A stretch of 64,000 nt of DNA from NCBI RefSeq assembly GCF_014656215.1, contig NZ_BNBZ01000027.1, forward strand, positions 1 to 64,000, read 5' to 3'. Shown in pieces: positions 1-64,000 of the stretch. The position numbers were made by a program, and so were the translations under genes. Source of the stretch: Streptomyces zaomyceticus. GTDB lineage: Bacteria > Actinomycetota > Actinomycetes > Streptomycetales > Streptomycetaceae. The notes below the pieces were generated by a model, which saw only the letters and a list, made by a program, of their open reading frames with translations, searched no databases and was not told where the DNA came from. Numbering within the stretch: the stretch's first letter is position 1; each line of letters starts with the position of its first letter.

Positions 1-40
1 TAGGGGCGCACGGGGCTCGCTCGGCGGCGGTCGCCGTCTA

Positions 41-808
41 CTACAGCGCCGTCAGCACCCGCGGGCCCTCGTCGGTGATCGCCACCGTGTGCTCCGCGTG
101 GGAGGCGCGCGAACCGTCGAGCGTCCGGATCGTCCAGCCGTCGCGCGCCGTGTAGTGGTCGTCCGTACCGCCCCCGATGAGCATCGGCTCGATCGCGAGC
201 ACCATCCCGTGGCGCAGCTTCATGCCCCGGCCCGGCCGTCCCTCGTTGGGGACGCCCGGGTCCTCGTGCATGGTGCGGCCGATGCCGTGACCGCCGAAAC
301 CGTCCGGGACCCCGTATCCGGCGGCACGGCAGACGCGGCCGATCGCGTGCGCGATGTCACCGATCCGGTTCCCCACGACGGCCGCCGCGATGCCCGCCTC
401 CAGGGCCTCCTCCGCCGCGGCGATCAGCCGGGTGTCCTCCGGCCTGGCCGGGCCGACCGTGAAGCTGACGGCCGCGTCGCCCGCCCAGCCCCCGAGCAGC
501 GCCCCGCAGTCCGCGGAGACGAGGTCGCCGGGGGCCAGCCGGGTGCCGTCCGGGATGCCGTGGACGATGGCGTCGTTCACGGAGACGCACACGACCGCCG
601 GGAACGGCACCGGCGCCCACTCCGGGTGGTAGTCGAGGAAGGGCGATCCGGCACCCGCCCCGGCCAGCACCTCCCGCGCCGCCCGGTCGAGCTCGGTCAG
701 CGGGACACCGGGCGCCGCCGCCTCCCGCACGGCCGCGAGGGCGCGGGCCACCACCCGGCCCGCCTCACGCATAGCGGCCAGGTTCTCGTTCGTCTTGATC
801 TCCACCAT
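41..808 (-). CDS. map: Type I methionine aminopeptidase
   Basis: Removes the N-terminal methionine from nascent proteins in the cytoplasm. The 255-residue product has the complete two-metal pita-bread site: H83, D100 (SADCG), D111 (AGDAA), H174 (GGHGIGR), E207 (AIEPM) and E239 (HAEHT). There is no N-terminal zinc extension, so it is the short type. The frame stays open further upstream, but the ATG at 808 (MVEIKTNENL) is chosen because family homology starts there and a -10-like TATAGT ends 7 nt upstream, predicting a leaderless message. It is divergent from a small XRE regulator, with 32 bp between the two start codons. Streptomyces often carry several map paralogues, so this may be an accessory, regulated copy; that is inference. 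Confidence 0.93.
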   Translation of the reverse strand: MVEIKTNENLAAMREAGRVVARALAAVREAAAPGVPLTELDRAAREVLAGAGAGSPFLDYHPEWAPVPFPAVVCVSVNDAIVHGIPDGTRLAPGDLVSADCGALLGGWAGDAAVSFTVGPARPEDTRLIAAAEEALEAGIAAAVVGNRIGDIAHAIGRVCRAAGYGVPDGFGGHGIGRTMHEDPGVPNEGRPGRGMKLRHGMVLAIEPMLIGGGTDDHYTARDGWTIRTLDGSRASHAEHTVAITDEGPRVLTAL

Positions 809-815
809 TCCAATT

Positions 816-834
816 ACTATACCGGTATTAGAAT
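816..834. promoter_or_regulatory. Back-to-back leaderless promoters sharing a palindromic operator
   Basis: The 32-bp gap between map and the XRE gene holds a perfect 10-bp palindrome, ATACCGGTAT (819-828). On the minus strand it is overlapped by TATAGT (821-816), 7 nt before the map ATG. On the plus strand it abuts TAGAAT (829-834), 6 nt before the XRE ATG. Both transcripts would therefore begin at or next to their start codons. A repressor on the palindrome would block both -10 elements. The adjacent XRE protein is the obvious candidate, by inference. Confidence 0.6.
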
Positions 835-840
835 GGCGGC

Positions 841-1092
841 ATGGTGCGCACACCCCTGACCCCCGAAGAGCGCGAGCGCGGCGAGCGGCTCGGCCTGTTC
901 CTCCGAGCGGCACGCGGCGACCGGTCCATGGTCGAGATCGCCGCGGCAGCCGGCCTGTCCGCCGAGACCCTCCGCAAGATCGAGACCGGCCGGGCCCCGA
1001 CCCCGGCGTTCTTCACCGTCGCGGCCCTCGCCGGGGTCCTCGACCTCTCCATGGACGAGCTGATCGTCCGGTGCGCGCCGGTGCCCGTCTGA
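841..1092 (+). CDS. XRE-family helix-turn-helix regulator (small)
   Basis: An 83-residue, single-domain DNA-binding protein. An XRE/Cro-type HTH fills most of the chain: the RAARGDRSMVEIAAAAG stretch gives helices 1-2, and LSAETLRKIETGRAPTP gives the recognition helix and the following turn. No ligand-binding domain is present. It is divergent from map across a 32-bp gap containing a perfect palindrome, so autoregulation and control of map are the simplest model. The start at 841 is supported by TAGAAT 6 nt upstream and no Shine-Dalgarno, giving a leaderless message. The fold is clear; the target is inferred. Confidence 0.85.
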   Translation: MVRTPLTPEERERGERLGLFLRAARGDRSMVEIAAAAGLSAETLRKIETGRAPTPAFFTVAALAGVLDLSMDELIVRCAPVPV

Positions 1093-1159
1093 CGGACCGG
1101 GCCCGGGAGCGAGCGCCGGAGCGGGAATTCGGTGGCGCACCGGGCCGTCGCGGACGATC

Positions 1160-1732
1160 ATGCGGAGCATGAGCGACGAACCCGTGCGATGGACCACCGC
1201 GACCGTCTACCCGGACATGTGGGCCGACCCGGACGACGACCCCCGCAACAACAACGGAGGGGACACTCCGGAGGGCGAGGCCGCGACGCTGCGGGACAGC
1301 CTGCGGGACTACCGCCTGACCCTGCGGATGAAGTGCGAGGGGCTGGACGCGGAGCAGCTGGCCCGCCGGTCGGTCCCGCCGTCGACCATGTCGCTGCTCG
1401 GTCTGGTGCGGCACCTCGCCGAGGTGGAGCGGGACTGGCGCAACTGGATCAGCGACGGTGAGCCGCTGTCGAAGCTGTACGGCGTGAAGGACGCGGACTT
1501 CCACGGGGCCGTCGCCGAACAGGCCGTGGTCGAGGCCGCGTTCGCCGATCTGGAGCGCGAGCAGGCGGCGCTCGACGCCGAACTGGCCGAGCACACGGAC
1601 CTGGGCGCGCGGGTCGGGAAGGACGGGATCGCGATCCGGGAGCTGATGGTGCACCGGATCGACGAGTACGCCCGTCACTGCGGTCACGCCGACCTGCTGC
1701 GTGAGTGCGTCGACGGCAGGGTCGGCCAGTAG
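1160..1732 (+). CDS. DinB-like (DUF664) protein
   Basis: A 190-residue protein of the DinB/YfiT-like four-helix-bundle superfamily, DUF664 group common in actinomycetes. The core TLRDSLRDYRLTLRMKCEGL, the SLLGLVRHLAEVERDW helix and the late HRIDEYARHCGHADLLRE segment match the family pattern. Conserved His residues (LVRHL, MVHRIDEYARHCGH) would form the usual metal site. Many relatives are mycothiol- or bacillithiol-dependent enzymes, but the substrate here is unknown. The start is uncertain: ATG 1160 or ATG 1169 (MSDEPVRW), with no good ribosome-binding site for either. Confidence 0.8.
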   Translation: MRSMSDEPVRWTTATVYPDMWADPDDDPRNNNGGDTPEGEAATLRDSLRDYRLTLRMKCEGLDAEQLARRSVPPSTMSLLGLVRHLAEVERDWRNWISDGEPLSKLYGVKDADFHGAVAEQAVVEAAFADLEREQAALDAELAEHTDLGARVGKDGIAIRELMVHRIDEYARHCGHADLLRECVDGRVGQ

Positions 1733-1884
1733 CACGTGGGGGGCCCGGAGAGGGTCCGGGCCGATGATCGGCGAGAGCCCGACCGGGGAGGCGCCCCGAC
1801 CGGGGGCGCGTCGGCCGGGGGCGCCCCGGCCGCCGCGAGCCCGCCCGCGCGACCCTGACCCGCGCCTCCGGTCCGGCCCCGGCA

Positions 1885-1890
1885 TAGGCT
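1885..1890 (+). promoter_or_regulatory. -10 element for leaderless transcript of the PPOX gene
   Basis: TAGGCT sits exactly 7 nt before the ATG at 1898 and there is no Shine-Dalgarno. This spacing puts the transcription start at the initiation codon. The same arrangement recurs at many genes in this window. Confidence 0.45.
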
Positions 1891-1897
1891 CCCGGGC

Positions 1898-2281
1898 ATG
1901 ATGCCCGAAGAGCTGCGGCGCGGCCGCTACATCAGCCTGACCACGTACCGGAAGAACGGCACGGGGGTCGCCACACCCGTCTGGTACGCGGTCGAGGGCT
2001 CCGAGCTGTACGCCTGGACCCGCACCGACTCCTGGAAGGTCAAGCGCCTGCGGAACGACCCGAGGGTCGAGGTCGCCGTGTGCGACCTGCGCGGGAACAT
2101 CGCCGAGGGCGCCGAGCGCTTCACCGGCGAGGGCCGGCTCGTGGAGGGGGAGGAGCTGCGCCGGATCCGGCGGCTGCTCTCGCGCAAGTACACCTGGCAG
2201 TACTGGCTGACCGATGTCCCCGCCATGATCGTCCGGCTCGGGAAGCGCCCGCACACCGGGATCGTCGTGCGATTCGGGTGA
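1898..2281 (+). CDS. PPOX-class F420-dependent oxidoreductase / FMN-binding split-barrel protein
   Basis: A 127-residue split beta-barrel protein of the pyridoxamine 5'-phosphate oxidase-like clan. Recognisable parts are the first strand (GRYISLTTYRKNGTGVATPVW), the YAWTRTDSWKVKRLRNDPRV segment typical of actinobacterial F420-binding members, and the C-terminal GIVVRFG strand. Relatives reduce small substrates with F420H2 or bind flavin; the substrate is not predictable. Translation starts at one of two consecutive ATGs (1898 or 1901); TAGGCT 7 nt upstream favours a leaderless start at 1898. It stands alone between unrelated genes. Confidence 0.82.
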   Translation: MMPEELRRGRYISLTTYRKNGTGVATPVWYAVEGSELYAWTRTDSWKVKRLRNDPRVEVAVCDLRGNIAEGAERFTGEGRLVEGEELRRIRRLLSRKYTWQYWLTDVPAMIVRLGKRPHTGIVVRFG

Positions 2282-2396
2282 CGGGGGCCGTGACGCACAC
2301 GCAGGAAAACGGTCCGTAGTCGTCCCGTAACACGACTGCGGTCCAATACCCGCGGACCGGAAGGTTCCAGTCGACTGCGGGGCAGGTGCGTAACGC

Positions 2397-3665
2397 ATGA
2401 CGGTGTATCAACTTCCGGTGGAAGTATCCACGTTCACGCTGTGGCTGGCGGAGCTCGCGGACCGCTTCCCGACCGGCGGCGGCTGGTACGGGGTATTCGC
2501 CGAGCGGGACCCGGAGGGGCTGCGCGCCTGCTTCGACGGGGCCGAGATCCTTCCCTGGGACGTCGTCGAATCCCTGCTCCAGGACGCCGGGGAGCCGGCC
2601 GACGGGCCGCTCGCCCTCCGGGGCAGGACCCTGTACCTGGCAGCCGCCGGCGTCCACGACCGCCGCCCCGGCGGGGCGGCGGCGCTCACCGAGCTCCGCG
2701 GCCGGATGGACCACGAACGCCGGTACGCCGAGTCCCGCGCCCATGAGCTGCTCGGCCGGCTCCGCGCCGTACCGGCCCCGGACCCCGCGGAGACCGCCCG
2801 GCTGGAACACGACCTGGCGTGGACCCGCGACGACCACGCCCGTGCGGTCGCCCGCGTGGCGGACCTGACGGCGCGGCTCGCGCGGCTCGCGCCGCCGCCC
2901 GCACCCACGGCCGGGCCCTCCTCCCGTCCGGCCAGGGCCGGGCGGCGGCCCCGCGGCGCGCGGTACGCCTGGCTGGAGGACGGCGACGACCAGGGGCCCG
3001 TGGTCGCGCCCGAAGCCGTGCCCGGCCTTCCGGTCGGGGGAGCGGAGGCACCCCGGGGGGCCCGGTTCGGTGCCTCCGCGGCCTCCTCCACCTCGCCCGG
3101 CGCGAGTGCCGCCGTCCCCGAGGCCGACTCCGCCGAGGCCGCCCGCGCCGCCGCCAACGCGGTCTACGCCCTGCGACGACTCCGCGCCCAGGGACGCAGC
3201 GGCGAGGCCCACGCCCTGCTCTGCGAGGCGCTCAACGGACCGCCCGCCCGGCTGCCGGCCCTCGCGGGGGAGCTGCACCGCGCCGGGCTCGGCGCCGACT
3301 GGTCGATCCTGCTCTGGGAGGCGGCCTCGCTGCCGCCGGGGCACCTGGCCGCCGTCGCCGGGGTGCTCGCCGACGAGGGCCGGGCCGCCGACTGCGAGCA
3401 GCTCCTCCGTCAGGGGGTGTCGCGTCCCGTCGAGGAACTCGCCGGGGCGTGCGGCGCCCTGCGCGCCGAGGGCCACCACCGCGAGGCCCGGGCGCTGCTC
3501 ACCGCGTTCCTCCGCGTCCGCGCCCCCGAGGACGCGGCCCGCCTCGCGGCCGAGGACCCGCGCGGCCTCGTCCCCCAACTCCTCGAAGCGGCCCGCGCGG
3601 TATCCGCGGCCCGCGAGCGCGACCTGCTGCACGCCCTGCGGGTGGCGGGAATCGCGGGCACCTGA
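2397..3665 (+). CDS. Hypothetical protein with central coiled coil and helical repeat C-terminus
   Basis: A 422-residue protein that I recognise only as a recurrent actinobacterial hypothetical; similar proteins are sometimes auto-named as large tegument-like because of low complexity. Residues 1-100 form a compact domain (FTLWLAELADRFPTGGGWY). Residues about 100-165 are predicted coiled coil (RMDHERRYAESRAHELL, then a heptad-rich LEHDLAWTRDDHARAV). About 165-240 is Pro/Ala/Arg-rich linker. From about 245 come helical pairs (AANAVYALRRLRAQGRSGEA, GELHRAGLGADWSILL) resembling TPR/PPR-like repeats. There is no signal peptide or membrane segment. ATG 2397 starts the conserved N-terminus. Function unknown. 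Confidence 0.7.
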   Translation: MTVYQLPVEVSTFTLWLAELADRFPTGGGWYGVFAERDPEGLRACFDGAEILPWDVVESLLQDAGEPADGPLALRGRTLYLAAAGVHDRRPGGAAALTELRGRMDHERRYAESRAHELLGRLRAVPAPDPAETARLEHDLAWTRDDHARAVARVADLTARLARLAPPPAPTAGPSSRPARAGRRPRGARYAWLEDGDDQGPVVAPEAVPGLPVGGAEAPRGARFGASAASSTSPGASAAVPEADSAEAARAAANAVYALRRLRAQGRSGEAHALLCEALNGPPARLPALAGELHRAGLGADWSILLWEAASLPPGHLAAVAGVLADEGRAADCEQLLRQGVSRPVEELAGACGALRAEGHHREARALLTAFLRVRAPEDAARLAAEDPRGLVPQLLEAARAVSAARERDLLHALRVAGIAGT

Positions 3666-3700
3666 CCGGCCCGGCGGGGGTGCCGGGGCGGAGCGGGCGC

Positions 3701-3835
3701 CCATGCGCCGGCCGGTCCCGCCGGGTGCGGCCCCCGCTCGTCGGCCGGTCCTGACAGGTGCGCCACCCGCTCGTCCGCCGGTCGCGCCGGGGGTGCGGCA
3801 CACCTCTCTCGGCCGGTCTCGTTTTGTGCGTGTCG
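3701..3835. repeat. Degenerate 33-35 bp tandem repeats
   Basis: Four imperfect copies are marked by the heptamer GCCGGTC at 3711, 3744, 3777 and 3812, with CCCGCTCGTC preceding copies 2 and 3. The period is 33, 33 and 35 bp. It is followed by a perfect 10-bp tandem duplication, GGTACGTGTC, at 3844-3853 and 3854-3863. This fills most of the 349-bp gap before the hydantoin operon; no gene is seen in it. Confidence 0.6.
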
Positions 3836-3921
3836 GGCATGCCGGTACGTGTCGGTACGTGTCCGACGTGGACCACTCGGGTATGAAACATGATCGACCC
3901 CGCCGCATCACGGCGGCGGTC

Positions 3922-3950
3922 TTGCTCCGAGGTGTGACGGGGCTTACGTT
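3922..3950 (+). promoter_or_regulatory. Promoter of the pyrimidine/hydantoin operon
   Basis: TTGCTC (3922-3927), 17-bp spacer, TACGTT (3945-3950): a good vegetative-type promoter. Transcription would begin near 3957, giving a leader of about 58 nt with a Shine-Dalgarno at 4003-4008. The start point coincides with the first base of the inverted repeat at 3957-3981. Confidence 0.6.
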
Positions 3951-3956
3951 CTCCTC

Positions 3957-3981
3957 CTACGCATCGCGTCTACGTGCGTAG
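3957..3981. promoter_or_regulatory. Inverted repeat, candidate operator of the hydantoin operon
   Basis: CTACGCA (3957-3963) and TGCGTAG (3975-3981) are perfect 7-bp arms separated by 11 bp. They lie immediately downstream of the -10 element, at the predicted transcription start. This is a typical place for a substrate-responsive repressor; no regulator gene is adjacent. Confidence 0.5.
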
Positions 3982-4014
3982 AGGCTCTCTGACGCCGTGC
4001 CGAAGGAGCAGCTC

Positions 4015-4857
4015 ATGACCGACGTCGTACGCGCCGCGCTCGTCCAGGCGACCTGGACGGGCGACACCGAATCCATGATCGCCAAACACGAGGAGTACGC
4101 CCGGGAGGCCGCCCGGCAGGGCGCCAAGGTGATCGGCTTCCAGGAGGTGTTCAACGCCCCCTACTTCTGCCAGGTCCAGGAGCCCGAGCACTACCGCTGG
4201 GCCGAGCCCGTACCCGACGGCCCCACCGTCAGCCGGATGCGGGAGCTGGCCCGGGAGACCGGAATGGTGATCGTGGTCCCCGTCTTCGAGGTCGAGAGCG
4301 AGGGCTTCTACTACAACACCGCCGCCGTGATCGACGCCGACGGCAGCTACCTCGGCAAGTACCGCAAGCACCACATCCCGCAGGTCAAGGGATTCTGGGA
4401 GAAGTACTACTTCCGCCCGGGCAACGCCGGCTGGCCGGTCTTCGACACCGCCGTCGGACGGGTCGGGGTCTACATCTGCTACGACCGGCACTTCCCCGAG
4501 GGGTGGCGCCAACTCGGCCTCAACGGAGCGCAGTTGGTCTACAACCCCTCGGCCACCCACCGCGGACTCTCCTCCTACCTCTGGCAGCTGGAACAGCCCG
4601 CCGCGGCCGTCGCCAACGAGTACTTCGTCGCCGCCATCAACCGCGTCGGCGTCGAGGAGTACGGCGACAACGACTTCTACGGGACCAGCTACTTCGTCGA
4701 CCCCCGCGGAAGGTTCGTCGGCGACGTCGCCTCCGACAAGACCGAGGAACTCCTCGTCCGCGACCTCGACTTCGGGCTGATCGAGGAGGTGCGCCAGCAG
4801 TGGGCGTTCTACCGGGACCGGCGCCCCGACGCGTACGACGGGCTGGTGCAGCCGTGA
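4015..4857 (+). CDS. Beta-ureidopropionase-like nitrilase-superfamily amidohydrolase
   Basis: A 280-residue member of the carbon-nitrogen hydrolase superfamily. The catalytic triad is E44 (GFQEVF), K118 (KYRKHHIP) and C155 (YICYDRHFPEG). The sequence resembles N-carbamoyl-beta-alanine / N-carbamoyl-amino-acid amidohydrolases, the last step of reductive pyrimidine or hydantoin breakdown (release of CO2, NH3 and the amino acid). The start is ATG 4015, with AAGGAG at 4003-4008; an upstream in-frame GTG at 3997 would lie over that ribosome-binding site. It is the first gene of the operon and overlaps the aminotransferase by 4 bp (GTGA). Confidence 0.9.
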   Translation: MTDVVRAALVQATWTGDTESMIAKHEEYAREAARQGAKVIGFQEVFNAPYFCQVQEPEHYRWAEPVPDGPTVSRMRELARETGMVIVVPVFEVESEGFYYNTAAVIDADGSYLGKYRKHHIPQVKGFWEKYYFRPGNAGWPVFDTAVGRVGVYICYDRHFPEGWRQLGLNGAQLVYNPSATHRGLSSYLWQLEQPAAAVANEYFVAAINRVGVEEYGDNDFYGTSYFVDPRGRFVGDVASDKTEELLVRDLDFGLIEEVRQQWAFYRDRRPDAYDGLVQP

Positions 4858-6134
4858 ACGACCTCTACGACCGCCACCGCGCCGTCATCCCCGACTGGGT
4901 CGCCCTCTACTACCGGGACCCCATCGAGATCACCCACGGCGAGGGCCGTCACGTCTGGGACGTCGAGGGGCGCAGGTACCTCGACTTCTTCGGCGGCATC
5001 CTCACCACGATGACCGCCCACGCCCTGCCCGAGGTCACCAAGGCCGTCGCCGAGCAGGCCGGCCGGATCATCCACTCCTCCACGCTCTACCTCAACCGCC
5101 CGATGGTGGAACTCGCCGAGCGGATCGCCGGTCTCTCCGGCATCCCCGACGCCCGCGTCTTCTTCACCACCTCCGGTACCGAGGCCAACGACACGGCGCT
5201 CCTCCTCGCGACCGCGTACCGCCGGTCGAACCAGATCCTGGCCATGCGGAACAGCTACCACGGCCGCTCCTTCTCCACCGTCGGCATCACCGGCAACCGC
5301 GCCTGGACGCCCACCGGCCTCTCCCCGCTGCAGACCCTGTACGTGCACGGCGGCGTCCGCACCCGGGGCCCGTACGCCGAGTTCACCGACGAGCGGTTCA
5401 CCGAGGCCTGCGTCGCCGACCTCGAGGACCTCCTCGGCCACACCAGGGACGTCGCCGCGCTCATCGCCGAACCCGTCCAGGGCGTCGGCGGCTTCACCTC
5501 CCCGCCCGACGGTCTGTACGCCGCCTTCCGCCGCGTCCTCGACCGGCACGGCATCCTGTGGATCTCCGACGAGGTGCAGACCGGCTGGGGCCGCACCGGC
5601 GACAACTTCTGGGGCTGGCAGGCGCACGGCCAGGCCGGCCCGCCCGACATCCTCACCTTCGCCAAGGGCATCGGCAACGGCATGTCCGTCGGCGGGGTCG
5701 TCGCCCGCGCCGAGATCATGAACTGTCTGGACGCCAACTCGATCTCCACCTTCGGCGGTTCGCCGGTCACCATGGCCGCCGGGCTCGCCAACCTCTCGTA
5801 CCTCCTGGAGCACGACCTCCAGGGCAACGCCCGCCGTGTCGGCGGCCTGCTCATCGAACGGATCAGGGCCGCCTGCGCCGGAGTGGCGGCCGTACGGGAG
5901 GTCCGCGGCCGCGGACTCATGATCGGGATCGAGCTCACCGAACCGGGCACCGACCGGGCCGCCCCGGACGCGGCCGGCGCCGTCCTGGAGGCCGCCCGCG
6001 AACACGGGCTGCTGATCGGCAAGGGCGGCGGCCACAACACCAGCACACTGCGCATCGCCCCGCCGCTCTCGCTCACCGTCGCCGAGGCCGAGGAGGGCGC
6101 GGCGATGCTCGAAGCGGCCCTGCGAGAGCTGTAG
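4854..6134 (+). CDS. Class III PLP-dependent aminotransferase (AGXT2-like)
   Basis: A 426-residue cytosolic transaminase. The Schiff-base lysine is K271 (TFAKGIGNG). The preceding DEVQTGWGRTG motif supplies the PLP-binding Asp, and TSGTEANDTAL binds phosphate. Placed between a beta-ureidopropionase and a dihydropyrimidinase, the likely substrate is beta-alanine or beta-aminoisobutyrate, i.e. the amino acid released by the upstream enzyme; that is inference from context. The start is GTG 4854 overlapping the nitrilase stop (GTGA), so translation is probably coupled. Length is normal for the family. Confidence 0.9.
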   Translation: MNDLYDRHRAVIPDWVALYYRDPIEITHGEGRHVWDVEGRRYLDFFGGILTTMTAHALPEVTKAVAEQAGRIIHSSTLYLNRPMVELAERIAGLSGIPDARVFFTTSGTEANDTALLLATAYRRSNQILAMRNSYHGRSFSTVGITGNRAWTPTGLSPLQTLYVHGGVRTRGPYAEFTDERFTEACVADLEDLLGHTRDVAALIAEPVQGVGGFTSPPDGLYAAFRRVLDRHGILWISDEVQTGWGRTGDNFWGWQAHGQAGPPDILTFAKGIGNGMSVGGVVARAEIMNCLDANSISTFGGSPVTMAAGLANLSYLLEHDLQGNARRVGGLLIERIRAACAGVAAVREVRGRGLMIGIELTEPGTDRAAPDAAGAVLEAAREHGLLIGKGGGHNTSTLRIAPPLSLTVAEAEEGAAMLEAALREL

Positions 6135-6142
6135 AGGAGCGT

Positions 6143-6184
6143 CCGTCGACCGGCCGGGCCCCATCGGGCCCGCCCGGTCGACGG
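6143..6184 (+). terminator. Strong intra-operon hairpin (attenuator, processing site or terminator)
   Basis: Arms 6143-6161 and 6166-6184 are 19 nt each and complementary at 18 positions, closing a 4-nt loop. The hairpin begins 9 nt after the aminotransferase stop and lies upstream of hydA. No T-run follows. It could lower expression of the distal genes or protect the upstream mRNA end. Confidence 0.6.
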
Positions 6185-6234
6185 AACAGCCCCCTGGCCA
6201 CACCGTCCCGCCGTATCGAGCAGGGAGAGTCCCC

Positions 6235-7638
6235 GTGAGCACCCGTACCGTTATCCGGGGCGGCCTCGTCGTCACCGCCGCCGACGAACTCCACGCAGAC
6301 GTACTGATCGAGGACGGCCGCGTGGTCGCCCTCGCGGCCCACGGCTCCGACGCGGCGGCCGCCTGGACCGCCGACCGGACCGTCGACGCCACCGACCGCT
6401 ACGTGCTGCCCGGCGGCGTCGACGCCCACACCCACATGGAGCTGCCCTTCGGCGGCACCGCCGCCTCCGACACCTTCGAGACCGGCACCCGCGCCGCCGC
6501 CTGGGGCGGCACCACCACCATCGTCGACTTCGCCGTCCAGAGCGTCGGCCGGAGCCTGCGCGAGGGACTCGACACCTGGTACGCCAAGGCCGACGGCAAC
6601 TGCGCGATCGACTACGCCTTCCACATGATCCTCTCCGACGTCAACGAGCACTCGCTCAAGGAGATGGACCGGCTCGTCCAGGAGGGCATCACCTCCTTCA
6701 AGCTCTTCATGGCCTACCCCGGCGTCTTCTACAGCGACGACGGCAAGATCCTGCGCGCCATGCAGCGCTCCGCCGACAACGGCGGGCTGATCATGATGCA
6801 CGCCGAGAACGGCATCGCCATCGACGTCCTCGTGGAGCAGGCCCTCGCCCGCGGCGAGACCGATCCCCGCTACCACGGGGAGGTGCGCAAGGCACTCCTG
6901 GAGGCGGAGGCCACCCACCGGGCGATCCAGCTCGCCCGGGTGGCGGGCGCGCCCCTCTACGTCGTGCACGTCTCGGCGGAGGAGGCCGTCGCCGAGATCG
7001 CGACCGCCCGCGACAAGGGACTGCCCGTCTTCGGCGAGACCTGTCCCCAGTACCTCTTCCTCTCCACCGACAACCTCGCGGAGCCGGGCTTCGAGGGTGC
7101 GAAGTACGTGTGCAGCACCCCGCTCCGGCCGAAGGAGCACCAGGCGGCGCTCTGGCGCGGACTGCGCACCAACGACCTCCAGGTGGTCTCCACCGACCAC
7201 TGCCCGTTCTGCTTCACGGGCCAGAAGGACCTCGGGCTCGGCGACTTCTCCAAGATCCCCAACGGGCTTCCCGGGGTGGAGAACCGTATGGACCTCCTCC
7301 ACCAGGCCGTTGTCGACGGGCACATCTCCCGCCGCCGCTGGATCGAGATCGCCTGTGCGTCCCCGGCCCGGATGTTCGGGCTGTATCCGCAGAAGGGCAC
7401 GATCGCCCCCGGAGCCGACGCCGACATCGTGATCTACGACCCGCACGCCGTCCAGACCCTGTCGGCGGACACCCACCACATGAACGTCGACTACTCCGCG
7501 TACGAGGGGAAGAGGATCACCGGTCAGGTGGAGACGGTCCTCTCGCGCGGTGAACTCGTCATCGACCAGCGCAAGTACGTCGGTCACGCCGGCCACGGCA
7601 CGTTCACCCCCCGGTCCACCTCCCAGTACCTGAACTGA
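6235..7638 (+). CDS. hydA: Dihydropyrimidinase / D-hydantoinase
   Basis: A 467-residue amidohydrolase-superfamily enzyme that opens 5,6-dihydropyrimidine or 5-substituted hydantoin rings to N-carbamoyl amino acids. It shows the binuclear metal site: H65-T-H67 (DAHTHMEL), the carboxylated lysine at about K156 (TSFKLFMAYPG), and later His residues (MMHAENG, VVHVSAEE). A catalytic Asp lies in STDHCPF. Length is standard. Start GTG 6235 with GGGAGA at 6223-6228. The product would be the substrate of the nitrilase gene at the head of the operon. Confidence 0.93.
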   Translation: MSTRTVIRGGLVVTAADELHADVLIEDGRVVALAAHGSDAAAAWTADRTVDATDRYVLPGGVDAHTHMELPFGGTAASDTFETGTRAAAWGGTTTIVDFAVQSVGRSLREGLDTWYAKADGNCAIDYAFHMILSDVNEHSLKEMDRLVQEGITSFKLFMAYPGVFYSDDGKILRAMQRSADNGGLIMMHAENGIAIDVLVEQALARGETDPRYHGEVRKALLEAEATHRAIQLARVAGAPLYVVHVSAEEAVAEIATARDKGLPVFGETCPQYLFLSTDNLAEPGFEGAKYVCSTPLRPKEHQAALWRGLRTNDLQVVSTDHCPFCFTGQKDLGLGDFSKIPNGLPGVENRMDLLHQAVVDGHISRRRWIEIACASPARMFGLYPQKGTIAPGADADIVIYDPHAVQTLSADTHHMNVDYSAYEGKRITGQVETVLSRGELVIDQRKYVGHAGHGTFTPRSTSQYLN

Positions 7639-7677
7639 ACCGAACCGAGCCGCACCGAACGAACCAGGAGGTCCCGC

Positions 7678-8694
7678 GTGGACTTCGGACTCGTCCTGCA
7701 GACCGACCCGCCCGCCTCGCAGGTCGTCGGCCTCATGCGCCGGGCGGAACGCAACGGCTTCCGCTACGGCTGGACCTTCGACTCCGCCGTGCTCTGGCAG
7801 GAACCCTTCGTCATCTACAGCCAGATCCTCGCCAACACCACCAAGCTGCACGTCGGCCCGATGGTGACCAACCCGGGCACCCGTACGTGGGAGGTCACCG
7901 CCTCCACCTTCGCGACCCTCAACGACATGTACGGCAACCGGACCGTCTGCGGCATCGGCCGCGGCGACTCCGCGATGCGCGTCGCGGGCCGCAGGCCCAA
8001 CACCCTCGCGCGCCTCGGCGAGGCCATCGACGTCATCCGCGACCTCGCTGAGGGCCGCGAGGCGGAGGTGGACGGCAGCCCGGTCCACATCCCGTGGATC
8101 AAGAACGGAAAGCTGCCCGTCTGGATGGCGGCGTACGGCCCCAGAGCCCTCGCCCTCGCCGGGCAGAAGGCCGACGGCTTCATCCTCCAGCTCGCCGACC
8201 CGTTCCTCACCGAGTGGATGGTCAAGGCGGTCCGCCAGGCGGCCGTCGACGCGGGCCGCGACCCCGACGCCCTGACGATCTGCGTCGCGGCCCCCGCCTA
8301 CGTCACCGCCGACGACTCCCCGCAGGCCCTGGCGCACGCCCGCGACCAGTGCCGCTGGTTCGGCGGCATGGTCGGCAACCACGTCGCCGACCTGGTGTCC
8401 AAGTACGGCGAGCACTCCTCGATGGTCCCCGAGGAGCTCACCGCGTACATCAAGGACCGCCAGGGCTACGACTACTCCCACCACGGCCGCGCCGACAATC
8501 CCGACACCGCCTTCGTCCCCGACGAGATCGTCGACCGCTTCTGCCTCCTCGGCCCCGTCGACGCCCACATCGAGAAGCTCCGCCACCTGAAGAGCCTGGG
8601 CGTCGACCAGTTCGCCGTCTACGACATGCACGACAACCGGGAGGGCACGATCGACGCCTACGGCTCGGAGATCATCCCCGCGATCAACGCCTGA
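7678..8694 (+). CDS. LLM-class F420-dependent oxidoreductase (luciferase-like)
   Basis: A 338-residue TIM-barrel protein of the bacterial luciferase-like superfamily, of the F420 subgroup that I recognise as repeatedly linked to hydantoinase genes. Seen features: MDFGLVLQTDPPASQVV at the N-terminus, GIGRGDSAMR (cofactor phosphate binding) and VWMAAYGPRALALAGQKADG. The start is GTG 7678 with a perfect AGGAGG at 7666-7671 and 6-nt spacing. It is the last gene of the operon. No dihydropyrimidine dehydrogenase subunit is nearby, so this enzyme may supply the ring-reduction step; that is a hypothesis. A 9-bp hairpin follows. Confidence 0.85.
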   Translation: MDFGLVLQTDPPASQVVGLMRRAERNGFRYGWTFDSAVLWQEPFVIYSQILANTTKLHVGPMVTNPGTRTWEVTASTFATLNDMYGNRTVCGIGRGDSAMRVAGRRPNTLARLGEAIDVIRDLAEGREAEVDGSPVHIPWIKNGKLPVWMAAYGPRALALAGQKADGFILQLADPFLTEWMVKAVRQAAVDAGRDPDALTICVAAPAYVTADDSPQALAHARDQCRWFGGMVGNHVADLVSKYGEHSSMVPEELTAYIKDRQGYDYSHHGRADNPDTAFVPDEIVDRFCLLGPVDAHIEKLRHLKSLGVDQFAVYDMHDNREGTIDAYGSEIIPAINA

Positions 8695-8717
8695 GGCGGC
8701 ACCGCCGAGGCTCCACC

Positions 8718-8741
8718 GGCCGGCACGACATGGTGCCGGCC
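8718..8741. terminator. Hairpin terminator between convergent genes
   Basis: GGCCGGCAC (8718-8726) pairs perfectly with GTGCCGGCC (8733-8741) around a 6-nt loop. It lies in the 47-bp gap between the end of the F420 oxidoreductase gene and the stop codon of the convergent gene at 8742, so it could serve both. Confidence 0.65.
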
Positions 8742-10454
8742 CTACTCGCTCGAGAAGCGTGGATTCTCGAGCAGCGCCGAGCGCACCTCTTCGGATTCAT
8801 CGTCCTGAAGAGCGGCCAGTGTCTCCTCGCTGGTATTTCCGTTGACGGCAACCCATCGCCGGACCATCGGTGATGGATCCCGCGCCAGGATCTCCAATGT
8901 CTTCGGAGAGGCATGAGGGCCGGCGGCCATTTCCCTTCGGACTTGATCGCCGGCTTCTCTTGCGAGATGTTCAGCGAAGTGATCGATGACGTACGGGTTA
9001 CGTGCGATCGCCATCATGACGAGTTCATCCATGTCGGCAGGGACATCGCCAGGGATGCGGGCGCAAAGAGCGCGGGCCGCTCTCGCGATACGCGGCGACA
9101 GCGGGCGCCATGCGAGTTTCGTGTAGACCGATGAATTCTCGTGCGAATCCCACCAGGACCGCCATCGATCCTGGATCGCATCACCGTCGAGTGAGGAATC
9201 CCGGGAAGGGGCGTCATCTCCGAGGGTTTCCCCGAGGAGGCGATCGAGATGGATCGCCGCCATCGACGAAAGTCGCAGATTGACCACGACGTACTCGATC
9301 GCTCCCACGCCGTAGCAGTCGACGAGTCGCCGCAGGGCGTCCTCCCGGACCAAGGAAAGAGTCGATTCCCTCAGGACGAACGAAACGAACTCCATGTCAT
9401 CGGTAGTCCGATGCCCGCTCGGAGGCAGGGAGAGCGTCGAGTCGAGCATTTTGAGGCATCGAGCCGCGCTTCGGGGGATCGAGAACTCCGGCAGGCCGAG
9501 CTGGGGAGGGAGCTCCGGGATGAGGAACTCGTGGACGATCCGGGAGTGTGACTCGTTGTCCCAGTTCGGCGCCCTGCGTATGGCTGCGGGATCGCCGAGC
9601 CAGGCTTCGAGCCCTTCGCTCACGGAATCCGGCAGGCCGCAGGTCCGGCCGAATTCCGCGAAGGAGGCGACGGCCGGCCCGAAGTCGGGAGAGTCGCCGA
9701 ACTTCGCCGCCACGCGGGTCCACACATCGGCAACATCGTCGTGGCGCAGATGTGCCACGCCCCTGAGGAAGAGTATTTTCGCATCTTCGGGATCGTGCTC
9801 GATGGCTGGACCGTGAATCGGGACGGGCGTTCCGTCCAACAGTGAGGACAATGCGGCCTCGCGCGAGATCAATTGTATGGACCCGGGGTAGCCGATCCTC
9901 ATCAGAGGACTGTCCACGTAGATGATCTCTGACGGTCTCGCCATCAGGACGTGCGGCGTTGCCGCGCTGATGTACTCGAACTCGATGTCGACGAGGTTGA
10001 GCGTGCCCGTGACAGAGAGATCCAGGGTGAAGGGCTCCGCCTCGTACGGTCCGAGGTTCGACACCTCTCCGGGGAACGCCGAAACCCAGCTGCCCTGTCC
10101 CGCGGTCTGGAGGTTGAAGTCCAGTTGCAGACGGCGCCCTCGAAGATACTCCGCCCATTCGCCATTGATGGTGGATTTGATGGAGGCCGCCTTGAGGACG
10201 CGAATCGCCGTTATCTGGATCGGCGTCCGCCCCCTGTTGACGATGGAGAAATCCAGCTTCGGGAAACCGGGCCGAGCTTCGAAGATCACAGTCGGCGTGA
10301 TGTCTCCACTTCCGGAGACGATCGCATCCGCGGGTTGGTGGACGTGATAGTGGACTTCGGTGTGAGAATTGCTGATGTTTCCGCCGGCGGACATCGACCC
10401 CGGCGCCGACGCTTCGACTGGGACGGGCTTCTTCCGCTTGGCCCGCCACGGCAT
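8742..10454 (-). CDS. Unknown protein with N-terminal Gly/His-rich motif and C-terminal LRV/HEAT-like repeats
   Basis: About 570 residues. Base composition is visibly poorer in GC than all neighbours, suggesting recent acquisition. Just after a basic start (MPWRAKRKK) comes a short strand-like motif, SMSAGGNISNSHTEVHYHVH, that aligns with two motifs in the partner gene upstream. A beta-rich domain follows (about 55-190). The middle is helical. The last about 100 residues form repeats of the variant leucine-rich/HEAT type: AIARNPYVIDHFAEHLARE, then SPKTLEILARDPSPMVRRW and SEETLAALQDDESEEVRSAL. There is no membrane segment. Start: ATG 10454, 2 nt after the partner's stop, or GTG 10460 overlapping it (GTGA). 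Function unknown; an effector or sensor paired with the membrane protein is plausible. Confidence 0.65.
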   Translation of the reverse strand: MPWRAKRKKPVPVEASAPGSMSAGGNISNSHTEVHYHVHQPADAIVSGSGDITPTVIFEARPGFPKLDFSIVNRGRTPIQITAIRVLKAASIKSTINGEWAEYLRGRRLQLDFNLQTAGQGSWVSAFPGEVSNLGPYEAEPFTLDLSVTGTLNLVDIEFEYISAATPHVLMARPSEIIYVDSPLMRIGYPGSIQLISREAALSSLLDGTPVPIHGPAIEHDPEDAKILFLRGVAHLRHDDVADVWTRVAAKFGDSPDFGPAVASFAEFGRTCGLPDSVSEGLEAWLGDPAAIRRAPNWDNESHSRIVHEFLIPELPPQLGLPEFSIPRSAARCLKMLDSTLSLPPSGHRTTDDMEFVSFVLRESTLSLVREDALRRLVDCYGVGAIEYVVVNLRLSSMAAIHLDRLLGETLGDDAPSRDSSLDGDAIQDRWRSWWDSHENSSVYTKLAWRPLSPRIARAARALCARIPGDVPADMDELVMMAIARNPYVIDHFAEHLAREAGDQVRREMAAGPHASPKTLEILARDPSPMVRRWVAVNGNTSEETLAALQDDESEEVRSALLENPRFSSE

Positions 10455-10456
10455 CT

Positions 10457-10837
10457 TCACGGGCCCTGGTCCGTGACCTTCGTGCGTGCCCCGTCCACGT
10501 CCTGACGGGCGGCCAGCGAGCCGCGGCCCGAGGCGGACACGCCACGGCGGGCCATCAGTCGAGGCAACCACCCGCCGCGATGGGTCACTTCGATCTCCAC
10601 GTCACGAGCCGATCCTCCGGTGGCGACGGCTCCCTCACCCGAGGCCGACACCGGGTCCTCGTCGCCCCGCGAGGGTGTGAGCCACCACTGGACGGCGATC
10701 CCGACCACCAGGAGGACGCCACCCGATACCCACCACACCACCGCGCCGTCGGTGAACCAGCCGGTGGCGATGTTCACCAGGGCCGCGACCGCCACGGTCC
10801 CGACAGCCCCCACCACGCGCTGAACCCCAGGACTCAT
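10457..10837 (-). CDS. Small two-helix membrane protein with repeated Gly/Ala motifs, partner of the downstream gene
   Basis: 126 residues. Two membrane helices lie near the N-terminus (VVGAVGTVAVAALVNIATGW and VVWWVSGGVLLVVGIAVQWW), followed by a cytoplasmic or external tail. The tail carries two copies of a Gly/Ala-rich motif, EGAVATGGSARDVEIEV and RGSLAARQDVDGARTKV, resembling the motif at the start of the next gene. The start at ATG 10837 is supported by GGGGGAG 4-5 nt upstream. Its stop lies 2 nt before (or overlaps) the downstream start, so the two genes are co-translated. No family recognised. Confidence 0.65.
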   Translation of the reverse strand: MSPGVQRVVGAVGTVAVAALVNIATGWFTDGAVVWWVSGGVLLVVGIAVQWWLTPSRGDEDPVSASGEGAVATGGSARDVEIEVTHRGGWLPRLMARRGVSASGRGSLAARQDVDGARTKVTDQGP

Positions 10838-10849
10838 GACGCTCCCCCA

Positions 10850-10863
10850 GTTCGTTTACGAAC
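10850..10863. promoter_or_regulatory. Palindrome upstream of the membrane-protein gene
   Basis: GTTCGT (10850-10855) and ACGAAC (10858-10863) are perfect 6-bp arms with a 2-nt centre, placed 13 nt before the ATG at 10837. It is a candidate operator for the two-gene unit. Further upstream is a short direct repeat with GTATCG at 10872 and 10882 (approximate). Confidence 0.4.
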
Positions 10864-11006
10864 CGCCCGGTATCGTCCAGTATCGCTACCCTCTGGCACA
10901 CCGCCCGAAGCATCCGACCAGCACGGTTCCTGAACACCGAACCTGATCGATCTCCCTCGAGTTTGATCGGACCGGTGACGGATCGCCCTCCTGTTAGCGT
11001 CATGTG

Positions 11007-11972
11007 GTGATCTCTCTGGGGGAACCCGTGTTCTTCAGTCGCCTGCGTGACGCGCGACGGGTGCTCATCGCCGGTGCGGGCGGCGGATTCGACGTGTACG
11101 CGGGGCTGCCGCTCGCTCTCGCCCTGTCGTCGGCGGGCAAGGAGGTGCACCTCGCCAACCTGTCCTTCGCCGACCTGTACGGCCTGGGTCTCGATGTGTG
11201 GGTGGCCCGGGACGTCGCGGCCGTCGGACCCGACACTCCCCTGCGCGGCGACTACTTCCCTGAACGGACGCTCGCCCAGTGGCTGGTCACGCAGGACCTG
11301 CCGTCGACCGTGTACGCGTTCCCGAGCATCGGGGTCGGTCCGCTGCGGGCGGCCTACCGGGCACTGATCGCCCATCTCGGCGGTGTCGACGCGGTGGTGC
11401 TGGTGGACGGCGGTACCGACATCCTGATGCGCGGCGACGAGCACGGTCTCGGCACCCCGGAGGAGGACATGGCCAGCCTGGCCGCCGTGAGCGGGCTCGA
11501 CGAGGTCCCGCACCGGCTGGTGGCCTGCCTCGGCTTCGGGGTGGACGCGTATCACGGCGTGAACCACTCGCTCGTGCTGGAGAACCTGGCCGCCCTCGAC
11601 CGGGACGGCGCCTATCTCGGCGCGTTCTCGCTGCTGGGGGCGGCTCGGGAGGGCGCGCTGTATCTCGACGCGGTGGAGCACGCGCAGCGTCACACGGCGA
11701 GCCACCCGAGCATCGTGCACGGATCCATCGCCGGCGCTGTGCGCGGTGACTTCGGCAACGTCCGGTTCACGGAGCGGACCAAGGACAGCGAGTTGTTCAT
11801 CAACCCGCTGATGGCCCTGTACTTCTGTGTGGACCTGCCCGGACTGGCCCGCCGCAATCTCTACCTCGGTCTGCTGGAACGGACGGTGCTGATGCGGCAG
11901 GTGAGTTCCGTGATCGAGGAGTTCCGCGACACGCTGCCCCGTCAGCGTCCGCCGCGGACGTTCCCGCACTGA
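11007..11972 (+). CDS. DUF1152 family protein
   Basis: A protein of about 320 residues, matching the DUF1152 family in length and pattern: RRVLIAGAGGGFDVYAG near the N-terminus, a nucleotide-binding-like Gly-rich turn, and VVLVDGGTDILMRGDE centrally. Function is uncharacterised; the GAGGGFD and DGGTD motifs suggest a Rossmann-like fold binding a nucleotide or sugar. There are several possible GTG starts: 11004, 11007 (about 7 nt after a TAGCGT at 10995-11000, i.e. leaderless) and 11028 (preceded by GGGGGA). It is followed by an unrelated acetyltransferase. Confidence 0.75.
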   Translation: MISLGEPVFFSRLRDARRVLIAGAGGGFDVYAGLPLALALSSAGKEVHLANLSFADLYGLGLDVWVARDVAAVGPDTPLRGDYFPERTLAQWLVTQDLPSTVYAFPSIGVGPLRAAYRALIAHLGGVDAVVLVDGGTDILMRGDEHGLGTPEEDMASLAAVSGLDEVPHRLVACLGFGVDAYHGVNHSLVLENLAALDRDGAYLGAFSLLGAAREGALYLDAVEHAQRHTASHPSIVHGSIAGAVRGDFGNVRFTERTKDSELFINPLMALYFCVDLPGLARRNLYLGLLERTVLMRQVSSVIEEFRDTLPRQRPPRTFPH

Positions 11973-12042
11973 ACCTGCCTCGACGGTCTTCCGCGGCTCG
12001 AACCGTTCGAGCAGGGCGCGCAAGGCTCGTTACGATCACCCG

Positions 12043-12606
12043 ATGAACTCCACCCTCCTGCTCACGGCCCCCGCGACGCCGACCGCTCCCGCCCTTCTCG
12101 TGCGTCCCCGGCATGTCGACGACGTGGCGGAGTTGGTCGAGGCTTACCGGGATCCCGATCTGCGTCGGCGGGTGAGGGTGCCGATGGAGAACGAGGCCGA
12201 CGGACTCGCCTGGGTGGAGGCCCAGCGGAAGGGCTGGGCGACGGGTGCGCGGTTCTGCTTCGCCGTCGTCGAGGAGTCCTTCGGCTCGGAGCCGCAGCGG
12301 CTCGCGGGCAGTGTGGTGCTCAAGGAGGTCGCGTCCGGCAAGCCGGGCGCCGAGGTCGGGTACTGGACGGCGGCGGCGTCCCGGGGGCGCGGTGTGGCGC
12401 CCCGCGCCCTGGAGGCTCTCACCGGCTGGGCCTTCGACAACTTCGAGGCCGATGGACTGGAGCGCATCGAACTCCTCCACCAGGTCGACAACCCGGCCTC
12501 CTGCCGGGTGGCGGAGAAGTGCGGCTACGCGTTCGGCAGGCTCCTTCCCGCGATGCCTCCCGAGTTCCCGCTGGACGGCCATCTCCACGTGCGGGGGCGG
12601 GCGTAG
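12043..12606 (+). CDS. GNAT-family N-acetyltransferase (RimJ/RimL-like)
   Basis: A 187-residue GCN5-related acetyltransferase. The acetyl-CoA binding segment is seen as GYWTAAASRGRGVAPRALEA (motif A, R-x-x-G-x-A type), followed by ERIELLHQVDNPASCRVAEK with the Asn-Pro-x-Ser of the RimJ/RimL group and the aromatic CGYAFGRLL strand. The substrate could be a protein N-terminus or an aminoglycoside-like small molecule; this cannot be decided from sequence. ATG 12043 follows TACGAT (12031-12036) by 6 nt, indicating a leaderless message. It is a single gene between DUF1152 and the NCS1 permease. Confidence 0.85.
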   Translation: MNSTLLLTAPATPTAPALLVRPRHVDDVAELVEAYRDPDLRRRVRVPMENEADGLAWVEAQRKGWATGARFCFAVVEESFGSEPQRLAGSVVLKEVASGKPGAEVGYWTAAASRGRGVAPRALEALTGWAFDNFEADGLERIELLHQVDNPASCRVAEKCGYAFGRLLPAMPPEFPLDGHLHVRGRA

Positions 12607-12798
12607 GCGTCCCGCGTACGGCGACGTGACGCGCGGGTCTACCCGCGTCGCGCGCCGAGTGGCAGAATCGGACCCCAACTCCATGGCCACAAGTGGTTCT
12701 TGACAGGCCACGATGGAGCCGATCCGGCATGGCACCCCTCGCCCCTCCCCGGGCGACACCTCGTTCCGTCCTCCCCGTCGAACGAAGGGTTCCTCCGT

Positions 12799-14340
12799 AT
12801 GACCGCGACCGTCCCCCCGGGAAGAGCTTCCGGACCCGCCGCCGGCGACAGCCGGATCGAACTCGCCCCCGGCGCCACCCCCGCCGATCCCCGCTTCGTC
12901 AACGAGGACCTGCTTCCCGTCCCCGTCGCCCGACGTCGCTGGACCACCTACAACTTCGCTGCCCTCTGGGTCGGCATGGCCCACAACATCCCCTCGTGGC
13001 TGCTCGCCTCCGGTCTGGTCGCCCTCGGCATGGACTGGAAACAGGCGGTTCTCACCATCGGCCTCGCCAACGTCGTCGTCCTGCTGCCGATGCTGCTCAC
13101 CGGGCACGCCGGACCCAAGTACGGCATCCCCTTCCCCGTTCTCGCCCGCGCCTCCTTCGGGCTGCGCGGCGCGAACCTGCCCGCCCTCGTCCGCGCCGGG
13201 GTCGCGTGCGCCTGGTTCGGCATCCAGACCTGGATCGGAGGCCAGGGCGTCTTCGTCCTCCTCGACAAGGTCTTCGGCGGAGGCTGGGCGGACGCGTCGA
13301 GGATCGGCGGTCAGCCGTGGACGCTCTGGCTCTGCTTCGTCCTCTTCTGGGCCCTCGAACTCGCCATCATCTACCGGGGGATGGAGGCCCTGCGCCGCTT
13401 CGAGAACTGGGCCGCGCCCTTCGTCATCGTCGGCGCGCTCGTCCTCCTCGGCTGGATCGCGGCCAAGGCGGGCGGTCTCGGACCGCTCCTCGACCAGCCG
13501 TCGAAGCTCGGCTGGGGCGCCGACTTCTGGCCGGTCTTCTTCCCCGCCCTCATGGGGATGATCGCCTTCTGGGCGACACTCAGCCTGAACATCCCCGACT
13601 TCACCCGCTTCGGCGCCGGACAGCGCGCCCAGGTGTGGGGGCAGACCCTCGGACTCCCCACCACCATGACGCTGTTCGCGTTGCTCTCGGTGCTCGTCAC
13701 CTCGGGATCGCAGGCCGTGTACGGGGCGCCCGTCTGGGACCCGGTGGCACTCGCCGCCAAGACCGACAACGTCTTCGGACTGCTCTTCGCCCTGGTGACC
13801 GTCCTCGTCGCCACCCTGTCGGTGAACATCGCCGCGAACGTCGTCTCGCCCGCGTACGACCTCGCCAACCTCGCCCCGAAGCTGGTGAACTTCCGCAGGG
13901 GGGCGCTGATCACCGGGGTCGTCGGCGTCCTCATCATGCCCTGGAAGCTGACCGCCACCCCCGAGCTGTACATCTTCACCTGGCTCGGTCTCGTCGGTGG
14001 TCTCCTCGGTACGGTCGCCGGCATCCTCATCGCCGACTACTGGCTCGTCCGCCGGACCGTCCTCGACCTGGAGGGGCTCTACCGGGCCGACGGCCCCTAC
14101 TGGTACCGGGGCGGCTGGAATCCGGCGGCCGTGCTCGCCTTCCTGGTCGGCGGTGTCCTCGCCGTCGGCGGCTCCCACTCCGCCCCGGGCACCGGGCCCT
14201 TCCCCGAGGACGGGCTCATCCCCTTCCTGAAACCCCTCGCCGACTACGGCTGGGCCGTCGGCCTCGCGGCCTCACTGCTGCTCTACACCGCCCTCATGAG
14301 ACGCGGGGGAGCCTCCCGGTCGTCCGCTCGATCCAGCTGA
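12799..14340 (+). CDS. NCS1-family nucleobase/hydantoin:cation symporter
   Basis: A 513-residue integral membrane transporter of the nucleobase:cation symporter-1 family (allantoin, hydantoin, uracil or cytosine permeases), with about 12 predicted helices. Family signatures seen: NIPSWLLASGLVALGM, GPKYGIPFPVLARASFG, FGIQTWIGGQGV and SLNIPDFTRFG. The start is ATG 12799 (MTATVPP); frame-open sequence upstream to 12700 lacks family similarity. A TTGACA at 12700-12705 may be the -35 of its own promoter. It likely imports the substrate of the hydantoin operon ending 4.1 kb upstream (inference). Its 3' end overlaps the convergent protease gene by 47 bp. Confidence 0.9.
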   Translation: MTATVPPGRASGPAAGDSRIELAPGATPADPRFVNEDLLPVPVARRRWTTYNFAALWVGMAHNIPSWLLASGLVALGMDWKQAVLTIGLANVVVLLPMLLTGHAGPKYGIPFPVLARASFGLRGANLPALVRAGVACAWFGIQTWIGGQGVFVLLDKVFGGGWADASRIGGQPWTLWLCFVLFWALELAIIYRGMEALRRFENWAAPFVIVGALVLLGWIAAKAGGLGPLLDQPSKLGWGADFWPVFFPALMGMIAFWATLSLNIPDFTRFGAGQRAQVWGQTLGLPTTMTLFALLSVLVTSGSQAVYGAPVWDPVALAAKTDNVFGLLFALVTVLVATLSVNIAANVVSPAYDLANLAPKLVNFRRGALITGVVGVLIMPWKLTATPELYIFTWLGLVGGLLGTVAGILIADYWLVRRTVLDLEGLYRADGPYWYRGGWNPAAVLAFLVGGVLAVGGSHSAPGTGPFPEDGLIPFLKPLADYGWAVGLAASLLLYTALMRRGGASRSSARSS

Positions 14341-15106
14341 GATACGAGCGCACCCGGGTGTTCACGGCGGGGGTGTCGGTGGCGCAGGCCTTGCCGTAGG
14401 ACACCAGCCCGACGACGTACGGCCGCCCCCCGACCGTCCGGACCAGGGGGCCGCCGGAGTCGTACTGGCAGGTGTCGCGCCCGGGGGCGTAGGTGCAGAT
14501 CTGGGTGGGGGCGACCTGCGCCATGCCCCGGCTCGCGCAGGCCGCGTTGCTGATGGTGCCGAGGGCCACGGTCCGCAGGACGTCGGAGGTGCGCCCGCCG
14601 AACGAGGTGGTGCCCCAGCCCGGAACCTCGACCCGGGTGTCCTCGGTGCCGCCGTGGACGGACGGGGCGGGCAGCCCGATCGGTCGCACATCGCGGTTGA
14701 GGGCGACCGGCTCGGCCAGTTCGATCACGGCGATGTCGTTCAGCTGGGTGTCCGGGTGGTACTCCGGGTGCGGGACGAACCGGGCCGGTGTCGCCATGAC
14801 CGCGTGCGGGCTGTCGGCCCCGGTCGTCAGGTCGTGGTCGCCGAGCAGCACCCCCACCCGCGTGGGGCTGCTGTACGAGCCGGTCAGACAGTGGGCGGCG
14901 GTGAGGACGTACCGGTCGCCGATCAGCGCTCCGCCGCACATCACCCGCCGTTCGACGACATCCACGAGTCCCGCCATGAAGGGGTACTGGTGGGGCCGTG
15001 CCTCCTCGCCGCCGACCACCGCCCGCGCGGGTGGCGCGATGCCGAGGGGGACCACCGTGAGCACCGCGCCCGCGACCGCGGCCATGAGCCTTCTCGCCCG
15101 TCCCAC
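14294..15106 (-). CDS. Secreted trypsin-like serine protease (S1), altered oxyanion-loop residue
   Basis: About 270 residues. A signal peptide (VGRARRLMAAVAGAVLTVV... ending PPARA) precedes VVGGEEA, the usual mature N-terminus. Catalytic residues: His in LTAAHC, Asp in LNDIAVIEL, Ser in DSGGP. The specificity-pocket Asp is present (GRDTCQ), predicting cleavage after Arg/Lys. Unusually, the residue two before the catalytic Ser is Tyr (CQYDSGG) where the family nearly always has Gly (position 193, oxyanion hole). GTG 15106 is chosen because GGAG lies 5 nt upstream and it gives a normal signal peptide; ATG 15085 and a much longer form starting at 15184 are alternatives. Extracellular; substrate unknown. 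Confidence 0.82.
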   Translation of the reverse strand: MGRARRLMAAVAGAVLTVVPLGIAPPARAVVGGEEARPHQYPFMAGLVDVVERRVMCGGALIGDRYVLTAAHCLTGSYSSPTRVGVLLGDHDLTTGADSPHAVMATPARFVPHPEYHPDTQLNDIAVIELAEPVALNRDVRPIGLPAPSVHGGTEDTRVEVPGWGTTSFGGRTSDVLRTVALGTISNAACASRGMAQVAPTQICTYAPGRDTCQYDSGGPLVRTVGGRPYVVGLVSYGKACATDTPAVNTRVRSYLSWIERTTGRLPRVS

Positions 15107-15214
15107 CAGATCTCCGTACCCTCGGCGCCGTGTTCCCGGGGCCGAGGGCGTGCGGAGACGTTTCCTCTGAACCGCCCGGCCCATATGGGCATCAACGAAC
15201 CGGGCGGACCGCGG

Positions 15215-16936
15215 TCACCCTCCGGGGGCCGTGTGAGGGAAGGGAAGCAGGGGCCAGGTGTTCGACAGACGCATGGCGGCCTCCGTGACCGCCGGGTCCG
15301 AGGAGCGCTCGGCCACCCCCATGAGGAACGCGTGCGCCGAGGCCTCGTACAACTCCGTCGTCGCCCGCTGACGGGCCCTGGTCGCCTCCGCCCGCAGCTC
15401 GGTGTCGTCGGTGGCCGACGCCTCCACCGCCCGCGCCCGCTGGGCGGCGAAGACGGCGTCCTCCCGCTGCCGCTCCAGCCGCGTGCCCCGCTCCAGATGG
15501 GAACGGTAGGAGTCGAGGTACGGGTGCTCCCGCAGCAGCCCCAGCAGGAGGCCGATGCCGCCCGACAGCACCAGAAGCGCCACGAACATCCAGGTCACGG
15601 TCGTCTGTTCGAGATGCAGGCTGTCGATCAGCGTCGGCTGCGGATCCCCCAGCCCGGCCACGTCGCCGTATTCCGCGGGGACCCGCTCCGGCTCGCGGTG
15701 CCGGAAGACGAGCTTGGACCGCAGATGGCCCAGGGCCCAGGTGGAGAAGCCCCAGACACCGATCAGCGTCAGCGCGGGCAGGTTCGCCCACTTCAGCGAG
15801 CCGGTGCCGGATCCGCCGCGCAGGGCGCGTCCGGCGAGGTGCGGGACGACGACCATGACGATCGCCGCCGAGACGGCGAGAGTGCCCGACAGGGTGTCCG
15901 ACTCGGCGTTGCCGGACCCGTGGAAGGGCTGGAAGGCGATCCAGTAGATCGGCACCTCCACCGCCGCGATGACCAGCAGCAGGCTCCACACCATCCACCG
16001 CGGCAGGCCGGGACGGCCGGGCAGGCCCTCCCACTCGGTGGCGTCCGCCTGGGCACGCGCGGCGTGGTTCTCCGCCGACGAGGGCCGGTCCGACAGCCGG
16101 TGGAGGGCGGGACGGGCCGGACCGGGGGACGTCGTGTCCCGGTCCACCGGATCCCGGTCCAGGCTCTGGTAGTCCTCGTCGTCGTCGGGCAGCCGATGCG
16201 GTGTCGCGTCGGGACCGCCCGGGGCGTCGTCGTCGGAGCGGTCGCGGTCGCCGTCCGCGGAGGGGCGGCCGGGAGCGTCGGTGCCGTGGACGTCGCCGGA
16301 CCGGCCCGCGAGGTCGTCCGCACCTCCCTCCGTGCCCGCGCCCTCGCGGCCGCGTCCGTCCGGCCCCTCGTCCAGGGCCAGATCGCCGAACCGGGCGCGC
16401 AGCCAGCGTTCCTCCACCCGCTCCCGCACACCGTCCCGGAACCGCTCCCAGCGCACGGACCGGGCCGCGAGCCGGTCCAGCTGCCGGCGGTTGGTGTCCA
16501 GCCACTTCCGGTTGTCGGCCAGCCGGTCCTCCAGCCGTCGGACGTCCGCCTCCGCGGCGGCGGCGGCCCTGGCGGCCCGGCTGCCCGCGGCGCGCAGCCG
16601 GGCCTCCTCCCGCAACGCCTCCTCGGACATCCGGGCGTGCAGGAGGTCCCGTACGGAGGCCAGTTCGGCGAAGTAGGGCACGCGGTCCCCACTGCCCAGG
16701 ACCCAGGGGTCCAGGACGCGGCCCTTGGCCACCGCGCGCCCCCGGCGGCGGGCGGTGCGGCGCACACGCTCCTCGCGCCGGCTCTCGGTGACCAGCGGCA
16801 CCCGGCGTTCCCCGGCCGGGTCCGCGGTGCGGCGGGTGCCACCCGCCGCGGCACCGGTGCCCCGCCGGAAGGGCAGGCGGAGCCTGGCGCGACGGGGCGT
16901 CCGTCCGGGGTCAGCGCCGGTAGTCGTCGTGGACAC
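15215..16936 (-). CDS. Large membrane protein with coiled coils and disordered linker
   Basis: 573 residues, no recognised family. About 1-60 is a basic Arg-rich region. About 90-185 is predicted coiled coil (SEEALREEARLRAAGSRAAR, RRLEDRLADNRKWLDTNRRQ). About 190-300 is acidic, disordered and Asp/Gly/Pro-rich. Four membrane helices follow: WMVWSLLLVIAAVEVPIYWI, LAVSAAIVMVVVPHLAG, LPALTLIGVWGFSTWALG and TWMFVALLVLSGGIGLLLGL. A second coiled coil ends the protein (LERQREDAVFAAQRARAVEA). The start is GTG 16936, 26 bp inside the preceding vWA-lipoprotein gene, with GAGGAGGGG upstream. Last gene of a three-gene operon; possibly a membrane scaffold for the signalling block. Confidence 0.7.
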   Translation of the reverse strand: MSTTTTGADPGRTPRRARLRLPFRRGTGAAAGGTRRTADPAGERRVPLVTESRREERVRRTARRRGRAVAKGRVLDPWVLGSGDRVPYFAELASVRDLLHARMSEEALREEARLRAAGSRAARAAAAAEADVRRLEDRLADNRKWLDTNRRQLDRLAARSVRWERFRDGVRERVEERWLRARFGDLALDEGPDGRGREGAGTEGGADDLAGRSGDVHGTDAPGRPSADGDRDRSDDDAPGGPDATPHRLPDDDEDYQSLDRDPVDRDTTSPGPARPALHRLSDRPSSAENHAARAQADATEWEGLPGRPGLPRWMVWSLLLVIAAVEVPIYWIAFQPFHGSGNAESDTLSGTLAVSAAIVMVVVPHLAGRALRGGSGTGSLKWANLPALTLIGVWGFSTWALGHLRSKLVFRHREPERVPAEYGDVAGLGDPQPTLIDSLHLEQTTVTWMFVALLVLSGGIGLLLGLLREHPYLDSYRSHLERGTRLERQREDAVFAAQRARAVEASATDDTELRAEATRARQRATTELYEASAHAFLMGVAERSSDPAVTEAAMRLSNTWPLLPFPHTAPGG

Positions 16937-17687
16937 GGGCCTTGCCCCTCCTCACCATGAGCTCCGTCCAGAAGGCGTCGAACGGCTCGAACGCGCTCGG
17001 CTTGGCCTGACGGCTCATGCCGTAGCCCACCGGGTAGACGTCCATACCGGAGAGCGGCGGTACCCCGCGGGAGGCGATCAGCTTGTCGATCGACTTCCTG
17101 CGGGCCTCGGGCGTGGCGATGGACTTGCCGGTGAGCGCGAACTCGGGGTCGAACTGCTCGAAGTCGCTGACCACCAGCAGCGCCGTGCGGCCCGCTTCCG
17201 AGGGCAGCGCCTCCGCGGCGCGCGCGATCCCGCCGAGGACGTCGGAACCGCCATTGGTGTCGTGCGCGCAGGCGAGCATCGCGTGGGCACCCGCCACGGC
17301 CTTGACCCGGGCGTTCTGGCGGATCGCCGCCACATCGTCGGTGCTCTCGGACGGCGGGTCGAGGTCCACGTCGCTGATGTGGCACGGGGAGGCCTTGGAG
17401 GAGGCGGTGATCGGCGCGTAGGCCAGCGAGCCGCAGTGCTGGTCCTGCATGAACGGGACGATCGACGCGTTGAGTTTGGCCTTCGCGTCGAACCCCTTGT
17501 TCGCCGAGCCGGATCCAGAACCGTCCACGACGACCGCGCAGGCGGTGTCGAGGGCCTCGGGCTTGTCGTCGGTGACGCAGCCGGCCGAGGCCAGCAGGGC
17601 GGCGGCGAGCGGAAGGACGGTGAGCGGGCGGGCCAGCCTCCGGAACCGGAGCGGGTGTGGGCGTGGATCGGTGCTGCGGTGTCTCAT
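16911..17687 (-). CDS. vWA-like lipoprotein
   Basis: 258 residues. A basic N-terminus and hydrophobic stretch (LTVLPLAAALL) end in a lipobox, ASAGC, with lipidated C37. The exported domain begins ACAVVVDGSGSGSANKG: the DGSGS at 55-59 fits the D-x-S-x-S metal-ion-dependent adhesion motif of von Willebrand factor A domains. NGGSDVLGGIARAAEA (MIDAS Thr/Ser position) and LLVVSDFEQF (third strand) follow in the right order. vWA domains bind protein ligands through a divalent cation. ATG 17687 overlaps the upstream stop (ATGA). Probably displayed outside the membrane as partner or sensor; role inferred only. Confidence 0.72.
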   Translation of the reverse strand: MRHRSTDPRPHPLRFRRLARPLTVLPLAAALLASAGCVTDDKPEALDTACAVVVDGSGSGSANKGFDAKAKLNASIVPFMQDQHCGSLAYAPITASSKASPCHISDVDLDPPSESTDDVAAIRQNARVKAVAGAHAMLACAHDTNGGSDVLGGIARAAEALPSEAGRTALLVVSDFEQFDPEFALTGKSIATPEARRKSIDKLIASRGVPPLSGMDVYPVGYGMSRQAKPSAFEPFDAFWTELMVRRGKARVHDDYRR

Positions 17688-18688
17688 CGGGTTCCCCTCC
17701 CGTGGTGGTCTGCGGCCCCGGGCGGCCGTTCCGAGCCGCCGCCGGCCCGGCCCCGGCGCCCCTGCGTGTCGAGGATCTCCAGTGCCCGGGCGACGGCGGG
17801 TATGCGGTCCCGGTCCCGCGGGGACCGCTCGGAGAGGCCCTCGACGAGCAGCCAGGCGTCGATGTCGTCCCAGCTGGCATCGAGCGTGACGCGCCCGGGC
17901 AGCCAGTGCTCGGGCCGGGCGGTGAACGGCGGGTAGGCCGGGGGCGTCCGGTCCGGCGCGACGGGCGCGACGGGCGACGCGATCGACGTGGCCGCCGCGG
18001 AGGCATCCGGCACAGGTCCCCGGGCGCCCCACGGCTCGTGCGCCCCCGTCGTCCGCGCCTGCGCGACCCAGGTCTCCTGAGCATCGGTCCCGTGCCTCCG
18101 GGCCCCCGGCACTCCGCTCCCCGGCGGCCAGGTTTCCGAGGTCCCGGTCTCCGGCGCGAGCCCGTTCCGCCGGTGTGCGTCGAGTGCCTCCGCCGCCCGC
18201 CGGTGTTCCTCGGCCCGGGCAGACTGGACGGTCAGCCAGACCGCGTCCCAGTAGCAGGCCAGCCGCTGGTTGGCCTCGTGCGTGAGCGCGGACGCGCGGG
18301 CACGGCACACCTCGGCGTCGGCCCGCCAGGCTCCGACCGTCGCGCCGTAGCGGGCGAGCGCGGCCGGTGACGGCACGTTCCGCACGTCGTACTGGGTCAC
18401 CACGCGCACCGACTCCGCGTGGATGCCGATGATCGCCCGCCGTTCGTCCCGCAGCAGGCGGGAACGCAGCTGGCCCACCGCGCGCAGCGCGCCCGCGCGG
18501 GTCTCCATCACGAACGGCGTCACGATGTCCGGGAGTTCCAGGAGCGCTCCGGGCTCCGGCTGCGGCGGGTCCAGCAGGGGGCGCAGACCGGGGGCGTCGA
18601 GCCGGCCGCGCCGACGGGCCCGGAGCGCGGTCACCCGCCCGAGCCGGGCCCGGCGCGCGGGTCCCCTGATCTGGTCCGTGGCGATCAT
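17684..18688 (-). CDS. Hypothetical protein, first gene of the vWA operon
   Basis: 334 residues, no family recognised. The N-terminal third is Arg-rich (GPARRARLGRVTALRARRRG) and then helical. The central part (AVGQLRSRLLRDERRAII to LACYWDAVWLTVQSARAEEH) is predicted helical. After a Pro/Thr-rich linker comes a C-terminal segment, WLPGRVTLDASWDDIDAWL, with conserved-looking aromatic residues. No signal peptide or membrane helix is seen. ATG 18688 is chosen; GGGGGA lies about 10 nt upstream. The 3' end overlaps the vWA gene by 4 bp (ATGA), and its 220-bp upstream gap is shared with the divergent radical SAM gene. Confidence 0.6.
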   Translation of the reverse strand: MIATDQIRGPARRARLGRVTALRARRRGRLDAPGLRPLLDPPQPEPGALLELPDIVTPFVMETRAGALRAVGQLRSRLLRDERRAIIGIHAESVRVVTQYDVRNVPSPAALARYGATVGAWRADAEVCRARASALTHEANQRLACYWDAVWLTVQSARAEEHRRAAEALDAHRRNGLAPETGTSETWPPGSGVPGARRHGTDAQETWVAQARTTGAHEPWGARGPVPDASAAATSIASPVAPVAPDRTPPAYPPFTARPEHWLPGRVTLDASWDDIDAWLLVEGLSERSPRDRDRIPAVARALEILDTQGRRGRAGGGSERPPGAADHHGRGTR

Positions 18689-18909
18689 GATGACGGATTC
18701 CCCCTTCTCCGCTGCCCTCGTCCAGATGGAGGACGGTAGCCGAAGGAAAGCAGAAAGGCGCCCGTAATTCGAGAGGTTCTGGGCTTGCCGAGACCGCTGT
18801 TCGAATTCGTCCGGACGGCGCCCGGAAAACGACCGGAACAATCTCCGGAAGTGTTTGCGACCCGAGGCCAATTGCGTTGATACTCGATTCCGGTCCATCG
18901 GGGGAGGGC

Positions 18910-19614
18910 ATGGTGCGCATCAGGATCGGCGGGACGCATTTCCCGCTGGAGACGCTCGGTCCGGGCCGTCGCCTCGGAGTGTGGTTCCAGGGCTGCCCGC
19001 TGGCCTGTGCCGGGTGCATGTCCCGGCACACCTGGGCGCCGGAAGGCGGCCGGGAATCATCGGTCGGTGAACTGCTCGACCTGTGGCGGGACGCGCTGGA
19101 GGACGGCGCGCAGGGACTGACGGTCAGTGGCGGGGAGCCGCTCGAACAGGCTTCGGCCCTGGCCGAGTTCCTGGCGGGAGCGGCGCTGCTGCGCGACACG
19201 GTGGAGGGGGCCGGGGGGAGCGGGGTGCGGCCGGAAGGGCGCGCCGACCTCCTCGTCTACACCGGTTACGAGCAGGACGAGTGGGATCCGGACCGGCTCC
19301 GGTCCCTGCGGCACGCGGACGCGGTGGTCGCGGGGAGGTTCGAAGTCGCCGAGCCCACCACGCTGGTGTGGCGTGGTTCGGCGAACCAGCGGCTGCTGGC
19401 CCGCACCGAACTGGGCCGGGCCCGTTACGCACCCCATCAGGACCGGCGGGCGACGGGCCCGACGGTCCAGGTGGTGGTGGAGGCGGGACGGAATCCCGGT
19501 GAGGCTCCGGCCGCCCGGCTCCTCGGAATTCCGGCACGGGGGGAAATGGCTTTCTATGAAAGGTGGTTGGGGGATCGTGGGCTGCGACTCAGGGAGCGGA
19601 GCTGGCGTCCGTGA
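18910..19614 (+). CDS. Small radical SAM protein (activase-like)
   Basis: 234 residues. C29-x3-C33-x2-C36 (QGCPLACAGC) is the canonical [4Fe-4S] radical SAM motif, and TVSGGEPLEQ is the SAM-binding GGE motif. WFQGCPLAC resembles the anaerobic ribonucleotide reductase activase and 'single 4Fe-4S cluster' proteins, which activate a glycyl-radical enzyme. No glycyl-radical partner is in the window, so the substrate is unknown. The start at ATG 18910 has a strong GGGGGAGG 2-3 nt upstream. It is divergent from the vWA operon and its 3' end overlaps the convergent macro-domain gene by 26 bp. Intact motifs suggest an active enzyme. Confidence 0.82.
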   Translation: MVRIRIGGTHFPLETLGPGRRLGVWFQGCPLACAGCMSRHTWAPEGGRESSVGELLDLWRDALEDGAQGLTVSGGEPLEQASALAEFLAGAALLRDTVEGAGGSGVRPEGRADLLVYTGYEQDEWDPDRLRSLRHADAVVAGRFEVAEPTTLVWRGSANQRLLARTELGRARYAPHQDRRATGPTVQVVVEAGRNPGEAPAARLLGIPARGEMAFYERWLGDRGLRLRERSWRP

Positions 19615-20794
19615 GGAGCTCGGCCAGCTCGGGATCGCGGGTCACGAAGTGCACCGCCCAGTCCGGGTGCCGGCTCAACTCCTCCTGAACGGCCCAGCGC
19701 AACCAGCGGGCGGCCTTGACGGGAGGAAGGCCGCCCCGGCCGGATCCGAGCAGGGGGAAGCAGAGGGACGCCAGGGGAGGGTCGTATCTGTCCCGTTCCT
19801 CGTTCGCCAGGGCGAAGACGGCCGCCACGGCCTCGGCCAGCGTCTGGGGGGCGACGTGGTAGCCGCCGCCGTCGGCGTCGGGCAGGGCGACGGCCGCGTG
19901 GTAGATGCGGCGCACCCCCCGCCCGGCGAGGGCGCCCGGGGAGGTGGGGACGACGGTCCCGGGCCGCACGGGCAGTCCGGTGCGGCGGTGGGAGCGCATC
20001 CAGTCGGCGAGTTCCCGAGCGAGGACGTCGTCCGTGATCCCGCCGCCGGTGTCGCGTATCGCGGCGGCCCGGCGCAGAGCGCCCGAGACGGTGGGGCGGA
20101 AGGTCTTTGACATCTCCATGTGCGTGTTCTCCGAGGACACCAGGATGTCGATGTCCCGCAGCAGTTCTACGGAGGAGAAGTGCACGGTGATACGGCGCAG
20201 GGTCGCCGGCGGCAGCGCCGGGCCGGCCGCGCGGCTGGGGGGATCGGGCAGCTCGTCGGGGGCCTCGATCCGTGCCGGGGCGGCCGTGGTCGCGCGGGCC
20301 AACGCGAGTACGGAGCCCGCGAGTTCGGCGATGACCTCCTGCTCCTGGCCCCTGCGGAACCGTTCGGACGTGACGCCGTACACGGCGGCGGCCGCCTTGC
20401 GGCGCTCCGGGGCCGGGGCGCCCCGCCGGCCGGGGAAGAGGAGGCCGAAGGTGTGCGCGGCGGCCCGGCCCAGCGGATCACCCCGCCGGTCGTCCGCAGC
20501 GCCGTCGGGCGGGACGGACCCCCCGGGCGGGCCGGGGGTCGCGGCGAGACGTCGTGCGGCGGCCTCCAGCAGCGCCTCGATGCCGGCTGCCTCGTCCGTG
20601 CCGTCGGACGTGTGTCCGGTGATCCGGGCGACCTGTGCCAGGGCTTCGGGCCGCAGGCGTCTGAGACCGGCGAGGCCGGGTCGGCGCAAGGCGTGCAGTT
20701 CCTCCTCCAGGCAGGCGTGGGAGGGCAGTTCGGCCTCGGCCGGATCCGCGGCGGACCGCTGCTCCGGCAGGGACGGGGGAATCTGCTGGCTCAT
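19589..20794 (-). CDS. Macro-domain (ADP-ribose-binding) protein
   Basis: 401 residues. The C-terminal half reads as a macro domain: DILVSSENTHMEMS (Asn-containing first loop), the strand RIYHAAVALPDADGGGYHVA, and ASLCFPLLGSGRGGLPPVKA, the Gly-rich phosphate loop. These domains bind or hydrolyse ADP-ribose derivatives. The N-terminal half includes a helical module (AAAHTFGLLFPGRRGAP then ERRKAAAAVYGVTSERFRRG) that I recognise from other actinobacterial signalling and effector proteins. The start is ATG 20794, 7 nt after TATCGT (20807-20802), i.e. leaderless; GTG 20803 is an alternative. Faces the divergent kinase operon across a 197-bp gap. Confidence 0.75.
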   Translation of the reverse strand: MSQQIPPSLPEQRSAADPAEAELPSHACLEEELHALRRPGLAGLRRLRPEALAQVARITGHTSDGTDEAAGIEALLEAAARRLAATPGPPGGSVPPDGAADDRRGDPLGRAAAHTFGLLFPGRRGAPAPERRKAAAAVYGVTSERFRRGQEQEVIAELAGSVLALARATTAAPARIEAPDELPDPPSRAAGPALPPATLRRITVHFSSVELLRDIDILVSSENTHMEMSKTFRPTVSGALRRAAAIRDTGGGITDDVLARELADWMRSHRRTGLPVRPGTVVPTSPGALAGRGVRRIYHAAVALPDADGGGYHVAPQTLAEAVAAVFALANEERDRYDPPLASLCFPLLGSGRGGLPPVKAARWLRWAVQEELSRHPDWAVHFVTRDPELAELLTDASSAP

Positions 20795-20991
20795 GGGCGA
20801 CACGATAATCCCGCCGGTGGGATTCCGGCACCGAGCGGTGGGGGAAGCGACCGGAATGATCTTTTCCGACGGTGCGCGGTCCTTCGCGCGAAAGGGATAT
20901 GCGAGTCCCCTTCGCCGGGGGCGGGCGGCATGAGTGCTCCCGAAAATTCCATCCCCTTGTTCGTGCTCCAGTTCGGAGGGAGGAGGACGTC

Positions 20992-23382
20992 ATGACGACA
21001 CTGCCGCCCACGGAATGGGACCCCGAGGGATTCGCCGGTCATTTCGACGGCGGCCCCGAGGAAACCCGCCGCGGACTCGACCGCGTCCCCGCCTCGCTCA
21101 GTGACCGACTGGACCTCACCGAGGTCCTCGGCGACGTCCGCCGGCCCGCCCAGGCGGTCGTGCTGAGGGTGAAGGACCGCGAGGCCCGCCACCGGGACGC
21201 CGCGGTACCGCTGGTCCTCAAGTGGTACCACCGCGCCTTCGCGCCCGACCCGGAGGCGAGCCGGGTGCTCACCGGCGACCTCGGCGAGCACGTCGTACGC
21301 GTCCTGGAACGCGGGATCGCCGACGGGCATCCGTACGAACTGCTGCCCTCGTACGGCGAGACCACCCTCGCCCAGTACCACGCCCGCAACCCCGGCGCCC
21401 TGCCCGCTCCGCTCGTGCGCACGACCGTCGCCCATCTGCACCGGGCCCTGACCGCCCTCCACGACCAGGAGCTCGTCCACCGGGACGTCACGCCCGACAA
21501 CATCGTCGTGAGCACCCAGAACGCGGACCGGCTCGACCTGGTCCTCGTCGACTGCGGCGCCGCCGTGCACACCGGCCGGGACGAGGACTCCCCCCGCCGC
21601 CGGGACTGGCAGGGAAAGCCCCTCTACCTCGCCCCCGAGGCGAGCATCCACCGGCAGAGCGTCACCCCCGCCGCCGACTGGTGGTCCGTCGGCATGGTCG
21701 TGGCCGAACTCGCCGGCGGGCGGCACCCCATCGACTACCGCGGCGACGAGGAGGTCCTCGTCGAGATCGCCACCCACGACCCCGAGCTCCCGCTCGTGAC
21801 CGACCCGCGCCTGCTGATGCTCTGCCACGGCCTGCTGACCCGGGCCCCCGAACACCGCTGGGGCGCCGAACAGGTGGGCCGCTGGCTCGCCGGCGACTCC
21901 CCGCCGGTCGCACCGCGCACCACCGGCGCGGCCCCCGAGAACCTGCCGCCACGTGCCACGACCGAACCCTTCGCCTTCCTGGGCCGCGCCATCACCAGCA
22001 CGGAAGAGCTGGCCCGCCAGTTCGACGTCCAGTGGCGGGCCGCCGACGACCTGCTGGACCGCCGCGGCGGGCGCGAGCGACTGGCGGCCTGGCTCGGCCA
22101 GTTCACCGACCGGCCCGGCCGCTCCCCGGAGGACGCCAGGACCCTCGACGCGCTGCGCGACCTGCTCGCCCAGCCCCTGACCCCTCAGGACCGGCTGCGC
22201 CTGCTCAACTGGATGGGCCCCCGGCTGCCCGCGTCCTGGCACGGGGTGCCCCTGGACACCCTGGGCATCGCGGAACTGGAGCAGGCGGCGGTACGGGGCG
22301 ACGACCGGAGCCGGGAGCTCGTGGCCGCCCTGGCCCGCCACGAACTGCTCCCCCTGCTCGGCGCCCGGCCCGGCGGCGAAGGCCTCGACGAGGTGCAGCG
22401 CCGCTGGGAGGGCTATCGGGAGAGCTGGCGAGAGGCCACCCCGGACCTGTTCTCCCGCGGCGGCCCGACCGACCGGCGGTCCGCGGGCCGGCTGCTCCGC
22501 CACGGCGTCGACCTGGACGCCCGGCTGCTGCGTCTCGCCCGCGAACCGGACCGCACGACCCTCCGGCTGCTGCACCGCACCGCCTGGGACCCGGGCCGCG
22601 GCGCCCCGCCCCCGTGGTACCGCGCGCTGCGCGCCGACGAGGACAACCCGCTGCGGCTCCTCGCCGCCTCGCTGCTCGCCGGACTCGCCCACCAGGAGGC
22701 CGAGCGGCAGCAGGCCGATGCGCAAGTCCGCGAGTGGGACAGGCTGTTCGCCCAGGAGACCGACGCCCGCTTCCACCTCCTGCGCCGCTTCGACCGGCCG
22801 CCCACCCTGGGCTGGGCCCTCCTCGGTGCCACTGTGACCACCGCGCCGTGGACCTTCGTCATCGGCCTCGCCGACCTGCTCGGCCGCGCCGAGCAGAGCG
22901 AGGTCGTCGTGGCCTGGATGCTCGCGCTGCCCGCCGCGGCGGTCGTGTTCGCGCTGGAACTGTGGATCGCGGTCTACATCGGTCCCCCCGTCTACCATCC
23001 GGCGCGATCCCTCGCCGGACTGCTGATCCGCACCGGTGAGGGGCCCGCCCGTGCCACCCGCTCCCGCGGCCGGCTCGGCACCGCGGTGGCCGCGGCGGCC
23101 CTGGTCGCGGTCGGGGCACTGGGCCTCTGGGCCGTCGTCCTCGCCCCCTGGGCCTGGCCGGCCGCGACCGTCGTCGCCCTCACGGCGTGGACCGTCCGAC
23201 GGTGGTGGGCGTGGCGGAGGACCGCCCGGGACGCCCGGCTCGACCGGGCCGCCCACCGGGCCGGCCGGACCCGCGCACCCGGACCGGCACCCGGGGACCC
23301 GGCGCAGGCTCCGGTCCGGGGCCTCCCGCACCCACGGCACGGCGGACCGCGTGCGTCGGCACCCACCAGGAGGAACACATGA
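20992..23382 (+). CDS. Membrane-anchored Ser/Thr protein kinase
   Basis: 796 residues. The N-terminal kinase domain (about 35-330) has VLKWYH (K77, ATP Lys), HRDVTPDN (D165 catalytic, N170), VDCG (D187 replacing DFG) and LAPE (activation-segment end). The HRD-loop lysine is replaced by Thr (T167), as in some atypical kinases; otherwise it looks competent. A long Arg/Leu-rich helical region follows. About four membrane helices lie at roughly 605-627, 641-668 and 693-738. ATG 20992 has a very strong GGAGGGAGGAGG ahead. The 3' end overlaps the next gene by 4 bp (ATGA). First gene of a kinase / coiled-coil / AAA+ / FHA operon; the FHA protein would read its phosphothreonine marks. Confidence 0.85.
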   Translation: MTTLPPTEWDPEGFAGHFDGGPEETRRGLDRVPASLSDRLDLTEVLGDVRRPAQAVVLRVKDREARHRDAAVPLVLKWYHRAFAPDPEASRVLTGDLGEHVVRVLERGIADGHPYELLPSYGETTLAQYHARNPGALPAPLVRTTVAHLHRALTALHDQELVHRDVTPDNIVVSTQNADRLDLVLVDCGAAVHTGRDEDSPRRRDWQGKPLYLAPEASIHRQSVTPAADWWSVGMVVAELAGGRHPIDYRGDEEVLVEIATHDPELPLVTDPRLLMLCHGLLTRAPEHRWGAEQVGRWLAGDSPPVAPRTTGAAPENLPPRATTEPFAFLGRAITSTEELARQFDVQWRAADDLLDRRGGRERLAAWLGQFTDRPGRSPEDARTLDALRDLLAQPLTPQDRLRLLNWMGPRLPASWHGVPLDTLGIAELEQAAVRGDDRSRELVAALARHELLPLLGARPGGEGLDEVQRRWEGYRESWREATPDLFSRGGPTDRRSAGRLLRHGVDLDARLLRLAREPDRTTLRLLHRTAWDPGRGAPPPWYRALRADEDNPLRLLAASLLAGLAHQEAERQQADAQVREWDRLFAQETDARFHLLRRFDRPPTLGWALLGATVTTAPWTFVIGLADLLGRAEQSEVVVAWMLALPAAAVVFALELWIAVYIGPPVYHPARSLAGLLIRTGEGPARATRSRGRLGTAVAAAALVAVGALGLWAVVLAPWAWPAATVVALTAWTVRRWWAWRRTARDARLDRAAHRAGRTRAPGPAPGDPAQAPVRGLPHPRHGGPRASAPTRRNT

Positions 23383-25064
23383 GCTACGGCATGGCCTACC
23401 CCTCGATCTCCGAGATCGTGCCGACGGTTGGCTATCCGACCTCCGCCTCGACCGGCACGGCCGACCTCGCCTCGCTGGCCGACGGTGCCGGCCAGAGCGT
23501 CGGGCACGCCGTCGACGGCGTGCAGGCCACGGCCTCGCACGCCATGGACGCCGCCGGCCACGCCCTCCAGGAACTCCTCGAACCCGCCGCCGTCGCACTC
23601 GGCGCACTCAGCGGCGCCCTGCTCGTGGGCCGCGCCGCGATGGTCACCACCCAGGCCCTCGCAGCGGCGGCCGTCCGCGCCGCCGACGAACAGCGCTGCC
23701 TCGAACACGTCCAGCAGGTCGCCGCGGCCGCCACCGCCCAGTGGGAGGCGGCGGCCTTCGCGGCCGTCCGAGCGAACGCGCGCCGCGCCGCCCTCGTCGC
23801 CCGGGTGCGCCGGGCGGCCTTCCGCACCGTGCCGGACACCCCTCCGCCCCCGATGCCCGACCTGCCGCCGCCGCTCACCCTCGTCGGAACCCGGCTGGAC
23901 GCGCTGCGCCGGGAACTGGCCGAGATGGAGACGGCCTTGCGGCACGCGGAGTCGGTCCAGGACAGGTGGACGATGGAGCAGGCGCTCGGCACCGCCGACG
24001 GCCCGGAGGACGAGGACTGGCGGCGGCGACTGCTGGCCCGCCGCGAGGCCGCCGTACGGGCCCAGCAGGAGGAGCCGGCACCGTCCGCACCCGCCGTCCC
24101 GCCCCAGCCGCCCGCCGCGGACCTGCTCGACCGGAGTCGGACGGAGGAGTCGGGTGCCGAACTCCTCGCCCTGCTGGAGGCCGGCGCCGACCCCAAGGAC
24201 GCCGAACTCGCCGTCGGCGCCGTCCGGCATGCCGTCGCATGCGCCGCGGAGCGGCCGGCCAAGGCCCGCAACCACCTCCGGGAGGCCCGCCGCTTCGTCA
24301 CGGACGCCAACCGGGCGGTACGCACCCGGCTCGCGGCCCAGGAGAAGGCCGCCGTCCAGCTCGACTTCCTCCTCACCGAGGCGCCGCCCGGCGAGCCGCC
24401 GCTCGCCCCGGCCACCGAGGAGATCGCCCTGCTGCGCGGTGTGCTGGAGAAGGACCGGACGCTGGACGCCGACGAGCAGCGCAGCGTGGACCAGCGGGTG
24501 GGGGAGCGACTCGCGGACCTGGAGAGCCGCTACACCAGGGAGCTGATCGGGCTGGCCGTCGCACGGTTCGCCGACCCGACCGCCGGCGGTGCCGTACCGG
24601 CGGACGCCGACGCCGCGGCCCACGGAGGCGCCGACGGACCGCTGTGCCTCGACCTGACACCGGCCGGCTGGTGGCCCGACCACTGGCTGCGGATCACCGT
24701 CCGCGACAACGTCACCGAGATGGTCACCATGCACGCGGAGCGCCCCGGGCCGCGCGGCACGGCGGAGCTGGCCCTCGACGCCCGCCGTTGCCACGAGGCG
24801 CGCGGGCACCTGGAGGAACTGCGGGAGGCCGGGCTCCGGCTGGGGATCGACCTTCCGGTGCACTTCGAGGAGAGCGGATCGGCCGTCCCCGGGGTGCGGG
24901 GCGGGGACGGCGCGATCGTCCTGGACATGGCCGACGTGGCGGACGCGGCCGACGCGGAGGCCCGCCGGACGCGGGGCGGGACCGTCGGCGCGAGCGAGGC
25001 CCGCCGGTCCGAACCTCCCCGGGCACGACGCGTGGACGAGGACCGGAGGAGTGCCGGCCGATGA
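23379..25064 (+). CDS. Ala-rich coiled-coil protein of the kinase operon
   Basis: 561 residues, no recognised family. Residues 30-140 are very Ala-rich and helical (GHAVDGVQATASHAMDAAGH, LSGALLVGRAAMVTTQALAA), then a coiled coil with a Pro-rich break (PPPPMPDLPPPLTL) and a further helix (RLDALRRELAEMETALRHAE). The C-terminal 150 residues contain a beta-type domain (LCLDLTPAGWWPDHWLRITV). ATG 23379 has AGGAGG ahead and overlaps the kinase stop. The C-terminus (VDEDRRSAGR) is itself the first unit of the 32-bp repeat that leads into the AAA+ gene. Probably an adaptor or substrate for the AAA+ ATPase; inferred from position only. Confidence 0.65.
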   Translation: MSYGMAYPSISEIVPTVGYPTSASTGTADLASLADGAGQSVGHAVDGVQATASHAMDAAGHALQELLEPAAVALGALSGALLVGRAAMVTTQALAAAAVRAADEQRCLEHVQQVAAAATAQWEAAAFAAVRANARRAALVARVRRAAFRTVPDTPPPPMPDLPPPLTLVGTRLDALRRELAEMETALRHAESVQDRWTMEQALGTADGPEDEDWRRRLLARREAAVRAQQEEPAPSAPAVPPQPPAADLLDRSRTEESGAELLALLEAGADPKDAELAVGAVRHAVACAAERPAKARNHLREARRFVTDANRAVRTRLAAQEKAAVQLDFLLTEAPPGEPPLAPATEEIALLRGVLEKDRTLDADEQRSVDQRVGERLADLESRYTRELIGLAVARFADPTAGGAVPADADAAAHGGADGPLCLDLTPAGWWPDHWLRITVRDNVTEMVTMHAERPGPRGTAELALDARRCHEARGHLEELREAGLRLGIDLPVHFEESGSAVPGVRGGDGAIVLDMADVADAADAEARRTRGGTVGASEARRSEPPRARRVDEDRRSAGR

Positions 25065-25160
25065 GTGCCGACGACCGGAGGGGTACGGGCCGATGAGTGC
25101 TGACGACCGAAGGGGTACGGGCCGATGAGTGTCGACGACCGAAGGAGTGCGGGCCGATGA
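25029..25160 (+). repeat. 32-bp tandem repeat forming a relay of ATGA-coupled mini-ORFs
   Basis: ATGAGTG occurs at 25061, 25093, 25125 and 25157, a strict 32-bp period. Each unit carries a purine-rich ribosome-binding site, an ATG and 11 codons ending in a TGA that overlaps the next ATG. The three mini-ORFs are 25061-25096 (MSADDRRGTGR), 25093-25128 (the same peptide) and 25125-25160 (MSVDDRRSAGR). The first ATG overlaps the stop of the upstream gene, whose own tail (VDEDRRSAGR) is the same unit. The fourth ATG is the AAA+ start. Because each unit has its own start and stop, coupling survives changes in copy number. Confidence 0.85.
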
Positions 25161-27217
25161 GTGTCGACGACCGGATGATCAAGGCCCCCGTGACCGCGGG
25201 GACCCCGGGGCCCTCCCCGGACCCCGCCGCGGACCGGCGTGTCCCCCTGTTCGTCGAGGAACTCACCGGAACGCTCAGTGTCCACGCGCAGTACGTCCTG
25301 TACGGCAACATCCACGATCTGCACCTGGTGCGGCGCTCCGGCGGGGACCGCCACCACGAACTGGTCACCGTGCTGTGGAACTCCCTCCGCGCGCAGGGCT
25401 ACCAGGCACTCGTGCGGTACGACCAGATCGCCGGGTTCAGCGTGGCCGCTCCCCGCGGCCCGGAGCGCGACACGGTCCAGCACCTGCTGACGGAGAGCGG
25501 GCCGGCCGCGCTCCCCAGGGCCGGCCGCGGCCCCCGCCCGTCGCAGCTCCTGGACGTCGTACCGCAGCTGGAGGAGCTCGTGGAGGGCTGGGCCCGGCGG
25601 CGCACGGCGGCCCCGCCCGGTGGACGCGAGGCCGAGCCGCTGCGGGTCGCCCTGCTCATCGACCACGCCGGCCGGCTGCCGGCCGATCCGAGCCGACTCA
25701 CCGAGGCCGAGCGGGACTTCTTCCTCGCCTGCCTCAAACTGGCCGATTCGGCCGTCCCGCTCGCCCCGAGTCCGGCGGTCGCCCTGACCCTGCCCGACCA
25801 CCACACCCCGCCCAAGCTGTTCAACCCGATCATCTGGCTCACGGACGGAGAACGGGACCTGCCGCACTGGCTCGTCTCCGGCAGCGACCGGATCCGCACG
25901 ATCGCCGTCCCCGAGCCCGATGCCGACGAACGACGCCGGATGGCACGGCTGCTGGAGGACGAGCACGCCGACGAGTCGGGTCGCGCGCGCCGGCCCGGCG
26001 GAACCGGTTCCGGTGCCCGGCCCGCGGCGGAGGGCGGGACCGACCGGGCGGAGGTCTTCGCGCGGGCGGCCACGGGCATGACCCTGCGGGCGATGCGGGA
26101 GAGCGTCACCCTGGCCGTGGCCCGCCGCATGCCGTTCGCCGCGATGCCCGACGCGGTGCGCGTCTACCGCCTCGGAGTGGAGAAGAACCCATGGCGGCGG
26201 GAGGAGATCCGGCGGCGGATCACCGAGGGCGAGAAGCAGATCCCCGCCCGGGTCCTCGGCCAGGACGCGGCCGTGTCGATGACCCTCGCCATCCTCAAAC
26301 GGGCGGCCCTCGGCCTGTCCGGAGCGCAGGCGAGCAGCCCCGGCCACCGGCCCCGCGGCACCCTGTTCTTCGCCGGACCCACCGGCACGGGCAAGACCGA
26401 ACTGGCCAAGGCGGTCGCCTCGGTGCTCTTCGACAGCGACCAGGCCTATCTGCGCTTCGACATGAGCGAGTTCTCCGCCGCGCACTCCGCCGACCGCCTC
26501 GTCGGCGCTCCGCCCGGCTACGTCGGCTTCGAGGCGGGCGGTGAGCTGACCACGGCGGTGCGGGCCAACCCGTTCCGGGTGATCCTCTTCGACGAGATCG
26601 ACAAGGCGGACAAGGGGGTCCTGGACAAGTTCCTCCAGGTGCTGGAGGACGGACGGCTGACCGACGGCCAGGGGGTCACCACGTACTTCAGCGAATGCGT
26701 CCTGATCTTCACCTCGAACCTCGGCGTCCAGCGCACGGATCCGGTGACCGAGGAGCGCCAGTGGATCGTCGAGCCCGGCACCCCCTACCGGGAACTGGCG
26801 CAGCAGGTGAAGCGCAACGTCAAGTACCACTTCGAGGCGGTCGTGGGCCGGCCCGAGCTGATGAACCGCATCGGCGGCAACGTCGTGGTCTTCGGGTTCA
26901 TGACCGAGGAGACGGCCGGCCGGATCCTGGACCTCCAGATCGGCAACATCGGACGCCAGCTGGCCGCCGAGCACCGGCTCCGCCTGGAGCTGTCCCCCGA
27001 AGCGCGCAGCCGGCTCGCCACGTACTGCACCCGGGACCTGTGGAACGGCGGCCGGGGCGTCGGGATGATCCTCGAGACGCATCTGCTCAACCCGCTGGCC
27101 TGCGAGCTGTTCGACCGGCCCGGGGTCGGTCCGGGTGACACCGTCCTGGTGCGGGCCCTCCGCGAGACGGAGGACGGGCAGGTGGAGATCGACATCGAGA
27201 CACTGCCGGGAGAGTGA
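25157..27217 (+). CDS. Clp-like AAA+ ATPase with degenerate N-terminal AAA domain
   Basis: 686 residues. The C-terminal half is a ClpA/ClpB D2-type module: Walker A GPTGTGKT (407-414), pore loop GAPPGYVGFE (450-459), Walker B VILFDE (475-480), sensor 1 FTSN (518-521), RPELMNRI with the Arg finger (565-572), sensor 2 GGRGVG (631-636). The N-terminal half has an AAA-like layout (VLYGNIHDLHLVRR, then VALLIDHAGRL resembling a Walker B) but no P-loop, so it is probably inactive. Such ATPases thread or remodel proteins. The start is ATG 25157, the last ATG of the 32-bp repeat array. It overlaps the FHA gene by 1 bp (TGATG). Confidence 0.88.
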   Translation: MSVDDRMIKAPVTAGTPGPSPDPAADRRVPLFVEELTGTLSVHAQYVLYGNIHDLHLVRRSGGDRHHELVTVLWNSLRAQGYQALVRYDQIAGFSVAAPRGPERDTVQHLLTESGPAALPRAGRGPRPSQLLDVVPQLEELVEGWARRRTAAPPGGREAEPLRVALLIDHAGRLPADPSRLTEAERDFFLACLKLADSAVPLAPSPAVALTLPDHHTPPKLFNPIIWLTDGERDLPHWLVSGSDRIRTIAVPEPDADERRRMARLLEDEHADESGRARRPGGTGSGARPAAEGGTDRAEVFARAATGMTLRAMRESVTLAVARRMPFAAMPDAVRVYRLGVEKNPWRREEIRRRITEGEKQIPARVLGQDAAVSMTLAILKRAALGLSGAQASSPGHRPRGTLFFAGPTGTGKTELAKAVASVLFDSDQAYLRFDMSEFSAAHSADRLVGAPPGYVGFEAGGELTTAVRANPFRVILFDEIDKADKGVLDKFLQVLEDGRLTDGQGVTTYFSECVLIFTSNLGVQRTDPVTEERQWIVEPGTPYRELAQQVKRNVKYHFEAVVGRPELMNRIGGNVVVFGFMTEETAGRILDLQIGNIGRQLAAEHRLRLELSPEARSRLATYCTRDLWNGGRGVGMILETHLLNPLACELFDRPGVGPGDTVLVRALRETEDGQVEIDIETLPGE

Positions 27218-27669
27218 TGAGTACGCCGGACGACGACTGGGACGACCTGGACGCGGTGGATCCGAGGCACGACCCCGCCCCGGAGCTCGCGCCGCGGCCG
27301 TCGCCGCCGGACGCCTCGGCGGCCCCGGCCCGGCTGCGGTTCGGCGAGGTCGCGCTGACGCTGACCGTCCCGCCCGGAACGACGACAGGGCTGGGCCGCG
27401 ACCCGGACTGGGCGCCCGGCACCGCCGCCGCGCTCGCCCCTCACCCCACCGTCTCGTCCCGGCACGCCACGGTGACGGTCGCGGCGGACGGCTCCGCGAC
27501 CGTCACCGAGGAACTGCCGGGAGCCGTCAACCGCACCCGCCTGAACGGCATCGACCTGGTCCCCGGCCGGGCCTACCCGCTGACCGACGGGGACCGGCTG
27601 TGGCTCGGTGCCCGGATCAGCTGCGTGGTCACCCTGGGCCGCCGGCCCGGGGGACCGGGCGGCGGCTAG
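27217..27669 (+). CDS. FHA-domain protein
   Basis: 150 residues. An acidic, Pro-rich N-terminus (about 1-38) precedes one forkhead-associated domain with its phosphothreonine-binding residues: G60-R61 (GLGRD), S80-S81-R82-H83 (VSSRHATV) and N110-G111 (RLNGIDL). Last gene of the kinase operon, starting at ATG 27217 inside the AAA+ stop (TGATG). The kinase four genes upstream in the transcript is the likely writer of the mark that this domain reads, either on itself, the coiled-coil protein or the AAA+ ATPase. Cytoplasmic. Confidence 0.87.
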   Translation: MSTPDDDWDDLDAVDPRHDPAPELAPRPSPPDASAAPARLRFGEVALTLTVPPGTTTGLGRDPDWAPGTAAALAPHPTVSSRHATVTVAADGSATVTEELPGAVNRTRLNGIDLVPGRAYPLTDGDRLWLGARISCVVTLGRRPGGPGGG

Positions 27670-27746
27670 GTCGTCCCTGCCTGGCAGGACAAGGAAGAGA
27701 CGACCTGGACCGTCGCTTCCGGGTCGGGCAAGATCCGGAAGAGACG
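27668..27746. terminator. Two related hairpins between convergent operons
   Basis: First hairpin: AGGTCGTC (27668-27675) pairs with GACGACCT (27699-27706), enclosing a smaller CCTGC/GCAGG stem. Second: CGTCGCTTCCGG (27711-27722) pairs with CCGGAAGAGACG (27735-27746) with one mismatch. Both contain GGAAGAGACG followed by R-C-C, so the second looks like a diverged duplicate. The pair separates the FHA stop (27669) from the RES stop (27781) and probably terminates both operons. Confidence 0.55.
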
Positions 27747-27780
27747 GCCCGAAACGGTGGGCCCGCCGCCGCGCCAGGTC

Positions 27781-28446
27781 TCAGAGGGCCTCCTCCGGGA
27801 GCGAGATCCGGGCCCGCAGCGGCTCCAGCAGGGCGTTCGCCTCCTCCACGCCGGCTTCGTCGTCCAGGCACAGGGTCGCGGAGGGCTCGGGGAGCAGCGG
27901 CCCCCCGCCGCAGCGGTCGCCGAACAGCTGGAGGGCAGGGCGGGGACGGCAGCGCTTGGACTGCCACAGCAGGCCCTCCGCCCCGGCGCACTGCTCACGG
28001 ATCAGCCGTGCCCAGTAACGGGTCTTGGCGTAGTCCTCCTCCTCGCAGTCCACCAGCCAGCTGTCCTGCCAGACCGCGGCCAGGCCCTCCGCGGTCGTGA
28101 GGTCGACCAGCCGCAGCTCCGCCGTGGTGCGCAGCACCGAGAGGCGGTAGCGGGAGGCCTGCGCCCAGGGCACCAGCCGGACCCCCGTGGCATCGTCGAA
28201 CTCGACCGAGCGCAGCAGGACTTCGGAGAGCGCCGTGACCGGGTCCAGGGCGGCGTACAGATAGGGGTACGGGTCCTTCTCGGTGGCGTCGAACCGGCTG
28301 CCCCGGAAGAACTCGTGGGCGAGCCGCGGGTTGAACTCGGCCGCCTCGTAGCGGTGCAGGTGCAGTCGCCACAGCCGGGTGCCGGCCGGCACGGTGTGCG
28401 TCAGAGGCGTCATCGGTACGCCGGCGGGCGGGATCTGGCGTGCCAT
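27781..28446 (-). CDS. RES-domain toxin (predicted NAD+ phosphorylase)
   Basis: 221 residues, the usual size for RES toxins. The RES fold is seen in LWRLHLHRYEAAEFNP, the GSRFDATEKDPYPYLYAALD core, TALSEVLLRS (catalytic Glu) and GLLWQSKR (Ser of the active site). Characterised relatives such as MbcT degrade NAD+ by phosphorolysis and are held inactive by an antitoxin with an MbcA/ParS/Xre C-terminal domain; here that antitoxin is the gene immediately upstream. The ATG at 28446 overlaps the antitoxin stop by 1 bp (TGATG). Third gene of the CHAT operon. Confidence 0.85.
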   Translation of the reverse strand: MARQIPPAGVPMTPLTHTVPAGTRLWRLHLHRYEAAEFNPRLAHEFFRGSRFDATEKDPYPYLYAALDPVTALSEVLLRSVEFDDATGVRLVPWAQASRYRLSVLRTTAELRLVDLTTAEGLAAVWQDSWLVDCEEEDYAKTRYWARLIREQCAGAEGLLWQSKRCRPRPALQLFGDRCGGGPLLPEPSATLCLDDEAGVEEANALLEPLRARISLPEEAL

Positions 28447-29081
28447 CAGTCGCCCTCCACCAGTTCGCGAGCGGCCCGCGTCAGGTCCTCGTCGGGTACC
28501 GAGCCGAGGAGTTCCGCCGGTACGCCGCCCAGCCATCGGTTGCCGCCCAGCCACCAGCCGGCCGCGCCCCAGGGGTCCCGGCCGGCCATGAGCAGGCGGT
28601 TGATGCGGCTGACCACCGGCAGGGGCCGGGCGGTGCCCGCCGCGAACTGGAACAGCGGGTAGCGGTAGCCCCCTTCGGGCTGGCGGAGGCGGATGAGACC
28701 GGGGTCGCCCGGGGCGGCCTCGACGTCGGCGTCGGCCACCGAGGGCGCCGCCAGCAGTCGGGCGCGCGCCGGGTCGGCCGGCGGCGGACCGTGCAGCGTC
28801 GCCAGCAGGGCGAGCAGCGGGGCCCGGTCGGTCACCGGGGTGTCCGCGGCGCCCGCGAAGCGGACGGTGCCCCGCAGCGCCAGGGCGACCGGGTGCTCGT
28901 CGGGCAGGACGCGCAGCAGCCGCCGCAGACGTCGCAGTACCGCCTGTACGGCCTGGGGCTCCGTGGTGTCCGCCAGGCTCCGCAGGAGTGTCGCCAGCTC
29001 CTCGCGGGTGGCCGGGTCGAGCGCCGTGAGCGTCTGGGGCCAGTGCTCGCGGAGCAGTGCGACGAGTTCGTCGGGTGTCAT
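28446..29081 (-). CDS. RES antitoxin with MbcA/ParS/Xre-type toxin-binding domain and extended N-terminus
   Basis: 211 residues. The C-terminal 75 residues (YRYPLFQF, then RPLPVVSRINRLL, DPWGAAGWWLGGNRWLGGV and PAELLGSVP) match the antitoxin domain paired with RES toxins, whose hallmark is a W-rich helix followed by Leu-Gly-Gly and Pro-x-x-Leu-Leu. The N-terminal about 80 residues are helical (MTPDELVALLREHWPQ, TREELATLLRSLADT) and unlike the usual HTH. A flexible Pro/Ala/Asp-rich linker (about 100-130) joins the two. The start is ATG 29081, overlapping the CHAT stop (ATGA). A cleavable linker between CHAT protease and toxin genes is suggestive. Confidence 0.75.
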   Translation of the reverse strand: MTPDELVALLREHWPQTLTALDPATREELATLLRSLADTTEPQAVQAVLRRLRRLLRVLPDEHPVALALRGTVRFAGAADTPVTDRAPLLALLATLHGPPPADPARARLLAAPSVADADVEAAPGDPGLIRLRQPEGGYRYPLFQFAAGTARPLPVVSRINRLLMAGRDPWGAAGWWLGGNRWLGGVPAELLGSVPDEDLTRAARELVEGD

Positions 29082-32000
29082 GCGGTCGGTTCTCCTTCCC
29101 CGTGGTGCCGCCGGGTCCCGGGCGCGGGCAGGGGTGCCCCACCCGGTAGGGGCGTGGGGTTGCCCTGGTGGATGAAGGCGCCCCAGAAGGCGGGTCCGGT
29201 CAGTTCCGGCAGGGCCGCGGTTCGCAGCAGGGGCGGGGTCAGGCCCGTCACCCGGGGCCGGTGCGAGGCGGGCGCCAGCATCCACCGCTGGGCCGCCCGG
29301 AGGGCGTCGGGCGGGGCGAGACCGGCGGCCACATGGTGGTGGAAGACGGTCATCAGGACGGCCGAGGCGTCGTCGCCGACCTGCCAGCGCGAGCCGACGG
29401 CGTCGGCCGCGAGGCCGTGCACGAAGGCGGTGGTCACGGTCAGCGCCTCGTCGTGGTCACGGGTGCTGAGGTCGGTCTCGCAGGCGCTGAGGACGACGAG
29501 CGGCCGGCCCGCGCCCTCCGGTCCCGCCGGGGTGTCCAGCAGGCGGGTCACCGAGAGCCATCCGGCCTCGGGATCCGCGCCGACGGGACGCCCCAGTTCG
29601 AGCACCGACGAGCCGGGGTCCGCGCCGGCCCTGCCGTGGCAGACCAGATGGACGACGGCGACCGGCCGCGCTCCGGGCTCCGGAGCTCCGAGCAGCCCCA
29701 GCACCTCGGCCGGGGTGCCGCGGGGCAGCGACGGCTCGGAACCGAGTGTGTCGAACTCGCCGTACAGGGAGGCCCCCGGGTAGTACGCGTCGCGCACCGC
29801 CAGCACTTCGTCCTCGGCCATGTCCAGATCGGCCGGTACGCAGACCAGGGCCTGCCCCTGGACGAGCGGGAGGCGCCGGGTCAGCACCGCCCGCAGGAAC
29901 TCGCGGCCGGAGGCGGCGTAGGTCAGTACGGCCGGCTCGCAGGCCCGTACCGTCTCGGGAGCACCCGCGACCCGCCACCGGTCAGGGACGGTGACCCGGG
30001 CCGCCTGCCACGGCACCACACCCAGGTTCCCGCAGGCGACGAGGGTCAGTCGCACCGGATCGGCCGCCGCCGCGGAGTCCGCTCCGGCGAGCAGTCCCGC
30101 CTCCCGAAGTCCCCGCTCCCACAGACCGAGTTCGTCGAGGACCGGCCCCATGATCCCGGTGCCGGCCCAGTCGCAGAGCGCGTCGAGGGCGGCCTCCCAG
30201 CGCTCCGCGCCGCGGCGGGCTGAGGACTGGGCGCCGGTGGCCTCCAGATAGGCGGCGACCGGGGCGCGGCCCGGCCCGGACAGGGCCGGCAGGGGCAGCG
30301 CCCAGGGCGGCCGGTCCGGCACCACGAACAGCGCCCAGCCCTCCTCGGCCGTCTCGTCCGCGCCCGGCAGCAGGTAGACGAGGGCGTCCGTGCCCGACCG
30401 GCCGACGGCGTCCCGCAGTTCGGCGACCCCGGGCACCCGGCCGTCCTGCCCGTCGCCCCGGCCGCGCAGCAGTTCCAGCGCCCGGCGGCGCAGTCCGCTG
30501 GGCAGCCGGGGCTGGTCGAGCGGGCTGTCGAGCAGGGCCGTCAGCAAGCGGGCCGAGCCCCCCTCCGCCCCGGTGTCCGAGGCGCCGGACCGGGCCTCCC
30601 GCCACTGACGGGCCAGTTCCTCCTCGCCGAGCGCGGCGAGCCGTTCCGGCACGGTGGCCGAGACGGCCGCGGCGGCGAGCACCAGGGCGCGCCCGGCCTC
30701 CAGACAGGCCACCGCCTCCTCGGGACGGTCCGCCCGAACGGCCCAGGACGCGGCGAGCAGTCCGCGTGCGGCGCCGCCGCGGGCGACCTCCAGACCGTGC
30801 TGGACGCCCTCCTGGAGCAGGACGTCCGCGGCGGTCGCGCGCAAGGAGTCGCGGGTGTCGGCGACGGCCCGGGCGAGGTCGGGGACGGGGTCGGGGCCGA
30901 GGCGGGCTCGCATGGCGTAGGCCTCGGCCAGGTCCCAGTGCAGCGCGGAGGTGGCCTGCGCGGTGTCGGTGGGCGACTCGGCCCGGGCGTGCTCCAGCTC
31001 GGTGATCGCCTCGTCGAGGACCGCCGGATCCCCGGTCGACCGGTACTGGAGGGCGAGGGCCATGGCGATGCCCATCCGGGTGCGGGTCCGCTGGTCGGCG
31101 AAGACGGGGTTGTCCTCGAGGGACGCCCTGGCGCGGGCCACCGCGGCGGCGACCCGTTCGGGCTCGGGGTCCAGGAACGAGGTGAGGGCCAGCAGGGGCG
31201 CCCACAGGGCGTCCATGAGTTTCTGCGCGAACGGGTTGGGCCGCGCGGCCGCGTAGGCCTGGTCCAGGTGGTGGACGGCACCGCGCAGGACGCCGGCGTC
31301 GGAGGTGCTCCGCGCGAGGGCCAGCTGGGCGTAGCCCAGGAGGAACAGCGGCATGAACCGCCGGGCGTCCCGGGCGTCGGGGTCGTCGGGACGGGCCGGC
31401 CGACCGTGGGCGGCCCGCCCCTCGGACGAGCCGGACGATTCGGCCGCGTCGGACGAGCCGGACGATTCGGCCGCGTCGGACGGGCCGGATGAGCCGGACG
31501 GGCCGGACGAGCCGGCCGCGTCGGGAGGGCCGGCCACGCCGGGTGCCTCGGGCGCGTCCACGTCCTCCAGTTCGTCCAGCAGGTCGAGGATGTCCCCGAT
31601 CGACTTCTCCAGGGCCGGTACGTCGTGCGCGTCGGCGGCCCGCGTCAGCTCCGACAGCAGCAGCATGTTCCGGTTCATCCGGAGCAGTTCGTCGGCCCCG
31701 GGCCGGTCGGGGGGCTGCCGGGCGATCAGCGGACCGGTCCCGGGGGCGAGCGATTCCATGAGCAGCTTCTCGGCCGCGGCGAGGTCCGCCTTGCTGCCGC
31801 CGGTCAGCGCGGAGCCGGCGAGCAGCCCCGGCAGCACCCCGCGTACGAACCAGGGGAAGTCCTCGTCCTCGGGCTGTCCCTCGGCGGCCCGGCGCAACAG
31901 CTGCAGGGCCTGCTCGAACTGGCCGGCGTCGCCGGTGCGGCCGCCGAGGAGCGCGTGCGCGATCGCGAGCAGGGGATCGGAGACCAGGTGTCCCGCCTGC

Positions 32001-32878
32001 TTCCCGGGGTCCTCGGCCTCCTCGATCAGGCCGGAGATCTGCTCGGCCGAGAGGGCGCCCGGCCGGGCGGTCTCGGTCATCAGGCCGAGCAGCGACCGCA
32101 GTCCCTGCTGTTCCTCCGCGGTGGGGAGCCGTACATCGGCGGCGGACGGCTGGTTCGCCCCCGTCGGCAGCATGTTCCGCAGCATCGCGACCATCGGCGC
32201 CATCGGACCCAGCACGCTCTGGTCCAGGGTGTCCAGCCGGTCCATCAGCCCCAGCACACCGGCGCCGTCCCCGGAGACGAGCGCCGCCTGCAGATCCGTC
32301 TGGAAGGTGAGGAACTCCGCCATGGCCGGCGGCAGCCCTCCGGGCGTGGCGGCGCCGATCTCGTGGACGAGCCGCTCGATCTCGGGGGCGGCCTCGATGA
32401 GGCCGGGACCGCCGTTCTGTTCGGGAACCGAGGCGTCCAGGATGTTCTGCACGCCGCCGAGTCCCGTCGACTCCCGCGCGGTGATCGGTCCCACCATCAG
32501 GAGGAGCAGGTCCCGGGCCGCCGCGGTGTGCGGCCGGACGTCCAGCAGGCCGTCCTCGCGTGCCCGGCGCAGCAGGGCCATGCCCTCCTCGCGGTCGGCC
32601 GGGTCGCCGTGCTCGGTCCAGCGGGCGCCGACCAGCGCGCCGAGCCTGCCCAGGCAGGTGGGCAGCAGGGCCTCGTCGTCCGGCGGCGACTCGGTCAGGC
32701 GCGGGATGAGCAGCCGTAACTCCTCGATGAGGATGTCCCGTTCGTCGGCCGAAGGCCCCGGAACCGGGACCGTGCCCCTCGGCAGGACCCTGGCCCCCTC
32801 GGAGCGCCGCACCATCTCCCGGGCTGCTCGGGCGAGTTCTCCGGCACGTCGTTCCGACCCCTGATTCCCTGTCTCCAA
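29078..32878 (-). CDS. Giant CHAT-domain protease with TPR-like repeats
   Basis: 1266 residues. The last about 300 form a CHAT (caspase-HetF-associated) peptidase domain: H1081 in VVHLVCHGRAG and C1133 in VVLSACETD are the His-Cys dyad, with AFVHGLAADAVGSRWQV after it. The preceding region is made of helical TPR-like repeats (ATSALHWDLAEAYAMRARLG, GLLAASWAVRADRPEEAVAC), interrupted near 460-500 by a low-complexity Ser/Gly/Asp segment. CHAT proteins act as caspase-like proteases in bacterial defence and death pathways. Translation starts at TTG 32878 behind a very strong GGAGGAGGGG. It heads a coupled operon with the antitoxin and RES toxin. Confidence 0.87.
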   Translation of the reverse strand: METGNQGSERRAGELARAAREMVRRSEGARVLPRGTVPVPGPSADERDILIEELRLLIPRLTESPPDDEALLPTCLGRLGALVGARWTEHGDPADREEGMALLRRAREDGLLDVRPHTAAARDLLLLMVGPITARESTGLGGVQNILDASVPEQNGGPGLIEAAPEIERLVHEIGAATPGGLPPAMAEFLTFQTDLQAALVSGDGAGVLGLMDRLDTLDQSVLGPMAPMVAMLRNMLPTGANQPSAADVRLPTAEEQQGLRSLLGLMTETARPGALSAEQISGLIEEAEDPGKQAGHLVSDPLLAIAHALLGGRTGDAGQFEQALQLLRRAAEGQPEDEDFPWFVRGVLPGLLAGSALTGGSKADLAAAEKLLMESLAPGTGPLIARQPPDRPGADELLRMNRNMLLLSELTRAADAHDVPALEKSIGDILDLLDELEDVDAPEAPGVAGPPDAAGSSGPSGSSGPSDAAESSGSSDAAESSGSSEGRAAHGRPARPDDPDARDARRFMPLFLLGYAQLALARSTSDAGVLRGAVHHLDQAYAAARPNPFAQKLMDALWAPLLALTSFLDPEPERVAAAVARARASLEDNPVFADQRTRTRMGIAMALALQYRSTGDPAVLDEAITELEHARAESPTDTAQATSALHWDLAEAYAMRARLGPDPVPDLARAVADTRDSLRATAADVLLQEGVQHGLEVARGGAARGLLAASWAVRADRPEEAVACLEAGRALVLAAAAVSATVPERLAALGEEELARQWREARSGASDTGAEGGSARLLTALLDSPLDQPRLPSGLRRRALELLRGRGDGQDGRVPGVAELRDAVGRSGTDALVYLLPGADETAEEGWALFVVPDRPPWALPLPALSGPGRAPVAAYLEATGAQSSARRGAERWEAALDALCDWAGTGIMGPVLDELGLWERGLREAGLLAGADSAAAADPVRLTLVACGNLGVVPWQAARVTVPDRWRVAGAPETVRACEPAVLTYAASGREFLRAVLTRRLPLVQGQALVCVPADLDMAEDEVLAVRDAYYPGASLYGEFDTLGSEPSLPRGTPAEVLGLLGAPEPGARPVAVVHLVCHGRAGADPGSSVLELGRPVGADPEAGWLSVTRLLDTPAGPEGAGRPLVVLSACETDLSTRDHDEALTVTTAFVHGLAADAVGSRWQVGDDASAVLMTVFHHHVAAGLAPPDALRAAQRWMLAPASHRPRVTGLTPPLLRTAALPELTGPAFWGAFIHQGNPTPLPGGAPLPAPGTRRHHGEGEPTA
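31424..31477. repeat. 27-bp in-frame duplication inside the CHAT gene
   Basis: Two perfect 27-bp copies (31424-31450, 31451-31477), followed by degenerate ones to about 31520, encode the Ser/Gly/Asp/Ala low-complexity linker between TPR-like regions. Being in frame, copy-number changes would alter linker length only. Confidence 0.7.
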
Positions 32879-33094
32879 CGCCCCTCCTCCGTCAGCGGAT
32901 ACGGATCATCATGGACCGTTCGCCCGGTGCGGGGGGAGTGGTCGCGCAGGCCCGCGGAACCCGACCGGGCAACGGCCGGACTACGGCCGGACGAGCCGGA
33001 TCGGCCGGCGGTCCGCGTGGCACGATCGGGACGAGGGGGCCCGCCGACCGGCCCGGCCCCCGCCCCGGTCCACCGCTCCGGAAGGCGGCCGCCC

Positions 33095-33400
33095 TTGACC
33101 GTGCTCCCCTACCTCGAAGTCACCGCCGCGTCCTACGCCGCCTCGTACACCGCCGGGCTGCTGGTGACCGGCACCCCGGACGGTGCCGTGCTCAGCGGCA
33201 CGTGTCCCCGCTGCGCCTGTCCCTTCGACTTCACGTACACCCGCCGTGTATACCGCCATCGGCCCGTCGCCGGCCGGTCCCCGCACACCGTCACCGTGCC
33301 CGTCCTGTGCGTGTGCGAGACCGCGCACGAGGGGAGGCCCGCCGACGAGGAGGGCTGTGGCGCGTACTGGAACGTCCTGCTGGAGAGGACGGCTCGATGA
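33095..33400 (+). CDS. Small zinc-ribbon-like protein
   Basis: About 101 residues. Two Cys clusters, GTCPRCACPFDF and VLCVCE, with a later Cys in EEGCGAYW, suggest a zinc ribbon. The rest is beta-rich. There is no membrane segment. Start uncertain: TTG 33095 (TVLPYLEV) or GTG 33101; only a weak AAGG lies upstream. It is divergent from the CHAT operon across a 216-bp gap and overlaps the next gene by 4 bp (ATGA). No family recognised; probable accessory gene of the block. Confidence 0.6.
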   Translation: MTVLPYLEVTAASYAASYTAGLLVTGTPDGAVLSGTCPRCACPFDFTYTRRVYRHRPVAGRSPHTVTVPVLCVCETAHEGRPADEEGCGAYWNVLLERTAR

Positions 33401-34047
33401 CCTGGCGGGCCGGCCCCGGCCCGGCCGGGACGCCCGCCGACCTGGCGGCCGCCCGGCGCGGGCGCCGGCTGCTGCGCGAGGAGCTGCCACGGGTCCGGGA
33501 GGCGGCGCTGGCCTGGCGCAACGGCCTCGGCGCCCTGCTCCTGGGGCTGATCGGCTTCGGCCTGCTCAAGGGGCGTACGGACGTGGGTGCGCTCGCACCG
33601 CCCTACGGTCCACTGGTCGGTGCGCTGCTGCTGGGCGCGCTGCTCTGCGGGGCGGCCGGCGGGATCCTGCTGCTGCGCGCCGCGCACGGCCGCCCGGCCG
33701 CCTCCACCGTGCCCGATCCCGTCCCGGGGACGCTGCCCGCAGGGCCGGTCACCGCCGGGCACGCGGAGGCGCTGCGCGCGGCACGGGCCCTGACCCGCGG
33801 TGTGGTGGCCACCGTCGGCTGCGCCGTGCTGCTGACCGCCGCCGTGGCCCTGACCTGGTACGGCCCTGCCAAGGAGGGTCCCCGGATCGCCGTCACCACC
33901 CCGGCCGGCACCCTCTGCGGGGAGCCGCTGAGCACGGCCGGCGGGCGGCTCCGGCTCAAGACGGAGACGGGCGAGAGAACCGTCGAGCTGTCGACCGCCG
34001 TCGCACTGCGGGCGGTCGCCTCCTGCGCGCCGCAGGGTCAGCCGTGA
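33397..34047 (+). CDS. Three-helix membrane protein, partner of the zinc-ribbon protein
   Basis: 216 residues. The N-terminal 40 residues are basic and helical (LAAARRGRRLLREELPRVRE), then three membrane helices: NGLGALLLGLIGFGLLKG, LVGALLLGALLCGAAGGILL and GVVATVGCAVLLTAAVALTW. An external or C-terminal domain follows (RIAVTTPAGTLCGEPL, with two Cys that could form a disulphide). ATG 33397 overlaps the upstream stop, so the two genes form one unit. No family recognised; last gene of the 15.2-34.0 kb block. Confidence 0.65.
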   Translation: MTWRAGPGPAGTPADLAAARRGRRLLREELPRVREAALAWRNGLGALLLGLIGFGLLKGRTDVGALAPPYGPLVGALLLGALLCGAAGGILLLRAAHGRPAASTVPDPVPGTLPAGPVTAGHAEALRAARALTRGVVATVGCAVLLTAAVALTWYGPAKEGPRIAVTTPAGTLCGEPLSTAGGRLRLKTETGERTVELSTAVALRAVASCAPQGQP

Positions 34048-34145
34048 CCGGGCGGGGCGAATCCGGCCGACGGGTGCCGCCCGGGGAAACGGAGGGTGAC
34101 ACGAGGGCCGGTCTCGATGTCGGCGACCCGTGCTTAGCTGGACAC

Positions 34146-34982
34146 ATGAGCGATGAGTTCCTTGACCACGTCCTCGGCGGCCGGACGGCCGAGGTGGAGG
34201 AGGCGGTCCGCAAGGCGGCCGCCGCCGAGATCATGCCCCGTTTCCGGCAGCTCACGGCCGACGACATCGTCGAGAAGAACGGGCCGCACGACCTGGTCAC
34301 CGTCGCGGACCGGGCCGCCGAGGCCCATCTCACGGCGTCCCTGACCGCCCTGCTGCCCGGCTCGGTCGTCGTCGGCGAGGAGGCGGTCCACGCCGACCCC
34401 GCCGTCTACGAGGCGCTGCACGGCGACGCGCCCGTCTGGATCGTCGACCCCGTGGACGGCACCCGTCAGTTCGTCCACGGCGACCCCGGCTTCTGCACCC
34501 TGGTCGCCCTGGCGCGGCACGGCGAGCTGCTCGCCTCCTGGACCTACGCACCCGCCCTCGACGAGTTCGCCGTCGCCGTGCGCGGCAGGGGCGCGACCCT
34601 CAACGGGCAGCCCCTGCGCTCCGGTTCCCCCGCCCCCGGTGCCGTCCTCCACGTCGCCACCTCCCACCCCGACTACAGCAGCCCGGACCAGAAGCGGGCC
34701 CTGCTCGGTCTGGTCACCGAGGGCGTGAGCCCCCGCCCCTGCGGATCCGCCGGACTCGAGTACCTGGCCGTGGCGCGCGGCGCCCTCGACGGCACCGCCT
34801 TCTCCTGGGAGTACGCCTGGGACCACGCGGCCGGGCTGCTCCTCGTCACCGAGGCGGGCGGCACGCACCTGACCCTCGCGGGGGAGCCGTACCGGATCAC
34901 CGGGGGCAACGCCCTGCCGTTCACGACGGCCCGGGACGCCGAGACCGCGAAGCGGATCCGGAGCCTCCTCGGAGGCCGCTGA
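34146..34982 (+). CDS. Inositol-monophosphatase-family phosphatase (histidinol-phosphatase type)
   Basis: 278 residues of the Mg2+/Li+-dependent phosphatase superfamily. Metal-binding motifs: VVGEEA (E78/E79), [11 protein letters not shown] (D101, D104, Gly-Thr) and [18 protein letters not shown] (last Asp). Closest in feel to HisN/CysQ-like bacterial members; substrates may be histidinol phosphate, inositol phosphate or PAP. ATG 34146 lies 6 nt after a -10-like TTAGCT, so a leaderless start is possible. Single gene. Confidence 0.87.
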
Positions 34983-35069
34983 GGGACCCTCGACAGGGGC
35001 CGGTGGGGGCCCCGGAACCACCGGCCTATCCTGGGAGTCCTGGCCATCGGCAGACGAAGGAGTCCGAAG

Positions 35070-36506
35070 GTGTCGAAGGGGACGTCGATGCTCGATGCGG
35101 TCGTCGTGGGGGCGGGACCCAACGGTCTCACCGCCGCCGTCGAACTGGCCCGCCGCGGCTTCTCCGTGGCCGTCTTCGAGGCCAGGTCCACCGTCGGCGG
35201 GGGAGCCAGGACCGAGGAGCTCACCCTCCCCGGCTTCCGCCACGACCCCTGCTCCGCCGTCCACCCGCTCGGGGCCGGCTCGCCGGTCTTCAAGACGATG
35301 CCGTTGAAGCGGTACGGACTTGAGTGGCTCCACCCCGAACTGCCCATGGCCCATCCCTGGGACGACGGCACCGCCGCCGTCCTCGCCCGCTCCGTCGCCG
35401 AGACCGCCGCCTCCCTCGGGCCGCGCGACGCGGGCGCGTACCGCAGACTCGTCGCGCCGTACGCGGGCAAGTGGGACACGCTCGCCCGGGACTTCATGCA
35501 GCTGCCGCTCACCGCGCTGCCCCGCGACCCGGTCACCCTCGCCCGCTTCGGCCTCACCGGACTGCCGCCGTCCACCTGGCTGATGCGCCGCTTCCAGGAC
35601 GAGAAGGCCCGCGCGCTCCTCGCCGGGCTCGTGGGTCATGTCATCGCCCCGCTCGGCGGCTTCGCCACCGGCGCCGTCGGTCTGGTCTTCGCGCTCGCCG
35701 CCCACGCCGAGGGCTGGCCGATGCCCCGGGGCGGCTCGCAGTCCATCTCCGACGCCCTCACCGCGTACCTCAAGGACCTCGGCGGCGCCGTCCACACCGA
35801 CTTCGAGGTCAAGCGGCTCGACGACCTGCCGCCCGCCCGTGCCTATGTCTTCGACACCTCGCCGACGGCCCTCGCCCGGATCGCCGGTTTCGGCGGGCAC
35901 TACGACCACTACCGGTACGGCGCCGCCGCCTTCAAGATCGACTACGCCCTCGACGGCCCCGTGCCGTGGACCGCCGAGGAGGCGCGGCGCGCCGGAACCG
36001 TCCAGGTCGGCCCCACCGCGCGGGAGATCGACACCGCGCTGCGTCAGGCCTCCTCCGGAACCGCCCCCGACACGCCCTTCCTCATCACCGCCCAGCCCAG
36101 CCTCGTCGACCCCTCCCGCGCCCCCGAGGGCAAGCACGTCTTCTGGGCGTACGGCCATGTGCCGAACGGCTGGCGGGGCGATCTCACCGAGGCGATCGAG
36201 CGTCAGATCGAGCGCTTCGCCCCCGGCTTCCGCGATCGCGTCCTGGCCCGCGCCACCGCGGGACCGCCCGAACTCGCCGCCCGCAACGCCAACTACGTCG
36301 GTGGCGACATCGCCTGCGGCGCCGCCCGCGGCCTCCAGCTCCTGCTGCGCCCCACGCTCTCGCTGCGCCCCTACGCCACCCCGCACCCGGCGGTCTTCCT
36401 CTGCTCCTCCGCCACCCCGCCCGGCCCCGGCGTGCACGGCATGTCCGGGCACAACGCGGCGAAGGCCGTCTGGCGTCGGCTGCGCGCCTCCGCCCACAAA
36501 AATTAG
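35070..36506 (+). CDS. FAD-dependent oxidoreductase of the phytoene-desaturase/PDPOX type
   Basis: 478 residues. [21 protein letters not shown] is the N-terminal dinucleotide-binding fold and GGGARTEEL the second FAD contact. The C-terminal [15 protein letters not shown] is the FAD-binding end typical of carotenoid-desaturase-like and pyridine-nucleotide-disulphide family members. No carotenoid genes are nearby, so the substrate is unknown. Start GTG 35070 with AAGGAG 7 nt ahead; ATG 35088 (MLDAVVVG) with AAGGGGA is an alternative. The stop codon TAG is part of the -10 of the next gene. Confidence 0.85.
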
Positions 36507-36509
36507 ACT
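36504..36509 (+). promoter_or_regulatory. -10 element for leaderless YciO-like gene, built on the upstream stop codon
   Basis: TAGACT starts at the TAG stop of the FAD oxidoreductase gene and ends 6 nt before the ATG at 36516. There is no Shine-Dalgarno, so translation is probably leaderless. Confidence 0.55.
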
Positions 36510-36515
36510 GCCCCC

Positions 36516-37136
36516 ATGGCGAAGTACTTCGACGTGCACCCCGACAACCCCCAGCCCCGCACCATCGGCGCGGTGGCCGACAGCATCCGGAACGGTGCGC
36601 TCGTCGCGTACCCGACCGATTCCTGCTACGCGCTGGGCAGCCGACTCGGAAGCCGGGACGGCATCAGCCGCATCCGCGCGATCCGCGACCTCGACGACCG
36701 GCATCACTTCACCCTCATGTGCCAGAACTTCGCCCAGCTGGGCCAGCTCGTGCACATCGACAACGACGTCTTCCGCGCGGTCAAGGCCGCCACCCCCGGC
36801 GCGTACACCTTCATCCTCCCGGCGACGAAGGAGGTGCCGCGCGCGATGCTCCACCCCAAGAAGAAGACGGTCGGCGTCCGCATCCCCGACCACGTCGTCA
36901 CCCAGGCCCTCCTCGCCGAACTGGGCGAACCGCTGCTCTCCAGCACCCTGCTGCTGCCCGAGGAGGCGGAGCCGCTGACGGTGGGCTGGGAGATCAAGGA
37001 GCGGCTCGACCACCAGGTGGACGCGGTGGTCGACTCCGGCGACTGCGGCACCGAACCCACCACCGTCGTCGACTTCTCCAGCGGCGAACCCGAGATCCTG
37101 CGCCGGGGCGCGGGGGACACCGCCCGCTTCGAGTAG
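36516..37136 (+). CDS. YciO/Sua5/YrdC-family protein (threonylcarbamoyl-AMP synthase-like)
   Basis: 206 residues, single YrdC domain. Recognisable RNA/nucleotide-binding core: GALVAYPTDSCYALG near residue 30, the KKKTVGVRIPDH strand and LLSSTLLLPEE with the usual Ser-Ser. The length and absence of a C-terminal Sua5 domain fit YciO rather than Sua5. TsaC/Sua5 relatives make L-threonylcarbamoyl-AMP for the t6A modification of tRNA; YciO members are weaker at this and their true role is unclear. Confidence 0.87.
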   Translation: MAKYFDVHPDNPQPRTIGAVADSIRNGALVAYPTDSCYALGSRLGSRDGISRIRAIRDLDDRHHFTLMCQNFAQLGQLVHIDNDVFRAVKAATPGAYTFILPATKEVPRAMLHPKKKTVGVRIPDHVVTQALLAELGEPLLSSTLLLPEEAEPLTVGWEIKERLDHQVDAVVDSGDCGTEPTTVVDFSSGEPEILRRGAGDTARFE

Positions 37137-37244
37137 CGGACGCGCCGCAGCGGGCCACGGCTCGTGAAGCGGCCCTTACGGCACGGACCGCGGCCACCGT
37201 ACGGTCGGGTGGGGACCCGCCCGACCGACGGAGGACCGAGGCAC

Positions 37245-38006
37245 GTGATCGTCATCGCCCATGTCAGCGACATCCACGTCGACCTGGAGCGGCGCAGCGC
37301 CGACCGCACCCGCGCGGTCATGCGCCATCTGGAGGACCTGCCGTACGACCTGGCGGCCGTGCTCGTCACCGGGGACATCGCCGACCACGCGAGCCCGGAC
37401 GAGTACGCCGTCGTGCGGGAGCTGCTGACCTCCCGCCATCCGCTGCTCGTCTGCCCGGGGAACCACGACGACCGCGCCGTCCTGCGGAAGGTCCTCCTCT
37501 CCGAGGAGACCGGAACGCACCCGTACGCACCCGTCAACCAGGTGTTCCGGGGCGAGGGCTTCGTGATCGCCCTCTGCGACTCCTCCGTCCCCGGCAAGGA
37601 CGAGGGCCACCTGGAGGACGAGACGATCGGCTGGCTCGACGGGGTCCTCGACGCCACCCCGCGCGACGTGCCCGTCCTCGTCGGCTTCCACCACCCGCCC
37701 GTCCCGCTGCACATCCCGTACGTGGACGGGATCCGGCAGTTCGGCGAGGAGCGGCTGTCCGCGCTCGCCGACCGCCACCCCCACCTCACCGCCTTTCTCG
37801 CGGGCCACGCCCACACGGCCGCCGCCACGACCTTCGCCGGACGCCCGCTGCTCGTCGCCCCCGGGGTCGTCTCCACGATCCGGCTGCCCTGGGAGCGCCC
37901 GGGGACGCATCCGCACGTCCACCTCGACCAGCCGCCCGCGCTCGCCTTCCACGTCCTCGGCGGGGACGGCAGGGTCACCACCCACTACCGGACCGTCACG
38001 GTCTGA
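37245..38006 (+). CDS. Metallophosphoesterase (CpdA-like 3',5'-cyclic nucleotide phosphodiesterase family)
   Basis: 253 residues with all calcineurin-like metal motifs in order: SDIHVD (D-x-H), VTGDIAD (GD), CPGNHDD (GNHD), GFHHPP (His) and LAGHAHTA (GHxH). This set and length resemble class III cyclic-nucleotide phosphodiesterases, but substrate cannot be fixed by sequence. Start GTG 37245 with GGAGGA at 37230-37235. Single gene; followed by a 203-bp gap. Confidence 0.85.
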   Translation: MIVIAHVSDIHVDLERRSADRTRAVMRHLEDLPYDLAAVLVTGDIADHASPDEYAVVRELLTSRHPLLVCPGNHDDRAVLRKVLLSEETGTHPYAPVNQVFRGEGFVIALCDSSVPGKDEGHLEDETIGWLDGVLDATPRDVPVLVGFHHPPVPLHIPYVDGIRQFGEERLSALADRHPHLTAFLAGHAHTAAATTFAGRPLLVAPGVVSTIRLPWERPGTHPHVHLDQPPALAFHVLGGDGRVTTHYRTVTV

Positions 38007-38209
38007 GCACGCCCGGCGGCGCCCGGCCGCGGCGGACCGCGCCCGACCATGAGGACGGCGGTCCGACTGTGCCCGACCGTGAAGCACGCCGACGACCGGC
38101 GCCCGGCGCCCGGCGACCGGTGACCGGCGCCCGGCCACGACGACGGCCCTCCGACCACCATGTCGTTTTCTCGCCAGCCCGCGAGCCGTCCGTCCCCGAT
38201 CCTGGACTC
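38007..38209. other. Low-complexity intergenic region
   Basis: No gene seen. It contains an imperfect direct repeat (GCCCGACCATGA and GCCCGACCGTGA, about 30 bp apart) and a run of CGCCCGGCGCCCGGC-type sequence. Promoter signals for the downstream repair operon are weak; GATCCT lies 6 nt before ATG 38210. Confidence 0.35.
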
Positions 38210-39694
38210 ATGCACACCGACACCGAGCGCTGCGTACGGGCCGTCCAGTCGAAGGACGCCCGCTTCGACGGCGTGTTCTTCACCGCCGTCCGCACCACCC
38301 GGATCTACTGCCGGCCCAGCTGCCCCGTCGTCCCGCCCAAGCCCGAGAACATGGAGTTCCACGCCAGCTCCGCCTCCTGCCAGCGCGCCGGATTCCGGGC
38401 GTGCAAGCGCTGCCGGCCCGACACCAGCCCCGGCTCGCCCGAGTGGAACGTCCGCGCCGACGCCGTCGCCCGGGCCGTACGGCTCATCCAGGACGGGGTC
38501 GTCGACCGGGAGGGCGTCCCCGGGCTCGCCAAGCGGCTCGGCTGGTCCACCCGCCAGATCGAACGCCAGCTCCTCGCCGAGCTCGGTGCCGGACCGCTCG
38601 CCCTGGCCCGCGCCCAGCGCGCCCAGACCGCCCGGGTCCTCATCGAGACGACCCCGATGCCCCTGGGAGAGATCGCCTTCGCGGCCGGCTTCTCCTCGAT
38701 CCGCACCTTCAACGACACCGTCCGCGAGGTCTTCGCCCTCACTCCGGGCGAGCTCCGGGCCCGCGCCGCCCGCCCGGCCCAGGACCGCTCCCCGACACCC
38801 GGCGTGATCAGCCTCCGACTGCCGTTCCGCACCCCCCTGGAACCCTCCAACCTCTTCGGCCACCTCGCCGCGACCGCCGTCCCCGGCGTCGAGGAGTGGC
38901 GCGACGGCGCCTACCGGCGGACCCTCGACCTGCCGTACGGACACGGAATCGTCGCGCTCGCGCCCCGCGCCGACCACATCGCCTGCCGGCTCTCCCTCAC
39001 CGACCCCCGCGACCTCACCCACGCCATCAGCCGCTGCCGTCGGCTCCTCGACCTCGACGCCGACCCCGTCGCCGTCGACGAGCGGCTGCGCGCCGACCCG
39101 CTGCTGGCCCCGCTCGTCGACGCGGCCCCCGGCCGCCGGGTGCCTGGGAGCGTCGACCCCGCCGAGTTCGCGGTACGGGCCGTCCTCGGCCAGCAGGTCT
39201 CCACCGCCGCCGCCCGCACCCACGCGGCCCGGCTGGTCACCGCGCACGGCACCCCGGTCGACGACCCCGAGGGCGGCCTCACCCATCTCTTCCCGCGCCC
39301 CGAGGCACTCGCCGCCCTCGACCCCGAGACCCTCGCCCTGCCCCGGAGCCGCCGCACCACGCTCCTCACCCTGGTCCGGGCGCTCGCCGACGGCTCGCTC
39401 ACCCTCGGTCCCGCCGACGACCGCGAGGAGGCCCGCGCCCGGCTGCTCGCCCTGCCCGGCTTCGGCCCCTGGACCACCGAGATCATCGCCATGCGGGCCC
39501 TCGGCGACCCCGACGCCTTCCTCCCCGGGGACCTCGGCGTCCGGCGCGCCGCCGAAGGACTCGGTCTGCCCGGCACCCCGGCCGCCCTCACCGCCCGCGC
39601 CGCCCACTGGCGCCCCTGGCGCGCGTACGCCGTCCAGTACCTCTGGGCGACCGACGACCACCCGATCAACCACCTGCCCGGCGAAGGACACTGA
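38210..39694 (+). CDS. Ada-AlkA fusion: methyl-phosphotriester sensor, AraC-type regulator and 3-methyladenine DNA glycosylase
   Basis: 494 residues in three parts. Residues 1-75 are the N-terminal Ada zinc domain with C34, C38, C65 and C68 (YCRPSCP, ACKRC); in Ada the first Cys accepts a methyl from phosphotriesters. About 85-190 is an AraC-type HTH (LAKRLGWSTRQIERQLLAEL, then GEIAFAAGFSSIRTF). About 200-490 is AlkA-like with the helix-hairpin-helix LPGFGPWTTEIIA and the catalytic Asp in FLPGDLGV. It senses alkylation damage, activates transcription and excises alkylated bases. The ogt gene follows after 6 nt, replacing the missing methyltransferase domain of classical Ada. Confidence 0.92.
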   Translation: MHTDTERCVRAVQSKDARFDGVFFTAVRTTRIYCRPSCPVVPPKPENMEFHASSASCQRAGFRACKRCRPDTSPGSPEWNVRADAVARAVRLIQDGVVDREGVPGLAKRLGWSTRQIERQLLAELGAGPLALARAQRAQTARVLIETTPMPLGEIAFAAGFSSIRTFNDTVREVFALTPGELRARAARPAQDRSPTPGVISLRLPFRTPLEPSNLFGHLAATAVPGVEEWRDGAYRRTLDLPYGHGIVALAPRADHIACRLSLTDPRDLTHAISRCRRLLDLDADPVAVDERLRADPLLAPLVDAAPGRRVPGSVDPAEFAVRAVLGQQVSTAAARTHAARLVTAHGTPVDDPEGGLTHLFPRPEALAALDPETLALPRSRRTTLLTLVRALADGSLTLGPADDREEARARLLALPGFGPWTTEIIAMRALGDPDAFLPGDLGVRRAAEGLGLPGTPAALTARAAHWRPWRAYAVQYLWATDDHPINHLPGEGH

Positions 39695-39700
39695 ACCCCC

Positions 39701-40198
39701 ATGACCCCGATCGTTCGGCACACCGTCGTGGACAGCCCGTACGAGCCGCTGACCCTCGTCGCCCTCGACGGCGTCCTCAGCCGCGTCCACATGACCGGTC
39801 AGCGGCACCGCCCGCCCGAGGAGACCTTCGGCGAGCCCGACCCGCGGCCCTTCGGCGAGGCGATCCGTCAGCTCGACGCCTACTTCGCCGGCGAACTGAC
39901 CGAGTTCGACCTGCCCCTGCGCCTGGTCGGCACGGAGTTCCAGCTGCGGGTCTGGGAGGAGCTCCGCCGCATCCCGTACGGGGAGACCCGTACGTACGGC
40001 GAACTCGCCGAGCTCCTCGGCAACCCCGGCGCCTCCCGCGCCGTGGGCCTCGCCAACGGCAAGAACCCGGTGAGCGTCATCGTCCCCTGCCACCGGGTGG
40101 TCGGCGCGGGCGGCGGACTCACGGGTTACGGGGGCGGGCTCGACCGCAAACAGCGGCTGCTCGCCTTCGAGTCGGGCCGCGACTCCACCCTTTTCTGA
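39701..40198 (+). CDS. ogt: Methylated-DNA-[protein]-cysteine S-methyltransferase
   Basis: 165 residues. VIVPCHRVVG holds the methyl-accepting C130, and FQLRVWEELRRIPYGETRTYG with its helix-turn-helix binds the minor groove. It directly reverses O6-methylguanine (and O4-methylthymine) in one suicidal step. Start ATG 39701, 6 nt after the Ada-AlkA stop, so probably co-transcribed as an alkylation-repair operon. Confidence 0.93.
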   Translation: MTPIVRHTVVDSPYEPLTLVALDGVLSRVHMTGQRHRPPEETFGEPDPRPFGEAIRQLDAYFAGELTEFDLPLRLVGTEFQLRVWEELRRIPYGETRTYGELAELLGNPGASRAVGLANGKNPVSVIVPCHRVVGAGGGLTGYGGGLDRKQRLLAFESGRDSTLF

Positions 40199-40224
40199 CG
40201 CGGCCGGCGAACGGGTGCTAGTTT
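40195..40224 (+). promoter_or_regulatory. Promoter of the VapB-like gene
   Basis: CTGACG (40195-40200), 18-bp spacer, TAGTTT (40219-40224), then 6 nt to ATG 40231. The -35 overlaps the ogt stop codon. The mRNA would be leaderless. Confidence 0.55.
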
Positions 40225-40230
40225 CCCGGC

Positions 40231-40434
40231 ATGGCCAAGGTGAACGTGGGACTCGACGCCGAACTCGTCGTGGAAGTCATGGTCCTGGCCGGAATCGGCA
40301 ACCCCCAGGACGCCGTCGAGGCGGTGGTCCGCGACTACATCGCCCGAGGGCACCGGACGGAGGCCCGGGCCGTCAGCCGCGACGAGGCCGTGCGCACGGG
40401 CGAGGTCGCCCAGCCGGAACCGCCCCAGGGCTGA
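40231..40434 (+). CDS. VapB-type (DUF2191) antitoxin-like protein without a toxin
   Basis: 67 residues. The N-terminus (KVNVGLDAELVVEVMVLAGIGN) and the following helix match the ribbon-helix-helix-like DUF2191 group of VapB antitoxins, which normally precede a PIN-domain VapC. No PIN gene is adjacent: the next gene is a convergent BCCT transporter. It is either a solitary DNA-binding protein or a remnant. Leaderless promoter seen upstream. Confidence 0.7.
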   Translation: MAKVNVGLDAELVVEVMVLAGIGNPQDAVEAVVRDYIARGHRTEARAVSRDEAVRTGEVAQPEPPQG

Positions 40435-40559
40435 CGGAGGTCGGGAGCACCCGGCCTGCCGCACCGTCCGATCGGCCGCCCGTTCCCCGGGCGCGAGGCC
40501 CTGCCTCCGGTGTACCGAACGGGGCGGCCGGACGGCCGGGCGTTCGCCGAACCCCCCGG

Positions 40560-42248
40560 TCAGCTCCGCGGACCGTCCTCCGGCGGCTCCGTGTCCGTGC
40601 GCGCCTTCGCCGCCCGGCGCAGCCGGTGGTGGCGGGACCCGCCCTGCTCGGTGATCGCCTCGCCGACCAGGGCCCGTACCGCGTCCCCCAGCCCGTGCAG
40701 GGCGTGGTGCCGCGCCGGGCCCGCGCCCGGGTCGTCCCGGAGCTCCCTCAGCAGCGCCCAGCACAGCACCAGCATCACCACCACGAACGGCAGCGCCACC
40801 AGGATCGTCGCCGTCTGCAGCGATTTCAGACCGCCCACCACGAGCAGCACCGCCGCCACGGCGGCCATCAGGACGCCCCAGGCCACCACGAGCCAGGTCG
40901 GCGGATGGAGCGAGCCCCCGCTCGTCAGCGAGCCCATCACCAGCGAGGCCGAGTCCGCGCTGGTGATGAAGTACGTCATCACCAGGAGCATCGCGACGAC
41001 CGAGGTGACCGTGCCGATCGGCAGTGCCTCCAGCATCGCGAAGAGCGAGGCCTCCGCCCCGTCCTTCAGCGCCGTCGCCAGGTCCGCCGCGCCGGTGGAC
41101 TGCAGCCGGATCGCCGTACCGCCCATCACGCAGAACCACACCACCGTCGCCCCCGACGGCACGAGCAGCACGCCCACCAGGAACTCCCGGATCGTGCGGC
41201 CCCGTGAGATCCGGGCGATGAAGGTGCCGACGAACGGCGCCCAGGACAGCCACCACGCCCAGTAGAAGATCGTCCACGCCCCGAGCCACTCGCGGTCGGT
41301 GAACGCGCCCGTACGGCTCGCCATCGGCAGCAGCTGGTGCAGATATCCGCCGACGGAGGCCGGGATCGTGTCGAGGATGTAGACGGTCGGGCCCAGCAGG
41401 AACACGAACAGCATCAGACAGCCCGCGAGGACGATGTTCATCGTGGACAGCCACTTCACGCCCTTGTGCAGGCCCGAGAAGGCCGACAGGACGAAGGCCG
41501 CGGACAGCGACACGATGATGATCAGCTGGGTGGAGGTGGAGTTCTCCACGTCCATGGTCAGATTCAGCCCCTCGGCGACCTGGAGGGCGCCCAGGCCCAG
41601 GCTCGTCGCCGTGCCGAACACCGTCGCGAACACCGCGAGCAGATCGATCGCCCGGCCCGGCCACGAAGCCGCCCGGCGCGCCCCGATCAGCGGCACGAAC
41701 GCCGAGCTCAGCCGGTTGCCGCGGCCCTTGCGGAAGCCCGCGTACGCCAGGGCGAGCCCGGCGATGCCGTAGATCGCCCACGGGGTCAGCGTCCAGTGGA
41801 AGAACGAGTACTCCAGGGCGGTACGGGCCGCCGGGCCGGTACCCGCCGGGACACCGGTCGCCGGGGGAGGGAACAGGAAGTGGGTGAGCGGCTCCCCGAC
41901 CCCGTAGAACATCAGGCCGATGCCCATGCCCGCGCTGAACATCATCGCGATCCACGCCACATTCGTGAACTCGGGCTCCGAGTCGTCCGCGCCCAGCCTG
42001 ATCCGGCCGAACCGGCTCAGCGCGATCACCACGCACAGCACCAGGAAGGTGTCCGCGGCGACCACGAACAGCCAGGCGAAGTTGTCGAGCACCCACCGCA
42101 GGGCCGTGGACGAGGCGCTGTCGAAGGAATCCTCGCCGAGGGCCGCCCAGGCGACGACCGCGACGACGGCCGCCATCCCGATGCCGATGACCTCGAGGTC
42201 GGGAGCGTGGCGCTCCTGAGCTGCCTGTTCACGGGGTTCCGTACTCAT
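40560..42248 (-). CDS. BCCT-family betaine/choline/carnitine transporter
   Basis: 562 residues, about 12 membrane helices. The signature region FYWAWWLSWAPFVGTFIARI followed by SRGRTIREF is unmistakable; MMFSAGMGIGLMFYGVGEPL is the Gly-rich segment of helix 3 region. BCCT carriers take up glycine betaine, choline or related osmolytes, coupled to H+ or Na+. A hydrophilic C-terminal tail of about 70 residues (ending TEPPEDGPRS) may sense osmotic state as in BetP. Start ATG 42248 with CATAGT 8 nt upstream. Confidence 0.92.
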   Translation of the reverse strand: MSTEPREQAAQERHAPDLEVIGIGMAAVVAVVAWAALGEDSFDSASSTALRWVLDNFAWLFVVAADTFLVLCVVIALSRFGRIRLGADDSEPEFTNVAWIAMMFSAGMGIGLMFYGVGEPLTHFLFPPPATGVPAGTGPAARTALEYSFFHWTLTPWAIYGIAGLALAYAGFRKGRGNRLSSAFVPLIGARRAASWPGRAIDLLAVFATVFGTATSLGLGALQVAEGLNLTMDVENSTSTQLIIIVSLSAAFVLSAFSGLHKGVKWLSTMNIVLAGCLMLFVFLLGPTVYILDTIPASVGGYLHQLLPMASRTGAFTDREWLGAWTIFYWAWWLSWAPFVGTFIARISRGRTIREFLVGVLLVPSGATVVWFCVMGGTAIRLQSTGAADLATALKDGAEASLFAMLEALPIGTVTSVVAMLLVMTYFITSADSASLVMGSLTSGGSLHPPTWLVVAWGVLMAAVAAVLLVVGGLKSLQTATILVALPFVVVMLVLCWALLRELRDDPGAGPARHHALHGLGDAVRALVGEAITEQGGSRHHRLRRAAKARTDTEPPEDGPRS

Positions 42249-42360
42249 GTGACCCCACTATGGTGCGAAATATCAGCCGATCCGGGGGTGGCACGCCGTC
42301 CGGCGGTACGGATAGGGTCGGCGACGGCGCGACTGCACGTTCGAAAGCAAGGGATGCAAG

Positions 42361-43512
42361 GTGACGGACGGGGCAGCAACTCAGGTCGCTCACGTGCTCG
42401 TGGCGGCCGACAAGTTCAAGGGCTCGCTCACGGCCGTACAGGTCGCGGAGCGGGTCACAGCAGGACTGCGACGGGTCGTCCCGGAGCTCACGGTGGAGAC
42501 ACTGCCCGTCGCGGACGGCGGCGACGGCACCGTCGCCGCGGCCGTCGCGGCCGGATTCGAACGCCGCGAGGTACGGGTCACGGGACCGCTCGGTGAGGAG
42601 GTCACGGCGGCCTTCGCGCTGCGCGGCACCACCGCGGTCGTCGAGATGGCCGAGGCCTCGGGCCTCCAGCTCCTCCCGCCCGGGGTGTTCGCCCCGCTGA
42701 CCGCGACCACGTACGGCTCCGGCGAACTGCTCCGCGCGGCCCTGGACGCCGGTGCGACCACCGTCGTCTTCGGCGTCGGCGGCAGCGCCACCACCGACGG
42801 CGGCGCCGGCATGCTCGCCGCGCTCGGCGCCCGCTTCCTGGACGCGTCCGGTGCCCCGGTGGGCCCCGGCGGCGCGCCCCTCGCGGAGCTGGCCACGGCG
42901 GACCTCGGAGGCCTCGACCCCCGCTTCGCCTCGGTCGACCTGATCCTCGCGAGCGACGTCGACAACCCGCTCACCGGCCCCAAGGGCGCCCCCGCCGTCT
43001 ACGGCCCGCAGAAGGGGGCCACCCCGGACGACGTCCGCACCCTCGACGCGGCCCTCGCCCACTTCGCCACCGTGCTGGAGAAGGCCATCGGCCCCAAGGC
43101 CGCCGAGGCGGCGGCCGCCCCCGGCGCCGGGGGCGCGGGAGGCATCGGCTACGGCGCGCTCATCCTGGGTGCGAGCTTCCGCCCCGGCATCGAGCTGATG
43201 CTGGAGGTGCTGGGCTTCGCCCCCGCCCTGGAGCGCGCCACCCTGGTCGTCACCGGCGAGGGCTCCCTCGACGAGCAGACCCTCCACGGCAAGGCGCCGG
43301 CGGGCGTCGCCGCCGCCGCCCGCGCGGCGGGCAAGGAGGTCGTCGCGGTCTGCGGTCGTCTCGCCCTGCCGCCCGAGGCCCTCGGCAGGGCCGGCATCCG
43401 CCGCGCCTACCCCCTCACGGACCTGGAACCCGACACGGCCACGTGCATCGCGAACGCGGGCCCGCTCCTGGAGGACACGGCGGCCCGCATCGCCGAGGAC
43501 TTCCTGCGGTAG
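42361..43512 (+). CDS. glxK: Glycerate kinase
   Basis: 383 residues of the GlxK/GarK family, phosphorylating D-glycerate with ATP. Family features: VLVAADKFKGSLTA at the start, VADGGDGT near residue 60, GVGGSATTDGGAGMLAALGA centrally (phosphate binding) and VVTGEGSLDEQTLHGKAP near the C-terminus. Start GTG 42361 with AAGGGA about 6 nt ahead. It ends at a 9-bp GC hairpin. Confidence 0.92.
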   Translation: MTDGAATQVAHVLVAADKFKGSLTAVQVAERVTAGLRRVVPELTVETLPVADGGDGTVAAAVAAGFERREVRVTGPLGEEVTAAFALRGTTAVVEMAEASGLQLLPPGVFAPLTATTYGSGELLRAALDAGATTVVFGVGGSATTDGGAGMLAALGARFLDASGAPVGPGGAPLAELATADLGGLDPRFASVDLILASDVDNPLTGPKGAPAVYGPQKGATPDDVRTLDAALAHFATVLEKAIGPKAAEAAAAPGAGGAGGIGYGALILGASFRPGIELMLEVLGFAPALERATLVVTGEGSLDEQTLHGKAPAGVAAAARAAGKEVVAVCGRLALPPEALGRAGIRRAYPLTDLEPDTATCIANAGPLLEDTAARIAEDFLR

Positions 43513-43522
43513 AACCCCGGGA

Positions 43523-43544
43523 CCGCCGCCCGCACGGGCGGCGG
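43523..43544. terminator. Hairpin terminator between convergent genes
   Basis: CCGCCGCCC (43523-43531) and GGGCGGCGG (43536-43544) form a perfect 9-bp stem with a 4-nt loop; outer CCCGG/CCGGG arms extend it. It lies in the 62-bp gap between glxK and the convergent gene ending at 43575. Confidence 0.65.
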
Positions 43545-43574
43545 ACCGGGCTCCAGGGACTTTCCGGACACCCC

Positions 43575-44189
43575 CTAGCGGACCGAGAGCCGCCGCTCCG
43601 GCTCCCCGGTGCGCGCATCGAGACGCACGGTCATCACCCCGCCCTCCCCGGTCGTGAGGACCAGGGCGTCGGGCCCCGACCAGGCCACCTTCGTCACTAC
43701 GCCGTCGGCGGAGTCACCGTTGAAGGTGCCGACGGTCCAGTGGCGCGCGGTGAGCCCCGACCCGTCCACGACCGACACCCGCCACAGCGGGTCGATCATG
43801 AGCGAACCCTCCTCCACCACGACGTACCGGTCCGCGCCCTCCGGCGCGGCCGTCCGGCCCGTCTCCTGCCAGTCGGCGCCCAGCATCGGGAAGAGGACCG
43901 TCCGGAACCAGACGGCGGCCACGGCCGCGACCACGCACACCGCGAGCACCCGCCTCCGGAGCGGCCCCCGGGCCAGCAGCCGGACCGCCGCGCCGAACAG
44001 CGTGACCGCCACCAGGAAGCTGGGCCAGCGGTACTCGAAGGCGCCGGTCAGGACGAGCAGCCCCGTCGACTCGGCGAGCCGGGGCCCCGCCAGACAGCCG
44101 ACTCCGGCCGCCACCCCGCCGCCCAACAGCACCCGCCCGAGGGTCCGGTGCCGCGGGCGGTCCGTACGTATGTCCGCAGTGATCGTCAC
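43575..44189 (-). CDS. Hypothetical membrane protein
   Basis: 204 residues, no family recognised. Three hydrophobic segments lie at the N-terminal half (TLGRVLLGGGVAAGVGCLAG, PSFLVAVTLFGAAVRLLA, RVLAVCVVAAVAAVWFRTVL), followed by an extracytoplasmic beta-rich domain of about 95 residues (RYVVVEEGSLMIDPLWRVSV to the C-terminus). Start GTG 44189; CAGGAT lies 6 nt upstream, suggesting a leaderless start. Single gene. Confidence 0.6.
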   Translation of the reverse strand: MTITADIRTDRPRHRTLGRVLLGGGVAAGVGCLAGPRLAESTGLLVLTGAFEYRWPSFLVAVTLFGAAVRLLARGPLRRRVLAVCVVAAVAAVWFRTVLFPMLGADWQETGRTAAPEGADRYVVVEEGSLMIDPLWRVSVVDGSGLTARHWTVGTFNGDSADGVVTKVAWSGPDALVLTTGEGGVMTVRLDARTGEPERRLSVR

Positions 44190-44262
44190 GGGCCCATCCT
44201 GACAGGCCCGTTCGACCGCCCGGGGCGCGAGCACCGGTGGCCGCGCGGCCGGTCCGGCGGGC

Positions 44263-45471
44263 TCAGACCGAGCCCCCCGCCGCCGTCAGCCGGAACGCGT
44301 CCAGCGCCAGCGTCATCTCCGTCAGGTCCCGCGGCCGGGACAGCGACCGGGACGTCAACTGCTCCAGCCTCCGCAGCCGGTTGAAGACCGTGTTCCGGTG
44401 GCAGTAGAGACGCCCTGCCGCCCGGCCCGCCGATCCCTCGCACTCCAGCCACGCGTCCAGCGTCTCCAGAAGCACCGCCCGGTCCGCCGGGTCGAGTTCG
44501 AGCAGGCCGCCCAGGACGTCCGAGACCAGCAGACCGGCCATCTCGGGCTGCCCCACCACCAGCGCGCCCGTCATCCGCCGGTCGAGCCGCACGATCTCGC
44601 GGCTCCCCGGCGGACAGGTCCGCAGCGCCAGCTCCGCGAGCCGCCGCGCCCGGCCCAGCTCGGTGAGGCCGACCACCACCGGGCTGATCCCACCGGGCCC
44701 CGGGCACCGCCCGTCGAGGAGCTCCGACAGCGCGTCCAGACCCGTCTCCCCGGCCAGCGCCACCACGCCCAGCTCGCAGTCGGCGCCCATCCGCCACAGG
44801 AACCGCACCCCCTCGCCCTGCACCTGACGGTGGAACGGCTCCCGTTCCTCCCGTCGGTCGTAGCGGAGCACCACCACCGCGTACCGGCCCTGCTCCGGCA
44901 GATCCAGCCCTGCCGCCGCCCGCGAGACCAGCTCGGGCGACCGCCGGCCCTGCAGCAGCGCGTCCAGGAGCGCCTGCAACTGCTCGTCCGTACGGCGGCG
45001 CAGTTCGAGCTCCGTCGTCCGGTACGCCTCCGACGCCGTGTCCGCCTGCGCGTCCACCGCCGACCACACCGTCGTCGCCGACTGCATCAACGCCGCCAGC
45101 TGCGCCGTGTCCGTCCCCGCGCCCTCGATCAGCGCGTCCCAGACCAGATGCCCGGCATGCCGGTAGGCGTGGACGACCAGCTCCAGCGGCATGCCCTGCG
45201 CGGCCCGCCGCCGGCCCATCCGGTCGGCGTGCTCCAGATCCCGCCGGGGCGAGCTCCGCGGCGCCGAGATCATCTCGATCCCGATGCGTATCGCCTCCTG
45301 GGCCTCCTGCCAGTGCTGGTCGTACGGCAGGATCCGCCCGTAGGCGGGCTCGTACGCGTGGAGTTCCCTCAGATGCTCGTCCACCAGTTCCGGCACCCGC
45401 TCCAGAAGCGCCGTGCACGCCTGAGCGAGCACCTTCCAGTCGTCACCGGTCCGCCGTCTGCGCCGTCCCAT
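44263..45471 (-). CDS. PucR-type helix-turn-helix regulator
   Basis: 402 residues. The C-terminal about 60 residues are the PucR HTH (RAAGRLYCHRNTVFNRLRRL). The middle resembles a GGDEF-like CdaR domain without catalytic motif (YAVVVLRYDRREER, then LGVVALAGE). The N-terminal 150 residues are helical (LVVHAYRHAGHLVWDALIEG). Members sense metabolites and control transport or catabolic operons. ATG 45471 is chosen although its ribosome-binding site is weak. It is divergent from the liv operon across 205 bp and is its likely regulator (inference). Confidence 0.85.
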   Translation of the reverse strand: MGRRRRRTGDDWKVLAQACTALLERVPELVDEHLRELHAYEPAYGRILPYDQHWQEAQEAIRIGIEMISAPRSSPRRDLEHADRMGRRRAAQGMPLELVVHAYRHAGHLVWDALIEGAGTDTAQLAALMQSATTVWSAVDAQADTASEAYRTTELELRRRTDEQLQALLDALLQGRRSPELVSRAAAGLDLPEQGRYAVVVLRYDRREEREPFHRQVQGEGVRFLWRMGADCELGVVALAGETGLDALSELLDGRCPGPGGISPVVVGLTELGRARRLAELALRTCPPGSREIVRLDRRMTGALVVGQPEMAGLLVSDVLGGLLELDPADRAVLLETLDAWLECEGSAGRAAGRLYCHRNTVFNRLRRLEQLTSRSLSRPRDLTEMTLALDAFRLTAAGGSV

Positions 45472-45524
45472 GCCCGGAGGATCCACTGCTCCGGCCCCCG
45501 CCGCACAGCCCTGACGCGCACTGT

Positions 45525-45538
45525 TGTGCGCATGCACA
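45525..45538. promoter_or_regulatory. Inverted repeat in the pucR-like/liv divergent region
   Basis: TGTGC (45525-45529) and GCACA (45534-45538) are perfect 5-bp arms with a 4-bp centre, 54 bp before the regulator's ATG. It is a possible binding site for the adjacent PucR-type protein. Confidence 0.35.
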
Positions 45539-45676
45539 GCCCGTCGGCGCACCCGCTGGTCACCGGCAGCGATTCGGCCGCGGAGCGTGGACGCGCGGTC
45601 CGGCGCGGTGTTGGGGTGAGCGCCATCGAACGGCCGAGTAACAAGAAACGGCCGGGACACCGGAAAAAGGGGAACC

Positions 45677-46495
45677 ATGGGAGGTACCGCACCCGCCCTC
45701 GAGGTGACGGACCTGACGGCGGGATACGGGCCGGTACGCGCACTGCGGCAGGTGTCGCTGACCGTGCCGGCGGGTGAGGTCGTCACCGTCCTCGGCGGCA
45801 ACGGAGCCGGCAAGTCGACACTGCTGCGGGCGGTCTCGCGCACCCTGCGGTTCCACGGCGGCGCCGTGGTCTCCGGCACGGTGCGCCGCGACGGCCGGCC
45901 GCTCGACGGACTGCCGCCCGACCGGGTCGTCGCGGCCGGCGTCTCCCAGGTGCCCGAGGGCCGCCAGGTCTTCGCCCGGATGACGGTCGAGGACAACCTG
46001 CGGGCGGGCGCGCTCGGCAGGCGCGGCGGCCGGGCGGCGAAGGCCGCCTCGCTCCGCCGGGTCCACGAGCTCTTCCCGGTCCTCGCCGACCGGGCCCGCC
46101 AGCAGGCGGGGCTGCTCTCCGGCGGCGAGCAGCAGATGCTGGCCGTCGGCCGCGCCCTGATGGCCGCACCGGGCCTGCTCCTCCTCGACGAGCCCTCGCT
46201 CGGCCTCGCCCCGCTGATGGCGGCCCGGATCGCCGACGCGATCCGTGAGATCAACGCCCAGGGCACGGCGGTACTGCTCGTCGAGCAGAACGCGGCGCTC
46301 GCGCTGCGGCTCGCCTCCCGTGCGTACGTCCTGGAGGTCGGCGAGGTCACGCTCTCCGGTCCGGCCGCCGAACTCGCGGCCTCCGACGAGGTGCGCCGCC
46401 GCTATCTGGGCGTCGTCGACGAGGACGCCGCGGCCGACGCGGCCCGCGCCCGCGCCACGCACCCGGTCCTGTCCCGCTGGGAGGAGACGACATGA
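45677..46495 (+). CDS. livF: Branched-chain amino-acid-type ABC transporter, ATP-binding subunit (LivF)
   Basis: 272 residues. Walker A GGNGAGKST, signature LSGGEQQML, Walker B LLLLDEPSLGLAP, switch His position replaced in the usual LivF manner (LLVEQNAALAL). One of two ATPases of a HAAT-family importer. The C-terminal tail of about 30 residues is Ala/Arg-rich. Start ATG 45677 with AAAAAGGGG 4-5 nt ahead. It is first in the order F-G-H-M-K, with overlaps throughout. Confidence 0.92.
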   Translation: MGGTAPALEVTDLTAGYGPVRALRQVSLTVPAGEVVTVLGGNGAGKSTLLRAVSRTLRFHGGAVVSGTVRRDGRPLDGLPPDRVVAAGVSQVPEGRQVFARMTVEDNLRAGALGRRGGRAAKAASLRRVHELFPVLADRARQQAGLLSGGEQQMLAVGRALMAAPGLLLLDEPSLGLAPLMAARIADAIREINAQGTAVLLVEQNAALALRLASRAYVLEVGEVTLSGPAAELAASDEVRRRYLGVVDEDAAADAARARATHPVLSRWEETT

Positions 46496-47295
46496 CGGCC
46501 CCGCCCCCGCCGCCCGGCGAGCACATCCCCGCCCTCGAGGTCCGTGACCTCACGGTCCGCTTCGCCGGCCTCACCGCCCTCGACGGAGTCGGTTTCACCG
46601 TCCGGCCCGGCACCGTGCACGCCCTCATCGGCCCCAACGGCGCCGGGAAGTCCACCTGCTTCAACGTGCTGTCCGGCGTCTACCGGGCCACCGAGGGCTC
46701 CGTCCGCCTCGGCACCCACGAACTGACCGCCCTGCCCCCGCACCGGATCGCGGACCTCGGGGTCGGCCGGATCTTCCAGAACCTCGCCCTGCCGCCCCGC
46801 GCCACCGTCGAGGACAGTCTGATGCTCGGCAGGCACCGGCTGACCCGTACCGGCTTCGTCGCCGCCGGGCTCCGGCTGCCCTCCGCCGCCCGCGAGGAGG
46901 CCCGTCACCGGGCCAGGGTCCGGGAGATCGCCGCCTTCGTCGGACTGGAGCCGCAGCTCGACCGACCGGCGGGCTCCCTCCCGTACGGGCAGCAGAAGCT
47001 CGCCGAACTGGCCCGCGCCCTCTGCATGGAGCCGAAGCTCCTGCTGCTCGACGAGCCCGTCGCCGGGATGACCGCCGACGAGCGGCGCCGTACCGCCTCG
47101 GTCATCGCGGGGGTCCGCGACAGCCTCGGCATCTCGGTCCTCCTCGTCGAGCACGACATGGGCCTGGTGATGCGGCTCGCCGACTCCGTCACCGTCCTCG
47201 ACTTCGGCCGCCGCATCGCCGACGGCGCCCCCGGCGACGTCCAGAACGACCCGGCGGTCGTCCGCGCCTACCTCGGAGAGGAGTCCGCCGCGTGA
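46492..47295 (+). CDS. livG: Branched-chain amino-acid-type ABC transporter, ATP-binding subunit (LivG)
   Basis: 267 residues. Walker A GPNGAGKST, the degenerate LivG signature LPYGQQKLAELARAL, Walker B LLLLDEPVAGM, and VLLVEHDMGLVM with the switch His. Pairs with LivF to power import. ATG 46492 overlaps the livF stop (ATGA). Confidence 0.93.
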   Translation: MTAPPPPPGEHIPALEVRDLTVRFAGLTALDGVGFTVRPGTVHALIGPNGAGKSTCFNVLSGVYRATEGSVRLGTHELTALPPHRIADLGVGRIFQNLALPPRATVEDSLMLGRHRLTRTGFVAAGLRLPSAAREEARHRARVREIAAFVGLEPQLDRPAGSLPYGQQKLAELARALCMEPKLLLLDEPVAGMTADERRRTASVIAGVRDSLGISVLLVEHDMGLVMRLADSVTVLDFGRRIADGAPGDVQNDPAVVRAYLGEESAA

Positions 47296-48182
47296 GCACC
47301 TTCGCCGAGTTCCTGATCAACGGCATCTCCCTGGGCTCGATCTACGCCCTCATCGCCCTCGGCTTCGTGGTCATCTTCCGCGCCACCGAGGTCGTCAACT
47401 TCGCCCACGCCTCACTGCTCCTGGCCGGCGGCTACGTCACCGCCGTGCTCCACGACGAGATCGGCTTCTGGCCCGCCCTGCTCGCCGGCATCGCGGGCGC
47501 CGCGGTGGTCGGCGCGGCCGTGGAGTTCTTCGTGATGCGCCGCCACCGGGGCGGCGACCACAGCGTCCTCGCCATCGTCACCATCGGCGTCGACATCCTC
47601 CTCGCCACCGAGCTGACCCGCCGGATCGGCACCGACATCCTCGCCCTCGGCGACCCGTGGGGCGACGCGGTCGTCTCCGTCGGAGGGGTCACCGTCGCGG
47701 AGACCCGGATCGCCGCCCTGCTCGCCGCGGGCCTCCTCATCACCGCGTTCCTGCTCGCCTTCCGGTACACCTCCTGGGGCGTCGCCATGCGGGCCGCGGC
47801 CGAGAACCAGGAGACCGCCGCCCTCATGGGCATCCGGCTCGGCCGGGTCTCGCTCGGGGCCTGGGCGGTCGCCGGCGGGCTCGCCGCCGTCGCCGCCCTC
47901 TTCCTGACCGTGTTCCCCACCCCGGGCCTGGAACGGGCCACCTCGCTCGCCGCGCTCAAGGCCTTCCCCGCCGCCATCCTCGGCGGCCTCGACTCCACCA
48001 CCGGCGCCCTCGTCGGCGGTCTCCTGGTCGGCGTCACCGAGTCGCTCGCCACCGGCTACCAGGGCGACCTGGCGTTCCTCGGCCGGGGGATCGGCGACCT
48101 CGCCCCCTATCTCGTCATGGTCGCGGTGCTCCTGATCCGCCCGGCCGGACTCTTCGGCACGAAGGAGCTCGCCCGTGTCTGA
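47292..48182 (+). CDS. livH: Branched-chain amino-acid-type ABC transporter permease (LivH)
   Basis: 296 residues, about 8 membrane helices. LINGISLGSIYALIALGFVV is the family's N-terminal helix pair, and RAAAENQETAALMGIRLGRV is the cytoplasmic coupling loop contacting the ATPases. GTG 47292 overlaps the livG stop (GTGA). Confidence 0.92.
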   Translation: MSTFAEFLINGISLGSIYALIALGFVVIFRATEVVNFAHASLLLAGGYVTAVLHDEIGFWPALLAGIAGAAVVGAAVEFFVMRRHRGGDHSVLAIVTIGVDILLATELTRRIGTDILALGDPWGDAVVSVGGVTVAETRIAALLAAGLLITAFLLAFRYTSWGVAMRAAAENQETAALMGIRLGRVSLGAWAVAGGLAAVAALFLTVFPTPGLERATSLAALKAFPAAILGGLDSTTGALVGGLLVGVTESLATGYQGDLAFLGRGIGDLAPYLVMVAVLLIRPAGLFGTKELARV

Positions 48183-49371
48183 GACCCTCGCCCGGAGCGG
48201 CCTGCGGGTCCGCACCCCCTCGGTCTACGGGTGGGCCGCCGCCGGCCTCGTCCTGGTCGCCCTGCCGTTCTACCTCGACCGGTTCTGGCTCCAGGCGGGC
48301 CTGTTCGCGATGGCCGCCGCCCTCGGCGCGATCGGCATCAACCTGCTGACCGGCGCCACCGGACAGCTCTCCATGGGGCACGCCTTCTTCCTCGCCGTCG
48401 GAGCCTACGGCTACTGCGCCTTCGCCGGGGACGGCACCGACGGACTCGCCGGGCTTGGCCTGCCCGGCTGGCTCGCCGCCGTCCTCGCGGTCGCCCTCTC
48501 CGGCCTGGCGGGCGGGGTGTTCAGCCCCATCGCCGGACGGCTGCGGGGCGCGTACCTGGGCATCGCCACCCTCGCGCTGATCTTCATCGGCCAGCACGTG
48601 CTGTTCAACGCCCACGACCTCACCGGCGGTTACAACGGCCGCGCCGTGCCACCGCTCTCCCTCTTGGGCCTCACCTTCGACGACACCGAACTCCTGGTCG
48701 CCCAGGTGCCGTTCGGTGCGGTGGAGAAGCTCTGGTACCTCGGACTGATCCTGCTCCTCGGCGGGGTGCTCTTCGCCCGGGGTGTCCTCCGGGGCCGCCC
48801 CGGCCGCGCGATGAACGCCATCCGGGACCACCGGATCGCCGCCGGTGTCATGGGCATCCCGGTGGCCCGCTACCGCGCCGCCGTCTTCGTCCTGTCCTCC
48901 ATGTACGCGGGCCTCGCCGGGGTCCTGCTCGCCCTGGTCTTCCAGCGCACGGTGCCGGAGTACTTCGGCATGGCGCTCTCCCTGGAGTACCTGGCCATGA
49001 TCGTCATCGGCGGTCTGGGCTCGGTCGCGGGCGCGGTGGCCGGAGGCGTCTTCGTCTCCCTGCTGCCGCAGATCCTCAACCGGTACAGCGACGCGCTTCC
49101 CCTGGTCTCCGCCCCGGGGACGGGCGGCATCGCGCCGGGGGAGGCCTCGCGCTACCTGTACGGCGCCGCCGTCGTCGCGGTGGTGCTCTTCCTGCCCGGC
49201 GGTCTGGCCAGGCTGGCGGCCCGAAGGCCCGGCCGGCCCGAGAACCCGCCGCCCACCGCCCCCACACCCACCGCCCACCCACCCTCCGAACCCCCACCCT
49301 CCGAACCCCCGTCCACCGACATCCCGTCCCACGCACCCTCGAACAACGAACCCTCAGGGGAGGCACGATGA
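48175..49371 (+). CDS. livM: Branched-chain amino-acid-type ABC transporter permease (LivM) with Pro-rich tail
   Basis: 398 residues, about 9-10 membrane helices. NLLTGATGQLSMGHAFFLAV and MNAIRDHRIAAGVMGIPVAR (coupling loop) are LivM signatures. After the last helix comes an unusual tail of about 45 residues rich in Pro, Ser and Glu, with the imperfect repeat PPSEPPPSEPP. GTG 48175 overlaps livH by 8 bp; its own end overlaps the binding-protein start. Confidence 0.9.
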   Translation: MSETLARSGLRVRTPSVYGWAAAGLVLVALPFYLDRFWLQAGLFAMAAALGAIGINLLTGATGQLSMGHAFFLAVGAYGYCAFAGDGTDGLAGLGLPGWLAAVLAVALSGLAGGVFSPIAGRLRGAYLGIATLALIFIGQHVLFNAHDLTGGYNGRAVPPLSLLGLTFDDTELLVAQVPFGAVEKLWYLGLILLLGGVLFARGVLRGRPGRAMNAIRDHRIAAGVMGIPVARYRAAVFVLSSMYAGLAGVLLALVFQRTVPEYFGMALSLEYLAMIVIGGLGSVAGAVAGGVFVSLLPQILNRYSDALPLVSAPGTGGIAPGEASRYLYGAAVVAVVLFLPGGLARLAARRPGRPENPPPTAPTPTAHPPSEPPPSEPPSTDIPSHAPSNNEPSGEAR

Positions 49372-50633
49372 CCCACAGACGACAGGCCGTGCGGGGCCTG
49401 GCCGCCGCGCTCGCCGCACTGGTCGCCCTCACCGCCGCCGGATGCAGCTCCAAGGCCAAGACCGACGACGGCAAGCAGACCGGCGCGGGCGGGGTGAAGA
49501 CCGGCAAGGGCGTCACCGACAAGACGATCTCGCTCGGCGCGCTCACCGACATGACCGGCGTGTACGCCACCCTCGGCAAGAGCGTCACCCAGTCCCAGCA
49601 GCTGTACGTGAAGCAGGTCAACGCCGCCGGCGGGATCTGCGGCCGGCAGCTGGAGCTCACGGTCCGCGACCACGGCTACGACCCGCAGAAGGCCCTCGCC
49701 GCCTACACCGAACTGGAGCCGAAGGTCGTCGGCTACGCCCAGTTCATCGGCTCCCCGTTCGTCGCGTCCGTCAAGCCCAAGGTCGACGGACTCGACAAGG
49801 GCCTCGTCCTCCCGCAGGCCTGGTCGGCCTCGCTGCTCGGCTCCCCGTACATCCGCGTCCTCGGCGCCACGTACGACGTCGAGACGATCAACGCCGTCGA
49901 CTTCCTCCTGAAGGAGAAGGGCCTGAAGTCGGGCGACAAGCTCGGCCACGTCTACTTCGAGGGCGACTACGGAGAGAACGCCCTCAAGGGCTCGAAGTAC
50001 GCCGCCGAGAAGGCGGGCCTGACCGTCGTCGAGCAGAAGATCAAGCCCACCGACAACGACATGTCGGCGCAGGTCGCGGCGCTCAAGCAGGCCGGGGTCA
50101 AAGCCGTCGTCATCAGCGCGGGCCCGCGCCAGGCGGCCTCCCTCGTCGGGGTCGCCGCAGCCACCGGCATGAAGGTGCCGGTCGTCGGCAACAACTCGGC
50201 CTTCGCCCCGCAGCTGCTCGGCACCCAGGCCGGACCCGCCCTGGAGAAGATGTACTGGTTCGCCTCCCCGAGCCTCCCCATCGGCGCGGACACCCCGACC
50301 GCGAAGAAGCTCGTCGCCGACTACAAGGCCGCCTACCCGAGCGACACCCTGGACAACGGCATCGTCGCCGGCTGGACCGCGGCGAGCGTCTTCGGCGAGG
50401 CCCTGAAGAAGGCCTGCGCGAACAAGGACCTCACCCGCGACGGCGTCGACAAGGCGCTCCTCACGATGACGTCCCACGACGCCGGCTTCGGGATGAGCCA
50501 CAACCTCGGCGACCCCAAGGCCCCGTCGTCCCGCGAGTCCGTCGTCATCCAGCCCGACAAGTCCGTCCCCGGCGGCATGCGCACGGTCCGGCAGCCCTTC
50601 GTCTCGGACGCGGCGAAGTCCTACACGCCCTGA
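49368..50633 (+). CDS. livK: Branched-chain amino-acid-type ABC transporter, substrate-binding lipoprotein
   Basis: 421 residues. Signal peptide with lipobox TAAGC, then a type I periplasmic-binding fold: ISLGALTDMTGVYATLGKSV at the first strand, GGICGRQLELTVRDHGYDPQ, and FEGDYGENALKGSKYAAEKA. The ligand may be an amino acid, urea or amide; the sequence does not decide. ATG 49368 overlaps livM (ATGA). Its 3' end overlaps the convergent SDR gene by 13 bp. Confidence 0.9.
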   Translation: MTHRRQAVRGLAAALAALVALTAAGCSSKAKTDDGKQTGAGGVKTGKGVTDKTISLGALTDMTGVYATLGKSVTQSQQLYVKQVNAAGGICGRQLELTVRDHGYDPQKALAAYTELEPKVVGYAQFIGSPFVASVKPKVDGLDKGLVLPQAWSASLLGSPYIRVLGATYDVETINAVDFLLKEKGLKSGDKLGHVYFEGDYGENALKGSKYAAEKAGLTVVEQKIKPTDNDMSAQVAALKQAGVKAVVISAGPRQAASLVGVAAATGMKVPVVGNNSAFAPQLLGTQAGPALEKMYWFASPSLPIGADTPTAKKLVADYKAAYPSDTLDNGIVAGWTAASVFGEALKKACANKDLTRDGVDKALLTMTSHDAGFGMSHNLGDPKAPSSRESVVIQPDKSVPGGMRTVRQPFVSDAAKSYTP

Positions 50634-51484
50634 CCGGACGGCCCGTAACCCCGGTCCGCGAAGCCCGTCCGCCAGGACGGGTGGGCCGGGGACCAGCCCA
50701 GCGCACGGGCCCGGGCGTTCACCGCGCCCCGGGCCCAGGGCGCCCGGCCCTCGCTCCGCACCGGGGCGGGGACACCCAGGGCCGCCGCGAGCACCGGCAG
50801 CCAGACACGGCCGGGCGCCGGCTCGTCGTCCACGACGTTGTACGCGCCCGAGGGCCACTCCAGCGCCCGTACGGCGGCCTCGGCGGCGTCGTCGACGTGC
50901 ACGAGGGAGCTCACCGAATCGTCGGCCGCCGTGCTGCCCAGGAACCGCGCCCCCGGGTCCCCGGCCAGCGCGGCGGCCACGGCGCCACCCGGGGCGTACC
51001 AGGTACCGGGGCCGTACAGGATCCCGTACCGCAGCACGACCGCCTCCGGGAGCTCCGCCACGGCGGACTCCAGGGCGCGCACCCCGGCGACGATCCGCGA
51101 CCGGGGCACCTCCTCCGTGGAATCGAGCGGTACGGACTCGTCGGCGGGCCCGTCCCCGGGGGCGTACGCCCAGCTGATCGACTGCGCGACGATCCGGCCG
51201 ACACCGGCCGCGAGAGCCGCGTCCACGAGGTTCCGGGTGCCCTCGACCCGTATCCGGTTGTTCGCGGCCCCGTCCGCCGCCCCGAGGTCCGTGAGCTGGT
51301 GGACGACCGCGTCCGGCATGGCCTCGGCCACCGCACGGCGCACCGCCCCGGCGTCCAGGACGTCCACGGGGCGTGGACCGCGCCGGGAGATGCCCACGAC
51401 CTCATGGCCGGCCGCCTCCAGGCGAGGCACGAGCCGACGACCCACGGCGCCCGTGGCGCCCGCTACCAACACACGCATCCCCAT
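50621..51484 (-). CDS. NAD-dependent epimerase/dehydratase (extended SDR)
   Basis: 287 residues. VLVAGATGAVGRRLVPRLEA is the NAD(P)-binding Gly motif. The catalytic region has SISWAYAPGD with a Tyr replaced in the usual YxxxK region (RIVAGVRALESA), so the Ser-Tyr-Lys triad is not obvious. It may be an atypical SDR acting as an oxidoreductase or regulator. ATG 51484 lies 7 nt after TAGGCT (51497-51492), a leaderless arrangement; ATG 51478 is an alternative. Confidence 0.8.
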   Translation of the reverse strand: MGMRVLVAGATGAVGRRLVPRLEAAGHEVVGISRRGPRPVDVLDAGAVRRAVAEAMPDAVVHQLTDLGAADGAANNRIRVEGTRNLVDAALAAGVGRIVAQSISWAYAPGDGPADESVPLDSTEEVPRSRIVAGVRALESAVAELPEAVVLRYGILYGPGTWYAPGGAVAAALAGDPGARFLGSTAADDSVSSLVHVDDAAEAAVRALEWPSGAYNVVDDEPAPGRVWLPVLAAALGVPAPVRSEGRAPWARGAVNARARALGWSPAHPSWRTGFADRGYGPSGQGV

Positions 51485-51543
51485 GGACCGCAGCCTAGAA
51501 GATCGTCACACGCGCGAAACACCGTGGTGTGAAGCTCGACCCC

Positions 51544-52596
51544 ATGAACGTGACGATCGAGGAGAACCGCTCCCACCCCTGTCTCCCTGACCTGCTCGGC
51601 GCGTACCACCTGGTCAACCAGGCCGAGAAGGGGAACGCCGTGACGGCGGTCGCCGAGCTTCCGGCCGTATACCGGGGCGAGGCCGAGGACCCGGCCGCCG
51701 TCTTCACCGCCGACACGGTCCTGCTCGCCACCCCGGCCGGAGACGAGCTCCCGGCCGGCTGTGTCGTCCTCAAGGCACCGCGCGAGGGCCGGGCGCCGGA
51801 GATCAAGCGACTGTGGGTCGCCCCCGAGGCACGCCGCAGGGGGATCGCGAAGGCCCTCATGGCCGAGGCCCTGCGCAGAGCGGCGGCCTCGGGTGCCGCC
51901 GCCGTACGGCTCACGGTGTGGAACTGGCGGGAGGAGCCGCTGGCCCTCTACCGGAGCCTCGGCTTCGAGACCGTCGCCTCCTGGGACGAGCGCCCCGACC
52001 TCCTGTGCCTGGAGAAGACGCTGGAGAAGGGCCGGGACACGGCACGGGCGAAGACCGCGGGGCCCACGGGTCCCGACCGCGTCGAGCGACTCACCCCCGG
52101 CGAGGTGCGCGCCCACGCCTCCGCCGGCCTCGCCGCCCTCCTCGTCGACGCCGTGGACGGCGGGGCCTCCGTGGGCTTCCTGGCGCCCCTGGCGGTCCGG
52201 GAGGCGGCCGCCTGGTGGTCCCGCGTCGCCGACGAGGCGGCCGAGGGCGTACGGGACGTCTGGGCGGCCCACGGCCCCGACGGGGACCTCACCGGAGTCG
52301 TCACCCTGGTCCGAGCGACCACGGCCAACGGCAGGCACCGCGGCGAGATCGCCCGGCTCCTGGTGCACCGCTCCGCCCGGGGCCGGGGCCTCGGGTACCG
52401 GCTGCTCGCCACGGCCGAGGCCCACGCCGCGGCCACGGGCCTCACCCTTCTCGTCCTGGACACCCAGACGGACAGCCCGGCGGAGCGTCTCTACCGGGGA
52501 GCGGGCTGGACGGCCGCCGGCACGATCCCGGAGTACGCCGCCGACCCGGCGGGCGTCCCGCGCGCGACCACGCTCTACTACAAGCGCCTCGGGTAG
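51544..52596 (+). CDS. Protein with two tandem GNAT acetyltransferase domains
   Basis: 350 residues. The first domain (about 1-155) has the acetyl-CoA motif KRLWVAPEARRRGIAKALMA. The second (about 180-350) has ARLLVHRSARGRGLGYRLLA and LVLDTQTDSPAERLYRGAGW. The second copy keeps the canonical R-G-x-G, the first has R-G-I-A. Substrate unknown; mycothiol synthase has a similar two-domain layout but does not match in detail. Start ATG 51544 or GTG 51529. A strong terminator follows. Confidence 0.82.
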   Translation: MNVTIEENRSHPCLPDLLGAYHLVNQAEKGNAVTAVAELPAVYRGEAEDPAAVFTADTVLLATPAGDELPAGCVVLKAPREGRAPEIKRLWVAPEARRRGIAKALMAEALRRAAASGAAAVRLTVWNWREEPLALYRSLGFETVASWDERPDLLCLEKTLEKGRDTARAKTAGPTGPDRVERLTPGEVRAHASAGLAALLVDAVDGGASVGFLAPLAVREAAAWWSRVADEAAEGVRDVWAAHGPDGDLTGVVTLVRATTANGRHRGEIARLLVHRSARGRGLGYRLLATAEAHAAATGLTLLVLDTQTDSPAERLYRGAGWTAAGTIPEYAADPAGVPRATTLYYKRLG

Positions 52597-52660
52597 GTCC
52601 CGGACGGACTCCGGACGGGCCCGGGCGGAACCCGGAGATCCCGGACCGACCCCGGGCACG

Positions 52661-52701
52661 CGGAAGGGCCCCGGAGGCGATGCGCCTCCGGGGCCCTTCC
52701 G
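52661..52701. terminator. Perfect 18-bp bidirectional hairpin terminator
   Basis: Arms 52661-52678 and 52684-52701 are perfectly complementary around a 5-nt loop. It lies between the end of the double GNAT gene (52596) and the convergent pssA stop (52718). Confidence 0.85.
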
Positions 52702-52717
52702 TACGTCGTTCGTCCGC

Positions 52718-53590
52718 CTACGGCAGCTGTGCCGCCCGCGCCTCCCGGCTCTCACGCCGGTTGCCGCGGAAGGTGTTCACCCGACGGGCCGTCGCGAAGA
52801 GGGGGATCACGGCGCCCATCACGACCTGGAGCGCGCAGCCGGTCTGGAGCAGGAACTGCCCGCCCGGGGCGTCGAACGCCCAGGCCGCCAGCATGCCCAT
52901 CGCACCGACGATCCAGCTGAGCATCGCCACCGCGAGGATTCCCCGCGGCTTGGGGTACTCGACCCGGCTCACCATCAGCCAGGCGACCCCGATGATCGCG
53001 AGCAGCGTCGGGATGAACGGCAGCTCGAGGAGCACGATCGAGACGACGGTCAGCGCGCCGAAGGGGCTCGGCATGCCCTGGAACATGCCGTCCTTCATGG
53101 TCACGCACGAGAATCTCGCCAGCCGCAGCACCACCGCGAGGAGCACCACGATCGCGGCCACCGCCGAGACCTTCTGCTGCGCGTCGTCCGCGACCATCCC
53201 GTACACGAGGACGAAGTAGGCCGGGGCCAGACCGAAGCTGATCAGGTCCGAGAGGTTGTCGAGCTCGGCGCCCATCGGCGACGAGCGCAGCTTGCGTGCC
53301 ACGATCCCGTCGAAGAGGTCGAAGATCGCCGCGCACAGCATCAGGATCACGGCGGTGGCGGCGCTGTTGCGCGCCATGCCGGTCTCGGTGCTGCCCGTCA
53401 GGTGCGGGATGAGGATTCCGGTGGTGGTGAAGTACACCGCCATGAATCCACACGTGGCGTTACCGAGCGTGAGGGCGTCCGCTATGGACAGCCTCAACGA
53501 CAGCGGCATCTCCTCGGCCTCTTCGGCCGCTTCCTCATCGGTGCCGGCGACCCAGTCGGCGGCCCGTGTGTCGGGATCAATCACGGTCAA
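52718..53590 (-). CDS. pssA: CDP-diacylglycerol-serine O-phosphatidyltransferase
   Basis: 290 residues, integral membrane. DGIVARKLRSSPMGAELDN followed by Leu-Ser-Asp is the CDP-alcohol phosphotransferase motif. It makes phosphatidylserine from CDP-diacylglycerol and serine; the adjacent decarboxylase converts this to phosphatidylethanolamine. An acidic N-terminal extension (DEEAAEEAEEMP) precedes the first helix. ATG 53590 lies 14 bp inside the psd gene. Confidence 0.92.
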   Translation of the reverse strand: MTVIDPDTRAADWVAGTDEEAAEEAEEMPLSLRLSIADALTLGNATCGFMAVYFTTTGILIPHLTGSTETGMARNSAATAVILMLCAAIFDLFDGIVARKLRSSPMGAELDNLSDLISFGLAPAYFVLVYGMVADDAQQKVSAVAAIVVLLAVVLRLARFSCVTMKDGMFQGMPSPFGALTVVSIVLLELPFIPTLLAIIGVAWLMVSRVEYPKPRGILAVAMLSWIVGAMGMLAAWAFDAPGGQFLLQTGCALQVVMGAVIPLFATARRVNTFRGNRRESREARAAQLP

Positions 53591-54233
53591 TGCGAGTCAC
53601 CCCCGCTGTGGTGGCCTGGCCGACCTCGACGGCGACCTCGACACCCTCGGGGAGGTAGATGTCGACGCGCGAGCCGAAGCGGATCAGACCGATACGGTCA
53701 CCCTGCTCGACCTTGGTCCCCTGCGGGATGTACGGCACGATGCGCCGGGCGACGGCGCCGGCGATCTGCACCATCTCGATGTCACCGAGCTCGGTGTCGA
53801 AGTGCCAGACAACGCGCTCGTTGTTCTCGCTCTCCTTGTTGAACGCCGGGACGAACCCGCCGGGAACGTGCTCCACGGACGTCACGGTGCCGGCCAGCGG
53901 CGCGCGGTTGACGTGGACGTTCAGCGGGCTCATGAAGATGGCGACCCGGGTGCGTCCGTCCTTCCACGGCATGATGCTCTGCACCACACCGTCGGCGGGG
54001 GAGATGACCCGGCCCTGAGCGATCTCGCGCTCGGGGTCGCGGAAGAACCACAGCATGCCGGCCGCGAGCGCGGTGACCGGCACGGCGATGGCCGCGGCAC
54101 GCTTCGACTTGCGCGCGCGCACGAGGCTGAGCGCCGCGGTGGCGACGGTCGGCAGAAGCCACGGCGATGCTCCGCGCGCGAGGCGTACGCCCGTGAGGCT
54201 GTCGCGGTGTGCAGAGGTTTGGCTGTGGGGCAT
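53577..54233 (-). CDS. psd: Phosphatidylserine decarboxylase proenzyme
   Basis: 218 residues. The self-cleavage site is FGSRVDIYLP: the Ser becomes the pyruvoyl cofactor of the alpha chain. FRDPEREI, ISPADGVVQS and FMSPLNVHVNRAP are conserved beta-chain motifs (His of the charge relay). Membrane-associated through LLPTVATAALSLVRA and AAAIAVPVTALAAGMLWFF. Short actinobacterial type. Start ATG 54233 with AAGG ahead. It overlaps pssA by 14 bp. Confidence 0.92.
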   Translation of the reverse strand: MPHSQTSAHRDSLTGVRLARGASPWLLPTVATAALSLVRARKSKRAAAIAVPVTALAAGMLWFFRDPEREIAQGRVISPADGVVQSIMPWKDGRTRVAIFMSPLNVHVNRAPLAGTVTSVEHVPGGFVPAFNKESENNERVVWHFDTELGDIEMVQIAGAVARRIVPYIPQGTKVEQGDRIGLIRFGSRVDIYLPEGVEVAVEVGQATTAGVTRIDRD

Positions 54234-54301
54234 GGATGACCTTCGTAGCGGATGATGCCGCACTGGCAACGGGGGACGGCGGCTTTCCCTCGATGCTATC
54301 G

Positions 54302-54316
54302 GTTGCGGGGCGCAAC
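54302..54316. promoter_or_regulatory. Inverted repeat upstream of psd-pssA
   Basis: GTTGCG (54302-54307) and CGCAAC (54311-54316) are perfect 6-bp arms with a 3-bp centre, about 70 bp before the psd ATG and downstream of the acyl-CoA dehydrogenase stop. Could be an operator or a small hairpin; no clear promoter recognised. Confidence 0.3.
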
Positions 54317-54402
54317 TGGGTAAGCCAGGAACCGAGTCGACGGCCGGAAGGCGAACACAGGGTGTGATCTTCTTCGCGGCCGAAACGACTCAAAACCGAC
54401 AA

Positions 54403-55608
54403 TCAACCCTGGAATCGGTACTCCTCGAGCAGCCGACGACCAATGATCATTTTCTGGATCTCGGCGGTACCTTCACCGATGAGCAGCATCGGCGCCTCGC
54501 GGTAGAGGCGCTCGATCTCGTACTCCTTCGAGAACCCGTAGCCGCCGTGAATGCGGAAGGCATCCTCGACGACCTCCTTGCAGTATTCGGAGGCGAGGTA
54601 CTTCGCCATCCCTGCTTCGAGGTCGTTTCGTTCCCCGGAGTCCTTTTTGCGTGCTGCATTCACCATCATGGCATGAGCGGCCTCGACCTTGGTAGCCATC
54701 TCGGCCAGCTTGAACTGAATCGCCTGGTGCTGGGCGATCGCCTTGCCGAAAGTGTGACGTTGCTGGGCATACGAGACACCGAGCTCGAATGCACGCTGAG
54801 CGACGCCGCAGCCACGGGCCGCCACGTTCACGCGACCGACCTCGACGCCGTCCATCATTTGGTAAAACCCTCGGCCGGTGACCCCGCCGAGGACCCGATT
54901 GGCCGGAATGCGCAGTCCGTCCATGATGAGTTCGGTCGTGTCGACGCCCTTGTAACCCATCTTGTCGATCTTCCCCGGGATGGTGAGGCCGGGGCGGACC
55001 TCTCCGAAGCCGGACTCCTTCTCGACGAGGAAGGTCGTCATCGACTTGTGGGGGGCGGTGCCCTCCGGGTGTCCTTCGTCACTTCGGACGAGAACGGCGA
55101 CCAGCGTTGACGTTCCGCCGTTCGTCAGCCACATCTTCTGACCGTTGAGGACGTACTCGTCGCCGTCCTTGACCGCCTTGGAGGTGATGGCCGACACGTC
55201 CGAGCCGAGGCCCGGCTCCGACATCGAGAACGCGCCACGCGTCTCGCCGGCAGCCATCCGCGGAAGGAAGTAGTCCTTCTGCTCCTGGGTGCCGTGCTGC
55301 TTCAGCATGTACGCCACGATGAAGTGCGTGTTGATGATGCCGGAGACCGACATCCAGCCACGGGCGATCTCCTCCACGCACAGCGCGTAGGTGAGCAGCG
55401 ACTCACCCAGACCCCCGTACTCCTCGGGGATCATCAGACCGAAGAGACCGAGCTCCTTGAGCCCGTCGACGATCTGCTGGGGGTACTCGTCGCGGTGCTC
55501 CAGCTCGGTGGCGACCGGGATGATCTCCTTGTCGACGAACTCCCGGACGGTCTTGAGGATCTCCTGCTGGACGTCCGTGAGCCCGGCGGTCTGGGCGAGT
55601 CGTGCCAT
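54403..55608 (-). CDS. Acyl-CoA dehydrogenase, probable (2S)-methylsuccinyl-CoA dehydrogenase
   Basis: 401 residues. FAD/acyl-CoA dehydrogenase signatures: AFSMSEPGLGSDVSA, MWLTNGG (FAD), RIHGGYGFSKEY and LLIGEGTAEIQ, where the catalytic base Glu lies. From its place after ccr, ecm, mcl and maoC genes it is the likely methylsuccinyl-CoA dehydrogenase (mesaconyl-CoA formation) of the ethylmalonyl-CoA pathway; substrate assignment is from context. Start ATG 55608 (MARLAQTAG), 2 nt after the maoC stop. Confidence 0.88.
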   Translation of the reverse strand: MARLAQTAGLTDVQQEILKTVREFVDKEIIPVATELEHRDEYPQQIVDGLKELGLFGLMIPEEYGGLGESLLTYALCVEEIARGWMSVSGIINTHFIVAYMLKQHGTQEQKDYFLPRMAAGETRGAFSMSEPGLGSDVSAITSKAVKDGDEYVLNGQKMWLTNGGTSTLVAVLVRSDEGHPEGTAPHKSMTTFLVEKESGFGEVRPGLTIPGKIDKMGYKGVDTTELIMDGLRIPANRVLGGVTGRGFYQMMDGVEVGRVNVAARGCGVAQRAFELGVSYAQQRHTFGKAIAQHQAIQFKLAEMATKVEAAHAMMVNAARKKDSGERNDLEAGMAKYLASEYCKEVVEDAFRIHGGYGFSKEYEIERLYREAPMLLIGEGTAEIQKMIIGRRLLEEYRFQG

Positions 55609-55610
55609 GG

Positions 55611-56135
55611 CTACTTCTCCGTCTTCTTGGCGGGCTCGATGAGCTCGGGGCGGCCGGGCTGCTCGCCGCCGCGCTCCTTGATGTACGTCTCGGTGGGGAC
55701 CATCACCTTGCGGCGGAAGACGCACACGAGGGTGCCGTCCTGCTTGTAGCCCTTGGTCTCGACGTAGACGATCCCGCGGTCGTTCTTCGACTTCGACGGG
55801 GTCTTGTCGAGGACCGTCGTCTCGCCGTAGATCGTGTCGCCGTGGAAGGTCGGCGCCACGTGCCGCAGCGACTCGATCTCCAGGTTGGCGATGGCCTTCC
55901 CGGAGACGTCCGGCACGGACATGCCGAGCAGCAGCGAGTAGATGTAGTTGCCGACGACGACGTTCTTGCCGAAATCCGTCGTGTTCTCGGCGTAGTTCAC
56001 ATCCATGTGCAGTGGATGGTGGTTCATCGTCAGCAGACAGAAGAGGTGGTCGTCGTACTCGGTGACCGTCTTCCCGGGCCAGTGCTTGTAGACGGCACCG
56101 ACTTCGAACTCTTCGTAGGTACGACCGAACTGCAT
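55611..56135 (-). CDS. MaoC-like hydratase, probable mesaconyl-CoA hydratase
   Basis: 174 residues, hot-dog fold. LTMNHHPLHMDVNYA is the hydratase motif (the usual Gly-Asp-x-Asn-Pro-x-His varied to Met-Asn-His-His-Pro-Leu-His, keeping the His). DFGKNVVVGNYIYSLLLGM and the strand RRKVMVPTET complete the fold. In the ethylmalonyl-CoA pathway such a hydratase converts mesaconyl-CoA to beta-methylmalyl-CoA. Start ATG 56135. Confidence 0.87.
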   Translation of the reverse strand: MQFGRTYEEFEVGAVYKHWPGKTVTEYDDHLFCLLTMNHHPLHMDVNYAENTTDFGKNVVVGNYIYSLLLGMSVPDVSGKAIANLEIESLRHVAPTFHGDTIYGETTVLDKTPSKSKNDRGIVYVETKGYKQDGTLVCVFRRKVMVPTETYIKERGGEQPGRPELIEPAKKTEK

Positions 56136-56140
56136 GGGGA

Positions 56141-57106
56141 TCAGGCCTCCGGGATCTCGAACTTGCCGGTGCGCTGCATACCGGCGGCGCGGCCCTTGCC
56201 GGAGATGACCAGGGCCATCTTGCGGGAGGCCTCGTCGATCATCTCGTCGCCGAGCATCGCGGAGCCCTTCTTCCCGCCGGCCTCGGACGTGTAGTAGTCG
56301 TACGCGTCGAGGATCAGCTCGGCGTGGTCGTAGTCCTCCTGCGACGGCGAGAAGATCTCGTTCGCGGCGGCGACCTGGTCCGGGTGCAGCACCCACTTGC
56401 CGTCGAAACCGAGGGCGGCGGCGCGCTGCGCGACGGCCTTGTAGCCCTCCTGGTTGCGGATCTGCAGGTAGGGGCCGTCGATCGCCTGGAGGTTGTTGGC
56501 GCGGGCGGCCATCAGGATGCTCATCAGGATGTGGTGGTACGCGTCCGCCGGGTAGCCGGGCGGCTGCTCGCCCACGACCAGCGACTTCATGTTGATGGAG
56601 GCCATGAAGTCGGCCGGGCCGAAGATGATCGTCTCGACGCGCTGGGAGGCCTGCGCGATCGCGTTGACGTTGGTGAGGCCCTGGGCGTTCTCGATCTGCG
56701 CCTCGATGCCGATCTTGCCGACCTCGAAGCCCATCGTCTTCTCGATCTGGGTCAGCAGGAGGTCGAGCGCCACGATCTGCTGGGCGTCCTGGACCTTCGG
56801 CAGCATGATGCAGTCGAGGTTCTGGCCGGCGCCCTCGACGACGGTGACGACGTCACGGTACGTCCAGTGGGTCGTCCAGTCGTTGACGCGGACGACACGG
56901 GTCTTGCCGGTCCAGTCGCCCTCGTTCAGGAACTTCACGATGGTGTGCCGGGCCTCGGGCTTGGCCAGCGGGGCGCACGCGTCCTCCAGGTCCAGGAAGA
57001 CCTGGTCGGCCGCGAGGCCCTGGGCCTTCTCCAGGAAGCGCGGGTTGGAACCGGGGACCGCCAGGCAGGAGCGGCGCGGACGCAGGCGGTTCACGGGGCT
57101 GGTCAT
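56141..57106 (-). CDS. HpcH/CitE-type lyase, probable beta-methylmalyl-CoA/malyl-CoA lyase
   Basis: 321 residues. VFLDLEDACAPLAKPEAR has the substrate Arg region and Mg2+-binding Glu/Asp; IGIEAQIENAQGLTN carries the second metal Glu; IIFGPADFMASI and GFDGKWVLHPDQVAAANEIF are family signatures. In the pathway it splits beta-methylmalyl-CoA into propionyl-CoA and glyoxylate. ATG 57106 overlaps the mutase stop (ATGA). Confidence 0.88.
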   Translation of the reverse strand: MTSPVNRLRPRRSCLAVPGSNPRFLEKAQGLAADQVFLDLEDACAPLAKPEARHTIVKFLNEGDWTGKTRVVRVNDWTTHWTYRDVVTVVEGAGQNLDCIMLPKVQDAQQIVALDLLLTQIEKTMGFEVGKIGIEAQIENAQGLTNVNAIAQASQRVETIIFGPADFMASINMKSLVVGEQPPGYPADAYHHILMSILMAARANNLQAIDGPYLQIRNQEGYKAVAQRAAALGFDGKWVLHPDQVAAANEIFSPSQEDYDHAELILDAYDYYTSEAGGKKGSAMLGDEMIDEASRKMALVISGKGRAAGMQRTGKFEIPEA

Positions 57107-59124
57107 GCGGGGACCTCCGTACTTTCAAGGGGGTGGAGCTTGTTCGCTGTCCGGATCTCGTCGACGATACGTCCGATGATCTCCGTGATACCGAAGTCCT
57201 TCGGTGTGAAGACGGCGGCCACACCCGCGCGCTTCAGTTCTGCGGCGTCGGCGTTCGGGATGATCCCGCCGACGATGACCGGCACATCGGTCGCGCCCGC
57301 CTCGCGGAGGCGCTCCAGGACGTCCGGGACCAGCTCGGCGTGCGAGCCGGAGAGGATCGACAGACCCACGCAGTGCACGTCCTCGGCGAGGGCCGCGTTC
57401 ACGATCTGCTCCGGGGTCAGCCGGATGCCCTGGTAGACCACCTCGAAACCGGCGTCGCGCGCGCGTACGGCGATCTGCTCGGCCCCGTTGGAGTGTCCGT
57501 CGAGGCCCGGCTTGCCGACGAGCAGCCGCAGCCGCCCGGCGCCGAGCTCCTCGGCGGTCCGCGCCACCTTCTCCCGTACGAGAGCCAGCGGGGTGCCCGC
57601 CTCGGCCGTCACCGCGACCGGGGCGGAGGACACGCCCGTGGGGGCGCGGAACTCGCCGAAGACGTCCCGCAGCGCCCAGGACCACTCCCCGGTCGTGACG
57701 CCCGCACGCGCGCACTCCAGGGTGGCGGCGAAGAGGTTGCCGTCACCGGCAGCCGTCGCCTTCAGCGTCGCCAGGGATTCCTGGGCGCGGGTCTCGTCGC
57801 GGTTGTCGCGCCACTCGTGGAGGGCCGCGACCACCCGCGCCTCGTTCGCCGGGTCCACCGTCATGATCGCGGTGTCCAGGTCGGCGGTGAGGGGGTTCTC
57901 CTCGGTCGCCTGGAAGATGTTGACGCCGATGATCTTCTCGTCACCGGCCTCGATCCGGGCGCGCCGCTCGGCGTGCGAGGAGACGAGCTGCGACTTGAGG
58001 TAGCCGGACTCGACGGCGGCCATCGCGCCGCCCATCTCCTGGATCCGCTCGATCTCGGCCAGGCACTCCTCGACGAGCGAGTCGACCTTGGCCTCGATGA
58101 CGTGCGAGCCGGCGAAGATGTCCTCGTACTCCAGCAGGTCGGACTCGAGGGCGAGGACCTGCTGGATGCGGAGCGACCACTGCTGGTCCCACGGGCGGGG
58201 CAGCCCGAGCGCCTCGTTCCAGGCCGGCAGCTGGACGGCCCGCGCGCGGGCGTCCTTGGAGAGGGTGACGGCCAGCATCTCCAGGACGATCCGCTGGACG
58301 TTGTTCTCCGGCTGGGCCTCGGTCAGACCGAGCGAGTTGACCTGCACGCCGTAGCGGAACCGGCGCTGCTTCTCGTTCCGGATGCCGTACCGCTCGAGGG
58401 TGATCTTGTCCCAGATGCGGCCGAAGGCGCGCATCTTGCACATCTCCTCGATGAAGCGGACGCCCGCGTTCACGAAGAAGGAGATGCGGGCGACGACCTC
58501 GCCGAAGCGGTCGGCCGGGACCTGTCCGGAGTCGCGCACCGCGTCGAGCACCGCGATCGCGGTGGACATCGCGTACGAGATCTCCTGGACCGGAGTGGCC
58601 CCGGCCTCCTGCAGGTGATAGCTGCAGATGTTGATCGGATTCCACTTCGGGATGCTGTTCACCGTGTAGGTGATCATGTCCGTCGTGAGGCGGAGGGAGG
58701 GGCCGGGTGGGAAGACGTGCGTCCCGCGCGACAGGTACTCCTTCACGATGTCGTTCTGGGTGGTGCCCTGGAGCCGGGTGACGTCCGCACCCTGCTCCTC
58801 CGCGACCACCTGGTAGAGCGCCAGGAGCCACATCGCCGTGGCGTTGATGGTCATCGAGGTGTTCATCCGGTCCAGGGGAATGTCCTGGAACAGCCGCCGC
58901 ATGTCACCGAGGTGCGAGACGGGGACCCCGACCCGGCCGACCTCGCCGCGGGCGAGGATGTGGTCGGGGTCGTATCCGGTCTGCGTCGGCAGGTCGAACG
59001 CGACCGAGAGGCCGGTCTGACCCTTGGCGAGGTTGCGCCGGTACAGCTCGTTGGACGCCTCGGCGGTCGAGTGACCGGCGTACGTCCGCATGAGCCACGG
59101 CCGGTCCTTCTGGCGCTCAGTCAT
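57103..59124 (-). CDS. meaA: Adenosylcobalamin-dependent ethylmalonyl-CoA mutase (MeaA)
   Basis: 673 residues: an acyl-CoA mutase barrel (about 1-500; QTGYDPDHILARGEVGRVGV, YHLQEAGATPVQEISYAMST) and a B12-binding domain (about 530-660) with KPGLDGHSNGAEQIA (D-x-H-x-x-G, cobalt ligand) and GLSILSGSH. It converts ethylmalonyl-CoA to methylsuccinyl-CoA. No B12 riboswitch was seen nearby. Start ATG 59124, 14 nt after the ccr stop. Confidence 0.93.
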   Translation of the reverse strand: MTERQKDRPWLMRTYAGHSTAEASNELYRRNLAKGQTGLSVAFDLPTQTGYDPDHILARGEVGRVGVPVSHLGDMRRLFQDIPLDRMNTSMTINATAMWLLALYQVVAEEQGADVTRLQGTTQNDIVKEYLSRGTHVFPPGPSLRLTTDMITYTVNSIPKWNPINICSYHLQEAGATPVQEISYAMSTAIAVLDAVRDSGQVPADRFGEVVARISFFVNAGVRFIEEMCKMRAFGRIWDKITLERYGIRNEKQRRFRYGVQVNSLGLTEAQPENNVQRIVLEMLAVTLSKDARARAVQLPAWNEALGLPRPWDQQWSLRIQQVLALESDLLEYEDIFAGSHVIEAKVDSLVEECLAEIERIQEMGGAMAAVESGYLKSQLVSSHAERRARIEAGDEKIIGVNIFQATEENPLTADLDTAIMTVDPANEARVVAALHEWRDNRDETRAQESLATLKATAAGDGNLFAATLECARAGVTTGEWSWALRDVFGEFRAPTGVSSAPVAVTAEAGTPLALVREKVARTAEELGAGRLRLLVGKPGLDGHSNGAEQIAVRARDAGFEVVYQGIRLTPEQIVNAALAEDVHCVGLSILSGSHAELVPDVLERLREAGATDVPVIVGGIIPNADAAELKRAGVAAVFTPKDFGITEIIGRIVDEIRTANKLHPLESTEVPA

Positions 59125-59138
59125 CTATGGTCCCGGGC

Positions 59139-60476
59139 TCAGATGTTGCGGAAACGGTTGATGGCGTCGATGTGCTGGGCACGCATCTCCGGGTCGCGCA
59201 CGCCCAGGCCCTCCCGGGGGGCGAGCGCGAGGACGCCGACCTTGCCCTGGTGGAGGTTGCGGTGCACGTCGTAGGCGGCCTGGCCGGTCTCCTCGAGGGA
59301 GTACACCTTGGAGAGCGTCGGGTGGATCTTGCCCTTGGCGATCAGGCGGTTGGCCTCCCACGCCTCGCGGTAGTTGGCGAAGTGCGAGCCGATGATCCGC
59401 TTGAGCGACATCCACAGGTAGCGGTTGTCGTACTCGTGCATGTAGCCCGAGGTGGAGGCGCAGGTGGTGATGGTGCCGCCCTTGCGGGTGACGTAGACGC
59501 TCGCACCGAAGGTCTCGCGGCCCGGGTGCTCGAAGACGATGTCGATGTCCTCGCCGCCGGTGAGCTCGCGGATGCGCTTGCCGAAGCGCTTCCACTCCTT
59601 CGGGTCCTGGGTGTGCTCGTCCTTCCAGAACTTGTAGCCCTCGGCGTTGCGGTCGATGACCGCCTCGGCGCCCATCGACCGGCAGATGTCGGCCTTCTCG
59701 GGGGAGGAGACGACACAGATCGGGTTGGCGCCGCCGGCCAGGGCGAACTGCGTGGCGTACGAGCCGAGGCCGCCGCTCGCGCCCCAGATGAGGACGTTGT
59801 CGCCCTGCTTCATGCCGGCGCCGTTGCGGGAGACCAGCTGGCGGTACGCGGTGGAGTTGACGAGACCGGGGGAGGCCGCCTCCTCCCAGCTCAGGTGGCC
59901 GGGCTTCGGCATCAGCTGGTTCGACTTGACCAGGGCGATCTCCGCCAGGCCGCCGAAGTTGGTCTCGAAGCCCCAGATGCGCTGCTCGGGGTCGAGCATC
60001 GTGTCGTTGTGGCCGTCCGAGGACTCCAGCTCGACCGAGAGGCAGTGCGCGACGACCTCGTCGCCGGGCTTCCACGAGTTCACGCCGGGGCCGGTGCGCA
60101 GCACGACGCCCGCGAGGTCGGAGCCGATGACGTGGTACGGCAGGTCGTGACGCTTGCTGAGCTCGCTGAGCCGGCCGTAGCGCTCCAGGAAGCCGAAGGT
60201 CGAGACGGGCTCGAAGATCGAGGTCCAGACCGAGTTGTAGTTCACGGAGCTGGCCATGACGGCGACCAGGGCCTCGCCCGGGCCGAGCTCGGGGAGGGCC
60301 ACGTCGTCGAGGTGCAGCGACTTGCGCGGGTCCTTGTCACGGCTGGCGAGCCCGGCGAACATCTCGGCCTCGTCCTTGTGGACGGTGATGGCGCGGTACG
60401 ACTCGGGGAGCGGGATGTTCGCGAAGTCGGCGGACGTGGAGTCCGGGGACTGGATCGCGTCCAGGATGTCCTTCAC
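59139..60476 (-). CDS. ccr: Crotonyl-CoA carboxylase/reductase
   Basis: 445 residues, medium-chain dehydrogenase fold. VLIWGASGGLGSYATQFALA binds NADPH. FEHPGRETFGAS and IIGSHFANYREAWEA fit the carboxylating family that needs conserved Glu and His residues for CO2. It makes ethylmalonyl-CoA from crotonyl-CoA, CO2 and NADPH: the first committed step of the pathway and a polyketide extender-unit source. Start GTG 60476 with GGAGG 8 nt ahead and a leader of about 220 nt. Confidence 0.94.
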   Translation of the reverse strand: MKDILDAIQSPDSTSADFANIPLPESYRAITVHKDEAEMFAGLASRDKDPRKSLHLDDVALPELGPGEALVAVMASSVNYNSVWTSIFEPVSTFGFLERYGRLSELSKRHDLPYHVIGSDLAGVVLRTGPGVNSWKPGDEVVAHCLSVELESSDGHNDTMLDPEQRIWGFETNFGGLAEIALVKSNQLMPKPGHLSWEEAASPGLVNSTAYRQLVSRNGAGMKQGDNVLIWGASGGLGSYATQFALAGGANPICVVSSPEKADICRSMGAEAVIDRNAEGYKFWKDEHTQDPKEWKRFGKRIRELTGGEDIDIVFEHPGRETFGASVYVTRKGGTITTCASTSGYMHEYDNRYLWMSLKRIIGSHFANYREAWEANRLIAKGKIHPTLSKVYSLEETGQAAYDVHRNLHQGKVGVLALAPREGLGVRDPEMRAQHIDAINRFRNI

Positions 60477-60697
60477 GGGGTTGCCTCCGGCGGTGCGGCG
60501 TCCGAGGGGAGGACGCGCTGAGGGTTACGTCTTGGAGTGCTGCTGTGGAGGTGTGCCGTCGGTTCGGCGGGTGGTGCGGTGGCTGCGCCGGGTGGGCGCG
60601 GTGGGTGCCTGTGACGCAGGCGTCCGGGCGCACAATCACGATCGCTTGTGGGGACAGCCGGCGCACGAGGAGATCTCTGCGCGCCGACCGCCCGGAC
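60477..60697 (-). other. Long 5' leader of ccr
   Basis: About 220 nt separate the predicted transcription start (about 60697) from the ccr GTG. No gene, known riboswitch or T-box is recognised. The palindrome GAGATCTC near 60671-60678 is the only compact element noted. The leader is unusually long for this window, where most starts are leaderless. Confidence 0.4.
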
Positions 60698-60703
60698 AAC
60701 ATC

Positions 60704-60732
60704 AACGTATGGCACCGCGTGTCACGTGACAA
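60704..60732 (-). promoter_or_regulatory. ccr promoter
   Basis: On the minus strand TTGTCA (60732-60727), 17-bp spacer, TACGTT (60709-60704): a near-consensus vegetative promoter driving ccr and probably the downstream pathway genes. Confidence 0.65.
60720..60731. promoter_or_regulatory. Palindromic operator overlapping the ccr -35
   Basis: TGTCACGTGACA is a perfect 12-bp palindrome covering the -35 and the start of the spacer. A second small inverted repeat, GGCAC-TGC-GTGCC (60733-60745), abuts it. The adjacent TetR-type regulator is the natural candidate to bind here. Confidence 0.6.
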
Positions 60733-60818
60733 GGCACTGCGTGCCAACAATTTCACTCAGATGCAATCTGCTGGTCACAGATGAGCGATGATCGATCGAA
60801 CTGCAGGTCAAAACGGGT

Positions 60819-60847
60819 GAAGGCCGCCCCTGGGGGGAGCGGCCTTC
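60819..60847 (-). terminator. Terminator of the TetR gene
   Basis: GAAGGCCGC (60819-60827) and GCGGCCTTC (60839-60847) form a perfect 9-bp stem with an 11-nt loop, 16 bp beyond the TetR stop. On the minus strand a short TTTT (within CGTTTTG) follows. Confidence 0.7.
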
Positions 60848-60862
60848 GTCGTGCGGAGGGTG

Positions 60863-61690
60863 TCAGTTCTTCGTCAGCGCCTGCTGGATCGTGCGCATGA
60901 CCTCGTCGAGCGGTGCGTCCGTCCTGGCCACCGCGACCACCACGTCACCGGTGGTGGAGGCCCGGACCGCCGGCGCGGGATCGGCCTGCGGGGAGGACGA
61001 GGAGGGGGCCGGACGGCCCGCGCCTATGCCCGAGCCGAAGGTCTCCCGGACGATCGCGAAGGCGTGGTCCAGCTGGGTCTCCACATCGCCCTGGCCGCCC
61101 GCCCGCAGCCAGCGGCGCAGGACGTGGTTGTGGGCCGTGACGACCGCGGAGGCGGCCACCTCGGCGAGCAGCGGGTCGTCGTTGCCGTCGTGGTGGTCCC
61201 GCTCGTCGAAGTGCCCGAGCAGATAGCGGGTGAACAGCCGCTCGTAGCGGGCCACCGACGCGATCTCCCGCTCCCGCAGGGTCGGCACCTCACGGGTGAG
61301 CCGGTAGCGCGCCACGGAGACCGCGGGGGAGCCCGCGTACATCTTCATGACTTCCTTGATGCCCCGGCACACCGTGTCGAGCGGGTGCTCGTGCGGCGGG
61401 GCCGCGTTGAGCACCGCCTCCGCCCGCACCAGGGTGTCGTCGTGGTCGGGGAAGATCGCCTCTTCCTTGGAGCGGAAGTGACGGAAGAACGTCCGCCGCG
61501 CGACCCCGGCCGTGGCCGCGATCTCGTCGACCGTCGTGGCCTCGTACCCCTTGGTGGCGAAGAGCTCCATCGCCGCGTTGGCCAGCTCCCGGCGCATCTT
61601 GAGCCGCTGGGCGGCGGCACGAGTGCCCGCCGCGCTCTCCGGAGCGTCGGACGGGGAGGTGGCACGGGGTGTCTTCGCGGCCTTGGGCAT
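60863..61690 (-). CDS. TetR-family regulator, probable controller of the ethylmalonyl-CoA cluster
   Basis: 275 residues. N-terminal TetR HTH: AAMELFATKGYEATTVDEIA and AGVARRTFFRHFRSKEEAIF. The C-terminal ligand domain has a disordered Ser/Pro-rich insert (PAPSSSSPQADPAP) before a final helix. It is encoded immediately upstream of ccr, whose promoter carries a 12-bp palindrome. ATG 61690 follows TACGTT (61702-61697) by 6 nt, i.e. leaderless. Ligand probably an acyl-CoA; inferred. Confidence 0.85.
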   Translation of the reverse strand: MPKAAKTPRATSPSDAPESAAGTRAAAQRLKMRRELANAAMELFATKGYEATTVDEIAATAGVARRTFFRHFRSKEEAIFPDHDDTLVRAEAVLNAAPPHEHPLDTVCRGIKEVMKMYAGSPAVSVARYRLTREVPTLREREIASVARYERLFTRYLLGHFDERDHHDGNDDPLLAEVAASAVVTAHNHVLRRWLRAGGQGDVETQLDHAFAIVRETFGSGIGAGRPAPSSSSPQADPAPAVRASTTGDVVVAVARTDAPLDEVMRTIQQALTKN

Positions 61691-61805
61691 GGTCCGAACG
61701 TACTGCATCGGAGGGGGAGTGTGCCCAGGTGGGGGCAGGGAGACCCCCGGCGCACCGACGGTGCCCGGGGGACTCAGCAGACCGCCCCAGCCGGTCGCTC
61801 CCGGC

Positions 61806-63587
61806 TCAGCGTCGGGCATATTCGCGGAAGCCGCGCCCCGTCTTGCGGCCGAGGCAGCCCGCCGCCACCAGGTGCTCCAGGAGCGGGGCCGGGGCGAGAC
61901 CCGGGTCGCGGAACTCGCGGTGCAGCACCTGCTCGATCGCGAGCGAGACGTCCAGACCGACCACGTCCAGCAGCTCGAACGGGCCCATCGGGTAGCCGCC
62001 GCCCAGCTTCATGGCCGCGTCGATGTCGTCCAGGGTCGCGTAGTGCTCCTGGACCATCTTGATCGCGTTGTTCAGGTACGGGAAGAGCAGCGCGTTCACG
62101 ATGAAACCGGCCCGGTCGCCGCAGTCCACCGGGTGCTTGCGGATCTTCGTGGTGACCTCGCGGACGGTGGCGTGGACGTCGTCGCCGGTCAGCACCGTAC
62201 GGACGATCTCGACCAGCTTCATCGCCGGGGCCGGGTTGAAGAAGTGCATCCCGATGACGTCCTGCGGACGCGAGGTGGCGCGGGCACAGGCCACGACCGG
62301 CAGCGAGGAGGTCGTGGTGGCGAGCACCGCACCCGGCTTGCAGATCTTGTCGAGCCGCGCGAACAGTTCCTGCTTGATCTCCAGGTCCTCGGCGACGGCC
62401 TCCAGGGCCAGATCGACGTCGGCGAAGGCGTCGAGCGTGCCGGCCGGGGTGATCAGGGCCAGCGTCGCGTCGCGGGCCTCGCCCGTCATCCGGCCCTTGT
62501 CGACCGAGCGGGCCAGCGACTTCGCGATCCGGGCCTTGGCCGTGTCCGCCTTCTCCTGGGAGCGGGCGGCGAGGACGACCGAGTACCCGGCCTTGGCGAA
62601 GACCTCGGCGATGCCGGAGGCCATGGTGCCCGAGCCGGCGACGCCGACCGAACGGACCTCTCGGCCGCCGGCGGCGGCCGCGGAACCGAGCGGGGTCAGC
62701 GCGTCCCGCACGACCTCGCCGGAGCCCGGCGCCTCGTAGGTGTAGAAGCCGCGGCCCGACTTGCGGCCGGTCAGACCGGCCTCGCTGAGCTGCTTGAGGA
62801 TCGGGGCGGGGGCGTGCAGCCGGTCGTGCGAGTCCGCGTACATGGCCTCCAGGACCGTACGGGCCGTGTCGACGCCGATCAGGTCGAGCAGGGCCAGCGG
62901 ACCCATCGGCAGACCGCAGCCCAGCTTCATCGCCGCGTCGATGTCCTCGCGGGAGGCGTACTTGGCCTCGTACATGGCCGCGGCCTGGTTCAGGTACCCG
63001 AAGAGCAGGCCGTCCGCGATGAATCCGGCCCGGTCGCCGACCGCCACCGGCTCCTTGCCGAGGTCCTGGGCGAGCCGGGTGACGGCGTCGACGGCCCGGG
63101 GGTCGGTCAGCACGGAGGAGACCACCTCGACCAGCTTCATGGCCTGGACCGGGGTGAAGAAGTGCAGGCCGAGGACCCGCTCGGGGTGCGCCGAGTCGGC
63201 GGCGAGCCGGGTGACGGAGAGCGCGTTGGTGCCGGTGGCCAGGATGGTGCCGGGCCGGACGATCCCGTCGAGGGCCCGGAAGACCTCCTGCTTCGCCTCG
63301 TACGACTCGGGCACGACCTCGATCACGAGGTCCGCCTCGGCGGCCGCGTGCAGGTCGGAGAAGGTACGGAAGCGGGCCAGGACGTCCTGCCGCTCCTCCT
63401 CGGTGATCCGCTCGCGGGCCACCGCACGGGCGGTGGAGGCCTCCAGGGCGGCGACGGCCTGGGCGGCGGCGGTGTCGCTGATGTCGATGCCGATGACCTC
63501 GCGGCCGGCGCGGGCGAGGACATCGGCGATACCGGTGCCCATGGTGCCGAGACCGACGACGGCGATGGTGGAGAGAGGGGTGTCCAT
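61806..63587 (-). CDS. Double-length 3-hydroxybutyryl-CoA dehydrogenase (tandem fusion)
   Basis: 593 residues made of two complete copies of the about 285-residue 3-hydroxyacyl-CoA dehydrogenase. Copy 1: AVVGLGTMGTGIADVLARAG (NAD) to GRKSGRGFYTYE. Copy 2: VAGSGTMASGIAEVFAKAG to GRKTGRGFREYA. Both keep the catalytic His-Glu region (LHFFTPVQAMKLVEVV and MHFFNPAPAMKLVEIV) and the C-terminal GLPMGPLALLDLIGVD / GYPMGPFELLDVVGLD. It forms or oxidises 3-hydroxybutyryl-CoA, feeding crotonyl-CoA to Ccr. Start ATG 63587 with GGAG ahead. Confidence 0.92.
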   Translation of the reverse strand: MDTPLSTIAVVGLGTMGTGIADVLARAGREVIGIDISDTAAAQAVAALEASTARAVARERITEEERQDVLARFRTFSDLHAAAEADLVIEVVPESYEAKQEVFRALDGIVRPGTILATGTNALSVTRLAADSAHPERVLGLHFFTPVQAMKLVEVVSSVLTDPRAVDAVTRLAQDLGKEPVAVGDRAGFIADGLLFGYLNQAAAMYEAKYASREDIDAAMKLGCGLPMGPLALLDLIGVDTARTVLEAMYADSHDRLHAPAPILKQLSEAGLTGRKSGRGFYTYEAPGSGEVVRDALTPLGSAAAAGGREVRSVGVAGSGTMASGIAEVFAKAGYSVVLAARSQEKADTAKARIAKSLARSVDKGRMTGEARDATLALITPAGTLDAFADVDLALEAVAEDLEIKQELFARLDKICKPGAVLATTTSSLPVVACARATSRPQDVIGMHFFNPAPAMKLVEIVRTVLTGDDVHATVREVTTKIRKHPVDCGDRAGFIVNALLFPYLNNAIKMVQEHYATLDDIDAAMKLGGGYPMGPFELLDVVGLDVSLAIEQVLHREFRDPGLAPAPLLEHLVAAGCLGRKTGRGFREYARR

Positions 63588-63935
63588 CAGGGGACTCCAG
63601 AGAGGAAGAGTGACGACTGAGGGCAGTACGTGCGAGGGCAGTACGTGCGGGTGGTGCCGCTGAATTGCGCGAAGAGAGGGCGCGAGGAGAAGTCGCGGGA
63701 GATCACACGGGAGAAGGCCCGGAGAAAGGGCGGTGCCCGGTGAAAGGGCGACGGACTCTGTCCCGGAGCCGTCGAAACTGCCGAACCGACAAACACCCAC
63801 AACGGCTGCGTCACCAGGCCATTGTGAGAAGCGGGGGGTGTCCCGCTCACCTGAGACTAACCGGCGGGTAACGAGCGCGCCAGTCCCGGGAAGTTGAGGA
63901 AAATGTGATCTGGATCGCGGATAGGCTCGGATTCA
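63588..63935. other. Intergenic region upstream of the dehydrogenase, with a 15-bp tandem repeat
   Basis: No gene seen in 348 bp. A perfect 15-bp direct repeat, GAGGGCAGTACGTGC, is at 63619-63633 and 63634-63648, 32-61 bp before the dehydrogenase ATG. TAGTCT on the minus strand near 63853 could be a -10. It also holds the promoter of the next gene at its far end. Confidence 0.5.
63923..63928 (+). promoter_or_regulatory. -10 element of the gene at the window edge
   Basis: TAGGCT, 7 nt before ATG 63936, no Shine-Dalgarno: the same leaderless layout as at 1885 and 51492. Confidence 0.45.
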
Positions 63936-64000
63936 TGGAATACGCCGAGGATCCGGAATTCTGCTCGATGATCGATCGATTGCGCGACGAGATCGAGAAT
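63936..64000 (+). CDS. Partial CDS, 5' end only
   Basis: ATG 63936 opens a frame running to the window end (MEYAEDPEFCSMIDRLRDEI, then Glu-Asn). The leaderless-type promoter supports it being real. Too short to identify. Confidence 0.5.

Follow-up and report, generated by a model that had tools for sequence, protein, structure and literature searches.

Termination-reinitiation coupling at ATGA overlaps, in which a stop and a start codon share four nucleotides, is the background to this study (PMC6728339). In reporters from E. coli and Haloferax, coupling was almost abolished by about 20 nt between two genes; the final 15 nt of the upstream gene were enough to support it, the whole upstream ORF being long in those constructs (PMC10666635). 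A short leader ORF may also deliver ribosomes to the next start (PMC12548453; PMC4833913). The described elements closest in anatomy to the locus analyzed here are the mycobacterial MIRUs, in which the repeat contains a short ORF, coupled at -4 to the following gene (PMC12548453). MIRUs occur as tandem copies between two operon genes, e.g. senX3-regX3, with lengths of 77 and 53 bp (PMC4213456); by our own arithmetic both lengths are 2 mod 3. They appear mobile (PMC12548453) and occupy 41 scattered sites in M. tuberculosis H37Rv (PMC2734929). A variable-length tandem repeat at another operon junction of M. tuberculosis, rnc-fpg1, correlates with the fpg1 mRNA level, while the same junction measures only a few bp in several other mycobacteria (PMC2734929).

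Here we analyze a tandem array at the junction of two genes in Streptomyces zaomyceticus; the window is the whole stretch of 64,000 nt of contig NZ_BNBZ01000027.1 that was studied. The array shares with MIRUs a short ORF in a repeat with overlapping stop and start (PMC12548453), so that the claim of the earlier note, that no element like this has been described, was too strong. Its unit differs from MIRUs in that it is 32 bp long and made of the ends of the local genes, and a 30-base unit pattern with up to 3 mismatches found no match in the 8.3-Mb genome (80 contigs) outside the array. Because such dispersed copies are missing, we do not class the array as a MIRU; given the like anatomy, it is a non-mobile, self-made counterpart of a known type, and it would work like MIRUs if the relay of ribosomes considered below is right. 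Each hand-over in the array is an ATGA overlap with Shine-Dalgarno-like bases in the upstream frame; the cases described in the available parts of the literature have one overlap between two genes (PMC6728339), whereas the array has four in series. Leader or uORF minicistrons and synthetic bicistronic designs, as far as the available sources describe them, use a single leader ORF instead of a tandem array inside an operon. The rnc-fpg1 junction resembles the array in its variable repeats, but it is a composite of 37-, 18-, 26- and 16-bp repeats, and the part of that report available to us describes no self-terminating mini-ORFs (PMC2734929). In the accessible portion of the open-licence PMC literature we found no description of tandem chimeric minicistrons at gene junctions.

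An array of overlapping mini-ORFs at an operon junction

The array lies in a plus-strand operon with the order kinase, a gene without Pfam family, AAA+ ATPase and FHA protein. The features are as follows; peptides here and below are given up to the stop codon.

20872..23382, + strand: Ser/Thr kinase-like ORF (Pkinase), putative start; ATGA overlap with the next gene
23379..25064, + strand: upstream gene of the array, C-terminus ..RRVDEDRRSAGR; no family in a Pfam search
25029..25060, + strand: half-unit 0, the upstream-gene tail with GGAGG, left half of the junction
25037..25175, + strand: tandem array (Tandem Repeats Finder: period 32, 4.3 copies, score 201)
25061..25096, + strand: mini-ORF 1, MSADDRRGTGR; start overlaps the upstream stop (ATGA)
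25093..25128, + strand: mini-ORF 2, MSADDRRGTGR; peptide identical to that of mini-ORF 1
25125..25160, + strand: mini-ORF 3, MSVDDRRSAGR; stop overlaps the ATPase start (ATGA)
25157..25188, + strand: right half-unit, the start of the ATPase gene
25157..27217, + strand: AAA+ ATPase gene (Pfam AAA_2, ClpB D2-small), starting MSVDDRMIKAP..
27217..27669, + strand: FHA-domain gene; start overlaps the ATPase stop (TGATG)

Four ATGA junctions, at 25061, 25093, 25125 and 25157, follow each other at a spacing of exactly 32 bp. The first contains the stop of the upstream gene (25062-25064) and the last the start of the ATPase; at all four, stop and start share 4 nt in register. The repeat units (25061-25092, 25093-25124 and 25125-25156) differ pairwise by 2, 4 and 4 bases. 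The sequence thus confirms the units of the earlier note, each with a built-in ATG, 11 codons and a TGA overlapping the next ATG, as well as its three mini-peptides, two of them identical, between the upstream gene and the ATPase; the self-terminating geometry across frames is real. Pfam gave no family for the upstream gene, which the note had called a coiled-coil gene. The note also assigned a ribosome-binding site to each unit. Shine-Dalgarno-like bases indeed precede all four starts (GGAGG, GGAGG, AAGG and AAGGAG), but the computed anti-SD pairing of -9.3 to -10.3 kcal/mol is moderate and borderline, the best 5% of random window positions lying at -10.3.

The score of 201 is the top of 51 Tandem Repeats Finder rows for the window, and neither three nor four ATGA at spacing 32 ever occurred in 200 first-order Markov resamplings of the window's plus strand; these results indicate that the array is beyond chance. 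An in-frame protein repeat is ruled out because 32 cannot be divided by 3. A role of the array through RNA structure was rejected after a shuffle test, in which the array folded no better than shuffles (z = +1.7; 190 of 200 shuffles folded at least as well).

Beyond the operon, a gene for a CHAT-domain protein lies on the minus strand at 29078-32878 of the window. When five proteins were tested with PADLOC, only the kinase and AAA proteins gave matches.

Origin of the repeat unit

The mini-peptides are chimeras, a point that the earlier note had missed and that gives the origin of the unit: they start like the ATPase (MSVDDR) and end like the upstream protein (DRRSAGR). The fact that each mini-ORF joins both gene ends indicates that the array arose when an ordinary ATGA junction was duplicated locally and in tandem. 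In such a duplication an ATG shares its frame with the TGA of the following copy only if unit length plus one is a multiple of 3, i.e. if the length is 2 mod 3; the prior chance of this, given one duplication, is about 1/3. Since 32 is 2 mod 3, each extra copy is an 11-codon ORF from the previous stop to the next start.

The nearest homologue that we found is in S. albireticuli (L011), where the ATPase is 83% identical and the junction is a single plain ATGA with similar flanks. The upstream-gene homologue there ends ..RVDDDRRSPGR, and the ATPase aligns from residue 1 with the ATG at 25157. With one junction in S. albireticuli and four here, the number of repeats can change without breaking either gene, as the earlier note had held. 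The heptamer ACGACCG occurs twice, 32 bp apart, at the S. albireticuli junction and may have been a seed for slippage; it is weak evidence because another 7-bp repeat is found there at offset 55.

None of the 47 homologous loci examined (some places or species were reached twice) had the 32-bp junction repeat, and at least 15 of them had an ATG at -4. A search for closer relatives with other copy numbers found none among 24 loci (one species-genome scan), 61 genomes and 392 genomes of the genus, the latter drawn from a larger group with one genome per species. No plasmid record covered 80% of the query. Because the junction is repeated here and single in the nearest homologue, the array was probably amplified in this lineage, to which, as far as we looked among the 47 loci, it appears confined. 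At two of these loci other repeats were seen: a degenerate 34-bp array in a 246-nt gap at the homologous junction of another Streptomyces (L017, about 5690-5945), and an 18-bp repeat in L053.

Possible consequences of the array for translation

The reading that we favor as probable is a lineage-specific duplication that keeps termination-reinitiation coupling alive. Ribosomes that end the upstream gene would re-initiate on mini-ORF 1, then on 2 and 3, and then on the ATPase; this serial re-initiation is what we infer from the anatomy and the comparative data. Comparable arrays recur in other genomes of the genus and in viral contigs, for the most part at unit lengths that would permit a hand-over. 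Since an untranslated distance of about 20 nt nearly abolishes coupling, an untranslated insertion of 92 nt would be expected to uncouple the ATPase. The mini-ORFs would keep the coupling across these 92 nt, and the array may have been tolerated or retained for this reason. Each hand-over could lose or recruit ribosomes, so that copy number may shift the yield of ATPase. In the reporters of E. coli and Haloferax the upstream ORF remained long (PMC10666635), in contrast to the 11-codon ORFs here.

The first alternative is a neutral duplication: the ATPase gene's own Shine-Dalgarno sequence would direct de novo initiation, and the mini-ORFs would have arisen as a side effect of copying an ATGA junction with a unit whose length is by chance 2 mod 3. 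The last unit does have its own AAGGAG at 9 nt, there is no signal of RNA structure, and the array is absent from all homologous loci examined, the nearest relative having one junction. The earlier note had named plain ATGA junctions in homologues, together with reporters indifferent to copy number, as the signs of a neutral duplication; the homologues bear out the first of these two. Neutrality also predicts, however, that arrays at gene junctions are equally frequent at 1 mod 3, which disagrees with the survey below. We regard neutral duplication as unlikely; for this one locus it can still hold.

A second alternative is that the length of the array, which slippage would alter, is itself selected because it determines how much ATPase is made relative to the upstream protein. 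The four junctions here against one in S. albireticuli would fit, and the correlation of repeat length upstream of fpg1 with mRNA level in M. tuberculosis makes copy-number effects at such junctions conceivable; the fpg1 effect, however, is one on mRNA level and the repeats are of a different build (PMC2734929). We consider this selected role of copy number distinctly improbable. It is very improbable that the ATPase is extended N-terminally from a GTG at 25097, with part of the repeat coding for its N-terminus: the frame is open back to 25097 (a 706-aa ORF) and is likewise open upstream of the ATG in S. albireticuli, but the protein of that species aligns from the ATG at 25157 and has no repeat encoding an extension. 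The insertion of a mobile repeat, suggested by the MIRU-like anatomy with its short coupled ORF at a -4 junction (PMC12548453), is hardly credible and was rejected, as the unit is built from the ends of both genes and the genome holds no second copy within 3 mismatches.

Unit length of ATGA arrays in the genus

We surveyed genomes of the genus for three ATGA at one fixed period. Fixed periods were used because a wide-gap pattern for three ATGA had at least 168 matches in the array's own genome. Period 32 matched in 61 of 392 genomes, period 31 in 28 of the same 392, period 29 in 25 of 367 and period 28 in 44 of 367. Among the matches listed, 40, 20, 20 and 20 places were fetched, followed by 20 sub-periodic ones from the scans for 32 and 28. 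Four of the 58 listed matches that were left reached 70% unit similarity, all of them 1 mod 3, and were retrieved in three regions. The count was restricted to ATGA arrays of 3 or more copies whose units are at least 70% alike (self-similar). To be called coding-like, an ORF needed at least 80 codons, a third-position G+C that is at least 0.80 and exceeds that of the first position, and a second-position G+C that is no higher than 0.68 and lies below that of the first; these thresholds were set after the arrays had been inspected. Bridging arrays lie between two coding-like ORFs and leaders before one. Self-similar arrays among the matches listed were:

Period 32: 33 arrays; 6 bridging (the window, L570, L571, L572, L576, L578), 6 leaders (L573, L577, L579, L587, L590, L594)
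Period 29: 16 arrays; 3 bridging (L628, L642, L644), 2 leaders (L631, L635)
Period 14: 15 arrays in 13 loci; 2 bridging (L659, L663), 0 leaders
Period 8: 3 arrays; none bridging or leader
Period 31: 9 arrays; none at coding-like junctions or starts
Period 28 proper: 11 arrays; none at coding-like junctions or starts
Period 16: 21 arrays in 15 loci; none at coding-like junctions or starts
Period 7: 1 array; not at a coding-like junction or start

L659 and L663 (bridging) and L719 (leader) were listed under 28 and assigned to period 14 as 14-bp arrays. L719, which is near a coding-like ORF and has its last three ATGA 14 bp apart, belongs to the last four matches; the other three are not near coding-like ORFs. 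A histidine kinase to response regulator junction with period 29 (L627) was excluded, its units being only 62% alike.

The data show a length bias at gene junctions toward 2 mod 3, in related species and under a rule set post hoc. Among the matches listed, arrays with a period of 2 mod 3 (32, 29, 14, 8) include 11 bridging ones and 8 leaders in a total of 67; those with a true period of 1 mod 3 (31, 28, 16, 7) include none in 42. For these matches Fisher's test gave p = 4e-5 for both classes (19/67 vs 0/42) and 0.006 for bridging arrays alone (11/67 vs 0/42), values that are guides only because the species are related and the rule is post hoc. With L719 taken strictly at 28 and the late arrays included, the listed matches gave 19/67 vs 1/46 (p = 0.0003). 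The directly scanned periods (32 and 29 vs 31 and 28) gave, among the matches listed, 9/49 vs 0/20 for bridging arrays (p = 0.05) and 17/49 vs 0/20 for both classes (p = 0.0015). When the window and one member of each of two homologous pairs were removed, 16 (both classes) and 9 (bridging) of 64 listed arrays stood against 0 of 43 (p = 0.00015 and 0.01). The majority of the listed 2-mod-3 arrays (48 of 67) were neither bridging nor leaders. An any-period scan of 5.3 Mb returned 42 rows, 20, 13 and 9 for 2, 0 and 1 mod 3, from which no inference was drawn: most of this DNA had been retrieved because it contained arrays, rows at longer periods duplicate those at shorter ones, and in many cases the flanks do not look coding.

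The lack of 1-mod-3 arrays would follow if, after the very first duplication, the ribosome already runs past the true start in the wrong frame. The comparison of 2 mod 3 with 1 mod 3 favors the hand-over of ribosomes that the earlier note had proposed, and its interpretation as a whole is partly supported. The survey suggests a simple rule: a duplicated ATGA junction should survive at 2 mod 3, where each copy ends on the next start. If true, this rule would make ribosome hand-over visible from genome sequence alone and would explain how operons gain spacer DNA without loss of translational coupling. The array offers a way to MIRU-like arrays that needs no mobility, and reporters can directly test whether ribosomes re-initiate one after another on several tiny ORFs.

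Genes at individual arrays

The genes that flank the arrays were ordinary operon partners where tested by Pfam, an analysis that covered the bridging arrays except L663:

L659: ABC ATPase, ABC-2 permease
L570, L571: GTPase, GAF protein
L576: HpcH aldolase, PLP decarboxylase
L572: HbpS-like, SnoaL
L578: Exo_endo_phos, FUSC
L628: VTT, ankyrin
L642: TIM barrel, phosphodiesterase

A second relay of this genome, L644 (period 29), lies 53.6 kb downstream of the array on its contig. Its mini-ORFs MTTPEPEYRT and MTTPEPGSTP (L644:2080-2141, i.e. G000:C27:78779-78840, outside the window) lie between an S9 peptidase and an S66 peptidase that starts MTTPDP. A search for the downstream protein in S. albireticuli gave no match; it was run without a positive control, so that this empty answer is uninformative.

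The units of L659, ATGAAGGAGCGCCC, lie on the minus strand at about 2015-2077 between the ATPase and permease genes of the ABC transporter; each packs Shine-Dalgarno sequence, start and stop into 14 bp, with 5-codon ORFs (MKERP). In two genomes (L574 and L585) a similar short ORF without repeats (MTAFHA..) precedes a gene that starts MTTDGFTTCLW; the short ORF ends in the ATGA of this gene and is possibly a conserved leader.

Mini-ORFs at a cvnD-cvnF-type junction

One junction is represented in two species by L570 and L571, an ATP_bind_1-family GTPase followed by the GAF protein. By Pfam and gene order this fits cvnD followed by cvnF of the conservons (gene naming: PMC13343842). A search with the GAF protein gave matches in 23 of 25 genomes, with 31 loci, 30 of them readable (L716 was dropped). 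A -4 overlap is present in 12 of the 30, and another 12 have a gap of 59-69 nt that ends in an ATG-started 11-codon mini-ORF (L687, L690, L691, L693, L697, L699, L702, L704-L707 and L570; 12 genomes, one each). The remaining 6 are built otherwise; in L712 and L715, which belong to these, a stop likewise overlaps the GAF start, but it ends only TTG- or GTG-started ORFs of 41 and 5 nt.

All 12 mini-ORFs measure exactly 32 nt from their own ATG to the ATG of the GAF gene, a constancy of length that speaks against neutral duplication. The peptides, e.g. MRYAHSDGARP, MTHAHSDGIRP and MTPDPIRGARR, often end in ..AHSDGARP, and for some of the mini-ORFs an in-frame GTG or ATG further upstream would give a longer ORF. 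Between the upstream stop and the mini-ORF lies a spacer of 31, 32, 33, 34 or 41 nt. In 10 of the 12 loci it keeps a path from the upstream stop: four spacers are 2 mod 3, and six are 0 mod 3, where a GTG at the upstream stop reads through to the same end. The other two first spacers are 1 mod 3 and have no such path.

A wider reading of these junctions, which we put forward only tentatively and hold to be possible rather than probable, is that minicistron relays are a recurrent, selectable operon element. Slippage where stop and start overlap would copy units of all lengths; only 2-mod-3 or in-frame copies would pass ribosomes on, and selection would keep these. The survivors would be evolvable junctions, able to adjust stoichiometry or to freeze as conserved mini-ORFs of the cvnD-cvnF type.

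ATGA arrays in viral contigs

Viral contigs were scanned for four ATGA at one fixed period (26, 28, 29, 31, 32, 33, 34 or 35), with the filter of self-similar units and flanking ORFs of at least 40 codons, a size at which ORFs (near 40-90 codons) can arise by chance. No arrays passed this filter at periods 28, 31, 34 and 35, the last of which is 2 mod 3. Period 33 gave four arrays with flanks of at least 40 codons among the matches listed, one of which lacks self-similar units. Since its arrays run in one frame throughout, this period did not serve as a control. L304 (period 29) was left out, as its units are 38% alike.

Arrays were found in L087 and L078 (both period 32; L078 is an 8-bp repeat, in which the ORFs stop after 3 codons) and in L558 (period 26). 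The chimera signature is not clear in L558; it is clear in L328 and in the family of L083. In L328 (period 29) an upstream ORF ending ..RKGTQ is followed by three copies of MKKWIRKGTQ and a downstream ORF starting MKKWIMGVAA. L083, L108, L120 and L122 form one family of viral contigs with period 32, in which three copies of MNITYTFGAIT are flanked upstream by a 326-codon Gly-rich ORF that ends ..LGAIT and downstream by a 149-codon ORF that starts MNITYTY. In L083 (1707-1806) three identical 32-bp junction units follow the Gly-rich gene, which looks tail-fibre-like by eye.
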